Assembly: GCA_028288585.1 (NCBI GenBank)
Contig: JAQBNL010000069.1
Coordinates: forward strand, 1-64,000
Reading direction: 5' to 3'
Source of the DNA: Chitinophagaceae bacterium
GTDB lineage: Bacteria; Bacteroidota; Bacteroidia; Chitinophagales; Chitinophagaceae
Length of the DNA stretch: 64,000 nucleotides
Of this stretch, positions 1-64,000 are shown piece by piece. The position numbers were made by a program, and so were the translations under genes. How positions within the stretch are numbered: position 1 is the first letter of the stretch; the number at the start of each line of letters is the position of its first letter. The notes beneath the pieces are model-generated. The model saw only the letters and a list, made by a program, of their open reading frames with translations, was not told the origin of the DNA and did no database searches.

Positions 1-504
1 GTTAAGTGCATAAAAAAATATCCATGGCTCAACAGCAGTGTGGAAGGTGATAAGATCATCATTAAAAAAGACATCAACATCGGTATGGCAACCGCATTGC
101 CCAGCGGAAATTTAATTGTGCCCGTAATTAAAAATGCCGACCAGTTAAATCTTGTCGGGCTTACAAAGCAGGTAAACGGCCTGGCCAATAAGGCACGCAG
201 TAATAAATTAAATCCTGATGATACCACGGGCGGAACTTTTACCCTCACCAACGTTGGCACTTTCGGCAGCATTGTGGGTACGCCCATTATCAACCAGCCG
301 CAGGTTGCTATCATGGCTATGGGAGCCATTAAAAAGCGCCCCGTTGTTATCGAGACCGAGCAGGGCGACAGCATTGCCATCCGCCACATCATGTATATTT
401 CCCTCAGCTACGACCATCGTGTAATTGATGGCGCACTCGGCTCCACTTTTTTAAATGCCGTTAGCAAAGAGCTGGAAAATTTTGACAGCAACCGGAGTAT
501 TTAA
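1..504 (+). CDS. Dihydrolipoamide acyltransferase (2-oxoacid dehydrogenase E2), C-terminal catalytic domain; 5' end outside window
   Basis: Frame is open from base 1 (VKCIKKYPWLNSSVEGDK...). E2 catalytic motif YDHRVIDG and GTFTLTNVGTFGS. Confidence 0.93.
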   Translation, partial: VKCIKKYPWLNSSVEGDKIIIKKDINIGMATALPSGNLIVPVIKNADQLNLVGLTKQVNGLANKARSNKLNPDDTTGGTFTLTNVGTFGSIVGTPIINQPQVAIMAMGAIKKRPVVIETEQGDSIAIRHIMYISLSYDHRVIDGALGSTFLNAVSKELENFDSNRSI

Positions 505-575
505 TTGTCATCCTGAGGAAGTTTATCCTCAGCTTGTCGAAGGGTCGAAGGATTGTTGGGGCTATGAACTGCAGT
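505..575. repeat. Dispersed intergenic repeat-like sequence (GTCATCCTGAGGA...TCCTCAGCTTGTCGAAGG)
   Basis: Contains inverted arms CTGAGGA/TCCTCAG. The CATCCTGAG...CTTGTCGAAGG string resembles a common bacterial intergenic repeat (recalled). Confidence 0.45.
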
Positions 576-749
576 TCATTGTTCAACATTAGTTCAGGCT
601 GTACGTTACAAGTCCGGCACAGAGCAAAGCACAAATCCTCACCGGGCTTTTCACTTCCATCCTGCAGCCTTGGGACAATCTCTTACTATCAGCAATTTGG
701 GGAACATTTCAAAACCGTGTAGATTTAAACTTGTAACGCAACAGCCTTC

Positions 750-1625
750 ATGCAAACTGCCATTTTAATTCATAACATCTCGTGGGGGCATTCTAGCGAT
801 TCAGTTGAATTTTCTAATGGACTAAGTTTTATAAATCTAAGTAATCATCCAGTTGAGAAACTTTATCATCATATATGTGAGAAAGATGGTATTGATGAAG
901 CATCACCTTATTCATATGACCTTGCATTAATAGTTAATGATGAGATTCTTGGAAATAAAAGTTTTATATCTCATTCAGAATACGCCTTATCCACTTCGGT
1001 ATTAAATATATTAACAATACTAAAGAAAGGAATTCTTGGCTTTTGCCGTGTTATTCATTCAGATGATAATTTTCAAACCTGTCATATGACGTTCCGACTT
1101 TATACAACAGAGACAGATTATGTCGATGAATTAACAGCCGAATATGGAAAATTTGAAAATGAAACAGCACAAAATTTTAGGACAATTTGGAATAACTTAA
1201 AGCTTTTTACAAACAGTTCACGCAAGTCTAGAATTGAAAACGCTTTAAACTTCTTTTATTTTTCGTGGCAAACATTAAGCCTTGAGCAAACTGGAATATG
1301 CCTATCAATTGTATTGGAAACATTATTTACTCCTAATTCAAATAATGAACTAACACATCAGATTGCATACAACATTGCAAATTTTTTTGAAAATAAAAGA
1401 AAGTCAAAGATTGAAAGATATAGATACATTAAAAAATATTATTCAATCCGTTCAAAGCTTGTTCACGGAGAATCGATAAGTGATAGTGAACGTCTTTCTA
1501 TCAAAGATTATTTCAAATTTGTTTGTGACTTACTCCTTAAAATAATTAGTGATAAAGAATTGATTTTAGTATTTAACGATAACAAATCAAGAATAAAATA
1601 TTTGGAAGAAAAACTTTTTACATAA
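750..1625 (+). CDS. Hypothetical protein with probable Apea-like HEPN domain
   Basis: C-terminal helical region with IRSKLVHGES, an Rx4H HEPN signature. Confidence 0.55.
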   Translation: MQTAILIHNISWGHSSDSVEFSNGLSFINLSNHPVEKLYHHICEKDGIDEASPYSYDLALIVNDEILGNKSFISHSEYALSTSVLNILTILKKGILGFCRVIHSDDNFQTCHMTFRLYTTETDYVDELTAEYGKFENETAQNFRTIWNNLKLFTNSSRKSRIENALNFFYFSWQTLSLEQTGICLSIVLETLFTPNSNNELTHQIAYNIANFFENKRKSKIERYRYIKKYYSIRSKLVHGESISDSERLSIKDYFKFVCDLLLKIISDKELILVFNDNKSRIKYLEEKLFT

Positions 1626-1637
1626 CATTGATTAATA

Positions 1638-1766
1638 ATGATAGACTTAACCGATAAAAAATGGAAAGAATTTGAAGGCGGTTATAAAATACCTTACGAT
1701 GCTTCAGTTCCATTAAAAAAGTTAGAACAAGCTTCAACCCATGCTATCCGTAGAATGTTTAAATAA
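1638..1766 (+). pseudogene. Short 42-aa ORF, probable truncated gene remnant
   Basis: MIDLTDKKWKEFEGGYKIPYDASVPLKKLEQASTHAIRRMFK*. Looks like the N-terminus of a longer protein and stops just before an inverted-repeat element. Confidence 0.35.
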
Positions 1767-1776
1767 TAAAAGAAGC

Positions 1777-1867
1777 GCTGTCCTGAGTTTGTAACTCAGG
1801 ACATTTTCCATAATCTTCGCAACAAAAAATTAAAAAGTAAAGTCCTGAGTTACAAACTCAGGACAGC
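1777..1867. repeat. Inverted pair of identical palindromes (26-nt arms 1777-1802 and 1842-1867)
   Basis: GCTGTCCTGAGTTTGTAACTCAGGAC and its exact reverse complement, 39 nt apart. Each arm is itself a hairpin (GTCCTGAGTT-TGT-AACTCAGGAC). Confidence 0.9.
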
Positions 1868-1915
1868 AGTTTACAATACTTTAAAGTCCATAAACTATCT
1901 TAGAATAAAATTATC

Positions 1916-1979
1916 TCCGCCAATGCTGGTGTTCAATAAGCCTGGTGCGTAAGGTGCACCAACAATAGTATAAACCCAA
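1916..1979. repeat. Dispersed repeat family R1, copy A
   Basis: GGTGTTCAATAAGCC...GGTGCACCAACAATAGTATAAACCC closely matches 3588-3647. Confidence 0.7.
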
Positions 1980-1987
1980 CATGACAA

Positions 1988-2788
1988 ATGAAAAAATTTA
2001 AAAAAATACTTATAGCATTTGCAGTTTTAATCCTAATACTTCTTATTATATTTTTTATTCCCGAAAGCCGAAAGCAAATCAAAACACAACACTTCACTTT
2101 TCGTTTCAGCAGTAGTATTAACACCCAAAAGATCGAAGAACTTGCAAATGCTTTAGAGAGCAATTATTTAAGAATAGGCAATGACCTGAAAACAACACCA
2201 TCTAATAACATTGAAGCAAATGTGTATGCCCAAAGATGGAGGTATATAAAAGCTACTAAAAACTGGAGCGGTTCGGGTAATATTGAAGGCATTTCAAAAC
2301 TTCATTTCTTAGAGCAGGCATGGGGGGAAAGTGATAGCAAAAAAATTGCTGTTCATGAATTTGCCCATACAGTAACTTTGAAATTACTTATAGACAATGA
2401 AAAGCAACCACTAAACTTTAAGGAATTTGACAAAAAGTTTTCAACTTTCCCTACGTGGCTTTGGGAAGCAATAAGCGTATATGAAGCACATCAATTCGTT
2501 GACCCTAAAACATTACCTTATTTAAATAATAATCAATATCCAGGTATCTCAGAACTTAATAGTCGTTTAAACGGCGGAAAGATATATAGTTGCGGTTATA
2601 CAATTATTGAATTCATTTTATCCAGGTACGGACAAGATAACTTCGTAAATCTTATTAAACATTACGGAGACCTGAAAGCTGTATTCAATGTAACAGATGA
2701 CCAATTTTGTAAAGACTGGTATGCGTTTGTTAAAGAGAAATATTTAAAATTTTTGTCTCAGCGGGGGTTTTCACAAAATACACTGTAA
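1988..2788 (+). CDS. Membrane-anchored gluzincin-type metallopeptidase (peptidase MA-like)
   Basis: HEFAH zinc motif (KKIAVHEFAHTVTLKLL), downstream WLWEAISVYEA, N-terminal hydrophobic helix. Confidence 0.65.
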   Translation: MKKFKKILIAFAVLILILLIIFFIPESRKQIKTQHFTFRFSSSINTQKIEELANALESNYLRIGNDLKTTPSNNIEANVYAQRWRYIKATKNWSGSGNIEGISKLHFLEQAWGESDSKKIAVHEFAHTVTLKLLIDNEKQPLNFKEFDKKFSTFPTWLWEAISVYEAHQFVDPKTLPYLNNNQYPGISELNSRLNGGKIYSCGYTIIEFILSRYGQDNFVNLIKHYGDLKAVFNVTDDQFCKDWYAFVKEKYLKFLSQRGFSQNTL

Positions 2789-2979
2789 ACTCAAAAGAAT
2801 TCTCCGTGAAACCCCCATGCTGAATATTCTTACATCAATTGTAGATACCACTTTACCAATAAATTAAAAACTTTCAAAAATCACTACATTAAAGTTGCAG
2901 GTTTTGAAATCATCGGGGGTTCATTTCCGCAAACTTTAAATTGATAGAAACTTTCATTTGGAAATGAAAACCGCAGCTA

Positions 2980-3000
2980 GTCCTCGTTTGTAACGAGGAC
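2980..3000. repeat. Palindrome of the GTCCT...AGGAC family
   Basis: GTCCTCGTT-TGT-AACGAGGAC, perfect 9-bp stem. Confidence 0.8.
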
Positions 3001-3020
3001 ATACAATAATTTTACTATTA

Positions 3021-3080
3021 CGTCTTTGCGAGGCGTTTTCTAAACCACATTACAAAATATTTTTCTGTGCGCCAAAGCAA
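3021..3080. repeat. Dispersed repeat family R2, copy A
   Basis: CGTCTTTGCGAGGCGTTTTCTAAACCACATTACAAAATATTTTTCTGTGCGCCAAAGCAA matches 3662-3720 with few differences. Confidence 0.75.
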
Positions 3081-3224
3081 TGACGGAGACTTTATGCTTC
3101 TCCTGATTTCCACAAGAATATGTTACAGGGATAAGTGAAACTGCATATATTTATGTTGGACAATTTGAATTAAATTTTTTCTAAAACGTATTAAAAAAGA
3201 ACATAGATAATCTTCTAAAATAAA

Positions 3225-3575
3225 ATGGAAAAGCACAGAATATATACAATGTCATTTGCAGGTGTTTATCCCCATTACATTGCAAAGGCGGAGAAAAAGG
3301 GCCGCACCAAAGCTGAGGTAGATGAGATCATTTGTTGGTTAACAGGATATGATCAAAAAGCATTGCAGCAACAGATCAACCTGAAGAATGATTTTGAAAC
3401 CTTCTTCGCACAGGCACCCCAACTAAACAAAAATGTCTCTCAAATTACCGGTGTAATTTGTGGTTATCGTGTGGAAAAAATAGAAGACAAACTCATGCAA
3501 AAAGTTCGTTACCTGGATAAGCTGATAGACGAATTGGCTAAAGGAAAAACAATGGAAAAGATCTTAAGAAAGTAA
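3225..3575 (+). CDS. DUF2200 family protein
   Basis: Starts [42 protein letters not shown], the recalled DUF2200 pattern. Confidence 0.85.
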
Positions 3576-3587
3576 AGGATATTTATC

Positions 3588-3647
3588 CGCCGTTGTTAGT
3601 GTTCAATAGGCCTTGTCTGTCAGCTGCACCAACAACAGCATAAACCT
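3588..3647. repeat. Dispersed repeat family R1, copy B
   Basis: GTTGTTAGTGTTCAATAGGCC...GCACCAACAACAGCATAAACC; imperfect hairpin GTTGTTAGTG/CACCAACAAC. Confidence 0.7.
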
Positions 3648-3661
3648 GCGAATAGTGCCTA

Positions 3662-3720
3662 CGTCTTTGCGAGGCGCTTTGTAAACTACATTGCAAAATG
3701 TTTTTGTGCGCCGAAGCAAT
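3662..3720. repeat. Dispersed repeat family R2, copy B
   Basis: CGTCTTTGCGAGGCGCTTTGTAAACTACATTGCAAAATGTTTTTGTGCGCCGAAGCAAT, near-copy of 3021-3080. Confidence 0.75.
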
Positions 3721-3901
3721 CTCATATTAAACATTGCTTGCTGCTTACAATGATGCTATAAGGAGCAAAAAAAGTAAGTGGTGAACAATTCTTTTATTAA
3801 TTATTTGGCTTTAAAATTGGGGCGTTTGGCCGGGAAAAATACAGACAATGGAGAAGAAGGAATTCTTATTATAAGATTACTTCAGCTTAGGTTTTTATTA
3901 A

Positions 3902-4915
<1,014 letters not shown>

Positions 4916-4928
4916 AATAAAGAAGCAT

Positions 4929-4964
4929 AAATTAAGTCCCCGCTTACAAGCGAGGACTTAATTT
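4929..4964. terminator. Bidirectional terminator-like hairpin of the GTCC...GGAC palindrome family
   Basis: AAATTAAGTCCCCGCTT...AAGCGAGGACTTAATTT, about 17-bp stem with one mismatch, between convergent genes. Confidence 0.65.
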
Positions 4965-4976
4965 AACCTGATAGTA

Positions 4977-5828
4977 TTACTGGTAAACTCTTACATAGTC
5001 TATATACATACTGGCAGGTAATTTAGTATCGTCAATTGTTTGACCGGGCCAGTTACCACCTACAGCCATATTCAATAAAATAAAAAATGGTTTATGAAAT
5101 TCATCTGTACCATTGATACTGTTTAAAATATTTGCTTCATGATATTTCACTCCGTCTAAATACCAGCGGATGGCTGCGGAATCCCATTCAATTGCATAAA
5201 TATGATAGTCTGCAGGAGTAGTGGTAGTATTGCCGCCATAACTGGAATATCCATTATTATCCCAATGAATGGTACCGTATATTTTATTTTCAACATTGAT
5301 ATGCTCCATGATATCCGTTTCGCCACAGGCTGGCCAGCTTACTGTATTAATATTAGCGCCCAGCATCCAAAAGGCTGGCCATAAGCCTTGTCCCAGTGGA
5401 AGCTTAATACGGGCTTCAATTTTTCCATAAGTAAACTCACGCTTGCCTTGCGTTTTTAACCTTGCAGAAGTATAGTTATTTGCTTTTACCCTTTGCTTTT
5501 TTGCAGTAATAATAAGGTTGCCATTTGCCACTGTAGCATTTGCCGCCTGGTAATATTGTTTTTCATTATTACCCCAGCCACCGCCGCCGGTTTCAAATGT
5601 CCAGTTGGCGGTATTTACGGCAGTGCCGTCAAATTCATCGGACCATACTAAGTTTGTAAAGGAAGTAGCAGTGATAGTAGCAGCTGCAGTGTTGGTTTGT
5701 TTGCCAACAATCAGATTATTGTTTTTAATTAGTTCTGTGTTCAGGTTTTTCTTGCACCCGGTGAATAGGAACAAAGCTGATAAAGTAATTAAAACCGGTA
5801 AAGTGTTGTGATTGATTTGTTTTTTCAT
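4977..5828 (-). CDS. Glycoside hydrolase family 16 lipoprotein (beta-glucanase type)
   Basis: ETDIMEH catalytic motif (ExDxxE). Lipoprotein signal MKKQINHNTLPVLITLSALFLFTGC; start placed at this Met inside the 5879 ORF. Confidence 0.9.
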   Translation of the reverse strand: MKKQINHNTLPVLITLSALFLFTGCKKNLNTELIKNNNLIVGKQTNTAAATITATSFTNLVWSDEFDGTAVNTANWTFETGGGGWGNNEKQYYQAANATVANGNLIITAKKQRVKANNYTSARLKTQGKREFTYGKIEARIKLPLGQGLWPAFWMLGANINTVSWPACGETDIMEHINVENKIYGTIHWDNNGYSSYGGNTTTTPADYHIYAIEWDSAAIRWYLDGVKYHEANILNSINGTDEFHKPFFILLNMAVGGNWPGQTIDDTKLPASMYIDYVRVYQ

Positions 5829-6005
5829 ATAGAAATTTTTAGGTTGGAAATACAGCTTAAATATATACAATAAAAGCATGTTTTACCAGGCACATTCTTA
5901 AAAATTTCTACTGGTACGAATCGAATATTGGCTCTTTTACATTTCAATAATTCAACGTAAATAAATGATAAATTGCCAAGAGGATAATGCCCCCGGAAAA
6001 AGCGC

Positions 6006-6500
6006 TTAAAAGTCAGGTACAAAAACATTTCCTAATTCCAGCATCCGGTTATGCATCGCTTCAAACATTTCTTTCCTGGGGTTTTCGGTTGGTATCGGGG
6101 GAAGGTCTAACGTTTGTGCAGGTCTGCCAAATTCTTTAAAGAAAGTTTCAAAACCCGCAGGAGTTATCAGCAGCAATGCTTTTGCCGTATCGGTTATAAG
6201 ATTAAAATGATGCGGAACATTTTTAGGCAGCACTACAAACTCACCGGCACCTGCTTTAAATTTCTTATCCCCCACATGAAAATCTATTTCACCTTCAAGA
6301 ATATAAAAAGATTCATCTTCCAGCTTATGATAATGCGGCGGCGCCATAAACCCTTTGCGAAAGTTGCAATGAATAAGTGTAAAGGCATTGTCCGTATCCA
6401 CTCCTGTTGCTAAAAAAGAAAATGTGTGTGCAATGTAATGAACAGAATTTTCCAGTGTTGGCTTTTGGCAGACTGCAGCCTGCATTATTGCTTCTTTCAT
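6006..6500 (-). CDS. Cupin domain protein
   Basis: GFMAPPHYHKLEDESFYILEGEIDFHVG...GEFVVLPKNVPHHFN. Confidence 0.9.
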   Translation of the reverse strand: MKEAIMQAAVCQKPTLENSVHYIAHTFSFLATGVDTDNAFTLIHCNFRKGFMAPPHYHKLEDESFYILEGEIDFHVGDKKFKAGAGEFVVLPKNVPHHFNLITDTAKALLLITPAGFETFFKEFGRPAQTLDLPPIPTENPRKEMFEAMHNRMLELGNVFVPDF

Positions 6501-6573
6501 AAAATAAATTTTATCAAACCTACATTACATTATCGCCGTTCGTTTCTACCAAATGGTAGATTTTTTATAACAT

Positions 6574-6596
6574 GGTGAGACCGGGACGGTCAGACC
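6574..6596. repeat. Palindromic repeat family R3, copy A (overlaps stop codon of 6590-7453)
   Basis: GGTGAGACCGGGACGGTCAGACC; near-identical to 58089-58111. Confidence 0.75.
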
Positions 6597-7453
6597 ACCC
6601 ACCCCAATTCGATTGCTTTTAAAATAGCAGCGGTGCGGTTAGCCACATCCAGCTTCTGGTAAATATTGAGTGTATGTGTTTTAATGGTGCCTGCAGACAC
6701 AAAAAGTTTTTCAGCAATTGCTTTATTAGGCAACCCTGTAACCAGTAAGAACAGTACTTCTTTTTCACGTTCAGTTAATTGCTCCAATGCTTTTTTTGAT
6801 TTGGGAGGTAATTGTTCAGCATTGCCCCAGCGCCATTCTTTTTGTGTGCCTTCTGTTTTTACGTATGGCTTTGCCTGCATCTTTGCCAGCTCCAATGCAC
6901 GTACCACAAAATTGCCAACTGTTTTTAAAATATAAAGATGATGTTGCTGATACACATTTTTGTGGATTGTTCTAACTACGATCAATCCTACAACTTTATC
7001 ATTTAGTTTTAGCGGGGTATATAATGCGGCTTTGGGGTCAGCGCCTGCAATTGGTACAGGCTTTTTGGGAACGTATTTAGTAATTTCTTTCTCAAGATCA
7101 TTCATAAATATATCCTGCTCATTTCTAATACACCAGGAGGCTAAACGATTTTCATCAATCGCATCAACCACAAAATCCGGAATCCTTTTTCCATCTTCTA
7201 TCATTCCTCTATACAAAATAGTGCCCTCCTTTTCATCATAAATGCCAACGGAAAATTGGTATGCATCCATAAGGTGATTTACATTCTCATAAATAGCAGC
7301 AGTAATTTCTTCAATAGAAAGCTGCGGGGTTATCAAGTCAGCCACAGTATTTAAGATGTGGAGCTGTTCTGTCCAGTCAACCTTATTATGCTTTGCAACC
7401 TTACTTCTCCAGGAGGAGAATTGTTGTTTAAATGAATTTGCAGGAGGCTTCAC
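6590..7453 (-). CDS. LuxR-family transcriptional regulator with N-terminal GAF-like domain
   Basis: C-terminal LTEREKEVLFLLVTGLPNKAIAEKLFVSAGTIKTHTLNIYQKLDVANRTAAI; GAF-like upstream part. Confidence 0.9.
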   Translation of the reverse strand: MKPPANSFKQQFSSWRSKVAKHNKVDWTEQLHILNTVADLITPQLSIEEITAAIYENVNHLMDAYQFSVGIYDEKEGTILYRGMIEDGKRIPDFVVDAIDENRLASWCIRNEQDIFMNDLEKEITKYVPKKPVPIAGADPKAALYTPLKLNDKVVGLIVVRTIHKNVYQQHHLYILKTVGNFVVRALELAKMQAKPYVKTEGTQKEWRWGNAEQLPPKSKKALEQLTEREKEVLFLLVTGLPNKAIAEKLFVSAGTIKTHTLNIYQKLDVANRTAAILKAIELGWVV

Positions 7454-7682
7454 TTTATTAATGTTGACTTTTTGAGTCTTCTAAAATTAATATTAATCAT
7501 TTATAAGTAACAGCCTTATACTGTAATGAAAGATTTATGGGGAGATACCAGGCAAATAATAATATTTTACACACAGTCCCCGCTATTGTAACACCGCTAA
7601 TCATCCCTTAATAACCTTTATCACAAAATTGAACCCGGCAGGCCTTAATTTGATATATTGCGCCCTAATAAAAACTTTATCA

Positions 7683-9008
7683 ATGCATATAAAAAAAGCA
7701 CTATCAGCAGGCATATTTTTTTGCTTTGCTGTACTAACCTTACAGGCTCAGCAGGTAAAATTTACTGAATACAATTTACCCAATGGCCTTCATGTTATTT
7801 TACACCAGGATAAAACTGCACCTGTTGTTGCAGTTACTGTATTTTACCATGTTGGCTCCAAGAATGAACTGGTTGGCCGTACTGGCTTTGCTCACTTTTT
7901 TGAGCACCTTTTATTTGAAGGCACCGACAATATTAAACGTGGCGAATTCTCAAAATATGTTTCCAGTAATGGCGGGCAGGATAATGCAACCACCTCGCAG
8001 GACAGAACCTTTTATTACGAAGTATTTCCATCAAATCAATTAAAGCTTGGCTTATGGCTGGAAAGTGAAAGGATGATGCACCCCGTAATAAATGAGGTTG
8101 GCGTAAAAACTCAAAACGAAGTGGTGAAAGAAGAAAAACGCATGCGTGTAGATAACCAGCCTTACGGCCATGTGGTTGAACAGACTTTTACAAAACTATT
8201 TACCAATCATCCTTATCATTGGCAGCCTATTGGTTCTATGGCAGACCTTGATGCTGCAAAACTGGATGAGTTCAGGGATTTTTTTAAAAAATATTATATA
8301 CCTAACAACGCAGTCTTAACCATTGCAGGCGATATTAATATTGATGAAACAAAACAACTGGTTGCAGCTTATTTTGGTGATATTCCCAAAGGGCCTGCCA
8401 TAGTTCAGCCATCAATAATGGAAGCGCCCATAACAAGGGAAATTATTGATACAGGCTACGATGCCAACATTAAAATTCCAATGATTATCGCTTCCTACCG
8501 CACACCGGGCCTTGCCACACACGATTCAAAAGTTTTAGAACTTGTTTCTACTTATTTATCCGGAGGTGCCAGCTCTAAATTGTATAAAAAGATGGTTGAT
8601 GATAAAAAGAATGCCTTACAGGTAGGCGCATTTAATTATGCTTTGGAAGATTATGGAGCTTATATAATGTATGCTTTACCCAATAACAACAATACACTTC
8701 CTGTTCTGTTAAGTGATATTGATGAGGAAGTTAAAAAAGTACAAACTGATCTTATCAGCGAGCAGGATTATAAAAAGCTAATGAACAAAGCTGAGAATGG
8801 ATTTGTAAGCAATAATACATCTATGCTGGGAGTGGCCGGTAATCTTTCAGATGCTTACATATATAACAGGAATACAAACTACATTAATGATGAACTGAAT
8901 GATATAAGAAAAATAACACGGGAAGAAATAAGATCAGTAGCCCGGAAATATCTTAATAAAAATCAACGCGTGGTCTTATATTATTTACCTAAATCTTCTG
9001 ACCAATAA
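7683..9008 (+). CDS. M16 family zinc peptidase (active-type subunit)
   Basis: HxxEH motif HFFEH in GRTGFAHFFEHLLFEGT. Signal peptide supports the start at 7683. Confidence 0.93.
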   Translation: MHIKKALSAGIFFCFAVLTLQAQQVKFTEYNLPNGLHVILHQDKTAPVVAVTVFYHVGSKNELVGRTGFAHFFEHLLFEGTDNIKRGEFSKYVSSNGGQDNATTSQDRTFYYEVFPSNQLKLGLWLESERMMHPVINEVGVKTQNEVVKEEKRMRVDNQPYGHVVEQTFTKLFTNHPYHWQPIGSMADLDAAKLDEFRDFFKKYYIPNNAVLTIAGDINIDETKQLVAAYFGDIPKGPAIVQPSIMEAPITREIIDTGYDANIKIPMIIASYRTPGLATHDSKVLELVSTYLSGGASSKLYKKMVDDKKNALQVGAFNYALEDYGAYIMYALPNNNNTLPVLLSDIDEEVKKVQTDLISEQDYKKLMNKAENGFVSNNTSMLGVAGNLSDAYIYNRNTNYINDELNDIRKITREEIRSVARKYLNKNQRVVLYYLPKSSDQ

Positions 9009-9038
9009 ATTTCTCTTGCCAGAATAAAAAAATAAAAA

Positions 9039-11126
9039 ATGAAAAAAATATATATCGCAATACTTGGAATATTTTTTATGACGTGTTCCTATGCGCAAAC
9101 AAAAGTAGACAGAACCAAACCACCAGCCGGCGGGCCTGCTCCTGTATTATCTATTGGAGAACCTGTAACGTATCACCTGGCTAATGGCATTACAGTACTG
9201 GTTGTTGAAAATCATAAATTACCTAAAGTATCTGCTACTTACATGATAGATTACGGCCCGGTAACGGAAGGTAATAAAGCCGGTGTTCTTAGTGTGATGG
9301 GTAATATGCTGGAAGAAGGCACAACCAATATGGATAAAGCCGCCTTTGATGAAGCAGTTGATCAAATGGGTGCTAACGTTAACTTAAGTGAAAGAGGAGG
9401 TAATGCATCGGCACTTACAAGATATTTTGATAAATCTTTTATGCTGATGGCAGATGCGCTTTTGCATCCTGCATTTCCTGCTTCCTCTTTTGATAAGATA
9501 AAATCACAAATGCTTACCGGTTTAAAATCAAATGAAAAAAGTGCAAAAGCTATTTCAGCAAGAGTTGTAAATGCATTAAGCTTTGGTGTCACTCATCCTA
9601 CCGGCGAATTTGAAACAGAAGAAACCATTAATAATATTACCCTGGATGATGTAAGAAAATTCTATACCCAATATATTAGTCCATCCCGTGGGTTTCTAAC
9701 TTTTGTTGGAGATATAAAACCTGAACATGCAAAGGAACTGGCTGAAAAAGCATTTGGCAACTGGAAGGGAACTTCTATCTCTTTAATAAACCCGGCAGAT
9801 GTAAAAAATCCGGGTAAAACTGAAATTGACCTCGTAGATGTGCCCAATGCAGTACAATCAGAAATTACGGTTACCAACGTAGTTAGAATACCGATGAGCA
9901 GTCCTGACTATTTTCCTGTTTTATTGGCAAATAATATTTTAGGCGGTAATGCAGATGCAAGATTATTTATGAACCTCAGGGAAAAACATGGCTACACTTA
10001 CGGAGCATATTCAGGCATTGGAAGCGGCCGTTTCCAAGCTACATTTAATGCTTCTGCCTCTGTACGAAATGAAAAGGTTGATAGCGCTGTGATAGAAATT
10101 TTACACGAGATAAATAATATCCGCACCAGTAAAGTGAGCGCTGAAGAATTAAAGAACGCCAAAGCTTTATATGCAGGTAATTTTGCATTAGGTCTGGAAG
10201 ATCCTGCCCGTACTGCAGGCTTCGCCAGTAATATAATTTTAAATAATCTTCCTAAAGATTTCTATAAAACTTATCTGCAAAAAATTAATGCAGTAACTGC
10301 TGAAGATGTTGAAAGAGTTGCTCAAAAATATTTTAATCATGATAACACCAGGATCATTGTAGTAGGCAAAGCGGCAACTGTAAAACCAGGCTTATCAAAA
10401 CTGGGATATGCCGTAAATATGTACGACAGGTTTGCAAAACCAGTACAGGAAACAGTAACTACAACAATGCCATCAACCGGTGTTACTGCAAAAGATATTA
10501 TTGCAAAATATATAATAGCAATTGGCGGAGCAGAAGAATTAAAGAAAATAAATTCAGTGTCGATGACGGGGTCTATGAGCCTCCAGGGAATGAACCTTGC
10601 TGTTACAGAGAAAAAAATGGCTCCTAATATGAGCATGATGGAAATGAATATGAACGGGCAGGCATTGATGCGCAAAATTTTTAATGGTACAACAGGCTAC
10701 CAGTCACAAATGGGAAATAAAAAAGAGCTGGAAGGTGATGACCTTGCTGAAAGTAAAAATACCAAAGGGTTATTTGAACAGTTATTTTACAATGATGGTG
10801 GTTACAAACTGGAAATGGGAGGCACAGAAAAAGTGAATAGTAAAGATGCTTATAAGATTAATGTAACTACTCCATTAGGAACTAAATACACAGAGTACTA
10901 TGATATAAGCACCGGCTACCTGGTAAAAATTGAAAAAACAATAAAGGCGCAGGAACAGGAATTACAGCAAACAATAGAGCATAGCAATTATAAAAAAGTT
11001 GGAAACGTTATGTTCCCTTTTACTAATACAATATCAGTTCAATCGGCCAATGGAGGGCAGGATTTTACGATAGAAGTAACGGATATAAAAATAAATGAAG
11101 GTGTAAAGGCTGAAGATTTTAAGTAG
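9039..11126 (+). CDS. M16 family protein, inactive-type partner with extra C-terminal domain
   Basis: M16 fold motifs (GYTYGAYSGIGSGRF) but SVMGNMLEEGT replaces HxxEH. Extra ~200-aa C-terminal region. Confidence 0.88.
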   Translation: MKKIYIAILGIFFMTCSYAQTKVDRTKPPAGGPAPVLSIGEPVTYHLANGITVLVVENHKLPKVSATYMIDYGPVTEGNKAGVLSVMGNMLEEGTTNMDKAAFDEAVDQMGANVNLSERGGNASALTRYFDKSFMLMADALLHPAFPASSFDKIKSQMLTGLKSNEKSAKAISARVVNALSFGVTHPTGEFETEETINNITLDDVRKFYTQYISPSRGFLTFVGDIKPEHAKELAEKAFGNWKGTSISLINPADVKNPGKTEIDLVDVPNAVQSEITVTNVVRIPMSSPDYFPVLLANNILGGNADARLFMNLREKHGYTYGAYSGIGSGRFQATFNASASVRNEKVDSAVIEILHEINNIRTSKVSAEELKNAKALYAGNFALGLEDPARTAGFASNIILNNLPKDFYKTYLQKINAVTAEDVERVAQKYFNHDNTRIIVVGKAATVKPGLSKLGYAVNMYDRFAKPVQETVTTTMPSTGVTAKDIIAKYIIAIGGAEELKKINSVSMTGSMSLQGMNLAVTEKKMAPNMSMMEMNMNGQALMRKIFNGTTGYQSQMGNKKELEGDDLAESKNTKGLFEQLFYNDGGYKLEMGGTEKVNSKDAYKINVTTPLGTKYTEYYDISTGYLVKIEKTIKAQEQELQQTIEHSNYKKVGNVMFPFTNTISVQSANGGQDFTIEVTDIKINEGVKAEDFK

Positions 11127-11136
11127 AATAAAACAT

Positions 11137-11177
11137 AAAAAAAACTGCGATGTTCCATAAACATCGCAGTTTTTTTA
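11137..11177 (+). terminator. Rho-independent terminator downstream of M16 pair
   Basis: AAAAAAACTGCGATGTT-CCATA-AACATCGCAGTTTTTTT. Confidence 0.9.
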
Positions 11178-11204
11178 TTTACAGAATAGGTGTTTAAGAT
11201 TCTC

Positions 11205-11239
11205 TTATTACTTATTACTTATTACTTATTACTTATTAC
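11205..11239. repeat. Heptamer tandem repeat (TTATTAC)x5
   Basis: Five perfect TTATTAC copies; the last contains the trmH stop codon (TAA on minus strand). Confidence 0.95.
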
Positions 11240-11823
11240 TCATTCTCTATCCCCCACCCCGTTTTTAATCCTGATAATTGTTCTTCTATCAATCTCGGTG
11301 CATCATAATGCCCTGCCATCTGCTTTTGCCGGAAGGCCTCATACAAAGTAACTGCACAGGCAACAGAAATATTTAGTGATTTAATAATGCCAACCTGCGG
11401 AATGATAAAAGTGCCATCAACCAGCTTTGTTATTTCTTCACTAACACCAAATGTTTCGTTGCCAAAAACCAATGCAATAGATTCAGTGAGATCTAATTGA
11501 TGAAGTGTTGTGGACTTTTCATCTAAATGGGTAGCATAAATCTTTTTGTATCGCTTTCTCAATTCAGTAAAGCACTCATCTATATTAGTGAATTGATGAA
11601 TAGTAAGCCATTCAGCCGCCGTGGAAGAACTTCTGTAACCCCATTTTTTATGTGGTGGAATCCTGTTATTTAAAATAAATACATCCTGTATGCCAACCGC
11701 ATCGCAGGTACGCATAACAGCAGAAACATTGTGCGGATCAAAAACGTTTTCCAGCACAACAGTAAGATCAGGTTGCCTTTTATTTAAAACAGAAGTTAAC
11801 CGGTGATAACGCTCAGGTGTCAT
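11236..11823 (-). CDS. trmH: tRNA (guanosine-2'-O-)-methyltransferase, SpoU/TrmH family
   Basis: MTPERYHRLTSVLNKRQPDLTVVLENVFDPHNVSAVMRTCDAVGI closely resembles TrmH; SLNISVACAV motif. Confidence 0.9.
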   Translation of the reverse strand: MTPERYHRLTSVLNKRQPDLTVVLENVFDPHNVSAVMRTCDAVGIQDVFILNNRIPPHKKWGYRSSSTAAEWLTIHQFTNIDECFTELRKRYKKIYATHLDEKSTTLHQLDLTESIALVFGNETFGVSEEITKLVDGTFIIPQVGIIKSLNISVACAVTLYEAFRQKQMAGHYDAPRLIEEQLSGLKTGWGIENE

Positions 11824-11896
11824 ATCAATTAAATAATCTTTATAAACAAAGTTTAAAAGTATTATTTAAAGATCAGCCGAATTGTTTATTACAGCA

Positions 11897-14800
11897 CTAT
11901 TTTATTTTTACAAATTTGCGAACCACTTCCTCTCCGTCTTTGGCAATGATCTTAATAAGATGAGTGCCTGCGGCAAGATTTGAAATATCAATAACTGTAT
12001 TAATTGAATTTATATCACGGCTCATCTCCATTCGCCCTGTGAGATCAATTATTCTCAAGCTGTTGTAATTACTATTTGCTGTTTGAATGGTTAGCGTATT
12101 GGTTGCGGGATTAGGGTAAATTATTACAGGCAGTAGATTAGTTTTATCAAACAACGGTACTATATTACTGTATTGATAAGTATTATCTGTCAAAGAAAAT
12201 TTAAGGCGATAATAATTTTCCCTGCCCGGATGTACGTCTGAATATGAATATTGTATGGAAGCATCATTACCTGGCAATGGAGTTACAGAACCTAAAGTTG
12301 CCCATGATAAATTATCATTACTTCGTTCTAAAGTATAATTAGTAACGGCCAATCCCGAAATATTTTTCCATTTTAAAACATTAGCGGCTGCCTGCCTGTT
12401 TCCCATTAATATATTACCAGGCGATGCAAGTATTTTCAAAAGAAGCCAATCTTCTATTTCGCCATTATTTATTGTAGTAGAATTGTACATGCTCCTTGTT
12501 ATTGGTGCATCGGAAACAATGAGCCTGAAACCTGAATTAGTTATTCCATAGGGTACATACACCGGCACATTTACATTTGTAAGTCCGGTTACAACTGCGC
12601 TGCCACTATAAAAAGAATCTATTCCACTGGTAAAATTTTGATTGCCATCCCAGTCTATCCATATCCCATAATAAACGGTTTTACTAGCCTGGTTTGCATT
12701 GAGCCTTAAAACCCAATTATAATTTGCCCCCGATGCCCCAAAAGAAATGGTTAGCCCATCTTCTTCACTACCGTCACCAGTTGCATCAGCACTATAATTT
12801 TGCGTACATTCCCTGTCAGGCCTGGTTACACCCGCCCAAACTTTTGCAGTTGCAGTATCTTCATAACAAAGTACTGTAGCCGTGGGATAAGTGTTAGGCA
12901 AATCGCCATAATCATAACCTGAAATATATAATTTATAATCTTCTATCTCACCATTGCTTGCCCTGCCATAGCATCGTTCATCAACATTGGTTGTTCCGGC
13001 AACATCAGCAAGAACATCTGTAGTTAATCTTAGGCGTAAATAAGAAACACCCGGGTTAATTGTAGTTCCACAAACGAACGATGAAAGGTTCCATGTTAAT
13101 GTAGCTGTAGTAGCCCCATTTGCTACCGTTGCAGATGCAAATTCACCAGATTCAAAAGAACCATCTACATCAAAATCTATCCATGCATATAAAGTTGCCG
13201 TGCTTCCTGTGGTATTCGTTACAGGAATATTAGATAATGTATATGAAGTAGATTTTACATTCAATGCAGGCAATGTTGAAATTCCATCTTCATCAGCTCC
13301 ATCACCATTTGCAGCTGCGGTTGGCACACCGTCGCCATCTGCGTCTATGGTAGCGCCAATTTTTAAAGTGGTGGCCACACCAAAATGTGTAGGCCCGCAA
13401 TTGGATAATAAAGTATGATAGGTATCCGGCGCATCCCCGGCATCAAAAGCAATAGGATAACATTGACTGAATTCACTGGTATTACCAATATTGGTTCCAC
13501 TTGTTTGAATAGCAACGGCTGTTATATATTTTCCTGAAACAGTTAAAGGAACGCTTGATGCCCATGTCCCGTTTCCTGCACCTCCTCCGGCTCCATTTGT
13601 TGTAAAAACTGCAGATGAACCGATATAAGTTTTTCCCTCTCCATAATTATAGGTTGAATTTGAATAATAATCTACGCCGGCAGTATCGCCATTACAAACA
13701 TCACTACTAAATAATTCAACATAATATTGAGTAGACAATAATCCATTATAGGTTCCCGATATGGTTGCACTGGTACATCCTGTACCTGTAGATGTTGTAC
13801 CGGTTATTACAGGAAAGTTTATCATTTCATTTGGCCCATTATCAACATCTTTATTATCATTACCAGTGGGGCCATCCCAATCCAGATCTATTCCTGATGA
13901 ATATTTACCAAACGCAGGTGCACTGGCAGTACTGTTACTGGCATTCCCGTTATTATAAATACTGTTTTGGCTTATTTTATTTTTCACAGATAGTGTACTG
14001 CCGGAAACATTTAAAATATCTATCCCACGTCCAATATTTTTATATATCTGGTTTTGATAAATCAGATTACCTGAAGATTCTTCTCCGGAATTAATTCCGC
14101 CTATCAACACAGCAGAATAAGTTCCATCAGGAGTAAAGGTTCCATTTTGTGTTACAATATTATTTTGAATCGTGTTCGCATTTGATCCTTTATAGATTTC
14201 AATAGCATGATATGCATTCGCAGCGGCAACCCCATCAGGACGCATACCAAACGTATTATATTGAATGGTATTAAGATCGTTATTTGCGGTAGCATTTCCA
14301 TCAATCCAAACTCCATCATAAGCACTGTTACAATAATAATTTCTTTCAAGAGAATTGGACGCAGATGAACCAATACGGCAGGAAGTTGAATTTAAAATAT
14401 ATGTACCTGAAGAACTTAGTGCTTCCGCAGTAGTTAAGTTAGTACCAAGCCCAAAATAATTACCGGCAACTATACAACTGTTACTATTATCAATGGTTAC
14501 AGCCGAGCCTGAATTGCCAAAATAATTTGATTCATAAGCATCTGATACCCCATCGCCGTTAGTTCCTACTACGGTGCTCGTGCTGGATGAACTGATGTAA
14601 ATACATTTATCAATATAGGTTGCACCCGTACATACAATATTTAATGCAGTAACACCATCCGAGCCTATACCTATTTTATTTCCTGCAACGCGGTTACCTG
14701 TAGATGCCTGTATAACCATTCCATAATTATAACTATTAGCAGAACCAGAAGCAAATGTTACTGAACCGATAACATTTCCTTCTATATTATCTGCCGTGCC

Positions 14801-15847
14801 ATCCCCGTCTGTTCCTACAATATTATTATTACTTGACGTTTTAATTGATATTTGTACGGCTATTATGCTAGTACCGCCATTAGCGTAATTTGGTAAACCC
14901 ACCAGGCCGGTTTTAGTGGTACCAATATAATTACCCTTAATTTTATTGCTGCTACCGCCGATAAATACAATGCCGCAATCAGAATTACCACTGATTACAT
15001 TTCTTTCCAAAGCATCTGATACACCATCACCATTAGTACCAATAATATTTGCAGTACTATAATTTATCTGGATACCTGAACCTCTTTGTGTATTTAATGC
15101 TGTTGTATATAAGGCGGCTGTACCGGTTTCATTAGTTCCCAAATAATTTCCTGCTATTCTGTTTCCTGTACAGTCATTAGCAATAGTTCCGCCTTCATTA
15201 ATTGCAATCCCTTCTCCATAAAATTGGGCTCCATCACCATTACCCGATATAAGGTTGCCCTCATTAGCATCATTACTACCGTCACCATTAGTGCCTATCA
15301 AATTGCTGCTTGCGTTGTTGTTTAGTGCTATTGCATCATCCCAACAGGTCGTAGCTGCTGATATAGATAATCCGTCTGCAGCGGTACCAATATAACAACC
15401 CCATATCCAGTTTGCAGTGGCAGAGGCGCCACTTATATATATTCCTTTAAAAAAATCCTGGATTACTAATCCTTTTATTTCGCAATTTGCAGCGGTAATT
15501 TGAAAACCGTAAATACTGGAAGACCCTGCTCCATTTAAAATAATTTTTAACTGCCGAGCACCTGTACCAAGTTGCCCCTGTACAGCACCGGGTGCAGAAA
15601 AACCATTTATACAAAGAGGATAAGTTATTACCGGGTAATTACTGCCTACAGTCCAGGTAGATGCAATACTAAAATTGATGGTATCTTTTGCTGCGGTAAG
15701 ATTTGCCTGGGTAATACACCAGCGCAAAGAACCTGTTGTTCCGGTTCCCGAGCTTACATCACTATTAGTGTCTACAGTAAAAATAGTAGCATTAACTGTT
15801 TGATAAAAGAAAAGTATAATTAAAGAAGAGAGTATAGTTTTCTTCAT
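11897..15847 (-). CDS. Large secreted right-handed beta-helix protein with two GEVED-type domains and a T9SS C-terminal sorting domain
   Basis: Repeated GTNGDGxxDxxExNxISGN segments, NGEIEDYKLYI and NGEIEDWLLL, C-terminal YPNPATNTLTIQ...GTHLIKIIAKDGEEVVRKFVKIK. Confidence 0.9.
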   Translation of the reverse strand: MKKTILSSLIILFFYQTVNATIFTVDTNSDVSSGTGTTGSLRWCITQANLTAAKDTINFSIASTWTVGSNYPVITYPLCINGFSAPGAVQGQLGTGARQLKIILNGAGSSSIYGFQITAANCEIKGLVIQDFFKGIYISGASATANWIWGCYIGTAADGLSISAATTCWDDAIALNNNASSNLIGTNGDGSNDANEGNLISGNGDGAQFYGEGIAINEGGTIANDCTGNRIAGNYLGTNETGTAALYTTALNTQRGSGIQINYSTANIIGTNGDGVSDALERNVISGNSDCGIVFIGGSSNKIKGNYIGTTKTGLVGLPNYANGGTSIIAVQISIKTSSNNNIVGTDGDGTADNIEGNVIGSVTFASGSANSYNYGMVIQASTGNRVAGNKIGIGSDGVTALNIVCTGATYIDKCIYISSSSTSTVVGTNGDGVSDAYESNYFGNSGSAVTIDNSNSCIVAGNYFGLGTNLTTAEALSSSGTYILNSTSCRIGSSASNSLERNYYCNSAYDGVWIDGNATANNDLNTIQYNTFGMRPDGVAAANAYHAIEIYKGSNANTIQNNIVTQNGTFTPDGTYSAVLIGGINSGEESSGNLIYQNQIYKNIGRGIDILNVSGSTLSVKNKISQNSIYNNGNASNSTASAPAFGKYSSGIDLDWDGPTGNDNKDVDNGPNEMINFPVITGTTSTGTGCTSATISGTYNGLLSTQYYVELFSSDVCNGDTAGVDYYSNSTYNYGEGKTYIGSSAVFTTNGAGGGAGNGTWASSVPLTVSGKYITAVAIQTSGTNIGNTSEFSQCYPIAFDAGDAPDTYHTLLSNCGPTHFGVATTLKIGATIDADGDGVPTAAANGDGADEDGISTLPALNVKSTSYTLSNIPVTNTTGSTATLYAWIDFDVDGSFESGEFASATVANGATTATLTWNLSSFVCGTTINPGVSYLRLRLTTDVLADVAGTTNVDERCYGRASNGEIEDYKLYISGYDYGDLPNTYPTATVLCYEDTATAKVWAGVTRPDRECTQNYSADATGDGSEEDGLTISFGASGANYNWVLRLNANQASKTVYYGIWIDWDGNQNFTSGIDSFYSGSAVVTGLTNVNVPVYVPYGITNSGFRLIVSDAPITRSMYNSTTINNGEIEDWLLLKILASPGNILMGNRQAAANVLKWKNISGLAVTNYTLERSNDNLSWATLGSVTPLPGNDASIQYSYSDVHPGRENYYRLKFSLTDNTYQYSNIVPLFDKTNLLPVIIYPNPATNTLTIQTANSNYNSLRIIDLTGRMEMSRDINSINTVIDISNLAAGTHLIKIIAKDGEEVVRKFVKIK

Positions 15848-16000
15848 AAGAACGGATTCAGAGTTAACAAGAAAACGAAATACAGTAGATAATATTATAT
15901 ACTATACAAGAAATATGACTGAACCATTAAAAAAGACTATTGAAGGGGAGTTTGAATTATTGTGTAGGTAAATTTACGGTCCAAAAAAAATGTAAAAATA

Positions 16001-16032
16001 CTTGCATTTGTCAAAAACGGAATTTACTTTTA
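16001..16032 (+). promoter_or_regulatory. Predicted Bacteroidetes-type promoter of 16200 gene
   Basis: -33-like CTTG (16001-16004), 20-nt spacer, -7-like TACTTTTA (16025-16032). Same arrangement repeats at 16814-16845. Confidence 0.45.
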
Positions 16033-16199
16033 CAGTCCCTAACGCATAATACACAAATAACCTTTACACAGGTTTATACCTTCTCACAAATTTTTTATTG
16101 ACCTAGTATTTTTAAAAGTTGTACATAACATATGTATGCTTAACCTTTTTGAAACAATTATTATCATATAAAATCAAATTCAATTAAAAACTCAATGTT

Positions 16200-16664
16200 A
16201 TGAAAAAAAGTCTACTATGTTTTTTTATGCTGATACTGTGTATTGGCTTACTACCTGGCGGAACATTTGCACAGGATGCGCCGGGCACTTCGGGTGCCGG
16301 AAGCTTAGATGAAAGCGCCGGAAGTGTTGATGGTGCAGGGGTTAATACATTTTCTGCACCCCCACCGTATGTTACTAATCTAAAAAGAAATAATGGTAAT
16401 GGTACAACCGAGTATGGGTCAGCAGAGGCAAGGTTAAACTTTACTAAAAATGTGGGCAATATAGGAGCAATACAATTAATAGGTATTACATATATAGCTG
16501 ATGCGGGTAAATCTGTGTCCAATCTCATAATGTTTAACGGATGTCCAAGTTATGAAAACGGATATTATGGTTATAGTTTACAAAAAAATATTATCCCGGC
16601 GAAGAAACTTATGTTTCACTTTAAGAAGAGCGATGGAAGTTGTTTTTCAATTCCGGAAAATTAA
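16200..16664 (+). CDS. Small secreted protein, paralog 1 of 3
   Basis: Signal peptide ...GTFAQ, then DAPGTSGAGSLDESAGSVDGAG linker and LKRNNGNGT core shared with the next two ORFs. Confidence 0.85.
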   Translation: MKKSLLCFFMLILCIGLLPGGTFAQDAPGTSGAGSLDESAGSVDGAGVNTFSAPPPYVTNLKRNNGNGTTEYGSAEARLNFTKNVGNIGAIQLIGITYIADAGKSVSNLIMFNGCPSYENGYYGYSLQKNIIPAKKLMFHFKKSDGSCFSIPEN

Positions 16665-16693
16665 TAACAACATAGTTAACCTTAGACACTTTA

Positions 16694-16741
16694 ATTCTAA
16701 ATTAAAAAGCCGGCTGCGAAGCCGGTTTTTTAATTTAGAAT
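16694..16741 (+). terminator. Strong terminator hairpin
   Basis: ATTCTAAATTAAAAAGCCGGCT-GCGA-AGCCGGTTTTTTAATTTAGAAT, about 22-bp stem with a GNRA-type loop. Confidence 0.92.
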
Positions 16742-16813
16742 GCGGGATAATATTTTATTTAACTTTTAAAAATTCCCATTCGGCAAAATTTGTATAAATA
16801 TTTATTACAAATA

Positions 16814-16845
16814 TTTGCACTTATCATTTATGGAATATACTTTTA
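16814..16845 (+). promoter_or_regulatory. Predicted Bacteroidetes-type promoter of 16989 gene
   Basis: TTTG (16814-16817), 20-nt spacer, TACTTTTA (16838-16845), inside a leader duplicated from the upstream paralog. Confidence 0.5.
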
Positions 16846-16988
16846 CACTCCCTAACACGAAAGCTTTTACACAGCTTTTACCCTTCACATATTTTTTAAG
16901 TGCTTACGCAGTCAGTTACCTGGCATCGTATTTACTTTTTAAAGCAGTAATTATTATCTAACAATATCTTAAACTAAAACCAATTTCC

Positions 16989-17444
16989 ATGAAAAAGAAA
17001 TTACTCACATCTGGTATTTTATTTATTTCACTTTGCTTTTTTTCGCTAAACATATTTGCACAGGGAGCGCCTGGCGATTCTGGTGGTGGGGATGACCCTA
17101 CCGGAGGTAGTGATGGCGGCGGAACAATTGTAGCGGCTCAGCCATTAGGTGTACATTTTACCCGTAACAATGGAGATGGAACCTGCGGCGGACAGGCACA
17201 AATAAGATTGTATTATACCACGGCTCCTACTGTTGCCCCGGTACTAACACAAATTTATTACCAGGACCAACCTTTATACTCAAATTTGCTCCCGATTACA
17301 GGAAATATTGCAGATTTTGCATCAAAGGGATATGTAAGTTTTTGTCTTCCAACATCCAACATTCCAGCTGCAATAAAATTAACTTTAACCTATACTCCTG
17401 GTGGCACAAACCAGCCAACAGCAGAGATAAGCGGAACTGATTAG
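16989..17444 (+). CDS. Small secreted protein, paralog 2 of 3
   Basis: MKKKLLTSGILFISLCFFSLNIFAQGAPGDSGGGDDPTGGSDGGG...FTRNNGDGTCGGQAQIR. Confidence 0.85.
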   Translation: MKKKLLTSGILFISLCFFSLNIFAQGAPGDSGGGDDPTGGSDGGGTIVAAQPLGVHFTRNNGDGTCGGQAQIRLYYTTAPTVAPVLTQIYYQDQPLYSNLLPITGNIADFASKGYVSFCLPTSNIPAAIKLTLTYTPGGTNQPTAEISGTD

Positions 17445-17468
17445 TTAATAAAGATTTTATTTTTCTAT

Positions 17469-17500
17469 AAAAGCCGGCCATAAAATGCCGGCTTTTTTTT
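17469..17500 (+). terminator. Rho-independent terminator
   Basis: AAAAGCCGGC-CATAAAAT-GCCGGCTTTTTTTT. Confidence 0.92.
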
Positions 17501-17722
17501 ATCAATCGCTATTGATATTTTAAAGAATAATTTAATTTGCTATAGGACTATTACAGATCATCATAGTAATTACCGCATCCAGAAATTGCGCAAAACTCCG
17601 CTTGTATCCGCCTCCTTCTCTTTCTATCTTTGATATAGAAGTGTGGATAAATATTTAGCAATACTATTACTGATTTGCCGTTAGATATTTATTCGCTTTT
17701 TAAAATCTAAACCACCTATCCT

Positions 17723-18217
17723 ATGAAAAAGAAATTACTCACCTTTGCATTTGTTTTACTTTCAGCTTGTATTTTTTCAACAAACTCATTTTCACAGGGA
17801 GCACCTGGCGACGATGGATCCAGCGGTGAAGATGCAGGAGGAGGAAGTGTTGATGGCGGAGGCGCTGCTTTTGTATGTCCAACTGTCTCTTTTAAAAGGA
17901 ATAATGGTAACGGCACTTGTTTGGGATATGCGCAAATAAGAGTAGTATTTTCAGATCAGTTCACTGCGGGCTTTGTTATTCCAACCATAACATCTATTAC
18001 TTACCAGGGACAACCGGTACACTATTCTCTTCCACCCGATGGTATAGTTGGTATTCCAACCTACACAGGCCAGGGTTATATTAGTTATTGCCTTGGTACC
18101 ATGTCCCAATTTCCTGGTTTTAGCAAAGAATTGAATAATATACCTCCGGCGTATAAATTACAAATAACATTTAAATATGGTATAGATAAATACTGTACCG
18201 TATCTGAAAATGATTAA
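17723..18217 (+). CDS. Small secreted protein, paralog 3 of 3
   Basis: MKKKLLTFAFVLLSACIFSTNSFSQGAPGDDGSSGEDAGGGSVDGGG...FKRNNGNGTCLGYAQIR. Confidence 0.85.
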   Translation: MKKKLLTFAFVLLSACIFSTNSFSQGAPGDDGSSGEDAGGGSVDGGGAAFVCPTVSFKRNNGNGTCLGYAQIRVVFSDQFTAGFVIPTITSITYQGQPVHYSLPPDGIVGIPTYTGQGYISYCLGTMSQFPGFSKELNNIPPAYKLQITFKYGIDKYCTVSEND

Positions 18218-18240
18218 ATATCATTTTAATACTGCATATT

Positions 18241-18271
18241 AAAAAAGACCGGCTAACAAGCCGGTTTTTTT
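18241..18271 (+). terminator. Rho-independent terminator
   Basis: ACCGGCT-AACA-AGCCGGTTTTTTT. Confidence 0.88.
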
Positions 18272-18351
18272 ATTCCTTCTTGTAATTGTAGGTAAAAAAT
18301 AAATTGCCATTACCAATCCCTGTTTTATATTTAATTTCTAAAAAATATTTA

Positions 18352-20397
18352 ATGAAAACCATTCTTTTATTTATTGGCCTGAATTTGTTTTTGCAATCCT
18401 GTAAACTTAACAGCAATAATTCTTCCGAAAGCTCAAAATCTGCTGCCGATGTGCTGGCAATAAATATGGATACCGCCATAAAACCAACCGAGGATTTTTT
18501 TATGTATGCCAATGGAGGATGGATAAAAAATAATGCTATACCTGCGGAGGAAAGTGCATGGGGTATTGGCAATTTAGTAATAGAAGAAAACTATAAACGC
18601 CTGCGTGAGATAAGTGAAAAAGCAGCAAAGGAAAATGCAGCAAAAGGCTCTACCAGTCAAAAGATTGGAGACTTTTGGTCTACAGCAATGGACAGTGCAA
18701 AGATTGAACAAGCAGGATTAAAACCGCTGCAACCCTGGTTTGATAAAATCAATTCAATAACTGATGTTCCCTCTTTAATTAATGTAGCTAATCAATTAAA
18801 TTATATTGGAGTAGATGCCCTGTTCGGCGATTTCGTACAACAGGATGATAAGAACAGCGATGTAATGAGTTATAAACTATGGCAGGGCGGCATTGGCTTG
18901 CCCGACAGGGAATATTATTTTAAACCAGATTCATCCACTGTAAATATCCGTAATCAATATGTAAGACATATCACAAATATGCTTGTTCTGCAGGGGCAGG
19001 ATGCTGCTTCTGCATCCAAAGCAGCAACAGGAATATTTACCCTTGAAACAAAACTTGCCAAAGCTTCACGCAAAATTGAAGACCTGAGAGATCCATATGC
19101 CAATTATCATAAAATGGCAATAACCGATCTAAAAAAAATCTCTTCCACTATTGACTGGAAAACATCTCTTGCTAACAGGGGTATAAAGAATGTGGATTCA
19201 GTTATTGTAGGGCAACCTGAATTTTTTACAGCATTAGATGTTGTACTAAAAACAACACCTGTTGATGACTGGAAAAATTATTTACGTTTTAGAACAATAA
19301 GAAATTTTGAAGAAATGCTGCCCGAAGCTTTTGGAGCTGAAGCATTTAATTTTAATAAATTATTAAGCGGTGCAAAGCAACGAAAACCGCGATGGAAAAG
19401 AATTATACGAATGGAAGAAAACGAAATGGGTGAGCTGTTAGGGCAATTGTATGTAAAAGAATTTTTTAATGAGACAGCTAAAAAAAGGTATTCAGATCTG
19501 GTAGAATCTATCCGTGATGCATACAAAGAAAGAATAGAGAAACTTACATGGATGAGTGACAGCACAAAGCAAAAAGCGCTGATAAAACTAACGGCCATAA
19601 AAAAGAAAGTAGGTTATCCTGATAAATGGAAAGATTTTTCAGCCATGCAAATCGGAACTGAAAGCTATGTACAGAATGTTATCAACGCAAATATATGGTG
19701 GCATGATTATAACCTTAATAAATTAGGTAAACCTGTTGACAGAAACGAATGGGAAATGACTCCGCAAACGTATAACGCTTACTACAATCCAAGCAATAAT
19801 GAAATTGTTTTGCCGGCAGGCATTTTTACAGTGCCCGGTTACCGCGATGAAGATCTTGACGATGCTACTGTATATGGTTATGCAGGAGCTTCCACTATCG
19901 GGCATGAAATAACACATGGCTTTGATGACCAGGGAAGGTTGTATGATGAGAAAGGAAATTTAAAAAATTGGTGGACAAAAAATGATTCTGCAGAATTTAC
20001 TAACAGGGCGCAGTTTATAATTAATCAATTCAATTTATATGAGCCATTGCCGGGTGCAAAAATTAATGGTAAGGCAACGCAGGGAGAAAATATTGCAGAC
20101 CTCGGCGGTATACTGTTAGGTATAGATGCATTTAAAAAAACTGAACAATATAAAAAGAATGAAAAGATGGCCGGCCTCACTCCTATGCAAAGATATTTTC
20201 TTGGATATGCTTTGGGCTGGTTAGGGCAAACGAGAGATGAGAGTTTAAAGAACCGTTTAATGACCGATGTACATTCCCCCGCCAAATACAGGGTTAACGG
20301 GCCTTTTGTAGATGTTGATGAATTTTATACAACGTTTGGTATTAAACCCGGGGATAAAATGTTTGTGCCCGATAGTTTAAGAGTGAAGATTTGGTAA
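18352..20397 (+). CDS. M13 family metallopeptidase lipoprotein (neprilysin/PepO-like)
   Basis: GHEITHGFDDQGRLYD zinc motif, NAYYNPSNNEIVLPAGI, ENIADLGG. Lipobox LFLQSC supports the start at 18352. Confidence 0.93.
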   Translation: MKTILLFIGLNLFLQSCKLNSNNSSESSKSAADVLAINMDTAIKPTEDFFMYANGGWIKNNAIPAEESAWGIGNLVIEENYKRLREISEKAAKENAAKGSTSQKIGDFWSTAMDSAKIEQAGLKPLQPWFDKINSITDVPSLINVANQLNYIGVDALFGDFVQQDDKNSDVMSYKLWQGGIGLPDREYYFKPDSSTVNIRNQYVRHITNMLVLQGQDAASASKAATGIFTLETKLAKASRKIEDLRDPYANYHKMAITDLKKISSTIDWKTSLANRGIKNVDSVIVGQPEFFTALDVVLKTTPVDDWKNYLRFRTIRNFEEMLPEAFGAEAFNFNKLLSGAKQRKPRWKRIIRMEENEMGELLGQLYVKEFFNETAKKRYSDLVESIRDAYKERIEKLTWMSDSTKQKALIKLTAIKKKVGYPDKWKDFSAMQIGTESYVQNVINANIWWHDYNLNKLGKPVDRNEWEMTPQTYNAYYNPSNNEIVLPAGIFTVPGYRDEDLDDATVYGYAGASTIGHEITHGFDDQGRLYDEKGNLKNWWTKNDSAEFTNRAQFIINQFNLYEPLPGAKINGKATQGENIADLGGILLGIDAFKKTEQYKKNEKMAGLTPMQRYFLGYALGWLGQTRDESLKNRLMTDVHSPAKYRVNGPFVDVDEFYTTFGIKPGDKMFVPDSLRVKIW

Positions 20398-20428
20398 TTC
20401 GATTTAATAATTCAAATTTGAAATTATT

Positions 20429-21061
20429 ATGAGAACTCAATTAAAAAAAGACGAAAAGCTTTTAGTTATAATAAGGCAACATTGGCTAAAACTTATACTG
20501 CCTTTTTTAGCATGGCTCTTATTAACCATATTACTTTTTATTTTTTTAAAAGAAGATAATACAAAGATCGCTCTAATAGTTGCTTTGCTTACTGCCTTAT
20601 ACCCCGCCTATTTATATCTTGAATGGAAATACAATTTATGGGGTGTAACTAATATGAGAGTTGTAGATGAAAGTGGTTTTTTCAGCAGGTATTCAAAAGA
20701 AAGCCCGCTGGATAAAATTAATAATGTTGAATACACACAAAGCGTTTGGGGCCGTATGTTTGGATATGGTGACGTGGAAATACAAACTGCGGCAGAGTTG
20801 GGCGATTCAAAATATACGATGATACATGATCCTAAGATCTTAAAAGATATGATAACCCATGCACAGGAAGAATATAAAGCAACCCAGGTAAAGAACCAGG
20901 CACAGCAACTGGCGAATGCCATTAAACAAAGTATGCCTGCAGTATCGCAAAATAATATTTCTGTTTCTGATGAGATTGAAAAACTTTTTGGCCTGATGCA
21001 AAAAGGTGCTATAACGCAGGAAGAATATATTAATCAAAAAAATAAGCTCTTAGAAAATTAG
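20429..21061 (+). CDS. PH-domain (bPH2/DUF304-like) membrane protein with C-terminal SHOCT-like motif
   Basis: Two TM segments, DKINNVEYTQSVWGRMFGYGDVEIQTA, C-terminal EIEKLFGLMQKGAITQEEYINQKNKLL. Confidence 0.82.
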   Translation: MRTQLKKDEKLLVIIRQHWLKLILPFLAWLLLTILLFIFLKEDNTKIALIVALLTALYPAYLYLEWKYNLWGVTNMRVVDESGFFSRYSKESPLDKINNVEYTQSVWGRMFGYGDVEIQTAAELGDSKYTMIHDPKILKDMITHAQEEYKATQVKNQAQQLANAIKQSMPAVSQNNISVSDEIEKLFGLMQKGAITQEEYINQKNKLLEN

Positions 21062-23599
21062 TTATTTTGCTATAAAAATAAATTCGCTTCCGGATTTTTC
21101 CTGGTCTTTGCCAAAGCCAGCCTGTAAAGGCACAGTATCTTCAAGATAAGATTGAATGAATTTGTACAACATTCCGGAGCTTAGATATTTTTTTTCCTTA
21201 GCAGCTCTTCTTAATCCTTCTAAAAGAAAATAAGCGAACGGAGAATGTTGCCCATTATAATCATCTCCTACCTCTTCTGTTTTACTTCCCGCAGTTATGT
21301 ATTTTCTTGTTGTCATCTGTAACTTTTTGCCAAGGGTCTTATCAGTAAGTCTGCCGGTTAAATTATAATTAATGTTCCCTCCCAGAGATTCGTCATTATC
21401 GCTAAAAGCACCGCTGAAGCAAACATCAAGCAATACAATGATTTGTTTTGCCCTGTAATTATCTGTAATATTCCTTAGTTGATTGAATGGGATATAACTC
21501 GTTAAAAAAGTATCTGCCCATAATGCTTTTGAATCTGCTGTCACAATAAATCCATCTCGGAAGATAGTGCTGTCGTAATATCCATGTCCAGCCAGGTACA
21601 ATAAAAATTGATCATTTTCCTGCAAAATATTCCGGTAAGCATACAATGAATTGTATATCTGTTTTAATGTTGGATTTTTAAGTACTGTTGTTTTAAATCC
21701 AAATAAACCTGATAAAGTATCCGCAACAGAAAATGCATCATTAACAGGATTCTGCAGCTGATTCCATGTAGAAAATTTGTCTGTGCCAATCACCAGTGCA
21801 TATTTATTACCAATAGAAGTTTTAGAATCTTTATCATCAGTTTCATTTTCCCCGGCACCTCTCGTATTTGTTTTTAACGATACATCTTTCGTAAAATAAT
21901 ATTGCAGGTCTTCTACAAATTGCTTTTCAAAAAAGAAATTAATATATTGTCTTTTAAAAGAACATTTGAATTGTTGATTTCGAAATTCATAAACTACATT
22001 CTCCCGTTTAAACGTTACATCACTGAACAGGTCAAAAATATTTGCATTATTATCTATAAGTAATGTAAAAAAATATAAGCCAGGCCCATGATCAATTTTC
22101 CCATTACAATTCACATCATCCAATCCTATACCGTCAGGTACAATTATTACCCTGTTCCGCTTTCTTATATCAGATATTACGGGATTTGATTTAATCATAG
22201 ATTTTACAAATTCTCTTTTAAAATTTTCACTTGGCCCGGCTTCTGTAAACAATAGCTGCTTATCACATTTAATATAATCAAACAATTTTTTTACATTTTG
22301 CAAAGAGAGAACATCACTTTCATTAATACCTGACCGATCAAAAGGGCTTACCATTTTTGATATTGAGGGATAAAACCATGTTTCTTCGTATTGGCCATTT
22401 TTATTCAGAGGCTGGTTAGTTAACCCCGCAAAGAAAAATGCAAAGACATCATCATCTTTTGCCTCATTAATAATTTGATTAATTGCTTTGATAATCGAAT
22501 CTTTAGTGGCCGACCTATCTAACAATAGCCATGTTTTACTTACTCCGCCACCTTGTTGAAGAAATGATTTATTCATTTTATCCGCAAACAACTCAGCGTC
22601 TTTACTGCAATTAGAAAATATTCCTGCGGCGGCAGTATAATTACTTATGCCAATTGATAAAATAAACAATCTTGAATCCCGGGAAATATTATTTGATTTT
22701 TTATCTCCCGGTATTTTAATATCTGTTGTAACAACTCCACCTAAAACATTCCTTTCAACTACACCGGCAATGGCGGGTGTTTGGCCCGGAGCAATTATTG
22801 CCATCTGTTGCTTTATTCCTGAAAATAAATTTGAATATTTTACTAATTGCTGCAATTTAAGGCTGCTGCAATATTTCTTTATTGCTAATGAAAACGAACG
22901 TTGTAAAGGCTCCTTGTCTCCAACAAAATAAGATTCTTCTTTATTAAGGCAGGACGTAATCATTATAAAGGGAGAAAGCCCGGCTTCGCTATCACTGATC
23001 TGTAAAAAACCACCACGCCCAAGTATACTTTGAGGATTAGAATTTTTTGGGCCGAAATGAGAAGCATCCATTGTAAAAAAGCACTGGCCGCTAACCCCAA
23101 TTTTTTTCCTTATTCGTTGTATGATATTTATTAGTTCATAATCAATAATTGCATATGAAAGATCAGGTGTCTTATTATTCATTACTGCATCAGTAACATC
23201 CTCAACCGAAGGAGCATCAAAAGGCATAAAGACCTGCTTTAAGGTATCGGTTTGTAATTGAAAGCCACCTCCTGAAAAATGCAGGTAAACTGCATCGCCT
23301 TCTCCAGCATTTTTTAAAATCGCATTTAATGAATTGACGATGTTTTTTTTTGTAGCCTGTTCATCTCTTAAAATATCTATGATGGGGTCGGAAGCAAATC
23401 TTTTTATAAAATACTCTATATTATCTGCGTCTTCCCTGGAATTAACTTTTGGCCATGAAGGTTGCTCAGCATATGAACCGATAGAAATAATAAGTGCATA
23501 AGTTGGATGCGCTATTCCATTGTTTTTAAATGGATGAGCAACAGAAATCAGAATAAATGAAAAAGAAAATAAGACTGCAAGAAAAAATTTATACTTCAT
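21062..23599 (-). CDS. Secreted caspase-family (C14-like) protein with three caspase-like domains
   Basis: C-terminal domain has LLYLAGHGYYD and IIVLLDVCFSGAF. Two upstream domains keep the fold motifs but have FSGGG/TMDASHFG and FFAGLTN/LLFTEAGPS. Confidence 0.85.
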   Translation of the reverse strand: MKYKFFLAVLFSFSFILISVAHPFKNNGIAHPTYALIISIGSYAEQPSWPKVNSREDADNIEYFIKRFASDPIIDILRDEQATKKNIVNSLNAILKNAGEGDAVYLHFSGGGFQLQTDTLKQVFMPFDAPSVEDVTDAVMNNKTPDLSYAIIDYELINIIQRIRKKIGVSGQCFFTMDASHFGPKNSNPQSILGRGGFLQISDSEAGLSPFIMITSCLNKEESYFVGDKEPLQRSFSLAIKKYCSSLKLQQLVKYSNLFSGIKQQMAIIAPGQTPAIAGVVERNVLGGVVTTDIKIPGDKKSNNISRDSRLFILSIGISNYTAAAGIFSNCSKDAELFADKMNKSFLQQGGGVSKTWLLLDRSATKDSIIKAINQIINEAKDDDVFAFFFAGLTNQPLNKNGQYEETWFYPSISKMVSPFDRSGINESDVLSLQNVKKLFDYIKCDKQLLFTEAGPSENFKREFVKSMIKSNPVISDIRKRNRVIIVPDGIGLDDVNCNGKIDHGPGLYFFTLLIDNNANIFDLFSDVTFKRENVVYEFRNQQFKCSFKRQYINFFFEKQFVEDLQYYFTKDVSLKTNTRGAGENETDDKDSKTSIGNKYALVIGTDKFSTWNQLQNPVNDAFSVADTLSGLFGFKTTVLKNPTLKQIYNSLYAYRNILQENDQFLLYLAGHGYYDSTIFRDGFIVTADSKALWADTFLTSYIPFNQLRNITDNYRAKQIIVLLDVCFSGAFSDNDESLGGNINYNLTGRLTDKTLGKKLQMTTRKYITAGSKTEEVGDDYNGQHSPFAYFLLEGLRRAAKEKKYLSSGMLYKFIQSYLEDTVPLQAGFGKDQEKSGSEFIFIAK

Positions 23600-23607
23600 G
23601 CAGTAAG

Positions 23608-24630
23608 CTATGAAAAAGAATTCAAAAATGTAATTCCCAAACCGGGCTGATCGCTAAGGATCACTTTTCCATAATCAAAATTAATTCCTGTAGCTACATC
23701 CTCTGCCAGCAATAAAGGGCCATCCATATCAACATGATCGAGTAAAGGCAGTAAATGTGCAACTGCTGCACTGCCAACAGTGCTTTCATTCATACTGCCT
23801 GCCATCACCTGCATGTTTAGTTCTCTTGCTTTCGTTATCATTCGCCTTGCAGGTGTTATACCGCTGCACTTGGTAAGCTTTATATTAACCCCATGAAAAT
23901 GTTCATGGCATTTCCCTACATCATTTTCTGCAACACAGCTCTCATCAGCAAATAACGGCAGTGGCGATCTCTCAAATAAAAATTTCATCCCTTCCCAATC
24001 ATCTTTTGCTAAAGGTTGCTCAATTAATTCAATATTTAAATTTTTAAACGCACTGATTTTTTCCAGGGCCTCATCGGCCTTCCATGCTGCATTAGCATCA
24101 ATTCTTATAACAGAAGATGTATGTTTTCTCAGTTCAGTAATTATTTCAACATCATGCTCAGTACCTAATTTTATTTTATAGATTGGCCAGGGATTTTCTT
24201 TCATCTTATCAACCATAACTTCAATTGTATCTATGCCAATGGTAAAATCAGTTACTGGTGTTTTTGAAATATCCAGTCCCCATAGCTTATACAAAGGTTT
24301 TCTTTTCATCTTCCCATAAAGATCCCATCCTGCCATATCCAAAGCACAAACCAAAAATGAATTTTTTGGAAAAAGATGATGGCAATAATGCCACCAGCGC
24401 TCGGGATCGATAAAAGAAAATTTCTCAATACTATTTTTTTTCGCTTCAAGGTCTTCAATCATTTTTTCAACCGGTATATCATAATAACTTATAGCGGGCG
24501 CTTCGCCATAACCCTTTATGCCAAAGTGTTCCAGCTCCACTATTAAAGTTGGCTGGTGTGTTTTTGTACCCCGTGAAATAGTAAAGGGATGTTTAAAGCG
24601 AAGATTGTACGCCCTGTATTTTATTTTCAT
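23608..24630 (-). CDS. Dipeptide epimerase (enolase superfamily, L-Ala-D/L-Glu epimerase type)
   Basis: FKHPFTISRGTKTHQPTLIVELE, YKIKLGTEHD, IRIDANAAW, ADESC, KLTKCSGI. Confidence 0.88.
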   Translation of the reverse strand: MKIKYRAYNLRFKHPFTISRGTKTHQPTLIVELEHFGIKGYGEAPAISYYDIPVEKMIEDLEAKKNSIEKFSFIDPERWWHYCHHLFPKNSFLVCALDMAGWDLYGKMKRKPLYKLWGLDISKTPVTDFTIGIDTIEVMVDKMKENPWPIYKIKLGTEHDVEIITELRKHTSSVIRIDANAAWKADEALEKISAFKNLNIELIEQPLAKDDWEGMKFLFERSPLPLFADESCVAENDVGKCHEHFHGVNIKLTKCSGITPARRMITKARELNMQVMAGSMNESTVGSAAVAHLLPLLDHVDMDGPLLLAEDVATGINFDYGKVILSDQPGLGITFLNSFS

Positions 24631-27344
24631 GCTCTTGCGCTATCCGTAATTAAAGTTTTTAATTCTTTGGTAAAATCTTTTTGCCCCGCCAGTTCCTCTA
24701 ATGGAATATGCATCCTGTATTTCCAAAAATGGTTTGCGTCGGAAGGTTGGTTAATTCTTTCTTCATGCGGATTCTCTCTGCGCAATTTTGCGCTCATACC
24801 CAGCAGATCCTGTATTTGAAAAATACTCCACATTGCAGGTGAATAAAGATGTTGTAAAATAATTTCTTTACTTATCATTGGCTCACATACATCAGGCGCT
24901 TTACCATAATGCCCCATAACATAATTATAAAACTTTTGTGTAAGCGCTCTATCTTCTTCCCACCATTCACGCAGGGTGCTCATATCGTGTGTAGAAGGAG
25001 TTACTACAGAAAGATACGGCGCTGCCTTAGGATGAAAGAAATCGCTTGCAGGATCTTTGGGCATGCGTTGAATTTCAAGACTTAAAATACCTGTCTGCTT
25101 CATTACTTCCGGAACACAGTGGGGAACCATACCAAGATCTTCTCCGCATATAAGCATATTAGTGCTTCGCTTCAGCGCAGGCAATTTCTGCATGGCTTCT
25201 TTTTCCCATAACACATCCTGCCTGCTGAAAAAATAATTTATATAGAGCGCCTGCAATTGCTTTTGTATGTCAGCATTAAGTTGTTGAAAGGAAGAAGTTT
25301 GCTGCATTGAAATCCTAAAATGGAATTGCTGCATTTGGGATCCTTCTACTTCAATTAAAATAATATTGCTTAACAGCTCGAACAAGCCCTGCTTAATCAC
25401 CTCATTATTTTCTGCAGAAGATCCTTCAAAATATTTTTCAACTTTTCTTTGTGTATCAAACTCTTCTTTTAATTCATACAACCCATCGCTTTTTATATTT
25501 AAAAAGGTTTTTTTTACGCCGGCTATGCTTTCGCCAAACTGCTGCTGCAAAATATTTTCAGTGATAAACGGCTTACAATAACGGCTATAATCAAACCATA
25601 TCCTGCTTTTATCAAACTCAGTTATGTGTATTGGAATGGCAGGAACAAATCTTCCTAAAATTCCTTCAACAGCATTGATGGGGATACTCCATATTCTAAA
25701 AAAACCAAGAATGTGATCTATGCGAAATGAATCAAAATAATTATTCATCTGCGCAAAACGGTTACGCCACCATGCATAATCATCTTCCTGCATTTTTTTC
25801 CAGTTGTATGTTGGGAAAGCCCAGTTTTGTCCTTTTATGGCAAAGTCATCAGGCGGTGCGCCTGCCTGTTCATTTACATTATATAAAGATGGATCAACCC
25901 AAACATCACAACTGTTGCGGGATACGCCGATAGGAATATCTCCTTTTAAAATAATTCCTTTTTTATGAGCATACTCGCTTGCCTCTTTTAATTGAAGGTG
26001 CAAATGATATTGAATAAAATAATGAAAACATATTTCATCATAATGAGGCTGAAGTGGTGAAACCAATTTTTGAATAGCATCCTCATTATATATTTTATTA
26101 GATTTCCATGTGGTGAAATCTGCTGTTTTATATTTATCTCTTAAAAATCAATAAGCAGCATACGGAACCAGCCACTCACGGTTCAAATCAAAAAAATCAA
26201 AATAATTAATATCGGTAAGAAATAGCTCTTTTTTGGCCTGGTATAATTCTCTAAGAACTGAAAACTTAAACTTCATCACTGCTTCATAATCCAGGTCTGG
26301 CTGTTGATCCAGGCTTTTTTTCTTTTTATTCAATGACTTTACCAACGAAGCATGCTGTGCGCCTGCAACTGAATCAAGATTTATATAAAGAGGGTGTAAA
26401 GCAAATGCTGAAATGGCTGCATAAGGATAAGAATCCTTTGCAGAATGCGTAGCAGTAGTATCGTTAACAGGAAGAAACTGCAGCAATTTTAATCCTGCCT
26501 GGCTTGCCCACTCCACTAACAATTTAATATCATTGAATTCACCGGTGCCAAAATTTTTTTTGCTTCTTAAACTAAATACGGGTATGGCCACCCCGGCGCC
26601 TCTCCAGCTTCTTTGTAAATGTATAAATCCATCATGTAAAACTATGGCCTGTTTTTTAACGGGTTCAATTTGCAAAATACGGTTACTTCCATCTTCATAA
26701 GTAAAAGTTTTACTTACGGAATTATAAATGCCATACTTATACCTGAGCGGAAAATCTTCTTTACTTAAATTTATTTTAATACTGAGCCAATTACCACCAG
26801 GCTTTAATGGTAAGAGTTTTTTTACATCCCAGTTTTTAAACATTTTTCCCGAACCGGTAATGCATACCCATTCGCCTGCATTTAATAATGGGGCTTTTAC
26901 TTTAAACTCATGCGTGTAAAATTTTGCCTCTTTTAGTTTGGGCGCTTTAGTTTGCCGGGGCAGCAAAACCTGCTGAAAGGGCTTTGTATAAAAAGCATTC
27001 TCAATATTACTTTCAGAATTCCAGGTATCAATTAATATAATTTCTTTTGTGGTGTATATTTCTGTATCAATAATCCTGTCCTTGTCTGCATCTAAAATAT
27101 CAACACTCCTTTCTTCCCGTAAAATATACCTGTAATTTATTTCTTCTTTACTCTTACCTGGAATTTCAATTGTGCCATACCAAAACTCATCATTTAGATA
27201 AGATAAGGCAAATGCTTCCGCAGCTTTATCGTTTCCCAGGGCATCAGTATTACCCGATACAAATATTGTTTGTCCATACCTTGTATGGTAGCGTAAATAA
27301 AAATGAATCCTCATGATATAGCTAAAGAGCGGCAATTTAAACAA
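24627..27344 (-). pseudogene. malQ: 4-alpha-glucanotransferase (MalQ-type with N-terminal starch-binding-like domains), interrupted by an in-frame TGA at 26148-26150
   Basis: ORFs 26148-27344 and 24627-26066 lie in the same frame. Translation across the gap reads ...EWLVPYAAY*FLRDKYKTADFTTWKSNKIYNEDAIQKLVSPLQP..., continuous MalQ sequence. Confidence 0.85.
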
Positions 27345-27378
27345 CTAAAAGAAAATAGTAACCCTTTAATAAATAAAA

Positions 27379-27401
27379 AACCCACATTTATATGTGGGCT
27401 T
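27379..27401 (-). terminator. Terminator of the 27422-27904 gene
   Basis: Minus strand GCCCACATATAAATGTGGGTTTTTTATTT. Confidence 0.8.
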
Positions 27402-27421
27402 TGTTATAATTAAAAGGAAAT

Positions 27422-27904
27422 TTAAAAAATACTAAGCGACTTGCCGAAAACTAAAAGTACAAAAACTAATGCGCCAAAGCCTATCCATGCAGAGGTTATC
27501 TTGTAACTTTCCTGTTTGGTTAAGTAGGCAATTAATACACCTATCGGTCCAAGAATAAGGCCCAAAAAAAGCCATAAAATGTCCACCCTGAAACTGCCAT
27601 CCCCATCAATATAATCGGTTATTTTAAGGCCGGGATTTTTTTTAAGGTCATGCTTCATTCTCATTTTAGTAACCTTAAATGACATCCTTTGAAAAAAGTT
27701 AAGTTTTTTTCCTGTAAGGTCACTGAACTCTTTTACCGAAAGTTTTACAAACTCACTTGCATTCAAATATTTAGAAGATACTAAAGTAGAGGGCAATTCA
27801 GTATTGGCAACTGGCTTAATAACCGAAAATCCGTAGGCCATATTTACACCCGAAAAAGCATATATGCTGATGACAGCAAGTAACAAAAGTTTAATTTTTT
27901 TCAT
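27422..27904 (-). CDS. Small membrane protein of unknown function
   Basis: Signal MKKIKLLLLAVISIYAFSG, C-terminal TM segments (LWLFLGLILGPIGVLIAYLTKQ). Confidence 0.7.
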   Translation of the reverse strand: MKKIKLLLLAVISIYAFSGVNMAYGFSVIKPVANTELPSTLVSSKYLNASEFVKLSVKEFSDLTGKKLNFFQRMSFKVTKMRMKHDLKKNPGLKITDYIDGDGSFRVDILWLFLGLILGPIGVLIAYLTKQESYKITSAWIGFGALVFVLLVFGKSLSIF

Positions 27905-28006
27905 GGTAATAATATTTGGGGTTAAATGATGATACAAAGTAGAGCATTTTGTAATGACTGTAAAACTATTTTATACCCAATTATCAATAACCAATTGAAC
28001 CATTTA

Positions 28007-30586
28007 TTAGAAACCAACATTCCTGCCCCTGAAACGGGAAGAATTAATAGTGTTGCCAATACTGCCGCCAAAGCCTACACGATAATCTACACTTATTTTT
28101 TGCCCGTTCCTGGTACCTGCAACAACATCAAACCGAAGCACTTTAAAAATATTCTCCACTCCTGCAAACACTTCTGCATAGCTATTATTTTTATCAACAT
28201 AAAAAACATTTGCGCCATTCAAAAAAGTCCAGTTAAGTTTTTTAAACAAAGGAATTTTATTTGACAGGAGACCATTTAAATGATGCTCAAAATTAAGTAT
28301 GCTATAAAGATGCGCAGTTGTATAAGCTGAATAATAAGGAAGCAATTGAAAGGTGTTCATATATTCTTTTGCAAACTGCGATTCGTTGCCATTAAAGAAC
28401 TGGTAATCCTGGATAAAAACTTTTTTGTTGTTTAAAAATCCTGCTATCGCAACTTTATATTTTATTGCACCGGCAAGTTTTAAATTAACACCATCAGATA
28501 CAGTGAATTTCCATTTATCAAAATCAACATCACTGCCAAGCAGGTTATTGAAGCCATGAGAGAAGTTTAATGCAAATGTTGGATACTTAGAACCTATGGC
28601 AACTTTACTGTGCGGAAACTGTATGTAGCGCTGGCCGGGCTTTATGCTTACATCAACCGATGCTGTTAAAGCCTGGTGACGGGTAAATTGGGCCGGAAGA
28701 ATTAAATAAGGATAATTGGGCGTTAGTTTTGATTTATTCTTTTTGATGATCACAAAATCCGTGGTATTGTCAAGAGGAATCCTGTCTTCATATAAAGCAC
28801 TAACCTCAAAACGGAACCCGCTTTCATAGCGTTTTGTAAAAGATATATCGCCGAAAATATTTTTATAAATTTTTAAATTATTGTGGCCGAAAAATAATGT
28901 GCCAATAGAATTTCCTAATGCTGAAATATTACTTTCTTTATTAAACTGGCTTATCCTTGTTCCCCCGGAAAAATTCCATTCTTCTCTTTTTAATTTTTTA
29001 TCCAGGCTCCAGTCCCTTGTTCTGAAGTTAACGCCCAGCCATGCGTTAAACTGTTTATCACTAAAGCCATAACGAACATTCCGGGTTACGGTTAGATTGG
29101 TTTTCCAGGCCTTGATATACTTCTGGATATTACCGTCAATATTTACCACCAGTCCTTCAACAGTATTATATTGAAGTGATTTTATTACAGCATCCTGGTG
29201 CCATCTGTAATTTCCTTTAGTTGCATAATGTGTCCTGTCGATGCCACTCCAGAATATTTGTTTAAGGGTAATTGGCCCCTGTTGTTTTTTTAAACTATCA
29301 ATATTGCTTTTGCTAAGAACAGAATCTCTTTCATATTGATAAATACTGTCTTTTATTTTATAATCTTTTATTTCTTCAGGCTCCAAAGGCACAGGGCGGA
29401 TACTGTCCCAATACGCGGTGTTTTTTTTGTTTACAGAAGTATCATACTTTATCACTATCCTGTCAAAATAGTTTTTAGGCAAGCGGGGATCAAGATTGTA
29501 TTTGGAATACACGTTTATAAAATTTCCTATTGCATCAATACCAAACTGTTTAAAATTAAAGTGCACCAGCTGGTTTTTTACCCGCCATACATCGTTGCTT
29601 ACGGCAACATGTATCTGTGTTAATTGAAGTGAATCTATGAGTTCAAGCTGCGAGGTTTTTGTAAGTAACAGGTCGCAGCTATGTATCCGCCAGTCACCTT
29701 CAGTAATATTTATAATACCTGAAAATACCGGCTCATAGCTTCTTTTAGCAATAACGCGGATAGAATTTATTTCCTTTCCATCTTCAAAAAAACTGCCCAG
29801 GAATTTATACCTGTAATAATTTAAAGCATTATCTGCAATGGGAGAAATAAAACCCCGCGGATTTATCCGCGAGGTGAACATTGAAACATTATTCTCATAC
29901 AGGCTGATGAAAGTTGGAAAATTAAATCCAAAGCCATTGCTTCCGCTTTGCCTGCCCGATACCACCTCCAGTTTCACTTTACCCGGTTGCTGCATGGCAA
30001 CTTTTGTAATTGATTCTGATAAAAAAATAATTCCCTTGCCGGTTGAATCAAGACGCATTTCTTTTTTGTCTGCATCAGGCACTTTTTGTCCTAATATCCT
30101 GTCGGGCATACTTCTTAATTTAACCAGCCCTTTAATATATGCCTCGCACTCAAATGCTTTTACCTGGCTGTTATAAAAAGATCTTTTCTTAATTGCCTGC
30201 CGTATAATTTCATAAGCCGGATCTTCATCGCCGCTTTTTACAATTATTTCTTTCATCTGAAATTTTTGCAGGGAAAGAATAAAGATTATTTCTTCATCAT
30301 CTTTTCCTACTGTGATTTCTCTTTCCTGTTTTCCATATCCTACATGCTGGCAAACCAATGTATAAGTGCCTGCCTGTACATTGAAATGAAACCTGCCTTC
30401 ACTATTTGCTGTAACCCCACGGGTAGTACCTTTTATAAATACAGAAGAGAATGGAAGAAGATTGCCCTGCTCATTAAATACCGAGCCATAAATGCTTTGC
30501 GCAGAAGAAGCAAGAGAAAAAGAAGCAAGAGAAAAAAATAACAGGGAAATAAATATTGAATTCCGCGGGATATGAAAATGCATCAA
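28007..30586 (-). CDS. DUF5686 / carboxypeptidase-regulatory-like domain outer membrane protein
   Basis: N-terminal SIYGSVFNEQGNLLPFSSVFIKGTTRGVTANSEGRF domain followed by a long beta-rich region typical of DUF5686. Confidence 0.85.
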   Translation of the reverse strand: MMHFHIPRNSIFISLLFFSLASFSLASSAQSIYGSVFNEQGNLLPFSSVFIKGTTRGVTANSEGRFHFNVQAGTYTLVCQHVGYGKQEREITVGKDDEEIIFILSLQKFQMKEIIVKSGDEDPAYEIIRQAIKKRSFYNSQVKAFECEAYIKGLVKLRSMPDRILGQKVPDADKKEMRLDSTGKGIIFLSESITKVAMQQPGKVKLEVVSGRQSGSNGFGFNFPTFISLYENNVSMFTSRINPRGFISPIADNALNYYRYKFLGSFFEDGKEINSIRVIAKRSYEPVFSGIINITEGDWRIHSCDLLLTKTSQLELIDSLQLTQIHVAVSNDVWRVKNQLVHFNFKQFGIDAIGNFINVYSKYNLDPRLPKNYFDRIVIKYDTSVNKKNTAYWDSIRPVPLEPEEIKDYKIKDSIYQYERDSVLSKSNIDSLKKQQGPITLKQIFWSGIDRTHYATKGNYRWHQDAVIKSLQYNTVEGLVVNIDGNIQKYIKAWKTNLTVTRNVRYGFSDKQFNAWLGVNFRTRDWSLDKKLKREEWNFSGGTRISQFNKESNISALGNSIGTLFFGHNNLKIYKNIFGDISFTKRYESGFRFEVSALYEDRIPLDNTTDFVIIKKNKSKLTPNYPYLILPAQFTRHQALTASVDVSIKPGQRYIQFPHSKVAIGSKYPTFALNFSHGFNNLLGSDVDFDKWKFTVSDGVNLKLAGAIKYKVAIAGFLNNKKVFIQDYQFFNGNESQFAKEYMNTFQLLPYYSAYTTAHLYSILNFEHHLNGLLSNKIPLFKKLNWTFLNGANVFYVDKNNSYAEVFAGVENIFKVLRFDVVAGTRNGQKISVDYRVGFGGSIGNTINSSRFRGRNVGF

Positions 30587-30602
30587 CGAATTTAAACAGA
30601 AA

Positions 30603-30962
30603 TCAGTAAGAAGGTGAAACCTTTTTCTTTCTCAGAAAGCTTCCGGTCATTGCCGCAAAGCCGGCAACCAGTCCACCAATCAATGCAGTAGCAAGCATTA
30701 GTAAATATGGGCTGTCAATTTTTAAAATAACCAATGATACTTTATGTGCAAGAATATGCTCATTGCTGCTGCTTATCCAAAAACTTAATACACCCCATAA
30801 TAAAAACAATGCAAGAAATCCTGTGAGAAAACTCATTCCTGCTGATTGCGCAATTAATGCAGCAACTATAAAAGCAACAATCGCAATGCTCCACCATGGA
30901 AAATACAGGCAGGCGGCAAAGCTTAACAATGCAATGAGGATTATTGATACTATGAATTTCAT
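30603..30962 (-). CDS. Small integral membrane protein
   Basis: 119 aa with about four hydrophobic segments; follows the adjacent gene's orientation. Confidence 0.65.
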   Translation of the reverse strand: MKFIVSIILIALLSFAACLYFPWWSIAIVAFIVAALIAQSAGMSFLTGFLALFLLWGVLSFWISSSNEHILAHKVSLVILKIDSPYLLMLATALIGGLVAGFAAMTGSFLRKKKVSPSY

Positions 30963-31086
30963 TTTACTATTTTTAGCCTCACCCTCATTCCCTCTCCTAT
31001 AAAGAGGGAGGCCAGGGATTTGGAAGCGATGAACTTTTGTTTTTTACATTTCAACATTATCCTCAATATTCAATTGCATATCTAAC

Positions 31087-33543
31087 TTATTTAGCGAACG
31101 TTATTTTCCCTTTTACACGTTTATCGCTTTCTTCAGATTGCTTCATTACCCAGATGGCATAATATTTTCCTGCAACCCAGGTATCAATAAAATTGTCGTA
31201 ATATTTGCTGCCTGGATTTCCGCTTTGCCCGCCGGGATAAACGCCATAAGCTTCTGTTTGCGGTGTTAATGAAACTATCATTCTCCAGCTGGGACCATGA
31301 TTGGACTTTGCAGCATTAATACAATGCGTTCCCCCGCCAATTGGTAAATGAAGCCTGCTGAAGGGGTCTAACTTAGTAAGGTGCACCACTTTGGTATCTT
31401 TATACTTTGCCCATTCAAGCCTGCCTTTGCTTTCAGCATCTTTTAATTCAACAACAGCTTTTTTAAATGAAGCCGTCACCTCATCCGCAAGTGTTTCTGT
31501 TGGTGATGTATTTATATCGTCTAAAAATTTAAATGCAGAATCTTTTAATATTGCTTCCAGTAAAGTGCTTTCATAGGGTTTCATAATAGTTTTAGGAGCT
31601 TTGGCAAATTCATCGTTCCACACGGTATCCTCAAAATGCGCCCATGTTAAATAAAATACTGTAGCGCCTTTGGAAGTAACATCATTTCTGAAATCCCATG
31701 TTCTTAAAATATTAAAATATTTTTTTTCTTCCGCACTCAATTCATTCTCTTTCATATTTTTCAAAAACACGGGTGCTGCCATTTCTGCAAATACATTATA
31801 ATTATCTGTTTGCAATTTTTTTATATCATCTACAGTAATATTATTCATTGCGTTTAACCGGCGGTTAATAGTAATGCCACGATAAGGTGTATACCCGCTG
31901 CCAAGATAATAAGGATAGGTAGAATCAGCAGGGCGTTGATTGGCACTGCTTACAAAATTTCTTTCCGGATTATATTGAAACGGCGTTTCATCCATTGGTA
32001 TCATTGCCTGCCACATATAGCTGCTGTCAGTGCCGGGCATTATAAAATCCCCCTGCCCTTTCCATTTGGCCGGAAATTCTCCCTGTGTTCTTATAGCAAT
32101 GTCACCGCTCTTTGTTGCGAAAACACAATTTTGTCCCGGTGTATGAAGATTCACCACAGCTGCTGAATAATCTGCATAATTTTTTGCACGGTTAAGCATG
32201 TTAAATATTTTCAGCTCATTACTCGGGTCATGTGCTTTCCATCGCACTGCATAATCTCTATTGCCCGTTGTTTTATTACCTGTAAAATTTTTATCAAACA
32301 TTACGGGTCCAAAAACTGTGTAGGCAACTGTATCAATATAATCAGGTTTACCTTTTATTTTTATTGCCTCAAATCTGAAGTCAGTTTTTTTCCATTCATT
32401 ATTAAACCAATATTCCTGCCTGCTCTCATCTTTAAATTTAATTTCATAATAATCTCTTACATCTCTTCCGCCATTTGTAAAGCCAAAAGCACAGCTGTCA
32501 TTAAACCCTATTATAATGCCGGGGGAGCCTGGAAAACTTACACCATACGCATTAAAGTTTGGTGTAGATATCTGCATTTCATACCAAAGCGACGGAAGGT
32601 TTAAACCCAGGTGTGGATCGTTTGCTAAGATTGGGTAGCCGCTTTGTGTTTTCTTTCCGCTTACAGCCCAGTTGTTGCTGCCATTATCTTTATCAGGTTT
32701 TTGTTCAGTAAGAGATATTGGTGAAGTATTATTAAAGTATAATGAATCTGCTGTGGCCGGAATTTTAAGTTCAACTTTTGGTTTTGAATAAACGGTACCC
32801 TTTGGAATAATTGGATCAGCAGAATCGGGGATAGCAGGATATAGCTTTGCAAAATCTTCTTTTGAAAAAAAATTTTTTGCATTGGTCATCTCAAAATCAT
32901 TTTCATGCGCTGCCAGGTCATATGCCATATATTTTAAAAACAAAGCTGTTTTAAAATTATTCCATTTTTCAGGCTTGTATCCAATCAACTTATACTCAAT
33001 AGGTAAACTGCTCTCGTTTAAACTTTCAATCCAGGCATTTACCCCGGCGGTATAGGCATCACATTCCGACTTCATTACCGTGTCTTTTTCAACTTCCCGT
33101 AAAGCATTTTCTGCGGCATATACCATCCCCAGTCTTCTAAATTCCCTGTCATGATTTAATGCAACGTCACCCACTATTTCACTGGCTCTGCCTGCTGCGG
33201 CATGTGTTTGCAACTCCATTTGCCACAAACGAAACTTAGCATGTAAATAGCCCTGAACAAAATATGCATCGTTTTCCTGCTCAGCAAAAATGTGGGGTAC
33301 AAGGCGGTCATCTAAGTAAACATTTACTTTACCCGTAAGCTGGGGAAAAGAAAGGTTTGCAGTAAAATCTTCATTAACCGGCTCGGCATTTTGCCATATG
33401 CCATGTTGAGGGCTTAACAATTTACCCAAAGGCGCCGGCAGCAGTAAAGAAGTATTCAGAATAATAATTAATGCTGCTGTAATAAAACCGAAAATAATAA
33501 AAGGTATAACTCTCATAAATGATTTGGTAATGTAAAATAACAT
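31087..33543 (-). CDS. Penicillin acylase family protein (Ntn-hydrolase)
   Basis: DNGSNNWAVSGKKTQSGYPILANDPHLGLNLPSLWYEMQ with predicted nucleophile Ser; GYKPEKWNN. A later Met (33516) may be the true start. Confidence 0.93.
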   Translation of the reverse strand: MLFYITKSFMRVIPFIIFGFITAALIIILNTSLLLPAPLGKLLSPQHGIWQNAEPVNEDFTANLSFPQLTGKVNVYLDDRLVPHIFAEQENDAYFVQGYLHAKFRLWQMELQTHAAAGRASEIVGDVALNHDREFRRLGMVYAAENALREVEKDTVMKSECDAYTAGVNAWIESLNESSLPIEYKLIGYKPEKWNNFKTALFLKYMAYDLAAHENDFEMTNAKNFFSKEDFAKLYPAIPDSADPIIPKGTVYSKPKVELKIPATADSLYFNNTSPISLTEQKPDKDNGSNNWAVSGKKTQSGYPILANDPHLGLNLPSLWYEMQISTPNFNAYGVSFPGSPGIIIGFNDSCAFGFTNGGRDVRDYYEIKFKDESRQEYWFNNEWKKTDFRFEAIKIKGKPDYIDTVAYTVFGPVMFDKNFTGNKTTGNRDYAVRWKAHDPSNELKIFNMLNRAKNYADYSAAVVNLHTPGQNCVFATKSGDIAIRTQGEFPAKWKGQGDFIMPGTDSSYMWQAMIPMDETPFQYNPERNFVSSANQRPADSTYPYYLGSGYTPYRGITINRRLNAMNNITVDDIKKLQTDNYNVFAEMAAPVFLKNMKENELSAEEKKYFNILRTWDFRNDVTSKGATVFYLTWAHFEDTVWNDEFAKAPKTIMKPYESTLLEAILKDSAFKFLDDINTSPTETLADEVTASFKKAVVELKDAESKGRLEWAKYKDTKVVHLTKLDPFSRLHLPIGGGTHCINAAKSNHGPSWRMIVSLTPQTEAYGVYPGGQSGNPGSKYYDNFIDTWVAGKYYAIWVMKQSEESDKRVKGKITFAK

Positions 33544-33590
33544 AAAAAAGTAACCAGTGATAAGTTATCGGTAATAAGTTGTAAGTATTT

Positions 33591-34205
33591 TTGAGCATGG
33601 ATATTTCACAGGATACAAAGAATATTTTAGGATTGCAATTGCCCACTGACCCACGATGGGTTGACCTGGCAAGTATTTCCCTGGAAGATATTTTAACTGA
33701 CCATGCTTACTGCGAGCAAAAGGCTGCCAACACCTGCATTTCTCTTATAACAAAATATAGTGATAAAGATGATTTAGTTAATGAGCTTTCTCCAATTGTA
33801 ACAGAGGAATGGGGCCACTTTCGTTTGGTGCTTGCTGAATTAAGAAAAAGAAACCTGCAGTTGGGCAAACAACGTAAAGATGAATATGTAAATAAACTTT
33901 TAGCGTTTCAAAAAAAAGGTGGCAACCCTGAAGAACGGTTTTTAGACCTCCTTTTAACTATGGCTTTAATTGAGGCACGCAGCTGTGAACGTTTTAAACG
34001 ATTAAGTGAAGGGCTGGCGGATGAATACATGAGAAATTTTTACAGGAAGTTTATGGAAAGCGAGGCCGGTCATTATACCTTGTTTATAACCTTGGCAGAA
34101 ACCTATATTGCAAAAGAAAGAGTTAGGGTAAGATGGAAAGAGTGGCTTGCCTATGAAGCAGGTGTAATACAAAATTTAGAAGTTAGAGGAGACAGGGTAC
34201 ATTGA
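33591..34205 (+). CDS. miaE: tRNA-(ms2io6A)-hydroxylase
   Basis: LGLQLPTDPRWVDLA, DHAYCEQKAA, TEEWGHFRLVLAELRKR, IEARSCERFKRLSE, ESEAGHYTLF. Confidence 0.93.
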   Translation: MSMDISQDTKNILGLQLPTDPRWVDLASISLEDILTDHAYCEQKAANTCISLITKYSDKDDLVNELSPIVTEEWGHFRLVLAELRKRNLQLGKQRKDEYVNKLLAFQKKGGNPEERFLDLLLTMALIEARSCERFKRLSEGLADEYMRNFYRKFMESEAGHYTLFITLAETYIAKERVRVRWKEWLAYEAGVIQNLEVRGDRVH

Positions 34206-34298
34206 TTTATACAAAAAATAACTTTACGTTATACAACTGCCCCGGTTATTAAATATATTTTTGAGAATATTTTTTAATCATTAACCACTGAACCACTA

Positions 34299-35018
34299 AT
34301 GAAATTATTTATTATTGCAGCACTGCTGCTTATTTCAATTTCTTCTTTTGCCCAAAGTAATATTTTAAAATCCACCCGTAACAGTGCAATAAAAATAGAT
34401 GGCGATGCATCAGAATGGAGCCAACCTCTAAGGTTCTATGATAAGGATACCAAACTATTTTTTGATTTCTCTAACGATGATTCTCATTTATTTCTATGCT
34501 TTCAAACTAATGATAATGCAGAGCAAATGAAAATCATGCTTGCAGGAATGACAGTTACATTAAAGATAAAAGGCAATGGTAAAGCTTCCATAAAGTTTCC
34601 CCTGCAGCAAGCTGAAAAAAACATGATGCAGGTGAAAGGCTTTAAAACAAAAGATGGAGTAATTGCGGCAAATGATAACTCAGGAATAAACGTTTCAATT
34701 GGCCGAAGTGATAATAACCTGGCATATGAAATTGCAATCCCATTAAAAGAATTATCAGGAGATGATTATATAAAAGACTTTGATAAAGACCTTGAGCTTA
34801 CAGTGGAAATTCATCCTTTAAAACAACCCGGTTCAGGTGATGAAAAAAACTATTCAGGAGGACAAGGTGGTGGCAGAGGAAAAATGGGTGGTGGTGGTGG
34901 CGGACAAGGCAGAGGTGGCGGGCAGAGAAATGATGAAAGCAGCCCCGAACATAATACAGATAGAACAAGTATGTCTGAAAAAACAGAATTCAAACAAAAG
35001 TTTACGCTGACAAAATAA
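34299..35018 (+). CDS. Secreted protein with Gly/Arg-rich C-terminal tail
   Basis: Signal peptide ...ISSFAQ; tail GGQGGGRGKMGGGGGGQGRGGGQRN. Confidence 0.8.
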   Translation: MKLFIIAALLLISISSFAQSNILKSTRNSAIKIDGDASEWSQPLRFYDKDTKLFFDFSNDDSHLFLCFQTNDNAEQMKIMLAGMTVTLKIKGNGKASIKFPLQQAEKNMMQVKGFKTKDGVIAANDNSGINVSIGRSDNNLAYEIAIPLKELSGDDYIKDFDKDLELTVEIHPLKQPGSGDEKNYSGGQGGGRGKMGGGGGGQGRGGGQRNDESSPEHNTDRTSMSEKTEFKQKFTLTK

Positions 35019-35065
35019 ATTGTATCCATATTATTTGCAGGCAGGGTTTTTGAGACACCCCGTTC

Positions 35066-36376
35066 ATGGCAAACCAGGCGGATATTTCTGAGGTAAATAT
35101 ATCGGAAAGAAAAAGTGAGGGATGGATAAATAAGATCTCCTCTACATTTCCTGCATTGCAAAGCAGGAATTATAAATTATATTTTAGCGGGCAGTTATTT
35201 TCACTTATTGGTACCTGGCTGCAAATTGTTGCAGAAGGCTGGCTTGTTTTAAAACTAACTAACTCTGCTTTTCTTATTGGCCTTGTTGCCGCTCTTGCCA
35301 CACTTCCTTCGCTTTTATTCACACTTTTTGGAGGAGTGATCGTGGACAGGTTCCCTAAAAGAAAAATATTATTGATAACGCAATCATGCGCTATGGTACT
35401 GGCATTAATATATGGAACGCTTACTCTTTTAAACGTCATCACCATTTGGGAAATAGGACTATTGGCTTTTTTATTAGGATTAGTTGGCGCTGTAGATGCA
35501 CCGGCACGACAATCTTTTGTATCGGAAATCGTAAATAAAGATCAGCTTCCGTCAGCCATTGCACTTAACTCAGGGGCATTTAATTCAGCACGGGTCATTG
35601 GTCCCGGTATTGCCGGAATTTTAATTGCGATAACAGGGCCAGGCGGTGCATTTATAGTTAACGGATTAAGTTATATCGCTGTTATCATTGCTTTATTAAA
35701 TATGCAATTAAACAAAATTTCGGTACGCAAAAAGCAAAATGCATTTACCGCAATTAAAGACGGCTTATCATACTCATTTGCTCACCCGATCATTCGTACA
35801 CTCATAATTCTTACAGGTATCTCTTCCATTTTTGGATGGTCGTACACCACCCTTATGCCATACATAGCACATAATAAATTTCATTTAGATGCCGCAGGAT
35901 TGGGCTCTTTATATGTTGCCACGGGGTTGGGGGCTTTACTGGCTACTGTAATTATTTCGATATTTTCCAAAAAAGTTTCGCCGGTTACATTTATAATAGG
36001 CGGCAATATGTTGTTTGCTGTAAGTCTTCTTTTATTCAGTAATATAAAAAATTATCACATAGCACTGGTATTGCTATTTATTGCAGGTATTGGTTTAATA
36101 AGCCAGTTCTCTACTATAAATACTACCATACAAAGTTTAGTGAAAGATGAATTTAGAGGGAGAGTAATGAGTATTTATGTATTAATGTTCTTAGGGCTTG
36201 CCCCCATTGGTAATTTTGAAGTGGGATGGCTGTCAGAAAAATGGGGAACTGATTTTGCGATAAGCTTCGGTGCTGTAGTTGTTTTTATTTCAGGACTTAC
36301 GATTTATTTAGCAAGAAATAAAATAAGAGAAGCGCATGCTGAATATAAGAGCGAACAAATAACTCATCCTGCATAA
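35066..36376 (+). CDS. MFS transporter (EntS/MFS_3-like)
   Basis: RNYKLYFSGQLFSLIGTWLQIVAEGWLVLKLTNS..., GAVDAPARQSFVSEIV. Confidence 0.9.
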   Translation: MANQADISEVNISERKSEGWINKISSTFPALQSRNYKLYFSGQLFSLIGTWLQIVAEGWLVLKLTNSAFLIGLVAALATLPSLLFTLFGGVIVDRFPKRKILLITQSCAMVLALIYGTLTLLNVITIWEIGLLAFLLGLVGAVDAPARQSFVSEIVNKDQLPSAIALNSGAFNSARVIGPGIAGILIAITGPGGAFIVNGLSYIAVIIALLNMQLNKISVRKKQNAFTAIKDGLSYSFAHPIIRTLIILTGISSIFGWSYTTLMPYIAHNKFHLDAAGLGSLYVATGLGALLATVIISIFSKKVSPVTFIIGGNMLFAVSLLLFSNIKNYHIALVLLFIAGIGLISQFSTINTTIQSLVKDEFRGRVMSIYVLMFLGLAPIGNFEVGWLSEKWGTDFAISFGAVVVFISGLTIYLARNKIREAHAEYKSEQITHPA

Positions 36377-36390
36377 CATAGGAATAATCG

Positions 36391-36804
36391 TTAAAAAATT
36401 AAAACAAAAGTTCCTCCAATAATAAGCAAGGCGCCAACAGTGGTTTTCATCGTTAAAGGTTCTCCTAAAAAAATTACGGCTAAAATAATCGCTATTGCGA
36501 CGCTCATTTTATCAACCGGCGCTACCTGCGAAACTTTCCCCAGTTGCAATGCCTTAAAATAAAATATCCATGATAACCCCGTTGCAATACCTGAAAGACA
36601 CAGGAATAAAATATTTTGTTTTGATAGTGTGCTTATAGTTGAAGTGCTGCCCCTGAAAAATGCAATGCCCCATGCAAGAATTAGAATAACAACTGTCCGG
36701 ATAGCAGTCGCCAGGTCTGTATCAACTCCTTTAATTCCAACCTTGGCAAAGATGGCTGTAAGGGCTGCAAATAATGCAGAGAGTAAAGCATATATCCACC
36801 ACAT
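36391..36804 (-). CDS. Single-domain EamA/DMT-type membrane protein
   Basis: Half-size (137 aa) EamA pattern: AIFAKVGIKGVDTDLATAIR...AVIFLGEPLTMKTTVGALLIIGG. Confidence 0.88.
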   Translation of the reverse strand: MWWIYALLSALFAALTAIFAKVGIKGVDTDLATAIRTVVILILAWGIAFFRGSTSTISTLSKQNILFLCLSGIATGLSWIFYFKALQLGKVSQVAPVDKMSVAIAIILAVIFLGEPLTMKTTVGALLIIGGTFVLIF

Positions 36805-36822
36805 ATAAATAGGTTTTTAGTT

Positions 36823-37833
36823 TTAATTTATTCCTTTAAAGAATGGCGCTATTAATTCATAAGAATGAATTTTAGCAGCGTTGTCATAAATATAGGATGC
36901 CACCATTATTTCATCCACACCCGTATCATCTAAAAAAGTTTGCAACCTTTTATGAACAGTTTCTGCACTGCCAATAAAAGTGTATTGCATCATCTGCTTT
37001 ACTGCTGCCTCTTCATATTCGCTCCAAACGCCATCCATACTTTTTATTGGAGGTTGTAGGGGCATTCGTTTATTGGTTACAATGCCCATAGCAAGGCGGT
37101 AGAAAGAACTGGCAAGATATTGTGCCTCCTCATCCGTATCGGCTGCAATTATATTTATGCAAGTCATTGAATAAGGTTGCTGCAATTCGCCGGAGGGTGT
37201 AAACCGCTGGCGATATAATTTTAATGCCTCCTGCAAAAGTGCAGGTGCAAAGTGAGCGGCAAATGCGAAAGGCAAACCCAGTACGGCAGCCAGTTGTGCA
37301 CTGTAAGTACTGGAACCTAAAAGCCATATAGGTACTTGTGTTCCTTCGCCCGGTATAGCACGAACTTTTGTTCCGACGCTTCGTGGCGCTAAATAATTTT
37401 TGAGTTCTATAACATCCTGCGGAAAGTCATCTATATTGCCATTTAAATTTCTGCGTAACGCAAAAGAAGTAAGCTGGTCTGTGCCTGGCGCCCTGCCTAA
37501 CCCAAGGTCAATTCTGCCGGGATAAAGTGATTCCAGCGTACCGAATTGTTCTGCAATAATTAATGGTGCATGATTGGGAAGCATAACGCCGCCTGCGCCT
37601 ACACGAATGGATGAAGTGCCCGCAGCTATGTAGCCAATTAATACCGATGTTGCAGAACTGGCAATGTTTTCCATATTGTGATGTTCGGCAAACCAATAAC
37701 GGTTGTAACCCAATTGCTCTACACGCTTTGCAACCTGCAGGCTCTTTCTGAAAGAATCTGCGGGAATATCTCCCTGTACTATTGTTGCCAGGTCGAGCAC
37801 ACTTACGGGTATGTCACTTAATTTTTTCTTCAT
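36823..37833 (-). CDS. LLM-class flavin-dependent oxidoreductase (luciferase-like)
   Basis: [47 protein letters not shown]. Confidence 0.93.
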
Positions 37834-38045
37834 GTATTTTTTTATGTCTATATCCTTTACAAAAATGCTTCCTAAATACTAAACATGACAGGGTAACAGC
37901 ATTTACAAAAAAATTTATTAAAATTGTACTTCAAACCATAATAATTTTCTCACACATTTGTTATTTTATACTTACACAAAATATTAAACGTTCATAGTTG
38001 GAACGGGCATTGCTATAATTATAGATTTATTAATTTTTTATAAGA

Positions 38046-39254
38046 ATGAGCACTAATAAATTCATGTTTGCTACGGGAATTGAAAACAGCTACCCTACTA
38101 TTACTTTAGCCGACGGTACAATTAAGCGGGTAGATGAAATGGAGAAGACCGGCCATTATAAATATTGGAAAGATGATTTCAGACTGACTAAAGAAATGGG
38201 TATTGAGCATCTCCGTTATGGCACTCCATATTTTTCTTTACACCAGGGCCCGGGAAAATACGACTGGAGCTTTAGTGATGAGGTTTTTAATGAAATGAAA
38301 GAGCTTGGCATTATTCCCCTGGTTGACCTTTGCCACTTTGGCGTACCTGACTGGATAGGAAATTTTCAAAACCCAGACTGGCCTAACTATTTTGCTGAAT
38401 ATGCTGAAGCCTTTGCAACGCGTTATCCTTATTTACAGTTTTATACTCCCATAAACGAAATATTTATTGCTGCAATGTTCAGCGGGCAATATGGCTGGTG
38501 GAATGAATGCAAAAGCGATGAACGCTCATTTGTTACCGCCTTAAAACACTTATGCAAGGCAAATGTGCTTGCCTCCAAGGCTATCTTAAAAGTTCAGCCT
38601 GATGTGTATTTTATACAGAGTGAATCATCAGAATATTTTCATGCTGAAGACCCAACCTGCCAGCCGCAATGCGATTTTTTAAATCAAAAAAGATTTCTTT
38701 CTCTCGACCTTACCTACGGACATTCAGTTGATGTAACCACTTATAAATATTTAATGGAAAACGGGATGACGGATGAGGAATATACATGGTTTCATCAAAA
38801 CCAGATGAAAGATAAAAGCCGCTGCATAATGGGTAACGATTATTATATAACCAATGAACACATGGTTCACCCCAATGGCAGCACAAGCCCGGCCGGAGAG
38901 ATATTCGGATATTATGTTATTACCCACCAGTACTTTCGCCGTTACCGGTTGCCGGTAATGCATACTGAAACAAATATTACCGAGCCATTTTCTGTACACT
39001 GGCTTCGCAAGCAATGGGCAAATGTGTATCGCTTAAAACAGGATGGAGTACCCATAGTAGGTTTTACATGGTATAGCCTCATTGACCAGGTTGACTGGGA
39101 CAGTGCATTGCGTAATGACGATGGCATTGTAAACTCACTGGGCCTTTATGATCTTGATAGAAAGATACGCCAGGTAGGAATAGAATATAAAAACCTTATT
39201 ACCCAATGGCAGGATGTACTGGCAAGGGAAAGCTTTGGTGTACATATTTTTTAA
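38046..39254 (+). CDS. Glycoside hydrolase family 1-like protein
   Basis: TPINEIF (acid/base NE), MHTETNIT (candidate nucleophile), GFTWYSLIDQVDW. Confidence 0.8.
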   Translation: MSTNKFMFATGIENSYPTITLADGTIKRVDEMEKTGHYKYWKDDFRLTKEMGIEHLRYGTPYFSLHQGPGKYDWSFSDEVFNEMKELGIIPLVDLCHFGVPDWIGNFQNPDWPNYFAEYAEAFATRYPYLQFYTPINEIFIAAMFSGQYGWWNECKSDERSFVTALKHLCKANVLASKAILKVQPDVYFIQSESSEYFHAEDPTCQPQCDFLNQKRFLSLDLTYGHSVDVTTYKYLMENGMTDEEYTWFHQNQMKDKSRCIMGNDYYITNEHMVHPNGSTSPAGEIFGYYVITHQYFRRYRLPVMHTETNITEPFSVHWLRKQWANVYRLKQDGVPIVGFTWYSLIDQVDWDSALRNDDGIVNSLGLYDLDRKIRQVGIEYKNLITQWQDVLARESFGVHIF

Positions 39255-39267
39255 ATTCATTTTGAAC

Positions 39268-40134
39268 TTAAACAAAAATTTGGTTGGCAATAATAAGCGC
39301 TTCTTCCAATGCTGCTCTATCTATACCAGGCAGCAAACTTTTTTCTTCAAAATATGGTATCAGTAATTCTGAATTTATATTCCCTACCAGGTCATCATTT
39401 GCCATAGGGCATCCGCCAATTCCCTTTAAAGCGCCATCAAATCTTTTACAGCCGGCCTGTAATGCAGCATCAATTTTCTCTTTCCAGTTAGCGGCTGTTG
39501 AGTGTAAATGAACACCTATTTCGATAGCAGTATATTTTGGAATTAAAATATCCAGGATAGAGGAAACCTGCGCCGGCAAAGCCACCCCAACTGTATCAGC
39601 CATTGAAATAATTTTTATTCCCAAATTAATAAGTTTATCAACCCATTGCATTACAATTTCTTCATTATAAACATCGCCATAGGGATTGCCAAATCCCATA
39701 GAAATATATACTACCAGTTGTTTCTTATTCTTTATGCAAATCTCCTGTATCTGCCCTACTGTTTGCAGCGATTCTTCGATGGTGCTATTGGTATTTCTTT
39801 TTTGAAATGTTTCAGAAATGGAAAAAGGAAATCCCAGGTAAGTAATCTCATCAAAGGCTACGGCTTCTTCTGCTCCCCGTAAATTAGCTACAATGGCCAG
39901 AAGCTTTGTTTTACTATTTGCCAATTGCAAACTGCGTATTACTTCTTTAGTATCTGCCATTTGCGGGATTACTTTTGGCGAAACAAAACTTCCAAAATCT
40001 ATAGTGTCAAAACCAACTTTTAATAATGTATTTATATACTCTGCTTTTTTTGCTGTGGGAATAAAATGCTTCCATCCCTGCATGGCATCCCTCGGGCATT
40101 CAACTAAATGAATTTTATTTTCCATCAAATGCAA
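39268..40134 (-). CDS. Hydroxymethylglutaryl-CoA lyase-like protein
   Basis: HLVECPRDAMQGWKHFIPTAKKAEYINTLLKVGFDTIDFGSFVSPKVIPQMADT; ISMADTVGVA; FDGALKGIGGCPMA. Confidence 0.88.
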   Translation of the reverse strand: MHLMENKIHLVECPRDAMQGWKHFIPTAKKAEYINTLLKVGFDTIDFGSFVSPKVIPQMADTKEVIRSLQLANSKTKLLAIVANLRGAEEAVAFDEITYLGFPFSISETFQKRNTNSTIEESLQTVGQIQEICIKNKKQLVVYISMGFGNPYGDVYNEEIVMQWVDKLINLGIKIISMADTVGVALPAQVSSILDILIPKYTAIEIGVHLHSTAANWKEKIDAALQAGCKRFDGALKGIGGCPMANDDLVGNINSELLIPYFEEKSLLPGIDRAALEEALIIANQIFV

Positions 40135-40184
40135 TTTAACAGTAAAATACTTGCGGCAAAACTCTTTAAATACGAAATTTACTA

Positions 40185-41087
40185 TTGAAAGGTAATCTTG
40201 TGAAATTTTTATCGCTCATTTTTATTTTATTATTATTTCATTGTGCCGCATTCAGCCGTATGGCAGTTGATTCGATAAAATATAATTATAATAGCGAGGC
40301 TTATTATAAAAAAACCGGGATAAATATTTATATCATTTCAAAAGATAAATATTTTAATTTCACCAGTCGCATTATTGTTTGGCAAACCAAGCTGGTAGCA
40401 TTGTTTCATAGCAAAAAAATGAAGGTGATATTTGCCACCTCCACTGCCGATGCCGGGGAAAAAATAGCAGCATTAGTACAGAAACATAATTATACTATCA
40501 ATAATTTATGGTTTGATTCTCACGGAAAATATAGGAAAGGCTATTCATCCTTTATGATAGGAGTTGATGAATATTATTATAAAAATATATCGGATACCAA
40601 TCATATCTCCTCTCTCAAAAAAATTGCCTCCTATTGTAACAGTCATACTAACATTGGTTTGGGTTCATGTTTTGCGGCCGCAGATTATACTTTTCCTGTT
40701 TTAAGAAACGGGACTTACGAAAACATGCATGGCGACTCATTACTAAGAGGCATGGGAAATATTTTTAAGGAGAGTACTGTTTATGCCTGCAAAAGCTGGG
40801 TGATGGCAAAGCCCTGGATATTGGGTAGCAAAAATGCTTTAGCAGGTTACCCGTTGGACAGGCAATATAAGGATACCATTTTTTTACCTGTATGGAACCG
40901 TATGGGCACATGGGATAAGTATTCTGCCACTTCTCATGAAATAGAAACTATTAATACTGTTTACCTGACAAACAATGGTGAAATTTTAGTGCAGGATAAA
41001 TCATACCTCGCTCAAAAAAAAGCGCAAAGAAAACTGGCAAGAAATTTAAAAAAATTAAGGCCTGATCTTTATGACCTGTCAATGTAA
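40185..41087 (+). CDS. Secreted protein with possible clan-CD (caspase-like) hydrolase motifs; true start probably GTG at 40200
   Basis: Signal-like VKFLSLIFILLLFHCAAFS; LWFDSHGKY followed ~50 aa later by IGLGSCFAAADY. Confidence 0.5.
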   Translation: MKGNLVKFLSLIFILLLFHCAAFSRMAVDSIKYNYNSEAYYKKTGINIYIISKDKYFNFTSRIIVWQTKLVALFHSKKMKVIFATSTADAGEKIAALVQKHNYTINNLWFDSHGKYRKGYSSFMIGVDEYYYKNISDTNHISSLKKIASYCNSHTNIGLGSCFAAADYTFPVLRNGTYENMHGDSLLRGMGNIFKESTVYACKSWVMAKPWILGSKNALAGYPLDRQYKDTIFLPVWNRMGTWDKYSATSHEIETINTVYLTNNGEILVQDKSYLAQKKAQRKLARNLKKLRPDLYDLSM

Positions 41088-41255
41088 CACTGCATTTTCT
41101 TTTATACAAAGTTTTTACCAGTGAAATAAAAACTGCTGAATGGTTTTTCGATCCATTTACTACACTATATTTTTAAACAAGCCAGTGGCATGAACAAATA
41201 ATAATTTAATCTTTTCTAAAAAAAGCTTATTTTACTTTTATAAAACTGCTGTGAG

Positions 41256-42305
41256 ATGACTTTTCGAAAAGCCATAGCATCTGACAATGGGCAATTGCTT
41301 GCTCTTACCAACGCCACACCTATGCAGGGAACAATATCCATCTGTATAAAAAGAGAGCCCGACTTTTTCGCATTACTTAATAAGAAGGGGAAGCCTTACG
41401 TAATTGTTGCTGAAGAGGATAGCAAAATCATAGGATGTGTTTCAATAGTAAAGGAAGAAATGATTTTATTAAATAATCCGCAAGTGTTTTATTATTTGTG
41501 CGATCTTAAAGTTCATCCTCATCATCGAAATAAAAAAATCGCAACAAAGCTGTGCCACGAAATGCACAATTATTTACTAGATAATGACGCAGACTGGATG
41601 TTAAGCCTGGCGGCTAAAGGCAACAACAAAGTAATGCCAATAATGCAAGGTAAGTCCGGTATAGACGGATCTCAATCCTTGGGGACATTTATAATGTACC
41701 AATTACTCCCTAAAAAAAATATTAGCCTGAGTAAAAAATATCGAATAGCAGTATATGATAATGTGCCTGCTATAATAAACTTGTATAATGAATATAATAG
41801 CAAGTACGTTCTTCACCCTGTAATATCTGAAGAAAGCCTAAAAGATTGCAGGCATATAGTAGCATTTGCAAATGATAAAATAGTTGCTGCAATAAGTTTA
41901 TACGATCCTGTATATTTTAAACAAAATGTTGTTATCGCATTACCGTGGTACCTGAATATTACAACAAAACTAATGAGGCTGATGAAGCCGGTGTTCAAAT
42001 TTCCTCCTATACCCCATACAGGTGAGGCTATTAAAATTTTATATGCAAAGGCTTATGCTTTTTTAACCGGATACGAGGATGCATTTATTGAACTTATCCG
42101 GTATGCCAGGATGCATGCATATCAAAATAAATACACTTTTTTTTCTATAACATTTCATGAAGCAGATAAATTAAAAGAACTTATAAAAAATATGCCGTCA
42201 TTTACATTTAGATCGCATGAGTTTATAGGCAGTTTAAAAAACAATACAGGTGTATTAAATAAAATAAAAGAAGGTAATGTGATCGAGGATTTTTCATTAG
42301 TATGA
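41256..42305 (+). CDS. GNAT-family N-acetyltransferase, first gene of operon
   Basis: YLCDLKVHPHHRNKKIATKLCHEMHNYL acetyl-CoA binding region. Confidence 0.85.
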   Translation: MTFRKAIASDNGQLLALTNATPMQGTISICIKREPDFFALLNKKGKPYVIVAEEDSKIIGCVSIVKEEMILLNNPQVFYYLCDLKVHPHHRNKKIATKLCHEMHNYLLDNDADWMLSLAAKGNNKVMPIMQGKSGIDGSQSLGTFIMYQLLPKKNISLSKKYRIAVYDNVPAIINLYNEYNSKYVLHPVISEESLKDCRHIVAFANDKIVAAISLYDPVYFKQNVVIALPWYLNITTKLMRLMKPVFKFPPIPHTGEAIKILYAKAYAFLTGYEDAFIELIRYARMHAYQNKYTFFSITFHEADKLKELIKNMPSFTFRSHEFIGSLKNNTGVLNKIKEGNVIEDFSLV

Positions 42306-42330
42306 ATTTTATCACCATAAAACTACTATT

Positions 42331-43074
42331 ATGAACACAACAACTCTCACTCCGGAAAAAACTGAAATTTACTGGGATGTAGTAACAGACATGCTTTCGC
42401 AAGCCATTACAGGCGAGCTGGTAGGCATGTCGAACTTTGCGACCTTAACAGGAACCATTGATGATGTGCATGAAAAAATGGAATGTGCAGAGCATGCCAA
42501 TTGTGAACGTGGCCACGCCGAAGGATTTATACATTTGGCAAAAAAATACAAGCTGCCTGTAAACATTAATATGGATGGCTATTACTGGAAAAATGTTAGA
42601 GAATGTTTTTTACGATGGGCAAATAAGCCTGATTTTATCGGTTGCATAATCATCCAGGAAGTAATTCTGGAATGCTTTGCTGTATCCATGTATAAAGATG
42701 TTGGTAATGCATTAGAAGACCATGAGATAGGACAGCTATTTTTATGCATTTCAAAAGAAGAAGAAGAGCATATAGAACATTCCATTGATATTTTACAAGC
42801 CGAACTTGATAAAGATTACGCAGGGTTTATACAAAAAGTGGAAGACATTCATAATGATTGTATGACGATACTCGCTGAGTGGTCGGCAACAGTTGATCTA
42901 AAAGGACATTGTGGTGTATGCAGGGGTGAGTGTATGAAAAACTCTTTGTATGCCGCAGGAATGGATATTAAATCCCTGCGTGGCAATGCAATTAATTTAT
43001 ATTTAAAAACACTTGACAGGATAGGCATACCAGGTACAAAAAGTTTACAATGGATAGCGAATCTTCCAATGTAG
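42331..43074 (+). CDS. Ferritin-like di-iron protein resembling cyanobacterial aldehyde-deformylating oxygenase (ADO)
   Basis: GE...; CERGHAEGF (vs ADO MEMKHKKGF); CIIIQEVILECFAVSMYKD (vs CLLIQSLIIECFAIAAYNI); KEEEEH (vs KDEYTH). All six expected iron ligands present. Confidence 0.75.
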   Translation: MNTTTLTPEKTEIYWDVVTDMLSQAITGELVGMSNFATLTGTIDDVHEKMECAEHANCERGHAEGFIHLAKKYKLPVNINMDGYYWKNVRECFLRWANKPDFIGCIIIQEVILECFAVSMYKDVGNALEDHEIGQLFLCISKEEEEHIEHSIDILQAELDKDYAGFIQKVEDIHNDCMTILAEWSATVDLKGHCGVCRGECMKNSLYAAGMDIKSLRGNAINLYLKTLDRIGIPGTKSLQWIANLPM

Positions 43075-44129
43075 CATTTGCACTTATCGGCCACCAGGAT
43101 TCATGGCAAAAGATCAGCGGTTTTGTTAATCTTCTTCGGAATACTTCGCAGGAAGCTGAAATAGAAAAACAGAAGATAGCAGAAGTATATTCCTATTTTC
43201 CGCCCTGTGCAATATTTGATATTGACGTAAGATCAATAACAGGTATAACAGCAAAGGGGAAATACATCGAGACATTTATTTCTCCGGATGAACTTACGCT
43301 AAAACATTGGAAAAATAATATCTCTAAGGTAAAGCAAGCTGCTGATTGCGCCTCAAATTTACAAGCAGGGATTGCAACACTTGGAGGATTTACATCAATT
43401 GTTCTGGAAGGAAGGGTTGATATGCTGAACGGAAATTCAAAGACTTGTTTTACTACCGGTAATACTTTAACTGCAGCATTTATTGTAAAAGCAATTGAAA
43501 AAGCTTGCAAACATTTTAATAAAGAATTAAAAGATCAAAACATTTTAATTATCGGGTCAACAGGTGATATTGGCTCGGCATGTGTAAAATATTTTTCAGC
43601 AAAAGTAAATACACTGCTGCTTTGCGCAAGACAGCAAAATTTATTGTATCAGCAGCAAAAAGAACTGTTAGAAAATAATATTTCTGCAAAAGAGTCAGCA
43701 GATGTTACAACACTTTTGCCGGAGGCTGATATAATTATTGCAATAGCAAGTTCTATAATTGAAAATTTTGATCCGGCATTATGCAAAAAAGATGTGATCA
43801 TTTGCGATGCAGGTTATCCAAAAAACTTAATTGATAACCTTTCTGAAGATCTTAACGAACGGCTGTTTTGCGGAGGGATGGGAATTGTAAATGGTGGCTA
43901 TGATTTTACGCCTTCCTTTCACCACCAATTGTACAATTTCCCTATTCCCAATATTGGCCATGGTTGCCTTCTTGAAGCCGTTGTGCTAAGTTTTGAAAAT
44001 AAAAATATTGCATATTCAACCGGCAAAGGAAATATTTCACCGGAAAAGATTGAACAGATGTATGATATGGCACAAAAACACGGGATCAGAGAAGCTCCAT
44101 TTTTTAATACTCTTAGAGTATGGGATTAA
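43050..44129 (+). CDS. Long-chain acyl-ACP reductase (AAR)-like protein
   Basis: FALIGHQDS, VRSITGITAKGKYIETFISPDELT, ITLGGFTSIV-like, CFTTGNTLTAAFI, IGSTGDIGSACV, DAGYPKNL, HGCLLEAVVLSFE; each has a counterpart in cyanobacterial AAR. Confidence 0.85.
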   Translation: MDSESSNVAFALIGHQDSWQKISGFVNLLRNTSQEAEIEKQKIAEVYSYFPPCAIFDIDVRSITGITAKGKYIETFISPDELTLKHWKNNISKVKQAADCASNLQAGIATLGGFTSIVLEGRVDMLNGNSKTCFTTGNTLTAAFIVKAIEKACKHFNKELKDQNILIIGSTGDIGSACVKYFSAKVNTLLLCARQQNLLYQQQKELLENNISAKESADVTTLLPEADIIIAIASSIIENFDPALCKKDVIICDAGYPKNLIDNLSEDLNERLFCGGMGIVNGGYDFTPSFHHQLYNFPIPNIGHGCLLEAVVLSFENKNIAYSTGKGNISPEKIEQMYDMAQKHGIREAPFFNTLRVWD

Positions 44130-44138
44130 ATTAAACTT

Positions 44139-45251
44139 ATGAAAAGTAAAATCAATGACCAGGTGCCTCTATCAACGCTGATCTTTACGCTTAATTGGGA
44201 AGATCCTGAAAGTGATGTAAGGGCAATAGATATGAAAGAAGGACAAACATTAATGACCATCACTTCAGGTGGCTGTAATACCTTAAATTTTTTACTTCAT
44301 GCTCCTGAAAAAATATATGCTGTTGATATTAACCCGGCCCAAACATGCGTAATGGATTTTAAAATAGCAGCCATAAAAAATCTTGATCATCATGAATTTA
44401 TTTCTTTGCTTGGACTGATAAAATGTGACAAGCGTTTGGAGTTATTTTCAAGAATACAACATGATCTTTCAGAAGAGTCTAAATTATTTTGGAATGCCAA
44501 TAGTAAGCTGGTAAAAAAAGGAATTCTTTTCAATGGAAAATTTGAAAGGTTTGTAAAGCTTGCCGGTAAAATGCTAAACTTTATACAAGGGAGGAAAAAA
44601 GTTGAAAAATTTTTCTCCTTAGAAACCCTTATTGAACAAAGAGATTTTTATAATAAAAGATGGAATAATAAAAGTTGGAAATTGATATTTACTGTAATGT
44701 TCAACAAAAAACGGTTGGCAAAGAAAGGATTGGTAGCAGAATATTTTCATTTTGATGATGGAGCACAAACCTTTTCTGAAAGCTTTTACAACAGGGCATC
44801 AAAAGTATTATGTGATATACCTGTAAAAAGTAATTACTTTTTATCAGCATACTTTACCGGAAAGTATAATAGTGAAAACGAGGTCCCCCTATATCTTAAG
44901 GCCGAAAATTACGAAAAGATAAAACGAAATATAAACAAGATAGAAGTGATAACTGCTGACACAAAATATTGGCTGGAAAAAATGCCTTGTTCCTGCATAG
45001 ACGGCTTCTGCCTTTCCAATATCTGTGAGCTAATGAGTGAAGAAGATACTAAAAAACTTTTTACAGAAGTGGCTCGTACTGCGAAGCCCGGTGCCAAAAT
45101 ATGTTTCAGGAATTTAATGATACCAAGAGAAATTCCTGAAGAACTACAAAACATTATAAGTAAAAATAAATGCGTAAGCGAAAACCTCCTGGCAACTGAC
45201 AGGTCGTTTGTGTATTCAAAGGTTGCAGCATATGATGTTATTAAAAAATAA
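44139..45251 (+). CDS. DUF3419 / BtaA-like SAM-dependent 3-amino-3-carboxypropyl transferase
   Basis: TLNWEDPESDVRAIDMKEGQTLMTITSGGCNTLNFLLHAPEKIYAVDINPAQTCVMDFK. Confidence 0.85.
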   Translation: MKSKINDQVPLSTLIFTLNWEDPESDVRAIDMKEGQTLMTITSGGCNTLNFLLHAPEKIYAVDINPAQTCVMDFKIAAIKNLDHHEFISLLGLIKCDKRLELFSRIQHDLSEESKLFWNANSKLVKKGILFNGKFERFVKLAGKMLNFIQGRKKVEKFFSLETLIEQRDFYNKRWNNKSWKLIFTVMFNKKRLAKKGLVAEYFHFDDGAQTFSESFYNRASKVLCDIPVKSNYFLSAYFTGKYNSENEVPLYLKAENYEKIKRNINKIEVITADTKYWLEKMPCSCIDGFCLSNICELMSEEDTKKLFTEVARTAKPGAKICFRNLMIPREIPEELQNIISKNKCVSENLLATDRSFVYSKVAAYDVIKK

Positions 45252-45277
45252 TTGTAAAAGATCATAAACAAATAAAT

Positions 45278-45727
45278 ATGAAAACTTTATTTGATCCTGC
45301 CATCAACCAGGAAATTCTTGACCGGGTTGAAAGATTAACGCCTTCCTCAAAACCGGTGTGGGGTAAAATGAGCGTAGAAAAAATGTTGGCACATTTATAC
45401 CTTGCGTTGCAGGTAAATTTTGGAGAATTAAAATTAAACAAGAGTTTACTGGGTATATTCTTTCGCGGTATATCGAGAAGAATTTTATTGGGCGAAAAGC
45501 CATTTCCAAAGCATTTGCCTGCTGACAAAAAAATATTGCCGAAAGAAGTGGCCGTCTTTTCTATAGAAAAAGCAAAAGTAGAGCAGATAATTAAAAGATA
45601 TATTGAATCAGTAGAATCAGGTCTCTCAAAAAATTCGCATAATATTTTGGGAAAGATTTCTCCACAGGAATCTTCTTTCATTTCTTATAAACATCTTGAT
45701 CATCACTTAAGGCAGTTTGGAGTTTAG
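45278..45727 (+). CDS. DUF1569 (DinB-like) protein
   Basis: RVERLTPSSKPVWGKMSVEKMLAHLYLALQVNFGE. Confidence 0.75.
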   Translation: MKTLFDPAINQEILDRVERLTPSSKPVWGKMSVEKMLAHLYLALQVNFGELKLNKSLLGIFFRGISRRILLGEKPFPKHLPADKKILPKEVAVFSIEKAKVEQIIKRYIESVESGLSKNSHNILGKISPQESSFISYKHLDHHLRQFGV

Positions 45728-45750
45728 TAATACAAATATTATTATAAAAT

Positions 45751-46674
45751 ATGGAAGTATTAACTACAAATAAAAAATTTACAATTCCCAATGCTATAAA
45801 TATTATAGCTGTAATAATATTATCTTTTTTATATTTTATCCTGCTCATAACAGCTTCCAAACAACAGCATTGGTATTGGATGATAGGGATTTCCATTTTA
45901 TTCGGAATAATAATGATACCGGTTTATACGCTTATACATGAAGCTGAGCATAATATCATAAATTCCAACCTGTTTATAAACAACCTTTTGGGAGGATGGT
46001 TATGTTGCTTGTTTATAGCTCCCTTTAGTTTTTTTAAGCATTGTCATTTGCGTCATCATAAAAAAAACAGGACAGATCTTGAGATGTGGGATCTGTATTA
46101 TGAACACCAGGATAAATGGAAAAAATATGGTAAACTTTATTTTGTTTCTATCGGCTTTGGATACCTGAGTGTTGTTTTATCTGTCATACTTTTTTCTTTT
46201 GCCCCCAAATTAATTTATTCAGACTTTTTTACAAAGCAAACAGAAGCTGCCGGGTTTTTGCAAGGAAGTAACACCATAAAAAAAATAAGGGTGTTTAAAA
46301 TAGAAAGTATACTGGTAATTATTTTCCATGTTGTATGTTTTTATATTTTTAAATACAACTGGACAGCCTGGGTTAGTTGTTATTTAATTCATGGATTTAT
46401 CTGGTCGTCTCAAAATTATGTGAATCATGCTTTTAGCCCCAGGGATATTATTAATGGAGCTCATAACCTTAAAGTACCCACCTGGCTAAAATTAATATAT
46501 CTTAATTTTAATCTCCACCTTGCTCATCATCAAAATCCCAAAATACCCTGGATACATTTGCCCGATTTTATTAAAGATGAAAATCATAAAATAAGTTTTT
46601 TTAAAAACTATATAAGGCTTTGGAAAGGCCCCATAATCACAACTGAACCTGATCCATCAAAAGATATAGAATAG
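45751..46674 (+). CDS. Membrane fatty-acid desaturase
   Basis: His boxes HEAEH, HLRHH, HLAHH among four hydrophobic regions. Confidence 0.9.
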   Translation: MEVLTTNKKFTIPNAINIIAVIILSFLYFILLITASKQQHWYWMIGISILFGIIMIPVYTLIHEAEHNIINSNLFINNLLGGWLCCLFIAPFSFFKHCHLRHHKKNRTDLEMWDLYYEHQDKWKKYGKLYFVSIGFGYLSVVLSVILFSFAPKLIYSDFFTKQTEAAGFLQGSNTIKKIRVFKIESILVIIFHVVCFYIFKYNWTAWVSCYLIHGFIWSSQNYVNHAFSPRDIINGAHNLKVPTWLKLIYLNFNLHLAHHQNPKIPWIHLPDFIKDENHKISFFKNYIRLWKGPIITTEPDPSKDIE

Positions 46675-46696
46675 ATATTATTTCTTTTCATCGAAC

Positions 46697-48076
46697 TTAT
46701 TTGATTTCTTTTATAATAAGATATATCCCACCTCTTGCACGCAAAGTAATATTCGGCTCTACCTTTGGCACGTACCCCGCCGGCACATCAAATTCAAAAT
46801 GCCTGCACAGGCGGCTTACTACTATTTGCATAACCATTGTTGCAAAATTATTCCCTAAACAAAGTCTTGGTCCACCTCCAAAAGGAAGATAAACATATGG
46901 AGGCCTTTTTAGCAGTTGATCTGCAGTAAAATGTTCGGGATTAAAATCATCCGGTGTATCCCAGTACCCCGGATGATGATGCATACCAATGATATTAATT
47001 AAAACATTTGATGAACCGGTAATTTTTATTCCATTTATTTCATCATTAATAAGAGGCTTACGAACAATTGCCCAAATTGGCGGATAACAGCGCAATGCTT
47101 CCTGTACAACCTGTTTTGTATATACAAGTTGGGGCATATCGTCAAGAGAAGGAAATCTATCACATAAATTTTTTACCTGTTCTTCTTTTACTGATTGATT
47201 AATTTTTTTTTCTTTAGCTAAATGATACATTATCCAGCTTAATGTTTGTGCAGTTGTTTCATGCCCTGCCATAAACATTGTAGTTACTTCATCACGCAAT
47301 TGTTTACCAGACATACCATCCTTAATATCTTCGTCGTAATAATTTATAAGCATATCAAGCAGGTCTCCCTGCAAAGAGCAAGAAGATTTATTAATCTCTT
47401 TCTTTCTTCGTTCAATGATGCCATAGATAATATCATCAAAAATTTTACAGTTGTTCTTAAATTTCTTATTAGCTTTTGTTGGCCAATTCGCGGGGATCTT
47501 AATAATACTTTTCATCCATGAAGAAGCATATATAGCCAACTCTTCCAAGGCATAAACCATTGTATCCATTTCTTCGGTAAGCGCCGTGCTAAACATTGCA
47601 CGGCTAATAATAGAAATAGTTAGTTGCAGAAATTCATGTCCAATATTTATTTCAGATCCTGGTTGTATGTTTTTTAATTTGCTAATAAACAAAGTAGTTT
47701 CATCATTTATAATATCTACCATGTGCGGCAGCCTTTGCTTATGAAAAGCCGGCTGCATGATGCGGCGTTGTCGCACCCATAATTCCCCATTGCTTGTAGA
47801 CAATCCTTCACCGAGAAACATCCCTAACAATTTCGTAGCGCCGGGTTTAAAATATACTTTATGATTTTGAAGCAGAACATGCCTGATATATTCAGGATGC
47901 TGAAGAACGAAATACTTTTTACCGAAAAAATTTGTGGTTACTATCGAACCGTAATCTCTCGCAATTGTTTTTAAAAAATCTACCGGATCTTTTAAAGCCT
48001 GGCGGGTATTACCTAAGAAAAATTTTCTTTTTAATGTTTCAGGTTCCCGGTAAGATGTTGCAAAGGAACTGTTCAT
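46697..48076 (-). CDS. Cytochrome P450
   Basis: MAGHETTAQ, EALR, FGGGPRLCLGNNFA heme ligand loop. Confidence 0.97.
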   Translation of the reverse strand: MNSSFATSYREPETLKRKFFLGNTRQALKDPVDFLKTIARDYGSIVTTNFFGKKYFVLQHPEYIRHVLLQNHKVYFKPGATKLLGMFLGEGLSTSNGELWVRQRRIMQPAFHKQRLPHMVDIINDETTLFISKLKNIQPGSEINIGHEFLQLTISIISRAMFSTALTEEMDTMVYALEELAIYASSWMKSIIKIPANWPTKANKKFKNNCKIFDDIIYGIIERRKKEINKSSCSLQGDLLDMLINYYDEDIKDGMSGKQLRDEVTTMFMAGHETTAQTLSWIMYHLAKEKKINQSVKEEQVKNLCDRFPSLDDMPQLVYTKQVVQEALRCYPPIWAIVRKPLINDEINGIKITGSSNVLINIIGMHHHPGYWDTPDDFNPEHFTADQLLKRPPYVYLPFGGGPRLCLGNNFATMVMQIVVSRLCRHFEFDVPAGYVPKVEPNITLRARGGIYLIIKEIK

Positions 48077-48129
48077 AAAACAGAATTAGTCAGAAAGCTA
48101 CAACAAATAAGAAAGTGAAAGATAAAACC

Positions 48130-48900
48130 TTACTTTCTCTGTCTCATCACTTCATATAATATCATTCCTGCAGCAACTGAAACATTCAATGACTCAAAAT
48201 CATTTTTCATAGGGATGCTGAATTGTTCATCAGCAATTTTCATTAACGCAGGAAAAATGCCTTTGTCTTCACTGCCCATAATAATTGCACAGGGTTCACT
48301 GAAGTCCAGATCATAGATATTTTTCTTTGCTGTCATTTCGCTTGCAAGAACTTTGATGCCATTAAGATGCAATTCATCTACCGCTTTCATTAAACTGGTA
48401 ACCCTGCAAACAGCAATGCTTTCTAGAGCTCCGGCAGAAGTTGCGATAGCATCATCATTTAAAGCGCCTATGCCTTTATCAGGAATAATAATGGCATGAA
48501 CTCCGCAGCTGTAAGCAGTCCTGGCAAGAGCGCCTATATTTCTTATATCCGTAATTCCATCTAATATTAAAAAAAGAGGTACTTCACCGCCTTCTACTAC
48601 AAATGAAATTACCTGCTGAAGATCCTGGTATTTTATTTTACCTTTTAATGCCACACAACCTTCATGGCCATCTATATTGAAGCTGTTTATTTTTTCTATA
48701 GGTACTTTATTAATGGGCACTTCGTATTGCTCAGCAATTCTTTTTATTTCATCCGCCTGTTTGCCATAAACAGTATTGGCTAAATAAATTCTTTCAATTT
48801 GCTCACCCGCATTGAGTGCATCAATTACTTTTTTTTGACCAATGATCAATGAACTTTTCTTAGGACGATGCTGCTGTGTTGTTGGTCTGAAATTTCTCAC
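48130..48900 (-). CDS. rlmB: 23S rRNA (guanosine-2'-O-)-methyltransferase, RlmB-type
   Basis: LILDGITDIRNIGALARTAYSCGVHAIIIPDKGIG, IMGSEDKGI, SLNVSVAAGMILYEV. Confidence 0.92.
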   Translation of the reverse strand: MRNFRPTTQQHRPKKSSLIIGQKKVIDALNAGEQIERIYLANTVYGKQADEIKRIAEQYEVPINKVPIEKINSFNIDGHEGCVALKGKIKYQDLQQVISFVVEGGEVPLFLILDGITDIRNIGALARTAYSCGVHAIIIPDKGIGALNDDAIATSAGALESIAVCRVTSLMKAVDELHLNGIKVLASEMTAKKNIYDLDFSEPCAIIMGSEDKGIFPALMKIADEQFSIPMKNDFESLNVSVAAGMILYEVMRQRK

Positions 48901-48925
48901 AATTCAAAATTACTTTTAATACAAT

Positions 48926-48953
48926 TAAAAAACCCTCTCGGCTGAGAGGGTTT
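48926..48953 (-). terminator. Terminator of metK
   Basis: Minus strand AAACCCTCTC-AGCC-GAGAGGGTTTTTT. Confidence 0.9.
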
Positions 48954-48959
48954 AAATTT

Positions 48960-50216
48960 TTATTTTATTCCGAATGCCTGCTTCACTTTATTTACATGGT
49001 CTAATTTTTCCCATGTAAATAATTCTACTTTAACCTTTTTCTCTTTGCCATCCGGAGTTCTGAAAGTTTTAGTTACCATTTCATTTTTACGGCCCATGTG
49101 TCCATATGCTGCGGTTTCACTATAAATAGGATTGCGCAATTTTAACCGCTGTTCAATAAAATAAGGGCGCATATCAAAAACGCCTTTTACCTTTTCTGCT
49201 ATTTCTCCATCACTCAATTTTACTTTTGAAGTTCCGTAAGTGTTTACATTAATACTGGTAGGCTGGGCAACACCAATAGCATAAGAAACCTGTACCAATA
49301 TTTCCTCACAAACTCCTGCCGCAACCAGGTTCTTGGCAATGTGCCGTGTTGCATAGGCAGCACTTCTGTCAACTTTGCTGGGATCTTTCCCACTGAATGC
49401 TCCGCCGCCATGAGCTCCTTTGCCTCCATACGTGTCAACAATAATTTTTCTGCCTGTTAATCCTGTATCTCCGTGCGGACCACCAATAACAAATTTTCCT
49501 GTAGGATTAATGTGATATTTTATTTTGTTGTCGAACAGGTGTCCGTATTTTTTATACTTCGCTTTTACTCTTGGTATTAATATCTTTTTAATATCGTCAG
49601 CAATTTTCTTTTGCATTTTCACTTCATCTTTATCAAAATCATCATGCTGGGTGGAAACGACTATAGCATCAATTCTTATGGGTTTATTGTTGTCATCATA
49701 TTCCAAGGTAACCTGGCTTTTTGCATCAGGGCGCAGGTATTTAATTTGTTTATTTTCTCTTCTTATTACTGCCAGTTCTTTTAATAAGTTGTTGGCAATA
49801 TCCAAAGGCAATGGCATATAATCTTCGGTTTCATTGCTTGCATAACCAAACATCATTCCCTGGTCACCGGCACCTTGCTCTTCTTTGCTTTTCCTGTCTA
49901 CACCCTGGTTAATATCAGAAGACTGCTCATGAATGGCCGAGAAAACGCCGCATGAGTTTGCCTCGAACATATATTCGCTTTTTGTATAGCCGATCTTACG
50001 AATAACATCCCGGGCAATTGTTTGAACATCTAAATACGCTTTTGATCTAACCTCGCCGGCTAATACAACCTGCCCTGTAGTTACCAATGTTTCGCAGGCA
50101 ACTTTACTTTGAGGATCGAAAGCCAAAAAATTATCAATTAGTGCGTCACTGATCTGGTCAGCAACTTTATCTGGGTGTCCTTCACTTACTGATTCGGATG
50201 TAAATAAATAAGGCAT
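48960..50216 (-). CDS. metK: S-adenosylmethionine synthetase
   Basis: [80 protein letters not shown]. Confidence 0.98.
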
Positions 50217-50283
50217 GTAGTTTTTTATTTTGAGGTGCAAAATTATGCCTTAACAGTAAAGGAACAAAATGCATTTATAAAAA

Positions 50284-51726
50284 TTAAAGCTTTGAATAGA
50301 TGATGCGCAACCTGATCCTGTTAACTGCAGTGCTGCTACTATTTCCTCCAGCCAGTTTTACACGTCCCTGGGCTACATTATTTAATGAGAATAACAGGGG
50401 CTGAATCGGGAAATTACATTCATCCACATAACCGATAGGTGTTGTAACATAAGTTGGAGCACTTAATCTTAACGTAGGAAAGGCTCTTTGCTTAGTAATA
50501 ACTTTTTGTACATACCTTGAAATATTAAAGGTATACCGGGCTACGCTATTACCTGAAGCATCCTGCACTGTAGTTTTAAACCCGCCATAGGTTAAAATAT
50601 CAGGCTGCCCTGTAGCGGTACTAAAATCACAGGAAACAGGATGATAATAACCGTTTGCGGAATCTTTAAATTCAATAAAAAGAAAAGGTGGCGGTGTTAA
50701 ATAATTATCTACTGTAGAGGTAGAATAAACCTGTTCCATTATTAACTCTGCCCTGTGAATTATGCGGTTTGATAATCCCGTGAGGCCTGGAATTTTAAGT
50801 TGGGCAAACGAACCCGGTGTGGTTTGAACGTAAATAAAATTATCACCCGCCGGATTTGAATTTGTATTTGAAAAATTATTTATTTGGGCGCCGCTCCGGT
50901 TTCTTATAATACTGTTTGCACTGTGGTCACCGGGGTACAAACCAAAATTTACAACAATAGAAGTATCAGGCAGGCTGGTTCTTTTATATGTGTAATAAAT
51001 AGCCAGCTTTGTATTTGCATCAGTAAGGCCGTAATAGGTTAATGCATTACCTGAATTATCCGGCACGATTGCAAACCCCTTTAAAAAATCTTTAAAGAGT
51101 GAATCCGTTTGCATAGTATCCCTGGCCAATAACGATTGACCGAAGGAATTACTCAGTTTTATACGCAGCTGGTTGTTTGTTGTGTCTCTAAACGTCTTAA
51201 TTGAATCTGATAATCTTGCGGGAGTATAAGTAGCAGAACCTAATACGGCTGCATTATATGGATAAGTTGAACAGCTGCTTGAATCAGGATTGAATGTGCC
51301 TGTGATTTCATGCACTTCAACTCTTTGTGGTATTGTAGAATCTCCCCAAACTCTCCTGTAACTTAATACCAAAACAATAGAGTCCAAAGTCCTGTCAGCC
51401 GGTTTGGCTTCAAAAGCAAAAGGAATTGTTTGTGGTTTTAATTCTGTATAAATTACAGCTTTGGTGGTGCCAAATAACGGGTCGTTGCTGATGTATCCGA
51501 GCGCATGCTCATCTGTTGCATAAATAACCGCACATTCTTTACCAAAAGGGATAGAATCAAAATTATTAGCTACAACATTCAATATGGTATCAAAAGTATT
51601 TACATTATCAACTGCAGGAATAAGCCCGCCACCTAAAGTAGTAGTATCAATTTTGGTACAATGCCAGCTTAAAAGAGAGAAAAATATAAGACCCGTAAAA
51701 GCTAAAGGGAGTTTAGTTCTAATCAT
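50284..51726 (-). CDS. DUF4270 family lipoprotein
   Basis: HCTKIDTTTLGGGLIPAVDNVNTFDT; LSYRRVWGDSTIPQRVEVHEI. Confidence 0.85.
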   Translation of the reverse strand: MIRTKLPLAFTGLIFFSLLSWHCTKIDTTTLGGGLIPAVDNVNTFDTILNVVANNFDSIPFGKECAVIYATDEHALGYISNDPLFGTTKAVIYTELKPQTIPFAFEAKPADRTLDSIVLVLSYRRVWGDSTIPQRVEVHEITGTFNPDSSSCSTYPYNAAVLGSATYTPARLSDSIKTFRDTTNNQLRIKLSNSFGQSLLARDTMQTDSLFKDFLKGFAIVPDNSGNALTYYGLTDANTKLAIYYTYKRTSLPDTSIVVNFGLYPGDHSANSIIRNRSGAQINNFSNTNSNPAGDNFIYVQTTPGSFAQLKIPGLTGLSNRIIHRAELIMEQVYSTSTVDNYLTPPPFLFIEFKDSANGYYHPVSCDFSTATGQPDILTYGGFKTTVQDASGNSVARYTFNISRYVQKVITKQRAFPTLRLSAPTYVTTPIGYVDECNFPIQPLLFSLNNVAQGRVKLAGGNSSSTAVNRIRLRIIYSKL

Positions 51727-51755
51727 AGTAAAAATAATTTGATAGGGTAGTTTTT

Positions 51756-52571
51756 TTATTTGGCGGCAAGGTCGGCATACAATTGTAAATAGTCTGTTAA
51801 ATCTGACTCCGCATTAAATGGCAGTACCTTCTTACCTTTTACTTTGGCAAATTCCTCGGCCAATTTTTTATCAACCTTTTCTGCGCCAAATGTTATTGCA
51901 TCAGCATACGTTGCGCCCCCTCTAAACATCGCAGTATTGGAACCTTCATTATAAATTTCAATGTCACAATCCTTAACATTCGCATTTATTGTTGCCAGTT
52001 TTGCAAACTCTTTACCCATTTTTTCTTTGTAAGTATTTTGCCCGATTGTATATATCACTTTACAATTACTAAATACCGGCTCCTTCTTATAGGCACATTT
52101 TATATACATTGGTATAAGCCCCGTCATCCATCCGCTACAATGAATGATATCAGGAGGCCAGCCAAATTTCTTTACTGTTTCAAGCGCTCCCTTGCAGAAT
52201 AAAACCGTTCTTAAAGCATTATCGTCAAACCATTTTTCATTTTCATCATGAAACAATGTTTTACGTTTAAAATAATCTTCATTATCTAAAAAATATATCT
52301 GCAGGCGTGCATTGGGCAGTGAAGCCACTTTTATAACCAATGGATAATCGTCTCCATCAATGGATACATTAATGCCTGATAACCTCACTACTTCATGTAA
52401 ACGGTGGCGCCTTTCATTTATCATCCCAAAACGCGGCATAATACACCTTACTTCCATCCCTGTATCATTCGACTTTATCGCCAGCTTATTTACAATCTCC
52501 GCAAACTCTGTCATCTCTAAATACGGTGACATCTCGTTGGCAATAAATAAAATTCTTTTCTTTGTTGACAT
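51756..52571 (-). CDS. Glycogen/starch synthase N-terminal (GT5) domain-only protein
   Basis: RILFIANEMSPYLEMTEFAEIVNKL...PDIIHCSGWMTGLIPMYIK...VIYTIGQNTY; ends at 271 aa without the C-terminal GT domain. Confidence 0.85.
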   Translation of the reverse strand: MSTKKRILFIANEMSPYLEMTEFAEIVNKLAIKSNDTGMEVRCIMPRFGMINERRHRLHEVVRLSGINVSIDGDDYPLVIKVASLPNARLQIYFLDNEDYFKRKTLFHDENEKWFDDNALRTVLFCKGALETVKKFGWPPDIIHCSGWMTGLIPMYIKCAYKKEPVFSNCKVIYTIGQNTYKEKMGKEFAKLATINANVKDCDIEIYNEGSNTAMFRGGATYADAITFGAEKVDKKLAEEFAKVKGKKVLPFNAESDLTDYLQLYADLAAK

Positions 52572-52678
52572 AGCGAAGGTTAAATTGCAATAAGGGTTTT
52601 AAAAGAGCGGCGAAGTTACAATAATTTTTCTTTAAATAGCGTAGTCTTATCTATGTTTATACGTACTTATAAGTTAAA

Positions 52679-53527
52679 ATGATAATATTAAAACATGCTG
52701 ACGATATTGGTATTCAGCTAAAAAAAATCAAAGCTGCAACCTCATCCATCGGGTTTGTGCCTACTATGGGAGCTTTGCATAAGGGGCATATTTCCTTACT
52801 GCAAAAAAGTAAGGAGGTATGTGAAATAACTATATGCAGTATTTTTATAAATCCCACACAATTTAATAATGCAGATGACTTTAAAAAATATCCTGTTACA
52901 CTTGAGCAGGATATTTATGCGTTAGAAAAAAATGGTTGTGATATTTTATTTCTGCCGGATGTAAATGAAATATATCCCGGCGAAACTATTTCTAAAAATC
53001 ATTTTAATCTTGGCTACCTCGAAACCATCCTGGAAGGAAAATACAGGCCCGGGCACTTCCAGGGCGTTTGCCAGGTGGTAAGCCGTCTGCTTAAAATTGT
53101 TGCACCTACTCATTTATTTATTGGCCAAAAAGATTACCAGCAATGCATGGTAATAAAAAGATTAATAGAATTGGAGGGTTTAAATATTGAACTTATTATC
53201 TGCCCCACCCTGCGGGAAGAAAACGGGCTTGCCATGAGCAGCCGCAATTTGAGACTGGATGAACAACAAAGAGAAGAGGCTGCTGAAATTTATAAAACCT
53301 TACTTGGCATGCAACAAAAAATAAAACCCGGCTCTTTACATCACTTAAAAAAAGAGGCAACAGAATATTTAATAAAGAAAAATTTTAACCCGGATTATAT
53401 AGAAATTGCTGAAGCCGGTAATTTAAACCCTGTAAATGAATGGGATGGAACTGCGCATCTGGTAGCGCTGGCGGCCGCTTTTATTGGTGATGTAAGATTA
53501 ATAGATAATATCTTACTAAAACATTAA
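52679..53527 (+). CDS. panC: Pantoate--beta-alanine ligase
   Basis: GFVPTMGALHKGHISLL, SIFINPTQFN, GHFQGVCQVV, GQKDYQQ, MSSRN. Confidence 0.97.
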   Translation: MIILKHADDIGIQLKKIKAATSSIGFVPTMGALHKGHISLLQKSKEVCEITICSIFINPTQFNNADDFKKYPVTLEQDIYALEKNGCDILFLPDVNEIYPGETISKNHFNLGYLETILEGKYRPGHFQGVCQVVSRLLKIVAPTHLFIGQKDYQQCMVIKRLIELEGLNIELIICPTLREENGLAMSSRNLRLDEQQREEAAEIYKTLLGMQQKIKPGSLHHLKKEATEYLIKKNFNPDYIEIAEAGNLNPVNEWDGTAHLVALAAAFIGDVRLIDNILLKH

Positions 53528-53556
53528 GCTGTTTCTATTCGTAACTTGTAGGCGAT

Positions 53557-54582
53557 ATGAAAAAAAGGCTTTTATCTATTTTAAAATATATTTTTTTCCT
53601 GGGCCTGGGATTTTTTTTAGTGTGGTGGCAGTTTGATAAAATGACTGCTCTGCAAAAAGCACAGTTTGGGGAATCCCTGCGCTATGCTAACTACTGGCTT
53701 CTTATTCCTATAATAATTTTAGCACTCTTAAGCCATTTAAGCCGTGCTGTGCGCTGGAAGATATTAATTGAACCCATGGGCTATAATCCTTCCACAGCAA
53801 AAACATTTTATTCTATAATGTCAGGATACCTGCTGAACACATTTGTACCACGGGCCGGGGAAATTTTAAAATGCAGCCTGTTAAGCCGCTATGAAAAAAT
53901 TCCAATGAATAAGCTCATAGGAACTATACTGGTTGAAAGAACATTCGACCTTGCCTGTTATTTAATTTTTATCATCATAACTATATTGATACAGATAAAC
54001 TATGTAGGCTCGTTTGTTAAGAAAAAATTTTCTCAAATGGCGGCCGGCAATCAAGGGTTATCTATCTGGATAAAATTGCTGGTTGCAGCCATTATCATTT
54101 TTTTAGTTATAGTTTTTTTAAAATGGCTCTTTAAAAAATTTGCGCATCACAGGCATATCATAAATTTAAGAGGTTTTCACATCGGCCTTAAAGAAGGCTT
54201 TAATGCTATAGCACGGTTAAAAAACAGGGGCTGGTTTATTTTTCATACTATTTTTATCTGGTCGATGTATTTGCTGGAGATATATATAGGATTTTTTGCA
54301 CTGTCTGCAACATCACATTTGGGAATAGTTGAAGCGTGCAGTGTACTTAGCCTTGCAACACTTGGGATGATAGTTTCTCCCGGCGGAATAGGGGCGTTTC
54401 CATTAGCAGTTCAGGAAGTACTTTTGATTTATAATGTAGACAATGTTTCCTTCGGATGGATAATATGGGGCGTTTCCACAGCCATTGTTATTGTGGTTGG
54501 CCTGATAAGTTTTGGATTATTGATGTATAAAAGCAAAAAGTTGAATGAAACAAAGCAAACAAATATTACAGAAGCTGTTTAA
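53557..54582 (+). CDS. Lysylphosphatidylglycerol synthase TM-region / flippase-like membrane protein
   Basis: LSHLSRAVRWKILIEPMGYNPS, YLLNTFVPRAGEILKCSLLSRYE, SPGGIGAFPLAVQEVLL. Confidence 0.88.
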   Translation: MKKRLLSILKYIFFLGLGFFLVWWQFDKMTALQKAQFGESLRYANYWLLIPIIILALLSHLSRAVRWKILIEPMGYNPSTAKTFYSIMSGYLLNTFVPRAGEILKCSLLSRYEKIPMNKLIGTILVERTFDLACYLIFIIITILIQINYVGSFVKKKFSQMAAGNQGLSIWIKLLVAAIIIFLVIVFLKWLFKKFAHHRHIINLRGFHIGLKEGFNAIARLKNRGWFIFHTIFIWSMYLLEIYIGFFALSATSHLGIVEACSVLSLATLGMIVSPGGIGAFPLAVQEVLLIYNVDNVSFGWIIWGVSTAIVIVVGLISFGLLMYKSKKLNETKQTNITEAV

Positions 54583-55033
54583 TGCTGAAGAATTAAAGCT
54601 TCAGCTTAAAAGATGGGACTTACTGGGAAAGAAAATAGTTTTTACCAATGGCGTTTTTGATATTTTGCACCATGGGCATATTCAAATATTATCTGAAGCC
54701 GCCACTTATGCGGATGTTTTAATTGTTGGAGTAAATTCTGATGCATCAGTAAAAAGATTAAAAGGCAACAGCAGGCCAATTAATGGAGAAGCATCCAGGG
54801 CATTCATATTATCAGCTTTATTAATGGTAGATGCGGTGATAATTTTTGAAGAAGATACACCGCTTGAACTGATAAAACTTATTAAGCCGGATGTTTTAGT
54901 TAAAGGTGGCGATTATACCCTGGATACTATTGTTGGTGCAAAGGAAGTAATTGCTAATGGCGGTGAAGTAAAAATAATTCCTTTAGAAGAAGGGTTTTCA
55001 ACAACAGCAATCATTAAAAAAATTAAAAATTAA
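54545..55033 (+). CDS. rfaE2: D-glycero-beta-D-manno-heptose 1-phosphate adenylyltransferase
   Basis: KIVFTNGVFDILHHGHIQIL, VGVNSDASVKRLKG, KPDVLVKGGDYTLDTIVGA, FSTTAIIKKI. Confidence 0.93.
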   Translation: MKQSKQILQKLFNAEELKLQLKRWDLLGKKIVFTNGVFDILHHGHIQILSEAATYADVLIVGVNSDASVKRLKGNSRPINGEASRAFILSALLMVDAVIIFEEDTPLELIKLIKPDVLVKGGDYTLDTIVGAKEVIANGGEVKIIPLEEGFSTTAIIKKIKN

Positions 55034-55073
55034 ATTCCTTCATAAGTGGAGAAGAATTAAGGATGAGGTAATA

Positions 55074-57152
55074 ATGAAACGAAAAATCATACCCCGTGAT
55101 ATTAGCTGGCTTTCCTTTAATGGAAGAGTATTGCAGGAAGCTGCTGATGAAAGTGTTCCTTTAAGAGAGCGTATCCGTTTCCTGGGAATATTTTCTAATA
55201 ATCTTGATGAATTTTTTAGGGTAAGAGTAGCTACCCTTAAGCGAATGATTGAATTTGGCGCCAAAGGTAATATGCATCTTGAAACAGGGCCGCAACAAAT
55301 CCTGGATGAAATAAATACTAAGGTAACAGAACAGCAAAATGAATTTAACAGGATATGGAACGAGATATTACGGGAACTGAAAAAAGAAAAGATACTTCTT
55401 GTAAATGAAAAACAACTTAACAGGGAGCAGCAAAAGTTTGTGCTGTCTTATTTTCATGATGAGGTAAGAAGTAATATTGTTCCACTTATGATTGAAACCA
55501 TGCAGGCCTTCCCCACCCTGAATGATAAATCTATTTACCTGGCCTGTAAACTTTCAAAATCTGATGGAAGCATACCTCAAAAATTTGCGCTGGTATCTGT
55601 ACCCGTAACACGTTTGCCAAGGTTTGTTATTCTACCATCAAGCCAGCAGGGCCAATACATTATTTTATTGGAAGACGTAATCCGGTTTTGTCTTCCACAA
55701 ATATTTTCTTTCTTTGGCCATGATACTTTCTCTTCCAATATCATTAAAGTAACAAGGGATGCTGAAATTGATTTAGATAATGATGTATCCACTTCATTTA
55801 TACAAAAAATTGAAAGGGGCGTAAAGAATCGTAAAAAAGGAAAACCGGTAAGATTTATTTTCGATAAAGATATTGACCCTGCACTCCTTACTTACCTGAT
55901 AAAGCGGCTTGGACTTTCAGTAAAAGACAATATACAATCCGGTGGAAGAATCCATAATTTTAAAGACTTCATGAATTTCCCGGAGTCTGTTTTTCAAACA
56001 AAAAATCCACGTAAAAAACCATTCATCCACCCGCTGTTGCAAAATGTAAACAGCGTAACTAACGTGATCCTTGAAAGAGATGTACTGCTGAATTTCCCTT
56101 ATCATTCTTTCGATTCCATTATCGACCTGCTGAGAGAAGCTGCCATTTCACCCGATGTATTAAGTATAAAGCTTACCTGTTACCGGCTTGCATTGCAGTC
56201 AAAAATTATTAATGCATTAACCAACGCTGTTCGTAACGGTAAACAGGTTACCGTAGTATTGGAATTAAGAGCAAGATTTGATGAAGAAGCTAACCTGGAA
56301 TGGAAAGAAATTCTTGAAGATGCCGGCGTAAAAGTTTTTATTGGTATACCTAATATGAAAGTGCACGCAAAAATTTGCCTGATAAAGAAAAAAGTAAATA
56401 ACCATACGTTTCATTATGGATTTGTAAGCACCGGAAATCTTAATGAAAAAACTTCATCGCTTTATGGTGACCATTGCCTGCTTACATCGGATAGAAATAT
56501 AATGGCGGACGTAAACAGGATGTTCAGCTATCTCGAAAATCAAAAAAATATCCAGCTATTAAAAGATTGCCAGCTATTAATACCAAGTCCTGTGGCTATG
56601 CGCAGGCAGTTAATGATACTAATTGATAAAGAAATAAAAGCAGCCAGGGATGGCAAGCATTCTTCCATAATCTTAAAGCTAAACTCATTAAGCGATGAAA
56701 AGCTTATCATGAAATTATATGATGCTGCAAGGGCCGGTGTACAAATAAAAATGGTAATAAGAGGTATCTGCTGCATGTATACTGAGAATAAAAAGATCAG
56801 GAAGAAAGTAAATGCAATAAGCCTGGTAGATGAATACCTTGAACATGCAAGGGTATTAATATTTCATCATGACGGGAAAGAAAAAACTTTTATTTCATCT
56901 GCAGACTGGATGGTAAGAAATCTTGACCATCGTATAGAGGCTGCGGTACCCATTCTTGATAAAAATATTCAGAAGGAGTTAAAAGATATAATTAACATTC
57001 AGCTGAATGATAATGTGAAGGCAAGAATTCTTAACAATGATCTCGACAATGAATATGTGAATCCGAGGAATACAAAAAAAGTGCGTTCACAAATTGAAAT
57101 TTATAATTATCTCTTAAAGAAAAACTATAACAGTGAGACTGGCAGCAATTGA
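55074..57152 (+). CDS. ppk1: Polyphosphate kinase 1
   Basis: RDISWLSFNGRVLQEAAD, FRVRVATLKR, LSIKLTCYR, VVLELRARFDEEANLEW, KVHAKICLI, YGFVSTGNLNEKT. Confidence 0.97.
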   Translation: MKRKIIPRDISWLSFNGRVLQEAADESVPLRERIRFLGIFSNNLDEFFRVRVATLKRMIEFGAKGNMHLETGPQQILDEINTKVTEQQNEFNRIWNEILRELKKEKILLVNEKQLNREQQKFVLSYFHDEVRSNIVPLMIETMQAFPTLNDKSIYLACKLSKSDGSIPQKFALVSVPVTRLPRFVILPSSQQGQYIILLEDVIRFCLPQIFSFFGHDTFSSNIIKVTRDAEIDLDNDVSTSFIQKIERGVKNRKKGKPVRFIFDKDIDPALLTYLIKRLGLSVKDNIQSGGRIHNFKDFMNFPESVFQTKNPRKKPFIHPLLQNVNSVTNVILERDVLLNFPYHSFDSIIDLLREAAISPDVLSIKLTCYRLALQSKIINALTNAVRNGKQVTVVLELRARFDEEANLEWKEILEDAGVKVFIGIPNMKVHAKICLIKKKVNNHTFHYGFVSTGNLNEKTSSLYGDHCLLTSDRNIMADVNRMFSYLENQKNIQLLKDCQLLIPSPVAMRRQLMILIDKEIKAARDGKHSSIILKLNSLSDEKLIMKLYDAARAGVQIKMVIRGICCMYTENKKIRKKVNAISLVDEYLEHARVLIFHHDGKEKTFISSADWMVRNLDHRIEAAVPILDKNIQKELKDIINIQLNDNVKARILNNDLDNEYVNPRNTKKVRSQIEIYNYLLKKNYNSETGSN

Positions 57153-58029
57153 TATTGGAAGTAATGCGGCACGGTTGCTTATCTCCGAAGTAACAACTGA
57201 CATAAATGGTATTCCTAAATTTAATAAGATCGATCTTATCCGTGTGCCCCTGCGCTTAGGCTTTGATGTTTTTGAAAAGGGAGAAATATCAGAACATAGA
57301 ATTGATATGATAACTCAAACCATGAAAGCTTACAAGCATTTATTGAATGTTTACGAAGTAAAACATTTAAAAGCCTGTGCCACTTCTGCAATGAGAGATG
57401 CAAAAAACGGAAAGGAAATAATAAAAAAAATAAAGCACGAAACCGGTATTGATATTGAAATTATTTCAGGAAGCGATGAGGCTGCTTTTATTTATGAAAA
57501 TCATGTTGCTGAAAATTTAGATAAAGAGCATTCTTACTTATACATTGATGTTGGCGGCGGCAGTACAGAATTAACTTTCTTCAGTAATAACAAATTGATT
57601 TTTAAAGATTCCCATAACATAGGCACGATACGGCTTTTAAAAAATAAAGTAAAAGATGAAGTATGGGATGAGATGAAAGATAGTATTAAACAAAAAACAA
57701 AAGGGCACAAAGAAGTAACAGCAATTGGCTCCGGCGGTAACATTAATAAAATATTTTCGCTTAGTAAAATAAAAGAAAATAAACCTTTATCATTAGAACT
57801 GCTGAGGGATTATTATAAAGAATTGAGCAATGTTTCTTTAACGGATCGTATAAATGTTTACAAACTGAAGGAAGACAGGGCAGATGTAATTGTACCTGCA
57901 TTACAAATTTATATCAATACAATGCGCTGGGCAGGCTGCAATGAAATATATGTACCCCGCATTGGCCTGGCTGATGGCCTGGTACAGCATTTATATGAAG
58001 AAATAAAAATGCAGAACATAATGGTATAA
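57133..58029 (+). CDS. Exopolyphosphatase / Ppx-GppA family
   Basis: AAIDIGSNAARLLI, CATSAMRDAKNG, YIDVGGGSTELT, AIGSGGNINK. Confidence 0.93.
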   Translation: MRLAAIDIGSNAARLLISEVTTDINGIPKFNKIDLIRVPLRLGFDVFEKGEISEHRIDMITQTMKAYKHLLNVYEVKHLKACATSAMRDAKNGKEIIKKIKHETGIDIEIISGSDEAAFIYENHVAENLDKEHSYLYIDVGGGSTELTFFSNNKLIFKDSHNIGTIRLLKNKVKDEVWDEMKDSIKQKTKGHKEVTAIGSGGNINKIFSLSKIKENKPLSLELLRDYYKELSNVSLTDRINVYKLKEDRADVIVPALQIYINTMRWAGCNEIYVPRIGLADGLVQHLYEEIKMQNIMV

Positions 58030-58081
58030 TATGCCTGGTGTTCCCGTCTGGCATGTGTGAAAATATTTTTTACCTGGTTGA

Positions 58082-58118
58082 TTTTGTTGGTTAGACCGGG
58101 ACGGTCAGACCAACAAAA
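58082..58118. repeat. Palindromic repeat family R3, copy B
   Basis: TTTTGTTGGTTAGACCGGGACGGTCAGACCAACAAAA, long imperfect hairpin; core matches 6574-6596. Confidence 0.8.
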
Positions 58119-58239
58119 AGTTCTTTACTTTTACACCTGCGATTGCTCACAAGGATTTGTTTTATTCTAATGCAGGGCCATCTCCCACTCTATCGCATCC
58201 TAAAACTTCTAAGCTACTAAACCTTTAAACTTTAAGTGC

Positions 58240-59055
58240 ATGTCAGTTAATAAAGAAGTAAAAAAAATTACAACCAACACGTTGTTGAAAATGAAAACGG
58301 CAGGAGAAAAGATCTCGATGATAACTGCGTATGATTTTTCCTTTGCAAAAATTTTTGATGCTGCAGGTATTGATATAATTCTTGTAGGAGATTCGGCAAG
58401 CAATGTAATGGCAGGGCATGAAACTACTTTGCCAATTACTTTAGATCAAATGATCTACCATGCTTCATCAGTTGTACGTGGTGTTGACAGGTGCCTTGTA
58501 ATTGTTGATTTGCCGTTTGGTGCATACCAGGGAAACTCGAAAGAAGCATTAAATTCCACCATAAGAATTATGAAAGAAACCGGCGCCCATGCAATAAAAC
58601 TGGAAGGCGGAGAAGAAGTACTTGAATCAGTAAAACGTATTATCAGTGCAGGTGTGCCGGTTATGGGCCACCTTGGGTTAACACCACAGTCTATTTACAA
58701 ATTCGGCACTTATACAGTAAGGGCAAAGGAAGAAGCAGAAGCAGATAAATTGAAGAAAGATGCTTTGCTGTTGCAGGAAGCCGGGTGCTTTGCAATTGTG
58801 TTAGAAAAAATTCCTGCTTCACTTGCAAAAAAAGTTACGGAAAGTATAAGCATACCAACTATAGGCATTGGAGCAGGAAAATACTGTGATGGCCAGGTTT
58901 TGGTTATGCATGATATGCTTGGTATAAATACAGAGTTTAAACCCCGGTTTCTGCGCCAATATCTTAATATGGCCCAGCAGGTTACCGGCGCAGTTCAAAA
59001 CTATATTAAAGATGTAAAGAGTAAAGATTTCCCTAACGAGAATGAACAATACTAA
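58240..59055 (+). CDS. panB: 3-methyl-2-oxobutanoate hydroxymethyltransferase
   Basis: [66 protein letters not shown]. Confidence 0.98.
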
Positions 59056-59112
59056 AAAGTTCCAGAAGCTCCGGTAGTTTCAAACGTTTATATCTTTACA
59101 AAAATTTACCAG

Positions 59113-60636
59113 ATGGATTTTCTTTCCCAATTAAAAATCGCTCACGATAATAAAGGTGTATTTACAGGTACAACATGGTTGTCTTCCAAAGGTGGAAATC
59201 TGGAATCATATTCTCCTGTTGATGGAAAATTAATTGCAACCGTAAATACAGTTGATAAAGAAAGCTACGAAACTGTTATACAAAAAGCACAGGAAGCATT
59301 TTTACGCTGGCGGTTATGGCCTGCACCCAAACGCGGAGATATTGTACGACAAATTGGTGATGCTCTCAGAGAAAATAAAATGCCATTGGGCAAATTGGTT
59401 AGCTATGAAATGGGAAAGAGTTTACAGGAAGGTTTAGGAGAGGTTCAGGAGATGATAGATATATGTGATTTTGCGGTTGGCTTATCCCGCCAATTGTATG
59501 GCTTAACAATGCATAGCGAGCGGCCGGGCCACAGGATGTATGAACAGTATCATCCTCTGGGAATTGTAGGAATTATTTCTGCATTCAACTTTCCCGTTGC
59601 CGTGTGGAGCTGGAACAGTATGCTGTCATGGGTTAGCGGTGATGTATGTATATGGAAGCCTTCTGAAAAAACGCCTTTATGTGCTGTTGCATGTATGAAT
59701 ATTGTCTCTTCAGTATTTGAAAAAAATGAAGTTCCTGAAGGCGTAAATAATTTAATTATCGGCGGGCGGGAAGTTGGCGAATGGATAAGCAATGATAAAA
59801 GAATAGCATTGATCTCTGCAACAGGATCAACAAAAATGGGTAAAGCAGTTGGCGCTGCGGTTGCAGCAAGGCTGGGAAGAAGCTTATTGGAATTAGGAGG
59901 AAATAATGCCATCATAATTTCTAAAGAAGCTGATCTGGATATGGCATTAATTGGTAGTTTATTTGGTGCCGCCGGAACAGCCGGGCAAAGATGTACAACA
60001 ACCCGCCGTTTAATAGTTCATGAAGATGTGTATCACATCTTTAAAGAAAACTTAGTGAATGCTTATCACCAGTTAAAAATCGGGGACCCTTTAATGGAAG
60101 ATAACCATGTAGGCCCATTGATTGATAAAGATGCTGTAAAAATGTATGTAGATGCAATTGGAAAATGTAAACAAGAGGGAGGAAATTTTGTTGTGGAAGG
60201 AGGAGTGCTAACAGGAGACGGCTACGAGAGCGGATGCTATGTAAAGCCCTGCATTGCCGAAGTGGAAAATCATTTTTCAATTGTTCAGCATGAAACCTTT
60301 GCTCCCATTCTTTATCTTATAAAGTATAAAACTTTAGAGCAGGCAATTGCTATACAAAATAATGTTCCACAGGGATTATCCAGTTCAATTTTTACTTTGA
60401 ACATGAAAGAGTCAGAACAATTTCTTTCAGCAGCAGGCAGCGATTGTGGCATTGCAAATGTTAATATCGGGACTTCCGGCGCTGAAATTGGTGGCGCTTT
60501 CGGCGGAGAAAAAGAAACAGGTGGCGGACGTGAAAGTGGAAGCGATGCATGGAAAGTATATATGCGCAGGCAAACAAATACAATAAATTATACCGATAAA
60601 CTCCCGCTTGCGCAGGGTATAAAATTTACTGTCTGA
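59113..60636 (+). CDS. Aldehyde dehydrogenase (alpha-aminoadipic semialdehyde / ALDH7-like)
   Basis: GIISAFNFPVAVWSWN, LELGGNNAIII, GTAGQRCTTTRRL, ETFAPILYLIKYK, GAFGGEKETGGGRESGSDAWK. Confidence 0.93.
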   Translation: MDFLSQLKIAHDNKGVFTGTTWLSSKGGNLESYSPVDGKLIATVNTVDKESYETVIQKAQEAFLRWRLWPAPKRGDIVRQIGDALRENKMPLGKLVSYEMGKSLQEGLGEVQEMIDICDFAVGLSRQLYGLTMHSERPGHRMYEQYHPLGIVGIISAFNFPVAVWSWNSMLSWVSGDVCIWKPSEKTPLCAVACMNIVSSVFEKNEVPEGVNNLIIGGREVGEWISNDKRIALISATGSTKMGKAVGAAVAARLGRSLLELGGNNAIIISKEADLDMALIGSLFGAAGTAGQRCTTTRRLIVHEDVYHIFKENLVNAYHQLKIGDPLMEDNHVGPLIDKDAVKMYVDAIGKCKQEGGNFVVEGGVLTGDGYESGCYVKPCIAEVENHFSIVQHETFAPILYLIKYKTLEQAIAIQNNVPQGLSSSIFTLNMKESEQFLSAAGSDCGIANVNIGTSGAEIGGAFGGEKETGGGRESGSDAWKVYMRRQTNTINYTDKLPLAQGIKFTV

Positions 60637-60743
60637 TAACATCACTCATTTCAAAAACAACGTTCTAAAATTTTGGTAATGTTTATGAATGGTAGCTTTT
60701 TTGCTATTATTTTTTGAAATATTTACAATAAAAAAAATATCAA

Positions 60744-62453
60744 ATGATTAAATCCGTAAAACACACTTTACTCTCCTTCCTGGTTATTATATCAATTTCC
60801 CAGGTTTCTTTTGCACAGGGAAATGCAAAAAAAGATGTTCCAAAAAGCTGGTACCAGCTTGATAAAATACAAAGCAATTATTATGGTATTAGCCTTGATA
60901 AGGCTTACCAATTTGTAAAAGATAAAAAAAGCAGACAGGTAGTAGTGGCTGTGCTTGACAATGGGGTTGACACTTTACATGAAGATCTCAAAAATATTCT
61001 ATGGCATAATCCTAAAGAAATTCCGGGTAATGGTATTGATGATGATCATAACGGATATGTGGATGATATTTATGGATGGAATTTTATTGGTGGCAAAGAT
61101 GGCAGGAATGTGCATGAGGATACGGATGAAGGCGTTCGGGTTTATCATAAACTTAAGGCTAAGTATGGGAACGTGGTGCCCGACCCTTCAAAAGCTAAAA
61201 CACCTGAAGAAAAGGCTGAAATAGAAATGTATAAAAAGGTAAAAGAAAAAATAGAAAATGCAGTTGATCCTGCTGATATACTTTTTATAAAAAGAATTTT
61301 ACCCTCTTTAAAAAAGGGCGACTCAATTATTGCTAAGGAACTGAATAAAAGTATATATACATGCGATGACCTTAATAACTACTTCCCGGCGGACATATAT
61401 GCATCGTATACAAAATCGATTCATTTAAGCACATGTAAAATGAATAACAATAATAATGGCATTACTAATAAAGAAGTAATTGAACTTTATGAAAAGGAAA
61501 TTAAAAAAGCTGAGGCTATAGATAATCCTCCAAAAGATTTTCGCGGCGAAATTGTAAAAGACGATGAATCAAATATAAACGACAAATATTATGGGAATAA
61601 CGATGTGATGGCAGGCACGCCTTCTCACGGCACGCACACTTCAGGGATAATTGGGGCATCCAGGAATAATGGAAAAGGGATGGATGGAATAGCTGATAAT
61701 GTAAAAATTATGATGGTACGTATGCTGGGAGATGCTGATGAACATGATAAAGATATTGCTTTGGCTATTCGTTATGCAGTAGATAATGGTGCACAAATAA
61801 TTAGTATGAGCTTTGGGAAATATTTTTCACCGCAAAAAAAATGGGTAGACCAAGCTGTTAAATACGCTGAAAGTAAAGGTGTTTTATTGGTGCATTCTGC
61901 AGGAAATGATCATACTAATAATGATACTGCTGAAACGTTTCCCAATGCTAAATTCATAAACGGAGGCGAGGCTGGTACATTTATCTCAGTAGGCGCCAGC
62001 AGCGATCCAAAAATTCCGCAAACAAACAGTTCCGGCGAAGAAGTTAAAGATTACGTTGCTGTATTTTCAAACTATGGTAAAAAAGAGGTTGATGTATTTG
62101 CCCCCGGTGTAGATATTTATTCTACTACTCCCGGGAATAATTATACCAGCTATGATGGCACCAGTATGGCAGGCCCTGTAGTAGCCGGCATTGCAGCGTT
62201 TTTGCTTGAATACTATCCCGACCTTAGTGCAAAACAGCTAAAATATGTAATAGAAAAATCTGCTGTGCAGCTTAAGCAACCGGTAAAGCTTCCCGGTACA
62301 GATAAGGATGTAGCGCTTTCCGATATTTCAAAAACAGGAGGATTTGTAAATGCGTATGAAGCTGTAAAACTTGCTGCCACACTTAAAGGAGAAAGGAATA
62401 ATAAACAGCCAATTATTATAAACTCAAAAATTGTAAATAAGAAAAAAGGATAA
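60744..62453 (+). CDS. S8 family subtilisin-like serine peptidase
   Basis: Asp VAVLDNGVDTLHEDL, His PSHGTHTSGIIGA, Asn HSAGNDHTN, Ser YDGTSMAGPVVAG; signal peptide. Confidence 0.96.
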   Translation: MIKSVKHTLLSFLVIISISQVSFAQGNAKKDVPKSWYQLDKIQSNYYGISLDKAYQFVKDKKSRQVVVAVLDNGVDTLHEDLKNILWHNPKEIPGNGIDDDHNGYVDDIYGWNFIGGKDGRNVHEDTDEGVRVYHKLKAKYGNVVPDPSKAKTPEEKAEIEMYKKVKEKIENAVDPADILFIKRILPSLKKGDSIIAKELNKSIYTCDDLNNYFPADIYASYTKSIHLSTCKMNNNNNGITNKEVIELYEKEIKKAEAIDNPPKDFRGEIVKDDESNINDKYYGNNDVMAGTPSHGTHTSGIIGASRNNGKGMDGIADNVKIMMVRMLGDADEHDKDIALAIRYAVDNGAQIISMSFGKYFSPQKKWVDQAVKYAESKGVLLVHSAGNDHTNNDTAETFPNAKFINGGEAGTFISVGASSDPKIPQTNSSGEEVKDYVAVFSNYGKKEVDVFAPGVDIYSTTPGNNYTSYDGTSMAGPVVAGIAAFLLEYYPDLSAKQLKYVIEKSAVQLKQPVKLPGTDKDVALSDISKTGGFVNAYEAVKLAATLKGERNNKQPIIINSKIVNKKKG

Positions 62454-62509
62454 CAACATGAGCTGTGAATGGTGAATATAAGTAGCTTTACAACTCACAA
62501 CTAACTATC

Positions 62510-63019
62510 ATGTCCAAACCTTTAACTACAGATTATCCCGCATATTTTGGCCAATATATAAGTCAGGTTAATGAGGATGATCTAAACGAAGCATTTGAAA
62601 ATCAATTGCCAAAACTCCAGGAGTTACTGCAATCTATTAATGAAAACAAAGCAGACTTTGCGTATGCCCCGGGCAAATGGACATTAAAGGAATTGCTGCA
62701 ACATATTATAGATGCAGAAAGAATATTTAATTACAGGGCGTTGGCCTTTGCAAGAAAAGAAACTACCTCTCTCCCCTCTTTTGATGAGAATTTGTATGCC
62801 AATAACTCCAATGCGAATGCAAGAAGCTGGAAAGATTTAAGCGCTGAACTTCTTAATCTAAGAAGATCTACTGAAGATCTGTATAAAAGCTTTTCCGATG
62901 CTATGCTGGAGCAAAAAGGAATTGCAAATAATAACAGCACCTCAGTTCTTAGTCTTGGTTTTATAACAATTGGGCATGTTACACATCATATAAAAGTTGT
63001 GAAAGAAAAATACCTGTAA
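62510..63019 (+). CDS. DinB family protein
   Basis: FAYAPGKWTLKELLQHIIDAERIFNYRALAFARKE...TIGHVTHHIKVVKEKYL. Confidence 0.93.
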   Translation: MSKPLTTDYPAYFGQYISQVNEDDLNEAFENQLPKLQELLQSINENKADFAYAPGKWTLKELLQHIIDAERIFNYRALAFARKETTSLPSFDENLYANNSNANARSWKDLSAELLNLRRSTEDLYKSFSDAMLEQKGIANNNSTSVLSLGFITIGHVTHHIKVVKEKYL

Positions 63020-63043
63020 CAACAAATAGTTATACTATTCCGG

Positions 63044-63418
63044 CTAAGCTAATCCTGCTGTTTGAGATAAAACAGAGTGCATCTTGGTAATAAGATCATT
63101 TACTTCAAAGGGCTTTGCAATAAAATCATCAGCTCCATATTCATAAATAACCCGTTCTGCTATACTTGGGTAGGCTGAAAATATTAAAACAGGAATGTGT
63201 TTGGTATGCGGCATTGATTTTAATTGCTTACAGATATCCAGCCCGTCAATGCCATTTAAAAAAACATCCAGTAAAATTAATTGAGGCTGAAAGCCTTCAA
63301 TCTTATTTAAAGCATCTTCCCAGTTAGTATGAGCAGCAACTTCAAACCCTTTTTTTGCAAGTAATGCTTCCGTTACTTCCAGCAGATCGGTATCATCATC
63401 AATCATAAGGATTTTCAT
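63044..63418 (-). CDS. Single-domain response regulator
   Basis: ILMIDDDTDLLEV, LILLDVFLNGIDG, PVLIFSA, DDFIAKPFEVNDLI. Confidence 0.95.
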   Translation of the reverse strand: MKILMIDDDTDLLEVTEALLAKKGFEVAAHTNWEDALNKIEGFQPQLILLDVFLNGIDGLDICKQLKSMPHTKHIPVLIFSAYPSIAERVIYEYGADDFIAKPFEVNDLITKMHSVLSQTAGLA

Positions 63419-63700
63419 ACTTTATGTTTTAGCAATCAGGGAAAGTAAATTTAAGATTAAATAATCGATCCTGAAAAAAAATGACCATTATCTAAAAGTT
63501 ATCATTTTATACATTTTTGCTGAGGGTATATTATTCAAAAAAATTGCCTGGGAGATTGGCAATGAAATTTCATCTGTAGGAAAATTACTATACCCAATTG
63601 AGCAGGTTTCCTAAAGAAATAAAATTTTCAACACCCTACTTTTATGCTGAAGATATGCTCAAATTAATAGTATATTTTTTTACAACTTAAATCCTTATCT

Positions 63701-64000
63701 ATGAAAAAACAGCTACAAAGTATTATAACAGCCCTGAGTTTTTTATTTTTCCCGGCTACAAATTTTGCACAGGCTCCCAACTTAGGTACTGCCGCTAATT
63801 TTGTTCTCTTCTCTTCTACCGGTGCTGTTGGCAACACAGGCATTTCTCAACTTACAGGAAATATAGGCACTAACAGCGGTGCCATTACAGGCTTTGGTAA
63901 TGTAAATGGCGTGATGCATACGCCTGATGGTGCCACTGCACAATGTGCAACAGATGTGCTGGCAGCCTATACTCAACTCAACACCACCGCATCAACTTCA
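63701..64000 (+). CDS. Ice-binding-like DUF3494 protein, 3' end outside window
   Basis: Open from ATG 63701 to window end: signal ...NFAQ then APNLGTAANFVLFSSTGAVGNTGISQLTGNIGTNSGAITGFG...TDVLAAYTQLNT. Confidence 0.85.
   Translation, partial: MKKQLQSIITALSFLFFPATNFAQAPNLGTAANFVLFSSTGAVGNTGISQLTGNIGTNSGAITGFGNVNGVMHTPDGATAQCATDVLAAYTQLNTTASTS

Follow-up and report, generated by a model that had tools for sequence, protein, structure and literature searches.

Small paralogous proteins of a Chitinophagaceae bacterium as a putative tail-less form of a T9SS cargo domain

The closest relatives of the proteins described here are long-form cargo proteins of the type IX secretion system (T9SS). These proteins, of about 300-335 aa, were found by a profile search in other genomes of the family and have the same core directly after the signal peptide. 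The N-terminal core is followed by a second beta-sandwich and then by a T9SS type A sorting domain at the end; the C-termini of the long forms that were scanned match PF18962 (Por_Secre_tail)/TIGR04183. The Chitinophagaceae loci are L005, L006, L028, L007, L053 and L059-L064, and the named records belong to Chitinophagaceae and Ferruginibacter metagenome-assembled genomes. Exported proteins of this phylum are also described by the Bacteroidetes Q-rule, a glutamine after the signal-peptide cleavage site (PMC5837995).

The window, a 64,000-nucleotide stretch of a Chitinophagaceae bacterium (contig JAQBNL010000069.1), has three small genes whose products share this core. They appear to form a family in which a wider domain of T9SS cargo proteins, itself unnamed, occurs without the tail.

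The array and its relation to the long forms

The three paralogous ORFs are on the + strand and encode 154, 151 and 164 aa. The genes and their adjoining elements are listed below.

15992-16097, + strand: upstream element of gene 1, with a similar copy upstream of gene 2
16200-16664, + strand: paralog 1 (154 aa); the signal peptide ends in TFA|Q, and a linker leads to a divergent core that keeps RNNGNGT
16696-16739, + strand: terminator-like hairpin 3' of gene 1 (-28.5 kcal/mol, z -8.8)
16805-16898, + strand: second copy of the 15992-16097 element, upstream of gene 2
16989-17444, + strand: paralog 2 (151 aa); the signal peptide ends in IFA|Q and is followed by a GAPGDSGGGDD linker and the core domain
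17469-17496, + strand: terminator-like hairpin 3' of gene 2 (-15.9 kcal/mol, z -4.8)
17723-18217, + strand: paralog 3 (164 aa); the signal peptide ends in SFS|Q and is followed by a linker, GAPGDDGSSGED, and a core domain with a predicted seven-stranded beta-sandwich
18242-18271, + strand: terminator-like hairpin 3' of gene 3 (-17.6 kcal/mol, z -5.8)

The earlier note placed three small paralogous ORFs at 16200-18217, and these coordinates match. The alignment of the array paralogs has 36 invariant columns, and their cores, without signal peptide and linker, score far above shuffled controls (Smith-Waterman z of 27.1 for paralogs 2/3, 10.4 for 1/3 and 6.5 for 1/2; background of 300 shuffles). 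The tandem array of three genes that it described is real but is not the whole family, since a fourth paralog of 146 aa is located on contig C5 of the window's own genome. Core identity among the short proteins is 31-43%. The Q-[GD]APG start, the Gly/Asp/Ser linker and the RNNG[ND]GT core motif, which had been assigned to each ORF, are seen in all three aligned array proteins. The GY[VI]S[FY]CL motif given for paralogs 2 and 3 is clear in both; GY.S[FY]C is found in paralog 4 as well, and only in these three is it clear. Paralog 1 is the divergent member, with GYYGYSL in place of GYxSYC and the aromatic-Cys replaced by YS. It has a very long branch in the tree, and a single clade of the short forms is not supported there.

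A terminator had been proposed for each gene, and each of the three is indeed followed by a strong hairpin that is rich in G+C and has a T run. A stretch of about 105 bp in front of gene 1 is also repeated in front of gene 2 (local alignment score 70; the highest of 200 shuffles was 35). The region upstream of gene 3 has no similarity to this element, and a genome search with 15992-16097 gave no further strong copy beyond these two regions. Comparison of the array locus with Rfam found no RNA element.

All four short proteins have a Lys-rich start, a hydrophobic stretch and a -FAQ/-FSQ end, so the signal peptide noted earlier on each ORF can be read from the sequence. Since a glutamine follows the predicted cleavage site, the N-termini fit the Q-rule. 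The same residue occupies this site in four of four proteins and a lipobox cysteine at +1 is absent, which does not suggest a lipoprotein; the putative Sec signal peptide is of the kind expected for T9SS type A cargo. The pattern F-[AST]-Q-x-A-P-G occurs at 4 sites in the 3.3 Mb genome, which are exactly the four paralogs, and has 0 control matches. The linker at this N-terminus is common to the four short proteins and absent from the long forms. The common Q-x-A-P-G N-terminus argues for a single origin of the short form, a point on which the tree does not decide.

A repeat protein at locus L043 (genome G332) begins its mature part with AQQAPGD and continues with three repeats of about 90 aa that are nearly identical (RGNNGS.YTF...GTNDGSVWGGADGIYTDDS). 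It shares the N-terminal motif with the window family and nothing else.

The short proteins have no significant match in Pfam, NCBIfam, PHROGs or PADLOC, and no other domain was found besides the core. Partial matches that are not common to the paralogs were rejected: CFI_box_CTERM (E 0.1), FusF (E 0.12), phrog_32582 (E 0.011) and NAC (E 0.15). Sequence matches in the PDB (nanobodies and OmpA; E 0.03-0.7) all start at the first position of the profile and fall on the end where the signal peptide is. The T9SS C-terminal sorting domain (PF18962/TIGR04183) was not matched in any of the four short proteins. The family was therefore rightly described as having no named family and no T9SS C-terminal domain, the latter being matched in its long relatives, but the term "unrecognised" holds only for the name, as these relatives are clear. 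When the four short proteins were compared by hhalign with the N-terminal domains of nine long forms, stripped of their signal peptides, the probability was 99.4% and the E 8e-22 over 87 columns; BLASTP of the core reached an E as low as 3e-23. The window's genome has 27 T9SS tails above the Pfam cut-off; therefore, this genome makes use of the T9SS route.

The tail-less short form was found in the window's own genome only, among about 1,000 genomes searched (22 from the genus, about 400 from the family, 399 from the order and 392 from the class; partly overlapping sets). Many weak matches in these genomes have an E of 1e-4 to 0.01, and those inspected were signal-peptide matches or unrelated (L010, L014, L022, L043, L044, L048, L057, L058 and L077). 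Two relatives in the genus have a secreted-type protein of about 150 aa beside a long-form gene (L035 2485-2940, - strand; L054 573-1037, + strand). These look like a signal peptide plus a T9SS-like tail with little more, the converse of the tail-less window proteins.

The variable locus and the fourth paralog

The interval from the SpoU methylase to the M13 peptidase (11236-18352) contains a T9SS cargo gene and then the array.

11236-11823, - strand: SpoU-family methylase, left flank
11897-15847, - strand: gene for a 1316-aa T9SS type A cargo protein that carries GEVED and Por_Secre_tail domains
12204-18293: stretch missing in relative G368, which keeps a scar of the T9SS cargo gene (its last ~78 codons)
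From 18352, + strand: M13 peptidase, right flank
G000:C5:1427-13204 (L086): fourth paralog and a CTnDOT-like tra operon (DUF4134, DUF4133, TraG, TraJ, TraM, DUF4138)

The tail scar in G368 indicates that at least the 1316-aa cargo gene was present in the common ancestor; this does not extend to the array. In relative G389 the same interval holds two different genes. One product, of 762 aa, has a T9SS tail match below the threshold; the other, of 557 aa, resembles glucose/sorbosone dehydrogenases and has a T9SS tail. The interval is empty in relative G400, where the SpoU methylase and M13 peptidase genes are adjacent. The SpoU/M13 interval is a turnover site for secreted cargo among these relatives.

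The window also has an 845-aa protein (21062-23599, - strand) with a caspase (Peptidase_C14) domain in two stretches, which matched the PADLOC caspase model.

A gap of 64 bp separates the fourth paralog from an ORF downstream of it, which is in line with the paralog and leads into the DUF4134, DUF4133, TraG, TraJ and TraM genes. The short family has no match among 72,556 plasmids and 50,697 phages, which rules against plasmid or phage spread.

Predicted fold and possible explanations

An AlphaFold model of paralog 3, built on a nine-sequence alignment, predicts a seven-strand beta-sandwich with a mean pLDDT of 59 (about 70-78 in the core) and a low-confidence linker. The long form is modeled as three successive beta-sandwiches. 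Confidence in the fold models is moderate, with mean pLDDT of 59 (paralog 3) and 65. The best PDB matches of the long-form model are FN3 triplets, e.g. contactin FN1-FN3 (E 4e-7). For the short-form model, the PDB matches are weak and of the Ig type; none reaches E<=0.001, and the best has an E of 0.14. The core of about 100 aa is likely an Ig/FN3-like beta-sandwich, a prediction of moderate confidence.

The short proteins are probably single-domain Sec-exported proteins, in which the N-terminal module of T9SS cargo has no tail and would have a non-catalytic binding or structural role in the periplasm or envelope. Each short protein would be exported by Sec and then cleaved by signal peptidase I before the glutamine, which would probably be cyclised to pyroglutamate once it becomes N-terminal. 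In the mature protein, one Ig/FN3-like beta-sandwich would be preceded by about 25 residues of flexible, acidic Gly/Asp/Ser spacer. The module stands alone in this lineage, both the second sandwich and the T9SS signal at the C-terminus having been lost (or never present), and this stand-alone module has been copied to four genes. Since the signal that directs the relatives to the T9SS is missing, the short proteins would presumably remain in the periplasm or envelope, or else leave via association with another protein. The wider spread of the long form, rather than a resolved tree, suggests a change from long to short by tail loss and not a tail gain. A more specific reading is that a surface-cargo module was freed from the type IX pathway, acquired a new acidic Gly-rich spacer and was multiplied into several small binding proteins, either periplasmic or released, so that tail loss switched its destination; this is a tentative suggestion that we rate below the general one.

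The array may instead consist of decaying fragments, tail-less remnants of T9SS cargo that are transient in a cargo-turnover locus and have no selected function. The turnover of the interval, including the tail scar in the close relative G368, fits such decay, as do the long branch and lost cysteines of paralog 1 and the restriction of the short form to one genome. However, all four ORFs are intact, and each has a start, a signal peptide and the common N-terminal linker that the long forms do not have. The level of core identity given above is retained at the protein level, each array gene has its own terminator, and the duplicated region upstream of genes 1 and 2 is still recognisable, so decay is an unlikely explanation.

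It is about equally unlikely that the short proteins are subunits of surface complexes, crossing the outer membrane via a tailed T9SS partner or another route. Within the variable interval the array adjoins the gene for the 1316-aa T9SS type A cargo protein, and the relatives of the array proteins are tailed T9SS proteins. However, that neighbor is on the opposite strand, the array genes are terminated separately, position is the sole link, and the fourth paralog is not beside the cargo gene. The location of paralog 4 just upstream of the tra operon may also suggest a family that conjugative elements disseminate and that acts on the element's behalf, e.g. in mating-pair contact. The lack of any plasmid or phage match and the lack of a tra gene in the array interval make this very improbable, and paralog 4 is near a contig end, which leaves its link to an element incomplete. 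The tail-less, envelope-located module remains the preferred explanation.

Comparison with known domains

The core (fold predicted) would define an unnamed extracytoplasmic beta-sandwich domain of Bacteroidota that is missing from curated libraries. What is new here, the unnamed domain family and its tail-loss variant, is modest in scope, and the practical gain is mainly in annotation.

The number of cysteines in the core differs between the two forms, with 2, 2, 4 and 2 in paralogs 1-4 and 6 in most long forms (4 in one). The short forms thus do not retain the six cysteines of the long-form domain. Since the homology itself is clear, this loss is taken as variation inside the family. By count, four of the six long-form cysteines are gone from paralogs 1, 2 and 4, which may reflect relaxed selection or lost function.

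The seven strands predicted in the short form are compatible with the Ig/FN3 beta-sandwich class, and the three-sandwich long form matches contactin FN1-FN3. The window proteins are not matched by the FN3 and Ig sequence models. Larger multidomain proteins of the order and class (L011/L042, L070, L074 and L075) have a C-P-x-x-x-x-RNNGNG start and a YCFY..N[IL]PPAG..TLEF end. Their domain is longer, with insertions, and is found in proteins of about 680 aa or more.

The long-form N-terminal domain is most like the window core and shares RNNGNGTC, [IL]R[LMV].[FY], P.I.SI, GY[IV]SYC and N[ILM]PPA with it. The window proteins differ from the long forms in having no second sandwich and in the addition of the acidic Q-x-APGD Gly/Asp/Ser linker. 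The T9SS type A sorting domain is present on the long forms and absent from four of four short proteins. The same domain with and without its tail is a natural comparison that could indicate what the T9SS tail alone decides about location.

Follow-up and report, generated by a model that had tools for sequence, protein, structure and literature searches.

The analysed window, a stretch of 64,000 nucleotides from a Chitinophagaceae bacterium (contig JAQBNL010000069.1), carries on its minus strand a single open reading frame at 21062-23599 (window coordinates, as throughout) that encodes a protein of 845 amino acids. Three caspase-like domains, here termed D1, D2 and D3 from the N-terminus, follow one another in this protein. 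The features of the locus are as follows:

23608..24630, minus strand: upstream gene of the enolase superfamily (MR_MLE; Pfam MR_MLE_C, 5.4e-30), separated by 8 bases from the start of the caspase gene
21062..23599, minus strand: whole gene, triple caspase-like (single ORF and Pfam C14), with pseudo-domains D1 and D2 and an intact dyad in D3
23537..23599, minus strand: predicted Sec-type signal peptide, residues 1-21, MKYKFFLAVLFSFSFILISVA (hydropathy 2.77 over 13 amino acids)
22724..23503, minus strand: D1 pseudo-caspase, residues 33-292; His replaced by G111 and Cys by S180, acids D57 and D178 retained
23012..23017, minus strand: R195-G196 in D1, candidate cleavage site, following the pseudo-Cys loop, where a caspase p20/p10 linker would sit
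21866..22678, minus strand: D2 pseudo-caspase, residues 308-578; His replaced by L393 and Cys by G455, acids D334 and E453 retained
21857..21862, minus strand: R580-G581, candidate autoprocessing site between D2 and D3; RG present in 11/11 linkers
21065..21808, minus strand: D3 caspase domain, residues 598-845; dyad H672 and C727, S1-type acids D621 and D725

Peptidase_C14 (PF00656) is the sole Pfam family above the cut-off in the protein. It matches the full-length sequence in three stretches (6.5e-32), the best of which covers residues 599-807, and the D3 region alone scores 72.8 bits. The initial annotation had described three caspase-like domains, two of them degenerate and one with an intact dyad, and the three Pfam stretches together with the residues at the catalytic positions bear this out. 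All six motifs that it quoted lie within the one frame at the places given, namely FSGGG (23264-23278) and MDASHFG (23051-23071) in D1, FFAGLTN (22415-22435) and FTEAGPS (22229-22249) in D2, and AGHGYYD (21572-21592) and DVCFSGAF (21404-21427) in D3. The edges of the domains had to be redrawn to about 22724-23503 for D1, about 21866-22678 for D2 and 21065-21808 for D3, wider than claimed. A sequencing error or a pseudogene was rejected as an explanation, given the uninterrupted reading frame and the conservation of the dead motifs in other species.

The His-Cys dyad is absent from D1 (G111/S180) and D2 (L393/G455), and the description above depends on both domains being caspase folds in the first place. 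This was checked by profile comparison for D1, and by structure and profile for D2, and was upheld for both. Taken alone, D1 passes the Pfam C14 cut-off of 21.4 bits (31.3 bits, 2.1e-7), and D2 falls below it (16.0 bits, E = 0.01). Using hhalign, D1 matched canonical and active exported caspases with a probability of 100%, and the D2 profile matched D1 (97.7%), D3 (96.8%) and the active caspases (97.1%); five unrelated window proteins, which served as negative controls, gave 0.1-0.3% against D2 and 0.1-0.5% over all three domains. The D2-D3 alignment places FAGLTN on AGHGYY and TEAGPS on LDVCFS, which indicates that the residues lost from D2 had been assigned correctly. When PDB sequences were searched with a D2 profile that included no active caspase, metacaspases were the best matches (TbMCA2, 3.9e-5). 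A Foldseek search with an AF2 model of D2 (pLDDT = 72.8, pTM = 0.79) returned MALT1, GSU0716, metacaspases and caspases (probability 1.00, best E = 4.5e-8, TM-scores of about 0.5), and its top matches were MALT1. The alignment used for this model included D1 and D3 rows, so that the model is not fully independent and is weighed below the profile results. A full-length AlphaFold model, based on three alignment rows, had a mean pLDDT of 41, too poor for the D2-D3 interface. Judged by the profiles and the D2 model, both D1 and D2 have a caspase fold and have lost the catalytic dyad.

D2 served as the query in four overlapping samples of genomes, drawn at the level of the order (399 genomes), the class (395), the family (299) and the phylum (346). 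A full-length D2 within an intact core of D2 and D3 is present in eleven genes from ten genomes, the window gene included, and all of them are from Bacteroidia, the class of the window genome. The D1-D2-D3 arrangement is found in five (window, G122, G290a, G719 and G588), and the remaining six have D2-D3 without D1 (G087, G290b, G247, G214, G725 and G503). The D3 dyad is kept in 11/11. The D2 His, by comparison, occurs in none of the 11 (L, R, R, Y, Y, F, V, Y, V, F and I take its place) and the D2 Cys is Gly in every one, so that the dead state of D2 must be old and stable. The D1 Cys is likewise absent from all five triple members (S, D, S, S, T), four of which have kept the D1 His; the window protein is the only one to have lost it. 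Apart from a broken copy in G884, D2 did not occur without D3 in these searches. In an assembled-genome collection, a single-protein query returned no homologues and a two-row D2 alignment returned two; no homologues were found in the viral contigs searched.

The three-part architecture is thus recurrent, being seen in four genomes besides that of the window. Because the loss of the dyad is itself conserved across relatives, D1 and D2 are better described as pseudo-protease modules, as had been proposed, than as products of random decay, and their recurrence in the same arrangement gives them the look of functional parts that have been kept. D2 is present in every member, whereas D1 is optional (5/11) and missing from G087, a protein that keeps D2-D3 and is a close homologue of that of G122. 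The two dead domains can therefore not be treated alike, as they had been; in terms of sequence conservation D2 and D3 form the core of the family, and D1 is an optional extra. Some members show peculiarities of their own. In G884 the gene is interrupted between D2 and D3, the C-terminus of the G503 protein is divergent, as if frame-shifted, and the largest member (1146 amino acids; L050 3814-7254, G290) carries about 310 extra residues at its N-terminus, which include MORN-like repeats.

The proteins of G122 and G087 are close homologues and allow a comparison of the two core domains. Between them, D2 has a pN of 0.057 and a dN/dS of 0.073, and D3 a pN of 0.050 and a dN/dS of 0.023; as dS in D3 is near saturation, pN is the fairer figure. 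D2 evolves almost as slowly as the live D3, which implies that it is doing something, and judged from these rates it is under purifying selection. The G087 protein has no D1, yet its upstream flank (84%) and its D2-D3 part align with G122, and D1 can hence come or go while D2-D3 stays. Triple and double forms are intermixed in the tree, with at least three changes of the triple/double label on starred branches, and the tree of D1 is dominated by long branches that are compatible with one or several losses of the Cys. These data bear on the idea that D1 and D2 are mere relics of a duplicated caspase, drifting neutrally towards loss of function. The history of D1 offers this idea some footing, given that the window D1 lacks even the His kept in the other four triple members, and that D1 is absent from G087 and present in its close relative G122; the D1 of the window copy could indeed be decaying. 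For D2, however, the loss of both residues is fixed in 11 genes with an invariant Gly, long motifs are conserved within the domain, and pN nearly equals that of D3. We regard neutral decay as highly improbable.

The surroundings of the gene were compared with those in congeners. The enolase-superfamily gene and the caspase gene are probably co-transcribed. In congener G009 the enolase-superfamily gene lies next to a bPH gene, with 32-33 bases between them and no caspase, and in congener G010 the same spot holds an FAD-linked oxidase-like protein and a short ORF, which are unrelated. This caspase gene is absent from all other sampled congeners. The epimerase-like upstream gene was considered as a functional partner and rejected, as the arrangement in G009 marks it as a pre-existing neighbour outside the caspase system. 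The caspase gene is an accessory insertion at a variable, small gene-turnover site, and its neighbours say little about its function. No conserved neighbour hinting at a substrate was found, and the other family genomes have no adjacent genes in common save for caspase genes in G588 and G290; there the family member stands beside other caspase genes (caspase-TPR and WD40/caspase-like), three caspase genes lying close together in G588. Five further caspase loci exist in the genome of the window species, and such a D2 is found at none of them (0/5). An anti-phage role is not claimed, because PADLOC returned a generic caspase model only and the NCBIfam EACC1 caspase match is below its cut-off (79.7 against 140 bits). 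Further upstream, the gene for a 4-alpha-glucanotransferase (GH77; 24627-27344, minus strand) has one in-frame stop after codon 398 with the two halves otherwise in the same frame, and may be a pseudogene or reflect an assembly error.

The N-terminus resembles a signal peptide, with a hydrophobic core (FLAVLFSFSFILI) followed by SVA|HP, and a comparable hydrophobic stretch is present in 11/11 family members. The suggestion of export made in the initial annotation is consistent with this hydropathy pattern, and export of the protein is plausible as a prediction from its N-terminus. The site of action would then be the periplasm or the cell exterior.

The domain that would act there has features of an arginine-directed enzyme. 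Acids occupy two S1-equivalent positions in all three domains of every one of the 11 proteins, with Glu instead of Asp at the C-2 position of D2 in 9/11. We take these positions to correspond to Asp95 and Asp211 of TbMCA2. Both residues have been linked to basic P1 specificity in that enzyme (PMC4357240). The PDB sequence nearest to D3 is that of the Arg-specific MALT1, whose natural substrates are cut at R|G with a requirement for Arg in P1 and a fairly strict one for Gly in P1' (PMC6207715). The invariant acids and the kinship with MALT1 lead to the prediction that D3 prefers Arg, and D3 is probably an Arg-specific protease of the metacaspase/paracaspase type. Retention of the acids in domains that have lost catalysis (D2 11/11, D1 5/5) also lends itself to another explanation, in which D1 and D2 serve to bind substrates or ligands, keep a basic-peptide pocket and either feed D3 or sense periplasmic peptides. 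The fold itself may require the helix-1 Asp, however, the Glu that replaces Asp at C-2 in most D2 domains departs from the pattern, and the loop in which Cys has become Gly may form no pocket. Such a binding role seems to us unlikely.

The 845 residues of the protein contain only two Arg-Gly (RG) dipeptides, at R195 and R580. The linker between D2 and D3 is 33-41 residues long and poorly conserved, its positions other than RG averaging 19% identity; each of the 11 linkers nevertheless has exactly one RG, where 0.11 per linker would be expected from composition. The chance of this pattern is about 1e-9 for nine lineages, a figure to be taken as a guide only because the 11 proteins are related. 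In D1, an RG follows the pseudo-Cys loop in 5/5 triple members. MALT1 is known to undergo auto-proteolysis at R149 (PMC4126661), and the sequence pattern suggests that R580 may similarly be the site at which D3 cleaves its own chain. The invariant linker RG could instead be a structural or docking feature.

From these elements we propose that a single chain forms an exported caspase-type protease that regulates itself, in which D2 would regulate D3 and D3 would cut the linker at R580, a reading to which we assign roughly even chances. D2, and D1 where present, would pack onto D3 as an inbuilt, inactive partner that keeps it latent or restrained. On activation, D3 would cut after R580 in the exposed linker, and possibly also after R195 in D1, and this cleavage would release or stabilise the active form. 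That D2 and D1 may regulate D3, a role which the initial annotation had raised together with scaffolding, is suggested by their conservation and by the analogy with FLIP(L) and caspase-8, the closest among working systems. A more specific form, in which a live Arg-specific caspase is controlled in cis by two pseudo-caspases and is switched when it cleaves itself at an R|G site of the paracaspase type between the dead and live parts, is put forward tentatively.

The position of the dead domains also permits a simpler role, in which D1 and D2 act as a pro-region for folding or export, as an intramolecular chaperone or inhibitor, and are removed at R580 after secretion to play no later part. The N-terminal prodomains of gingipains offer a parallel. 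The location of D1 and D2 at the N-terminus, the export signal and the invariant RG directly before D3 would all suit such a pro-region, and blocking by N-terminal regions is frequent among clan CD enzymes (PMC4357240). Strong constraint on D2 fits a pro-region and a regulatory domain equally well. On the other hand, 550 residues of dead paralogues would be unusual for a pro-region, and we consider this role possible but somewhat doubtful.

The proposed self-regulated protease can be set beside several known systems. With prokaryotic metacaspases and orthocaspases (C14, PF00656) it shares the C14 fold, dyad and both Arg/Lys-linked acids in D3, as well as a D1 that passes the Pfam cut-off, but it has three C14 folds per chain, two of which are dead. 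Substitutions of the dyad in caspase homologues were noted in 2012 (PMC3501461). The bacterial YS-type pseudo-orthocaspases, in which Tyr and Ser replace His and Cys, are mostly from Cyanobacteria and Alphaproteobacteria, with 10 of 1078 Bacteroidetes sequences (PMC6426788); like them, D1 and D2 are bacterial and have lost the dyad, whereas their replacements (G/S in D1, L/G in D2) are not of the YS type and they share their chain with a domain whose dyad is intact. The human pseudo-caspase FLIP(L) forms a pair with caspase-8 and directs how that enzyme is processed (PMC7586951), and here the likeness, that of a dead caspase domain beside a live one whose processing it controls, is one of analogy, since that pair consists of two proteins with death-effector domains, is Asp-specific and acts in the animal cytosol, in contrast to the one chain of the window protein. 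MALT1, the nearest solved sequence to D3 and the top Foldseek match of the D2 model, cuts both R|G sites and itself, but its one caspase domain, which is catalytic, is accompanied by death and Ig domains, neither of which Pfam detects in the window protein, and it functions in eukaryotic signalling. Finally, in gingipain R (C25) the catalytic subdomain B adjoins subdomain A, which is similar but not catalytic (PMC4626109); this protease resembles the window protein in being an exported, Arg-specific protease of Bacteroidota (specificity being predicted for D3) with a live unit beside a dead one, yet it belongs to a different family, and the window protein has no C25 match in Pfam. We found no account of a tandem pseudo/pseudo/active caspase protein in the open-licence literature, which is weak evidence of absence given that the search covered open-licence papers only.

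Control of active caspases by pseudo-caspases is known mainly from animals, as with FLIP(L), and bacterial pseudo-orthocaspases have been described as separate proteins. A conserved bacterial chain that joins dead and live domains suggests that control by a dead partner arose more than once, and it would make cis-regulation by a pseudoprotease testable in one small recombinant protein. The R-G pattern extends to active exported caspases of Bacteroidota, and thus offers a simple prediction of cleavage sites for that group. In nine such relatives of about 680 amino acids, RG recurs after the catalytic Cys, at Cys+7 in 7/9 and at +13 to +18 in 9/9. In most of them RG is above the level expected from composition, and most have more of these dipeptides near the C-terminus; the repeats are possible self-processing sites.
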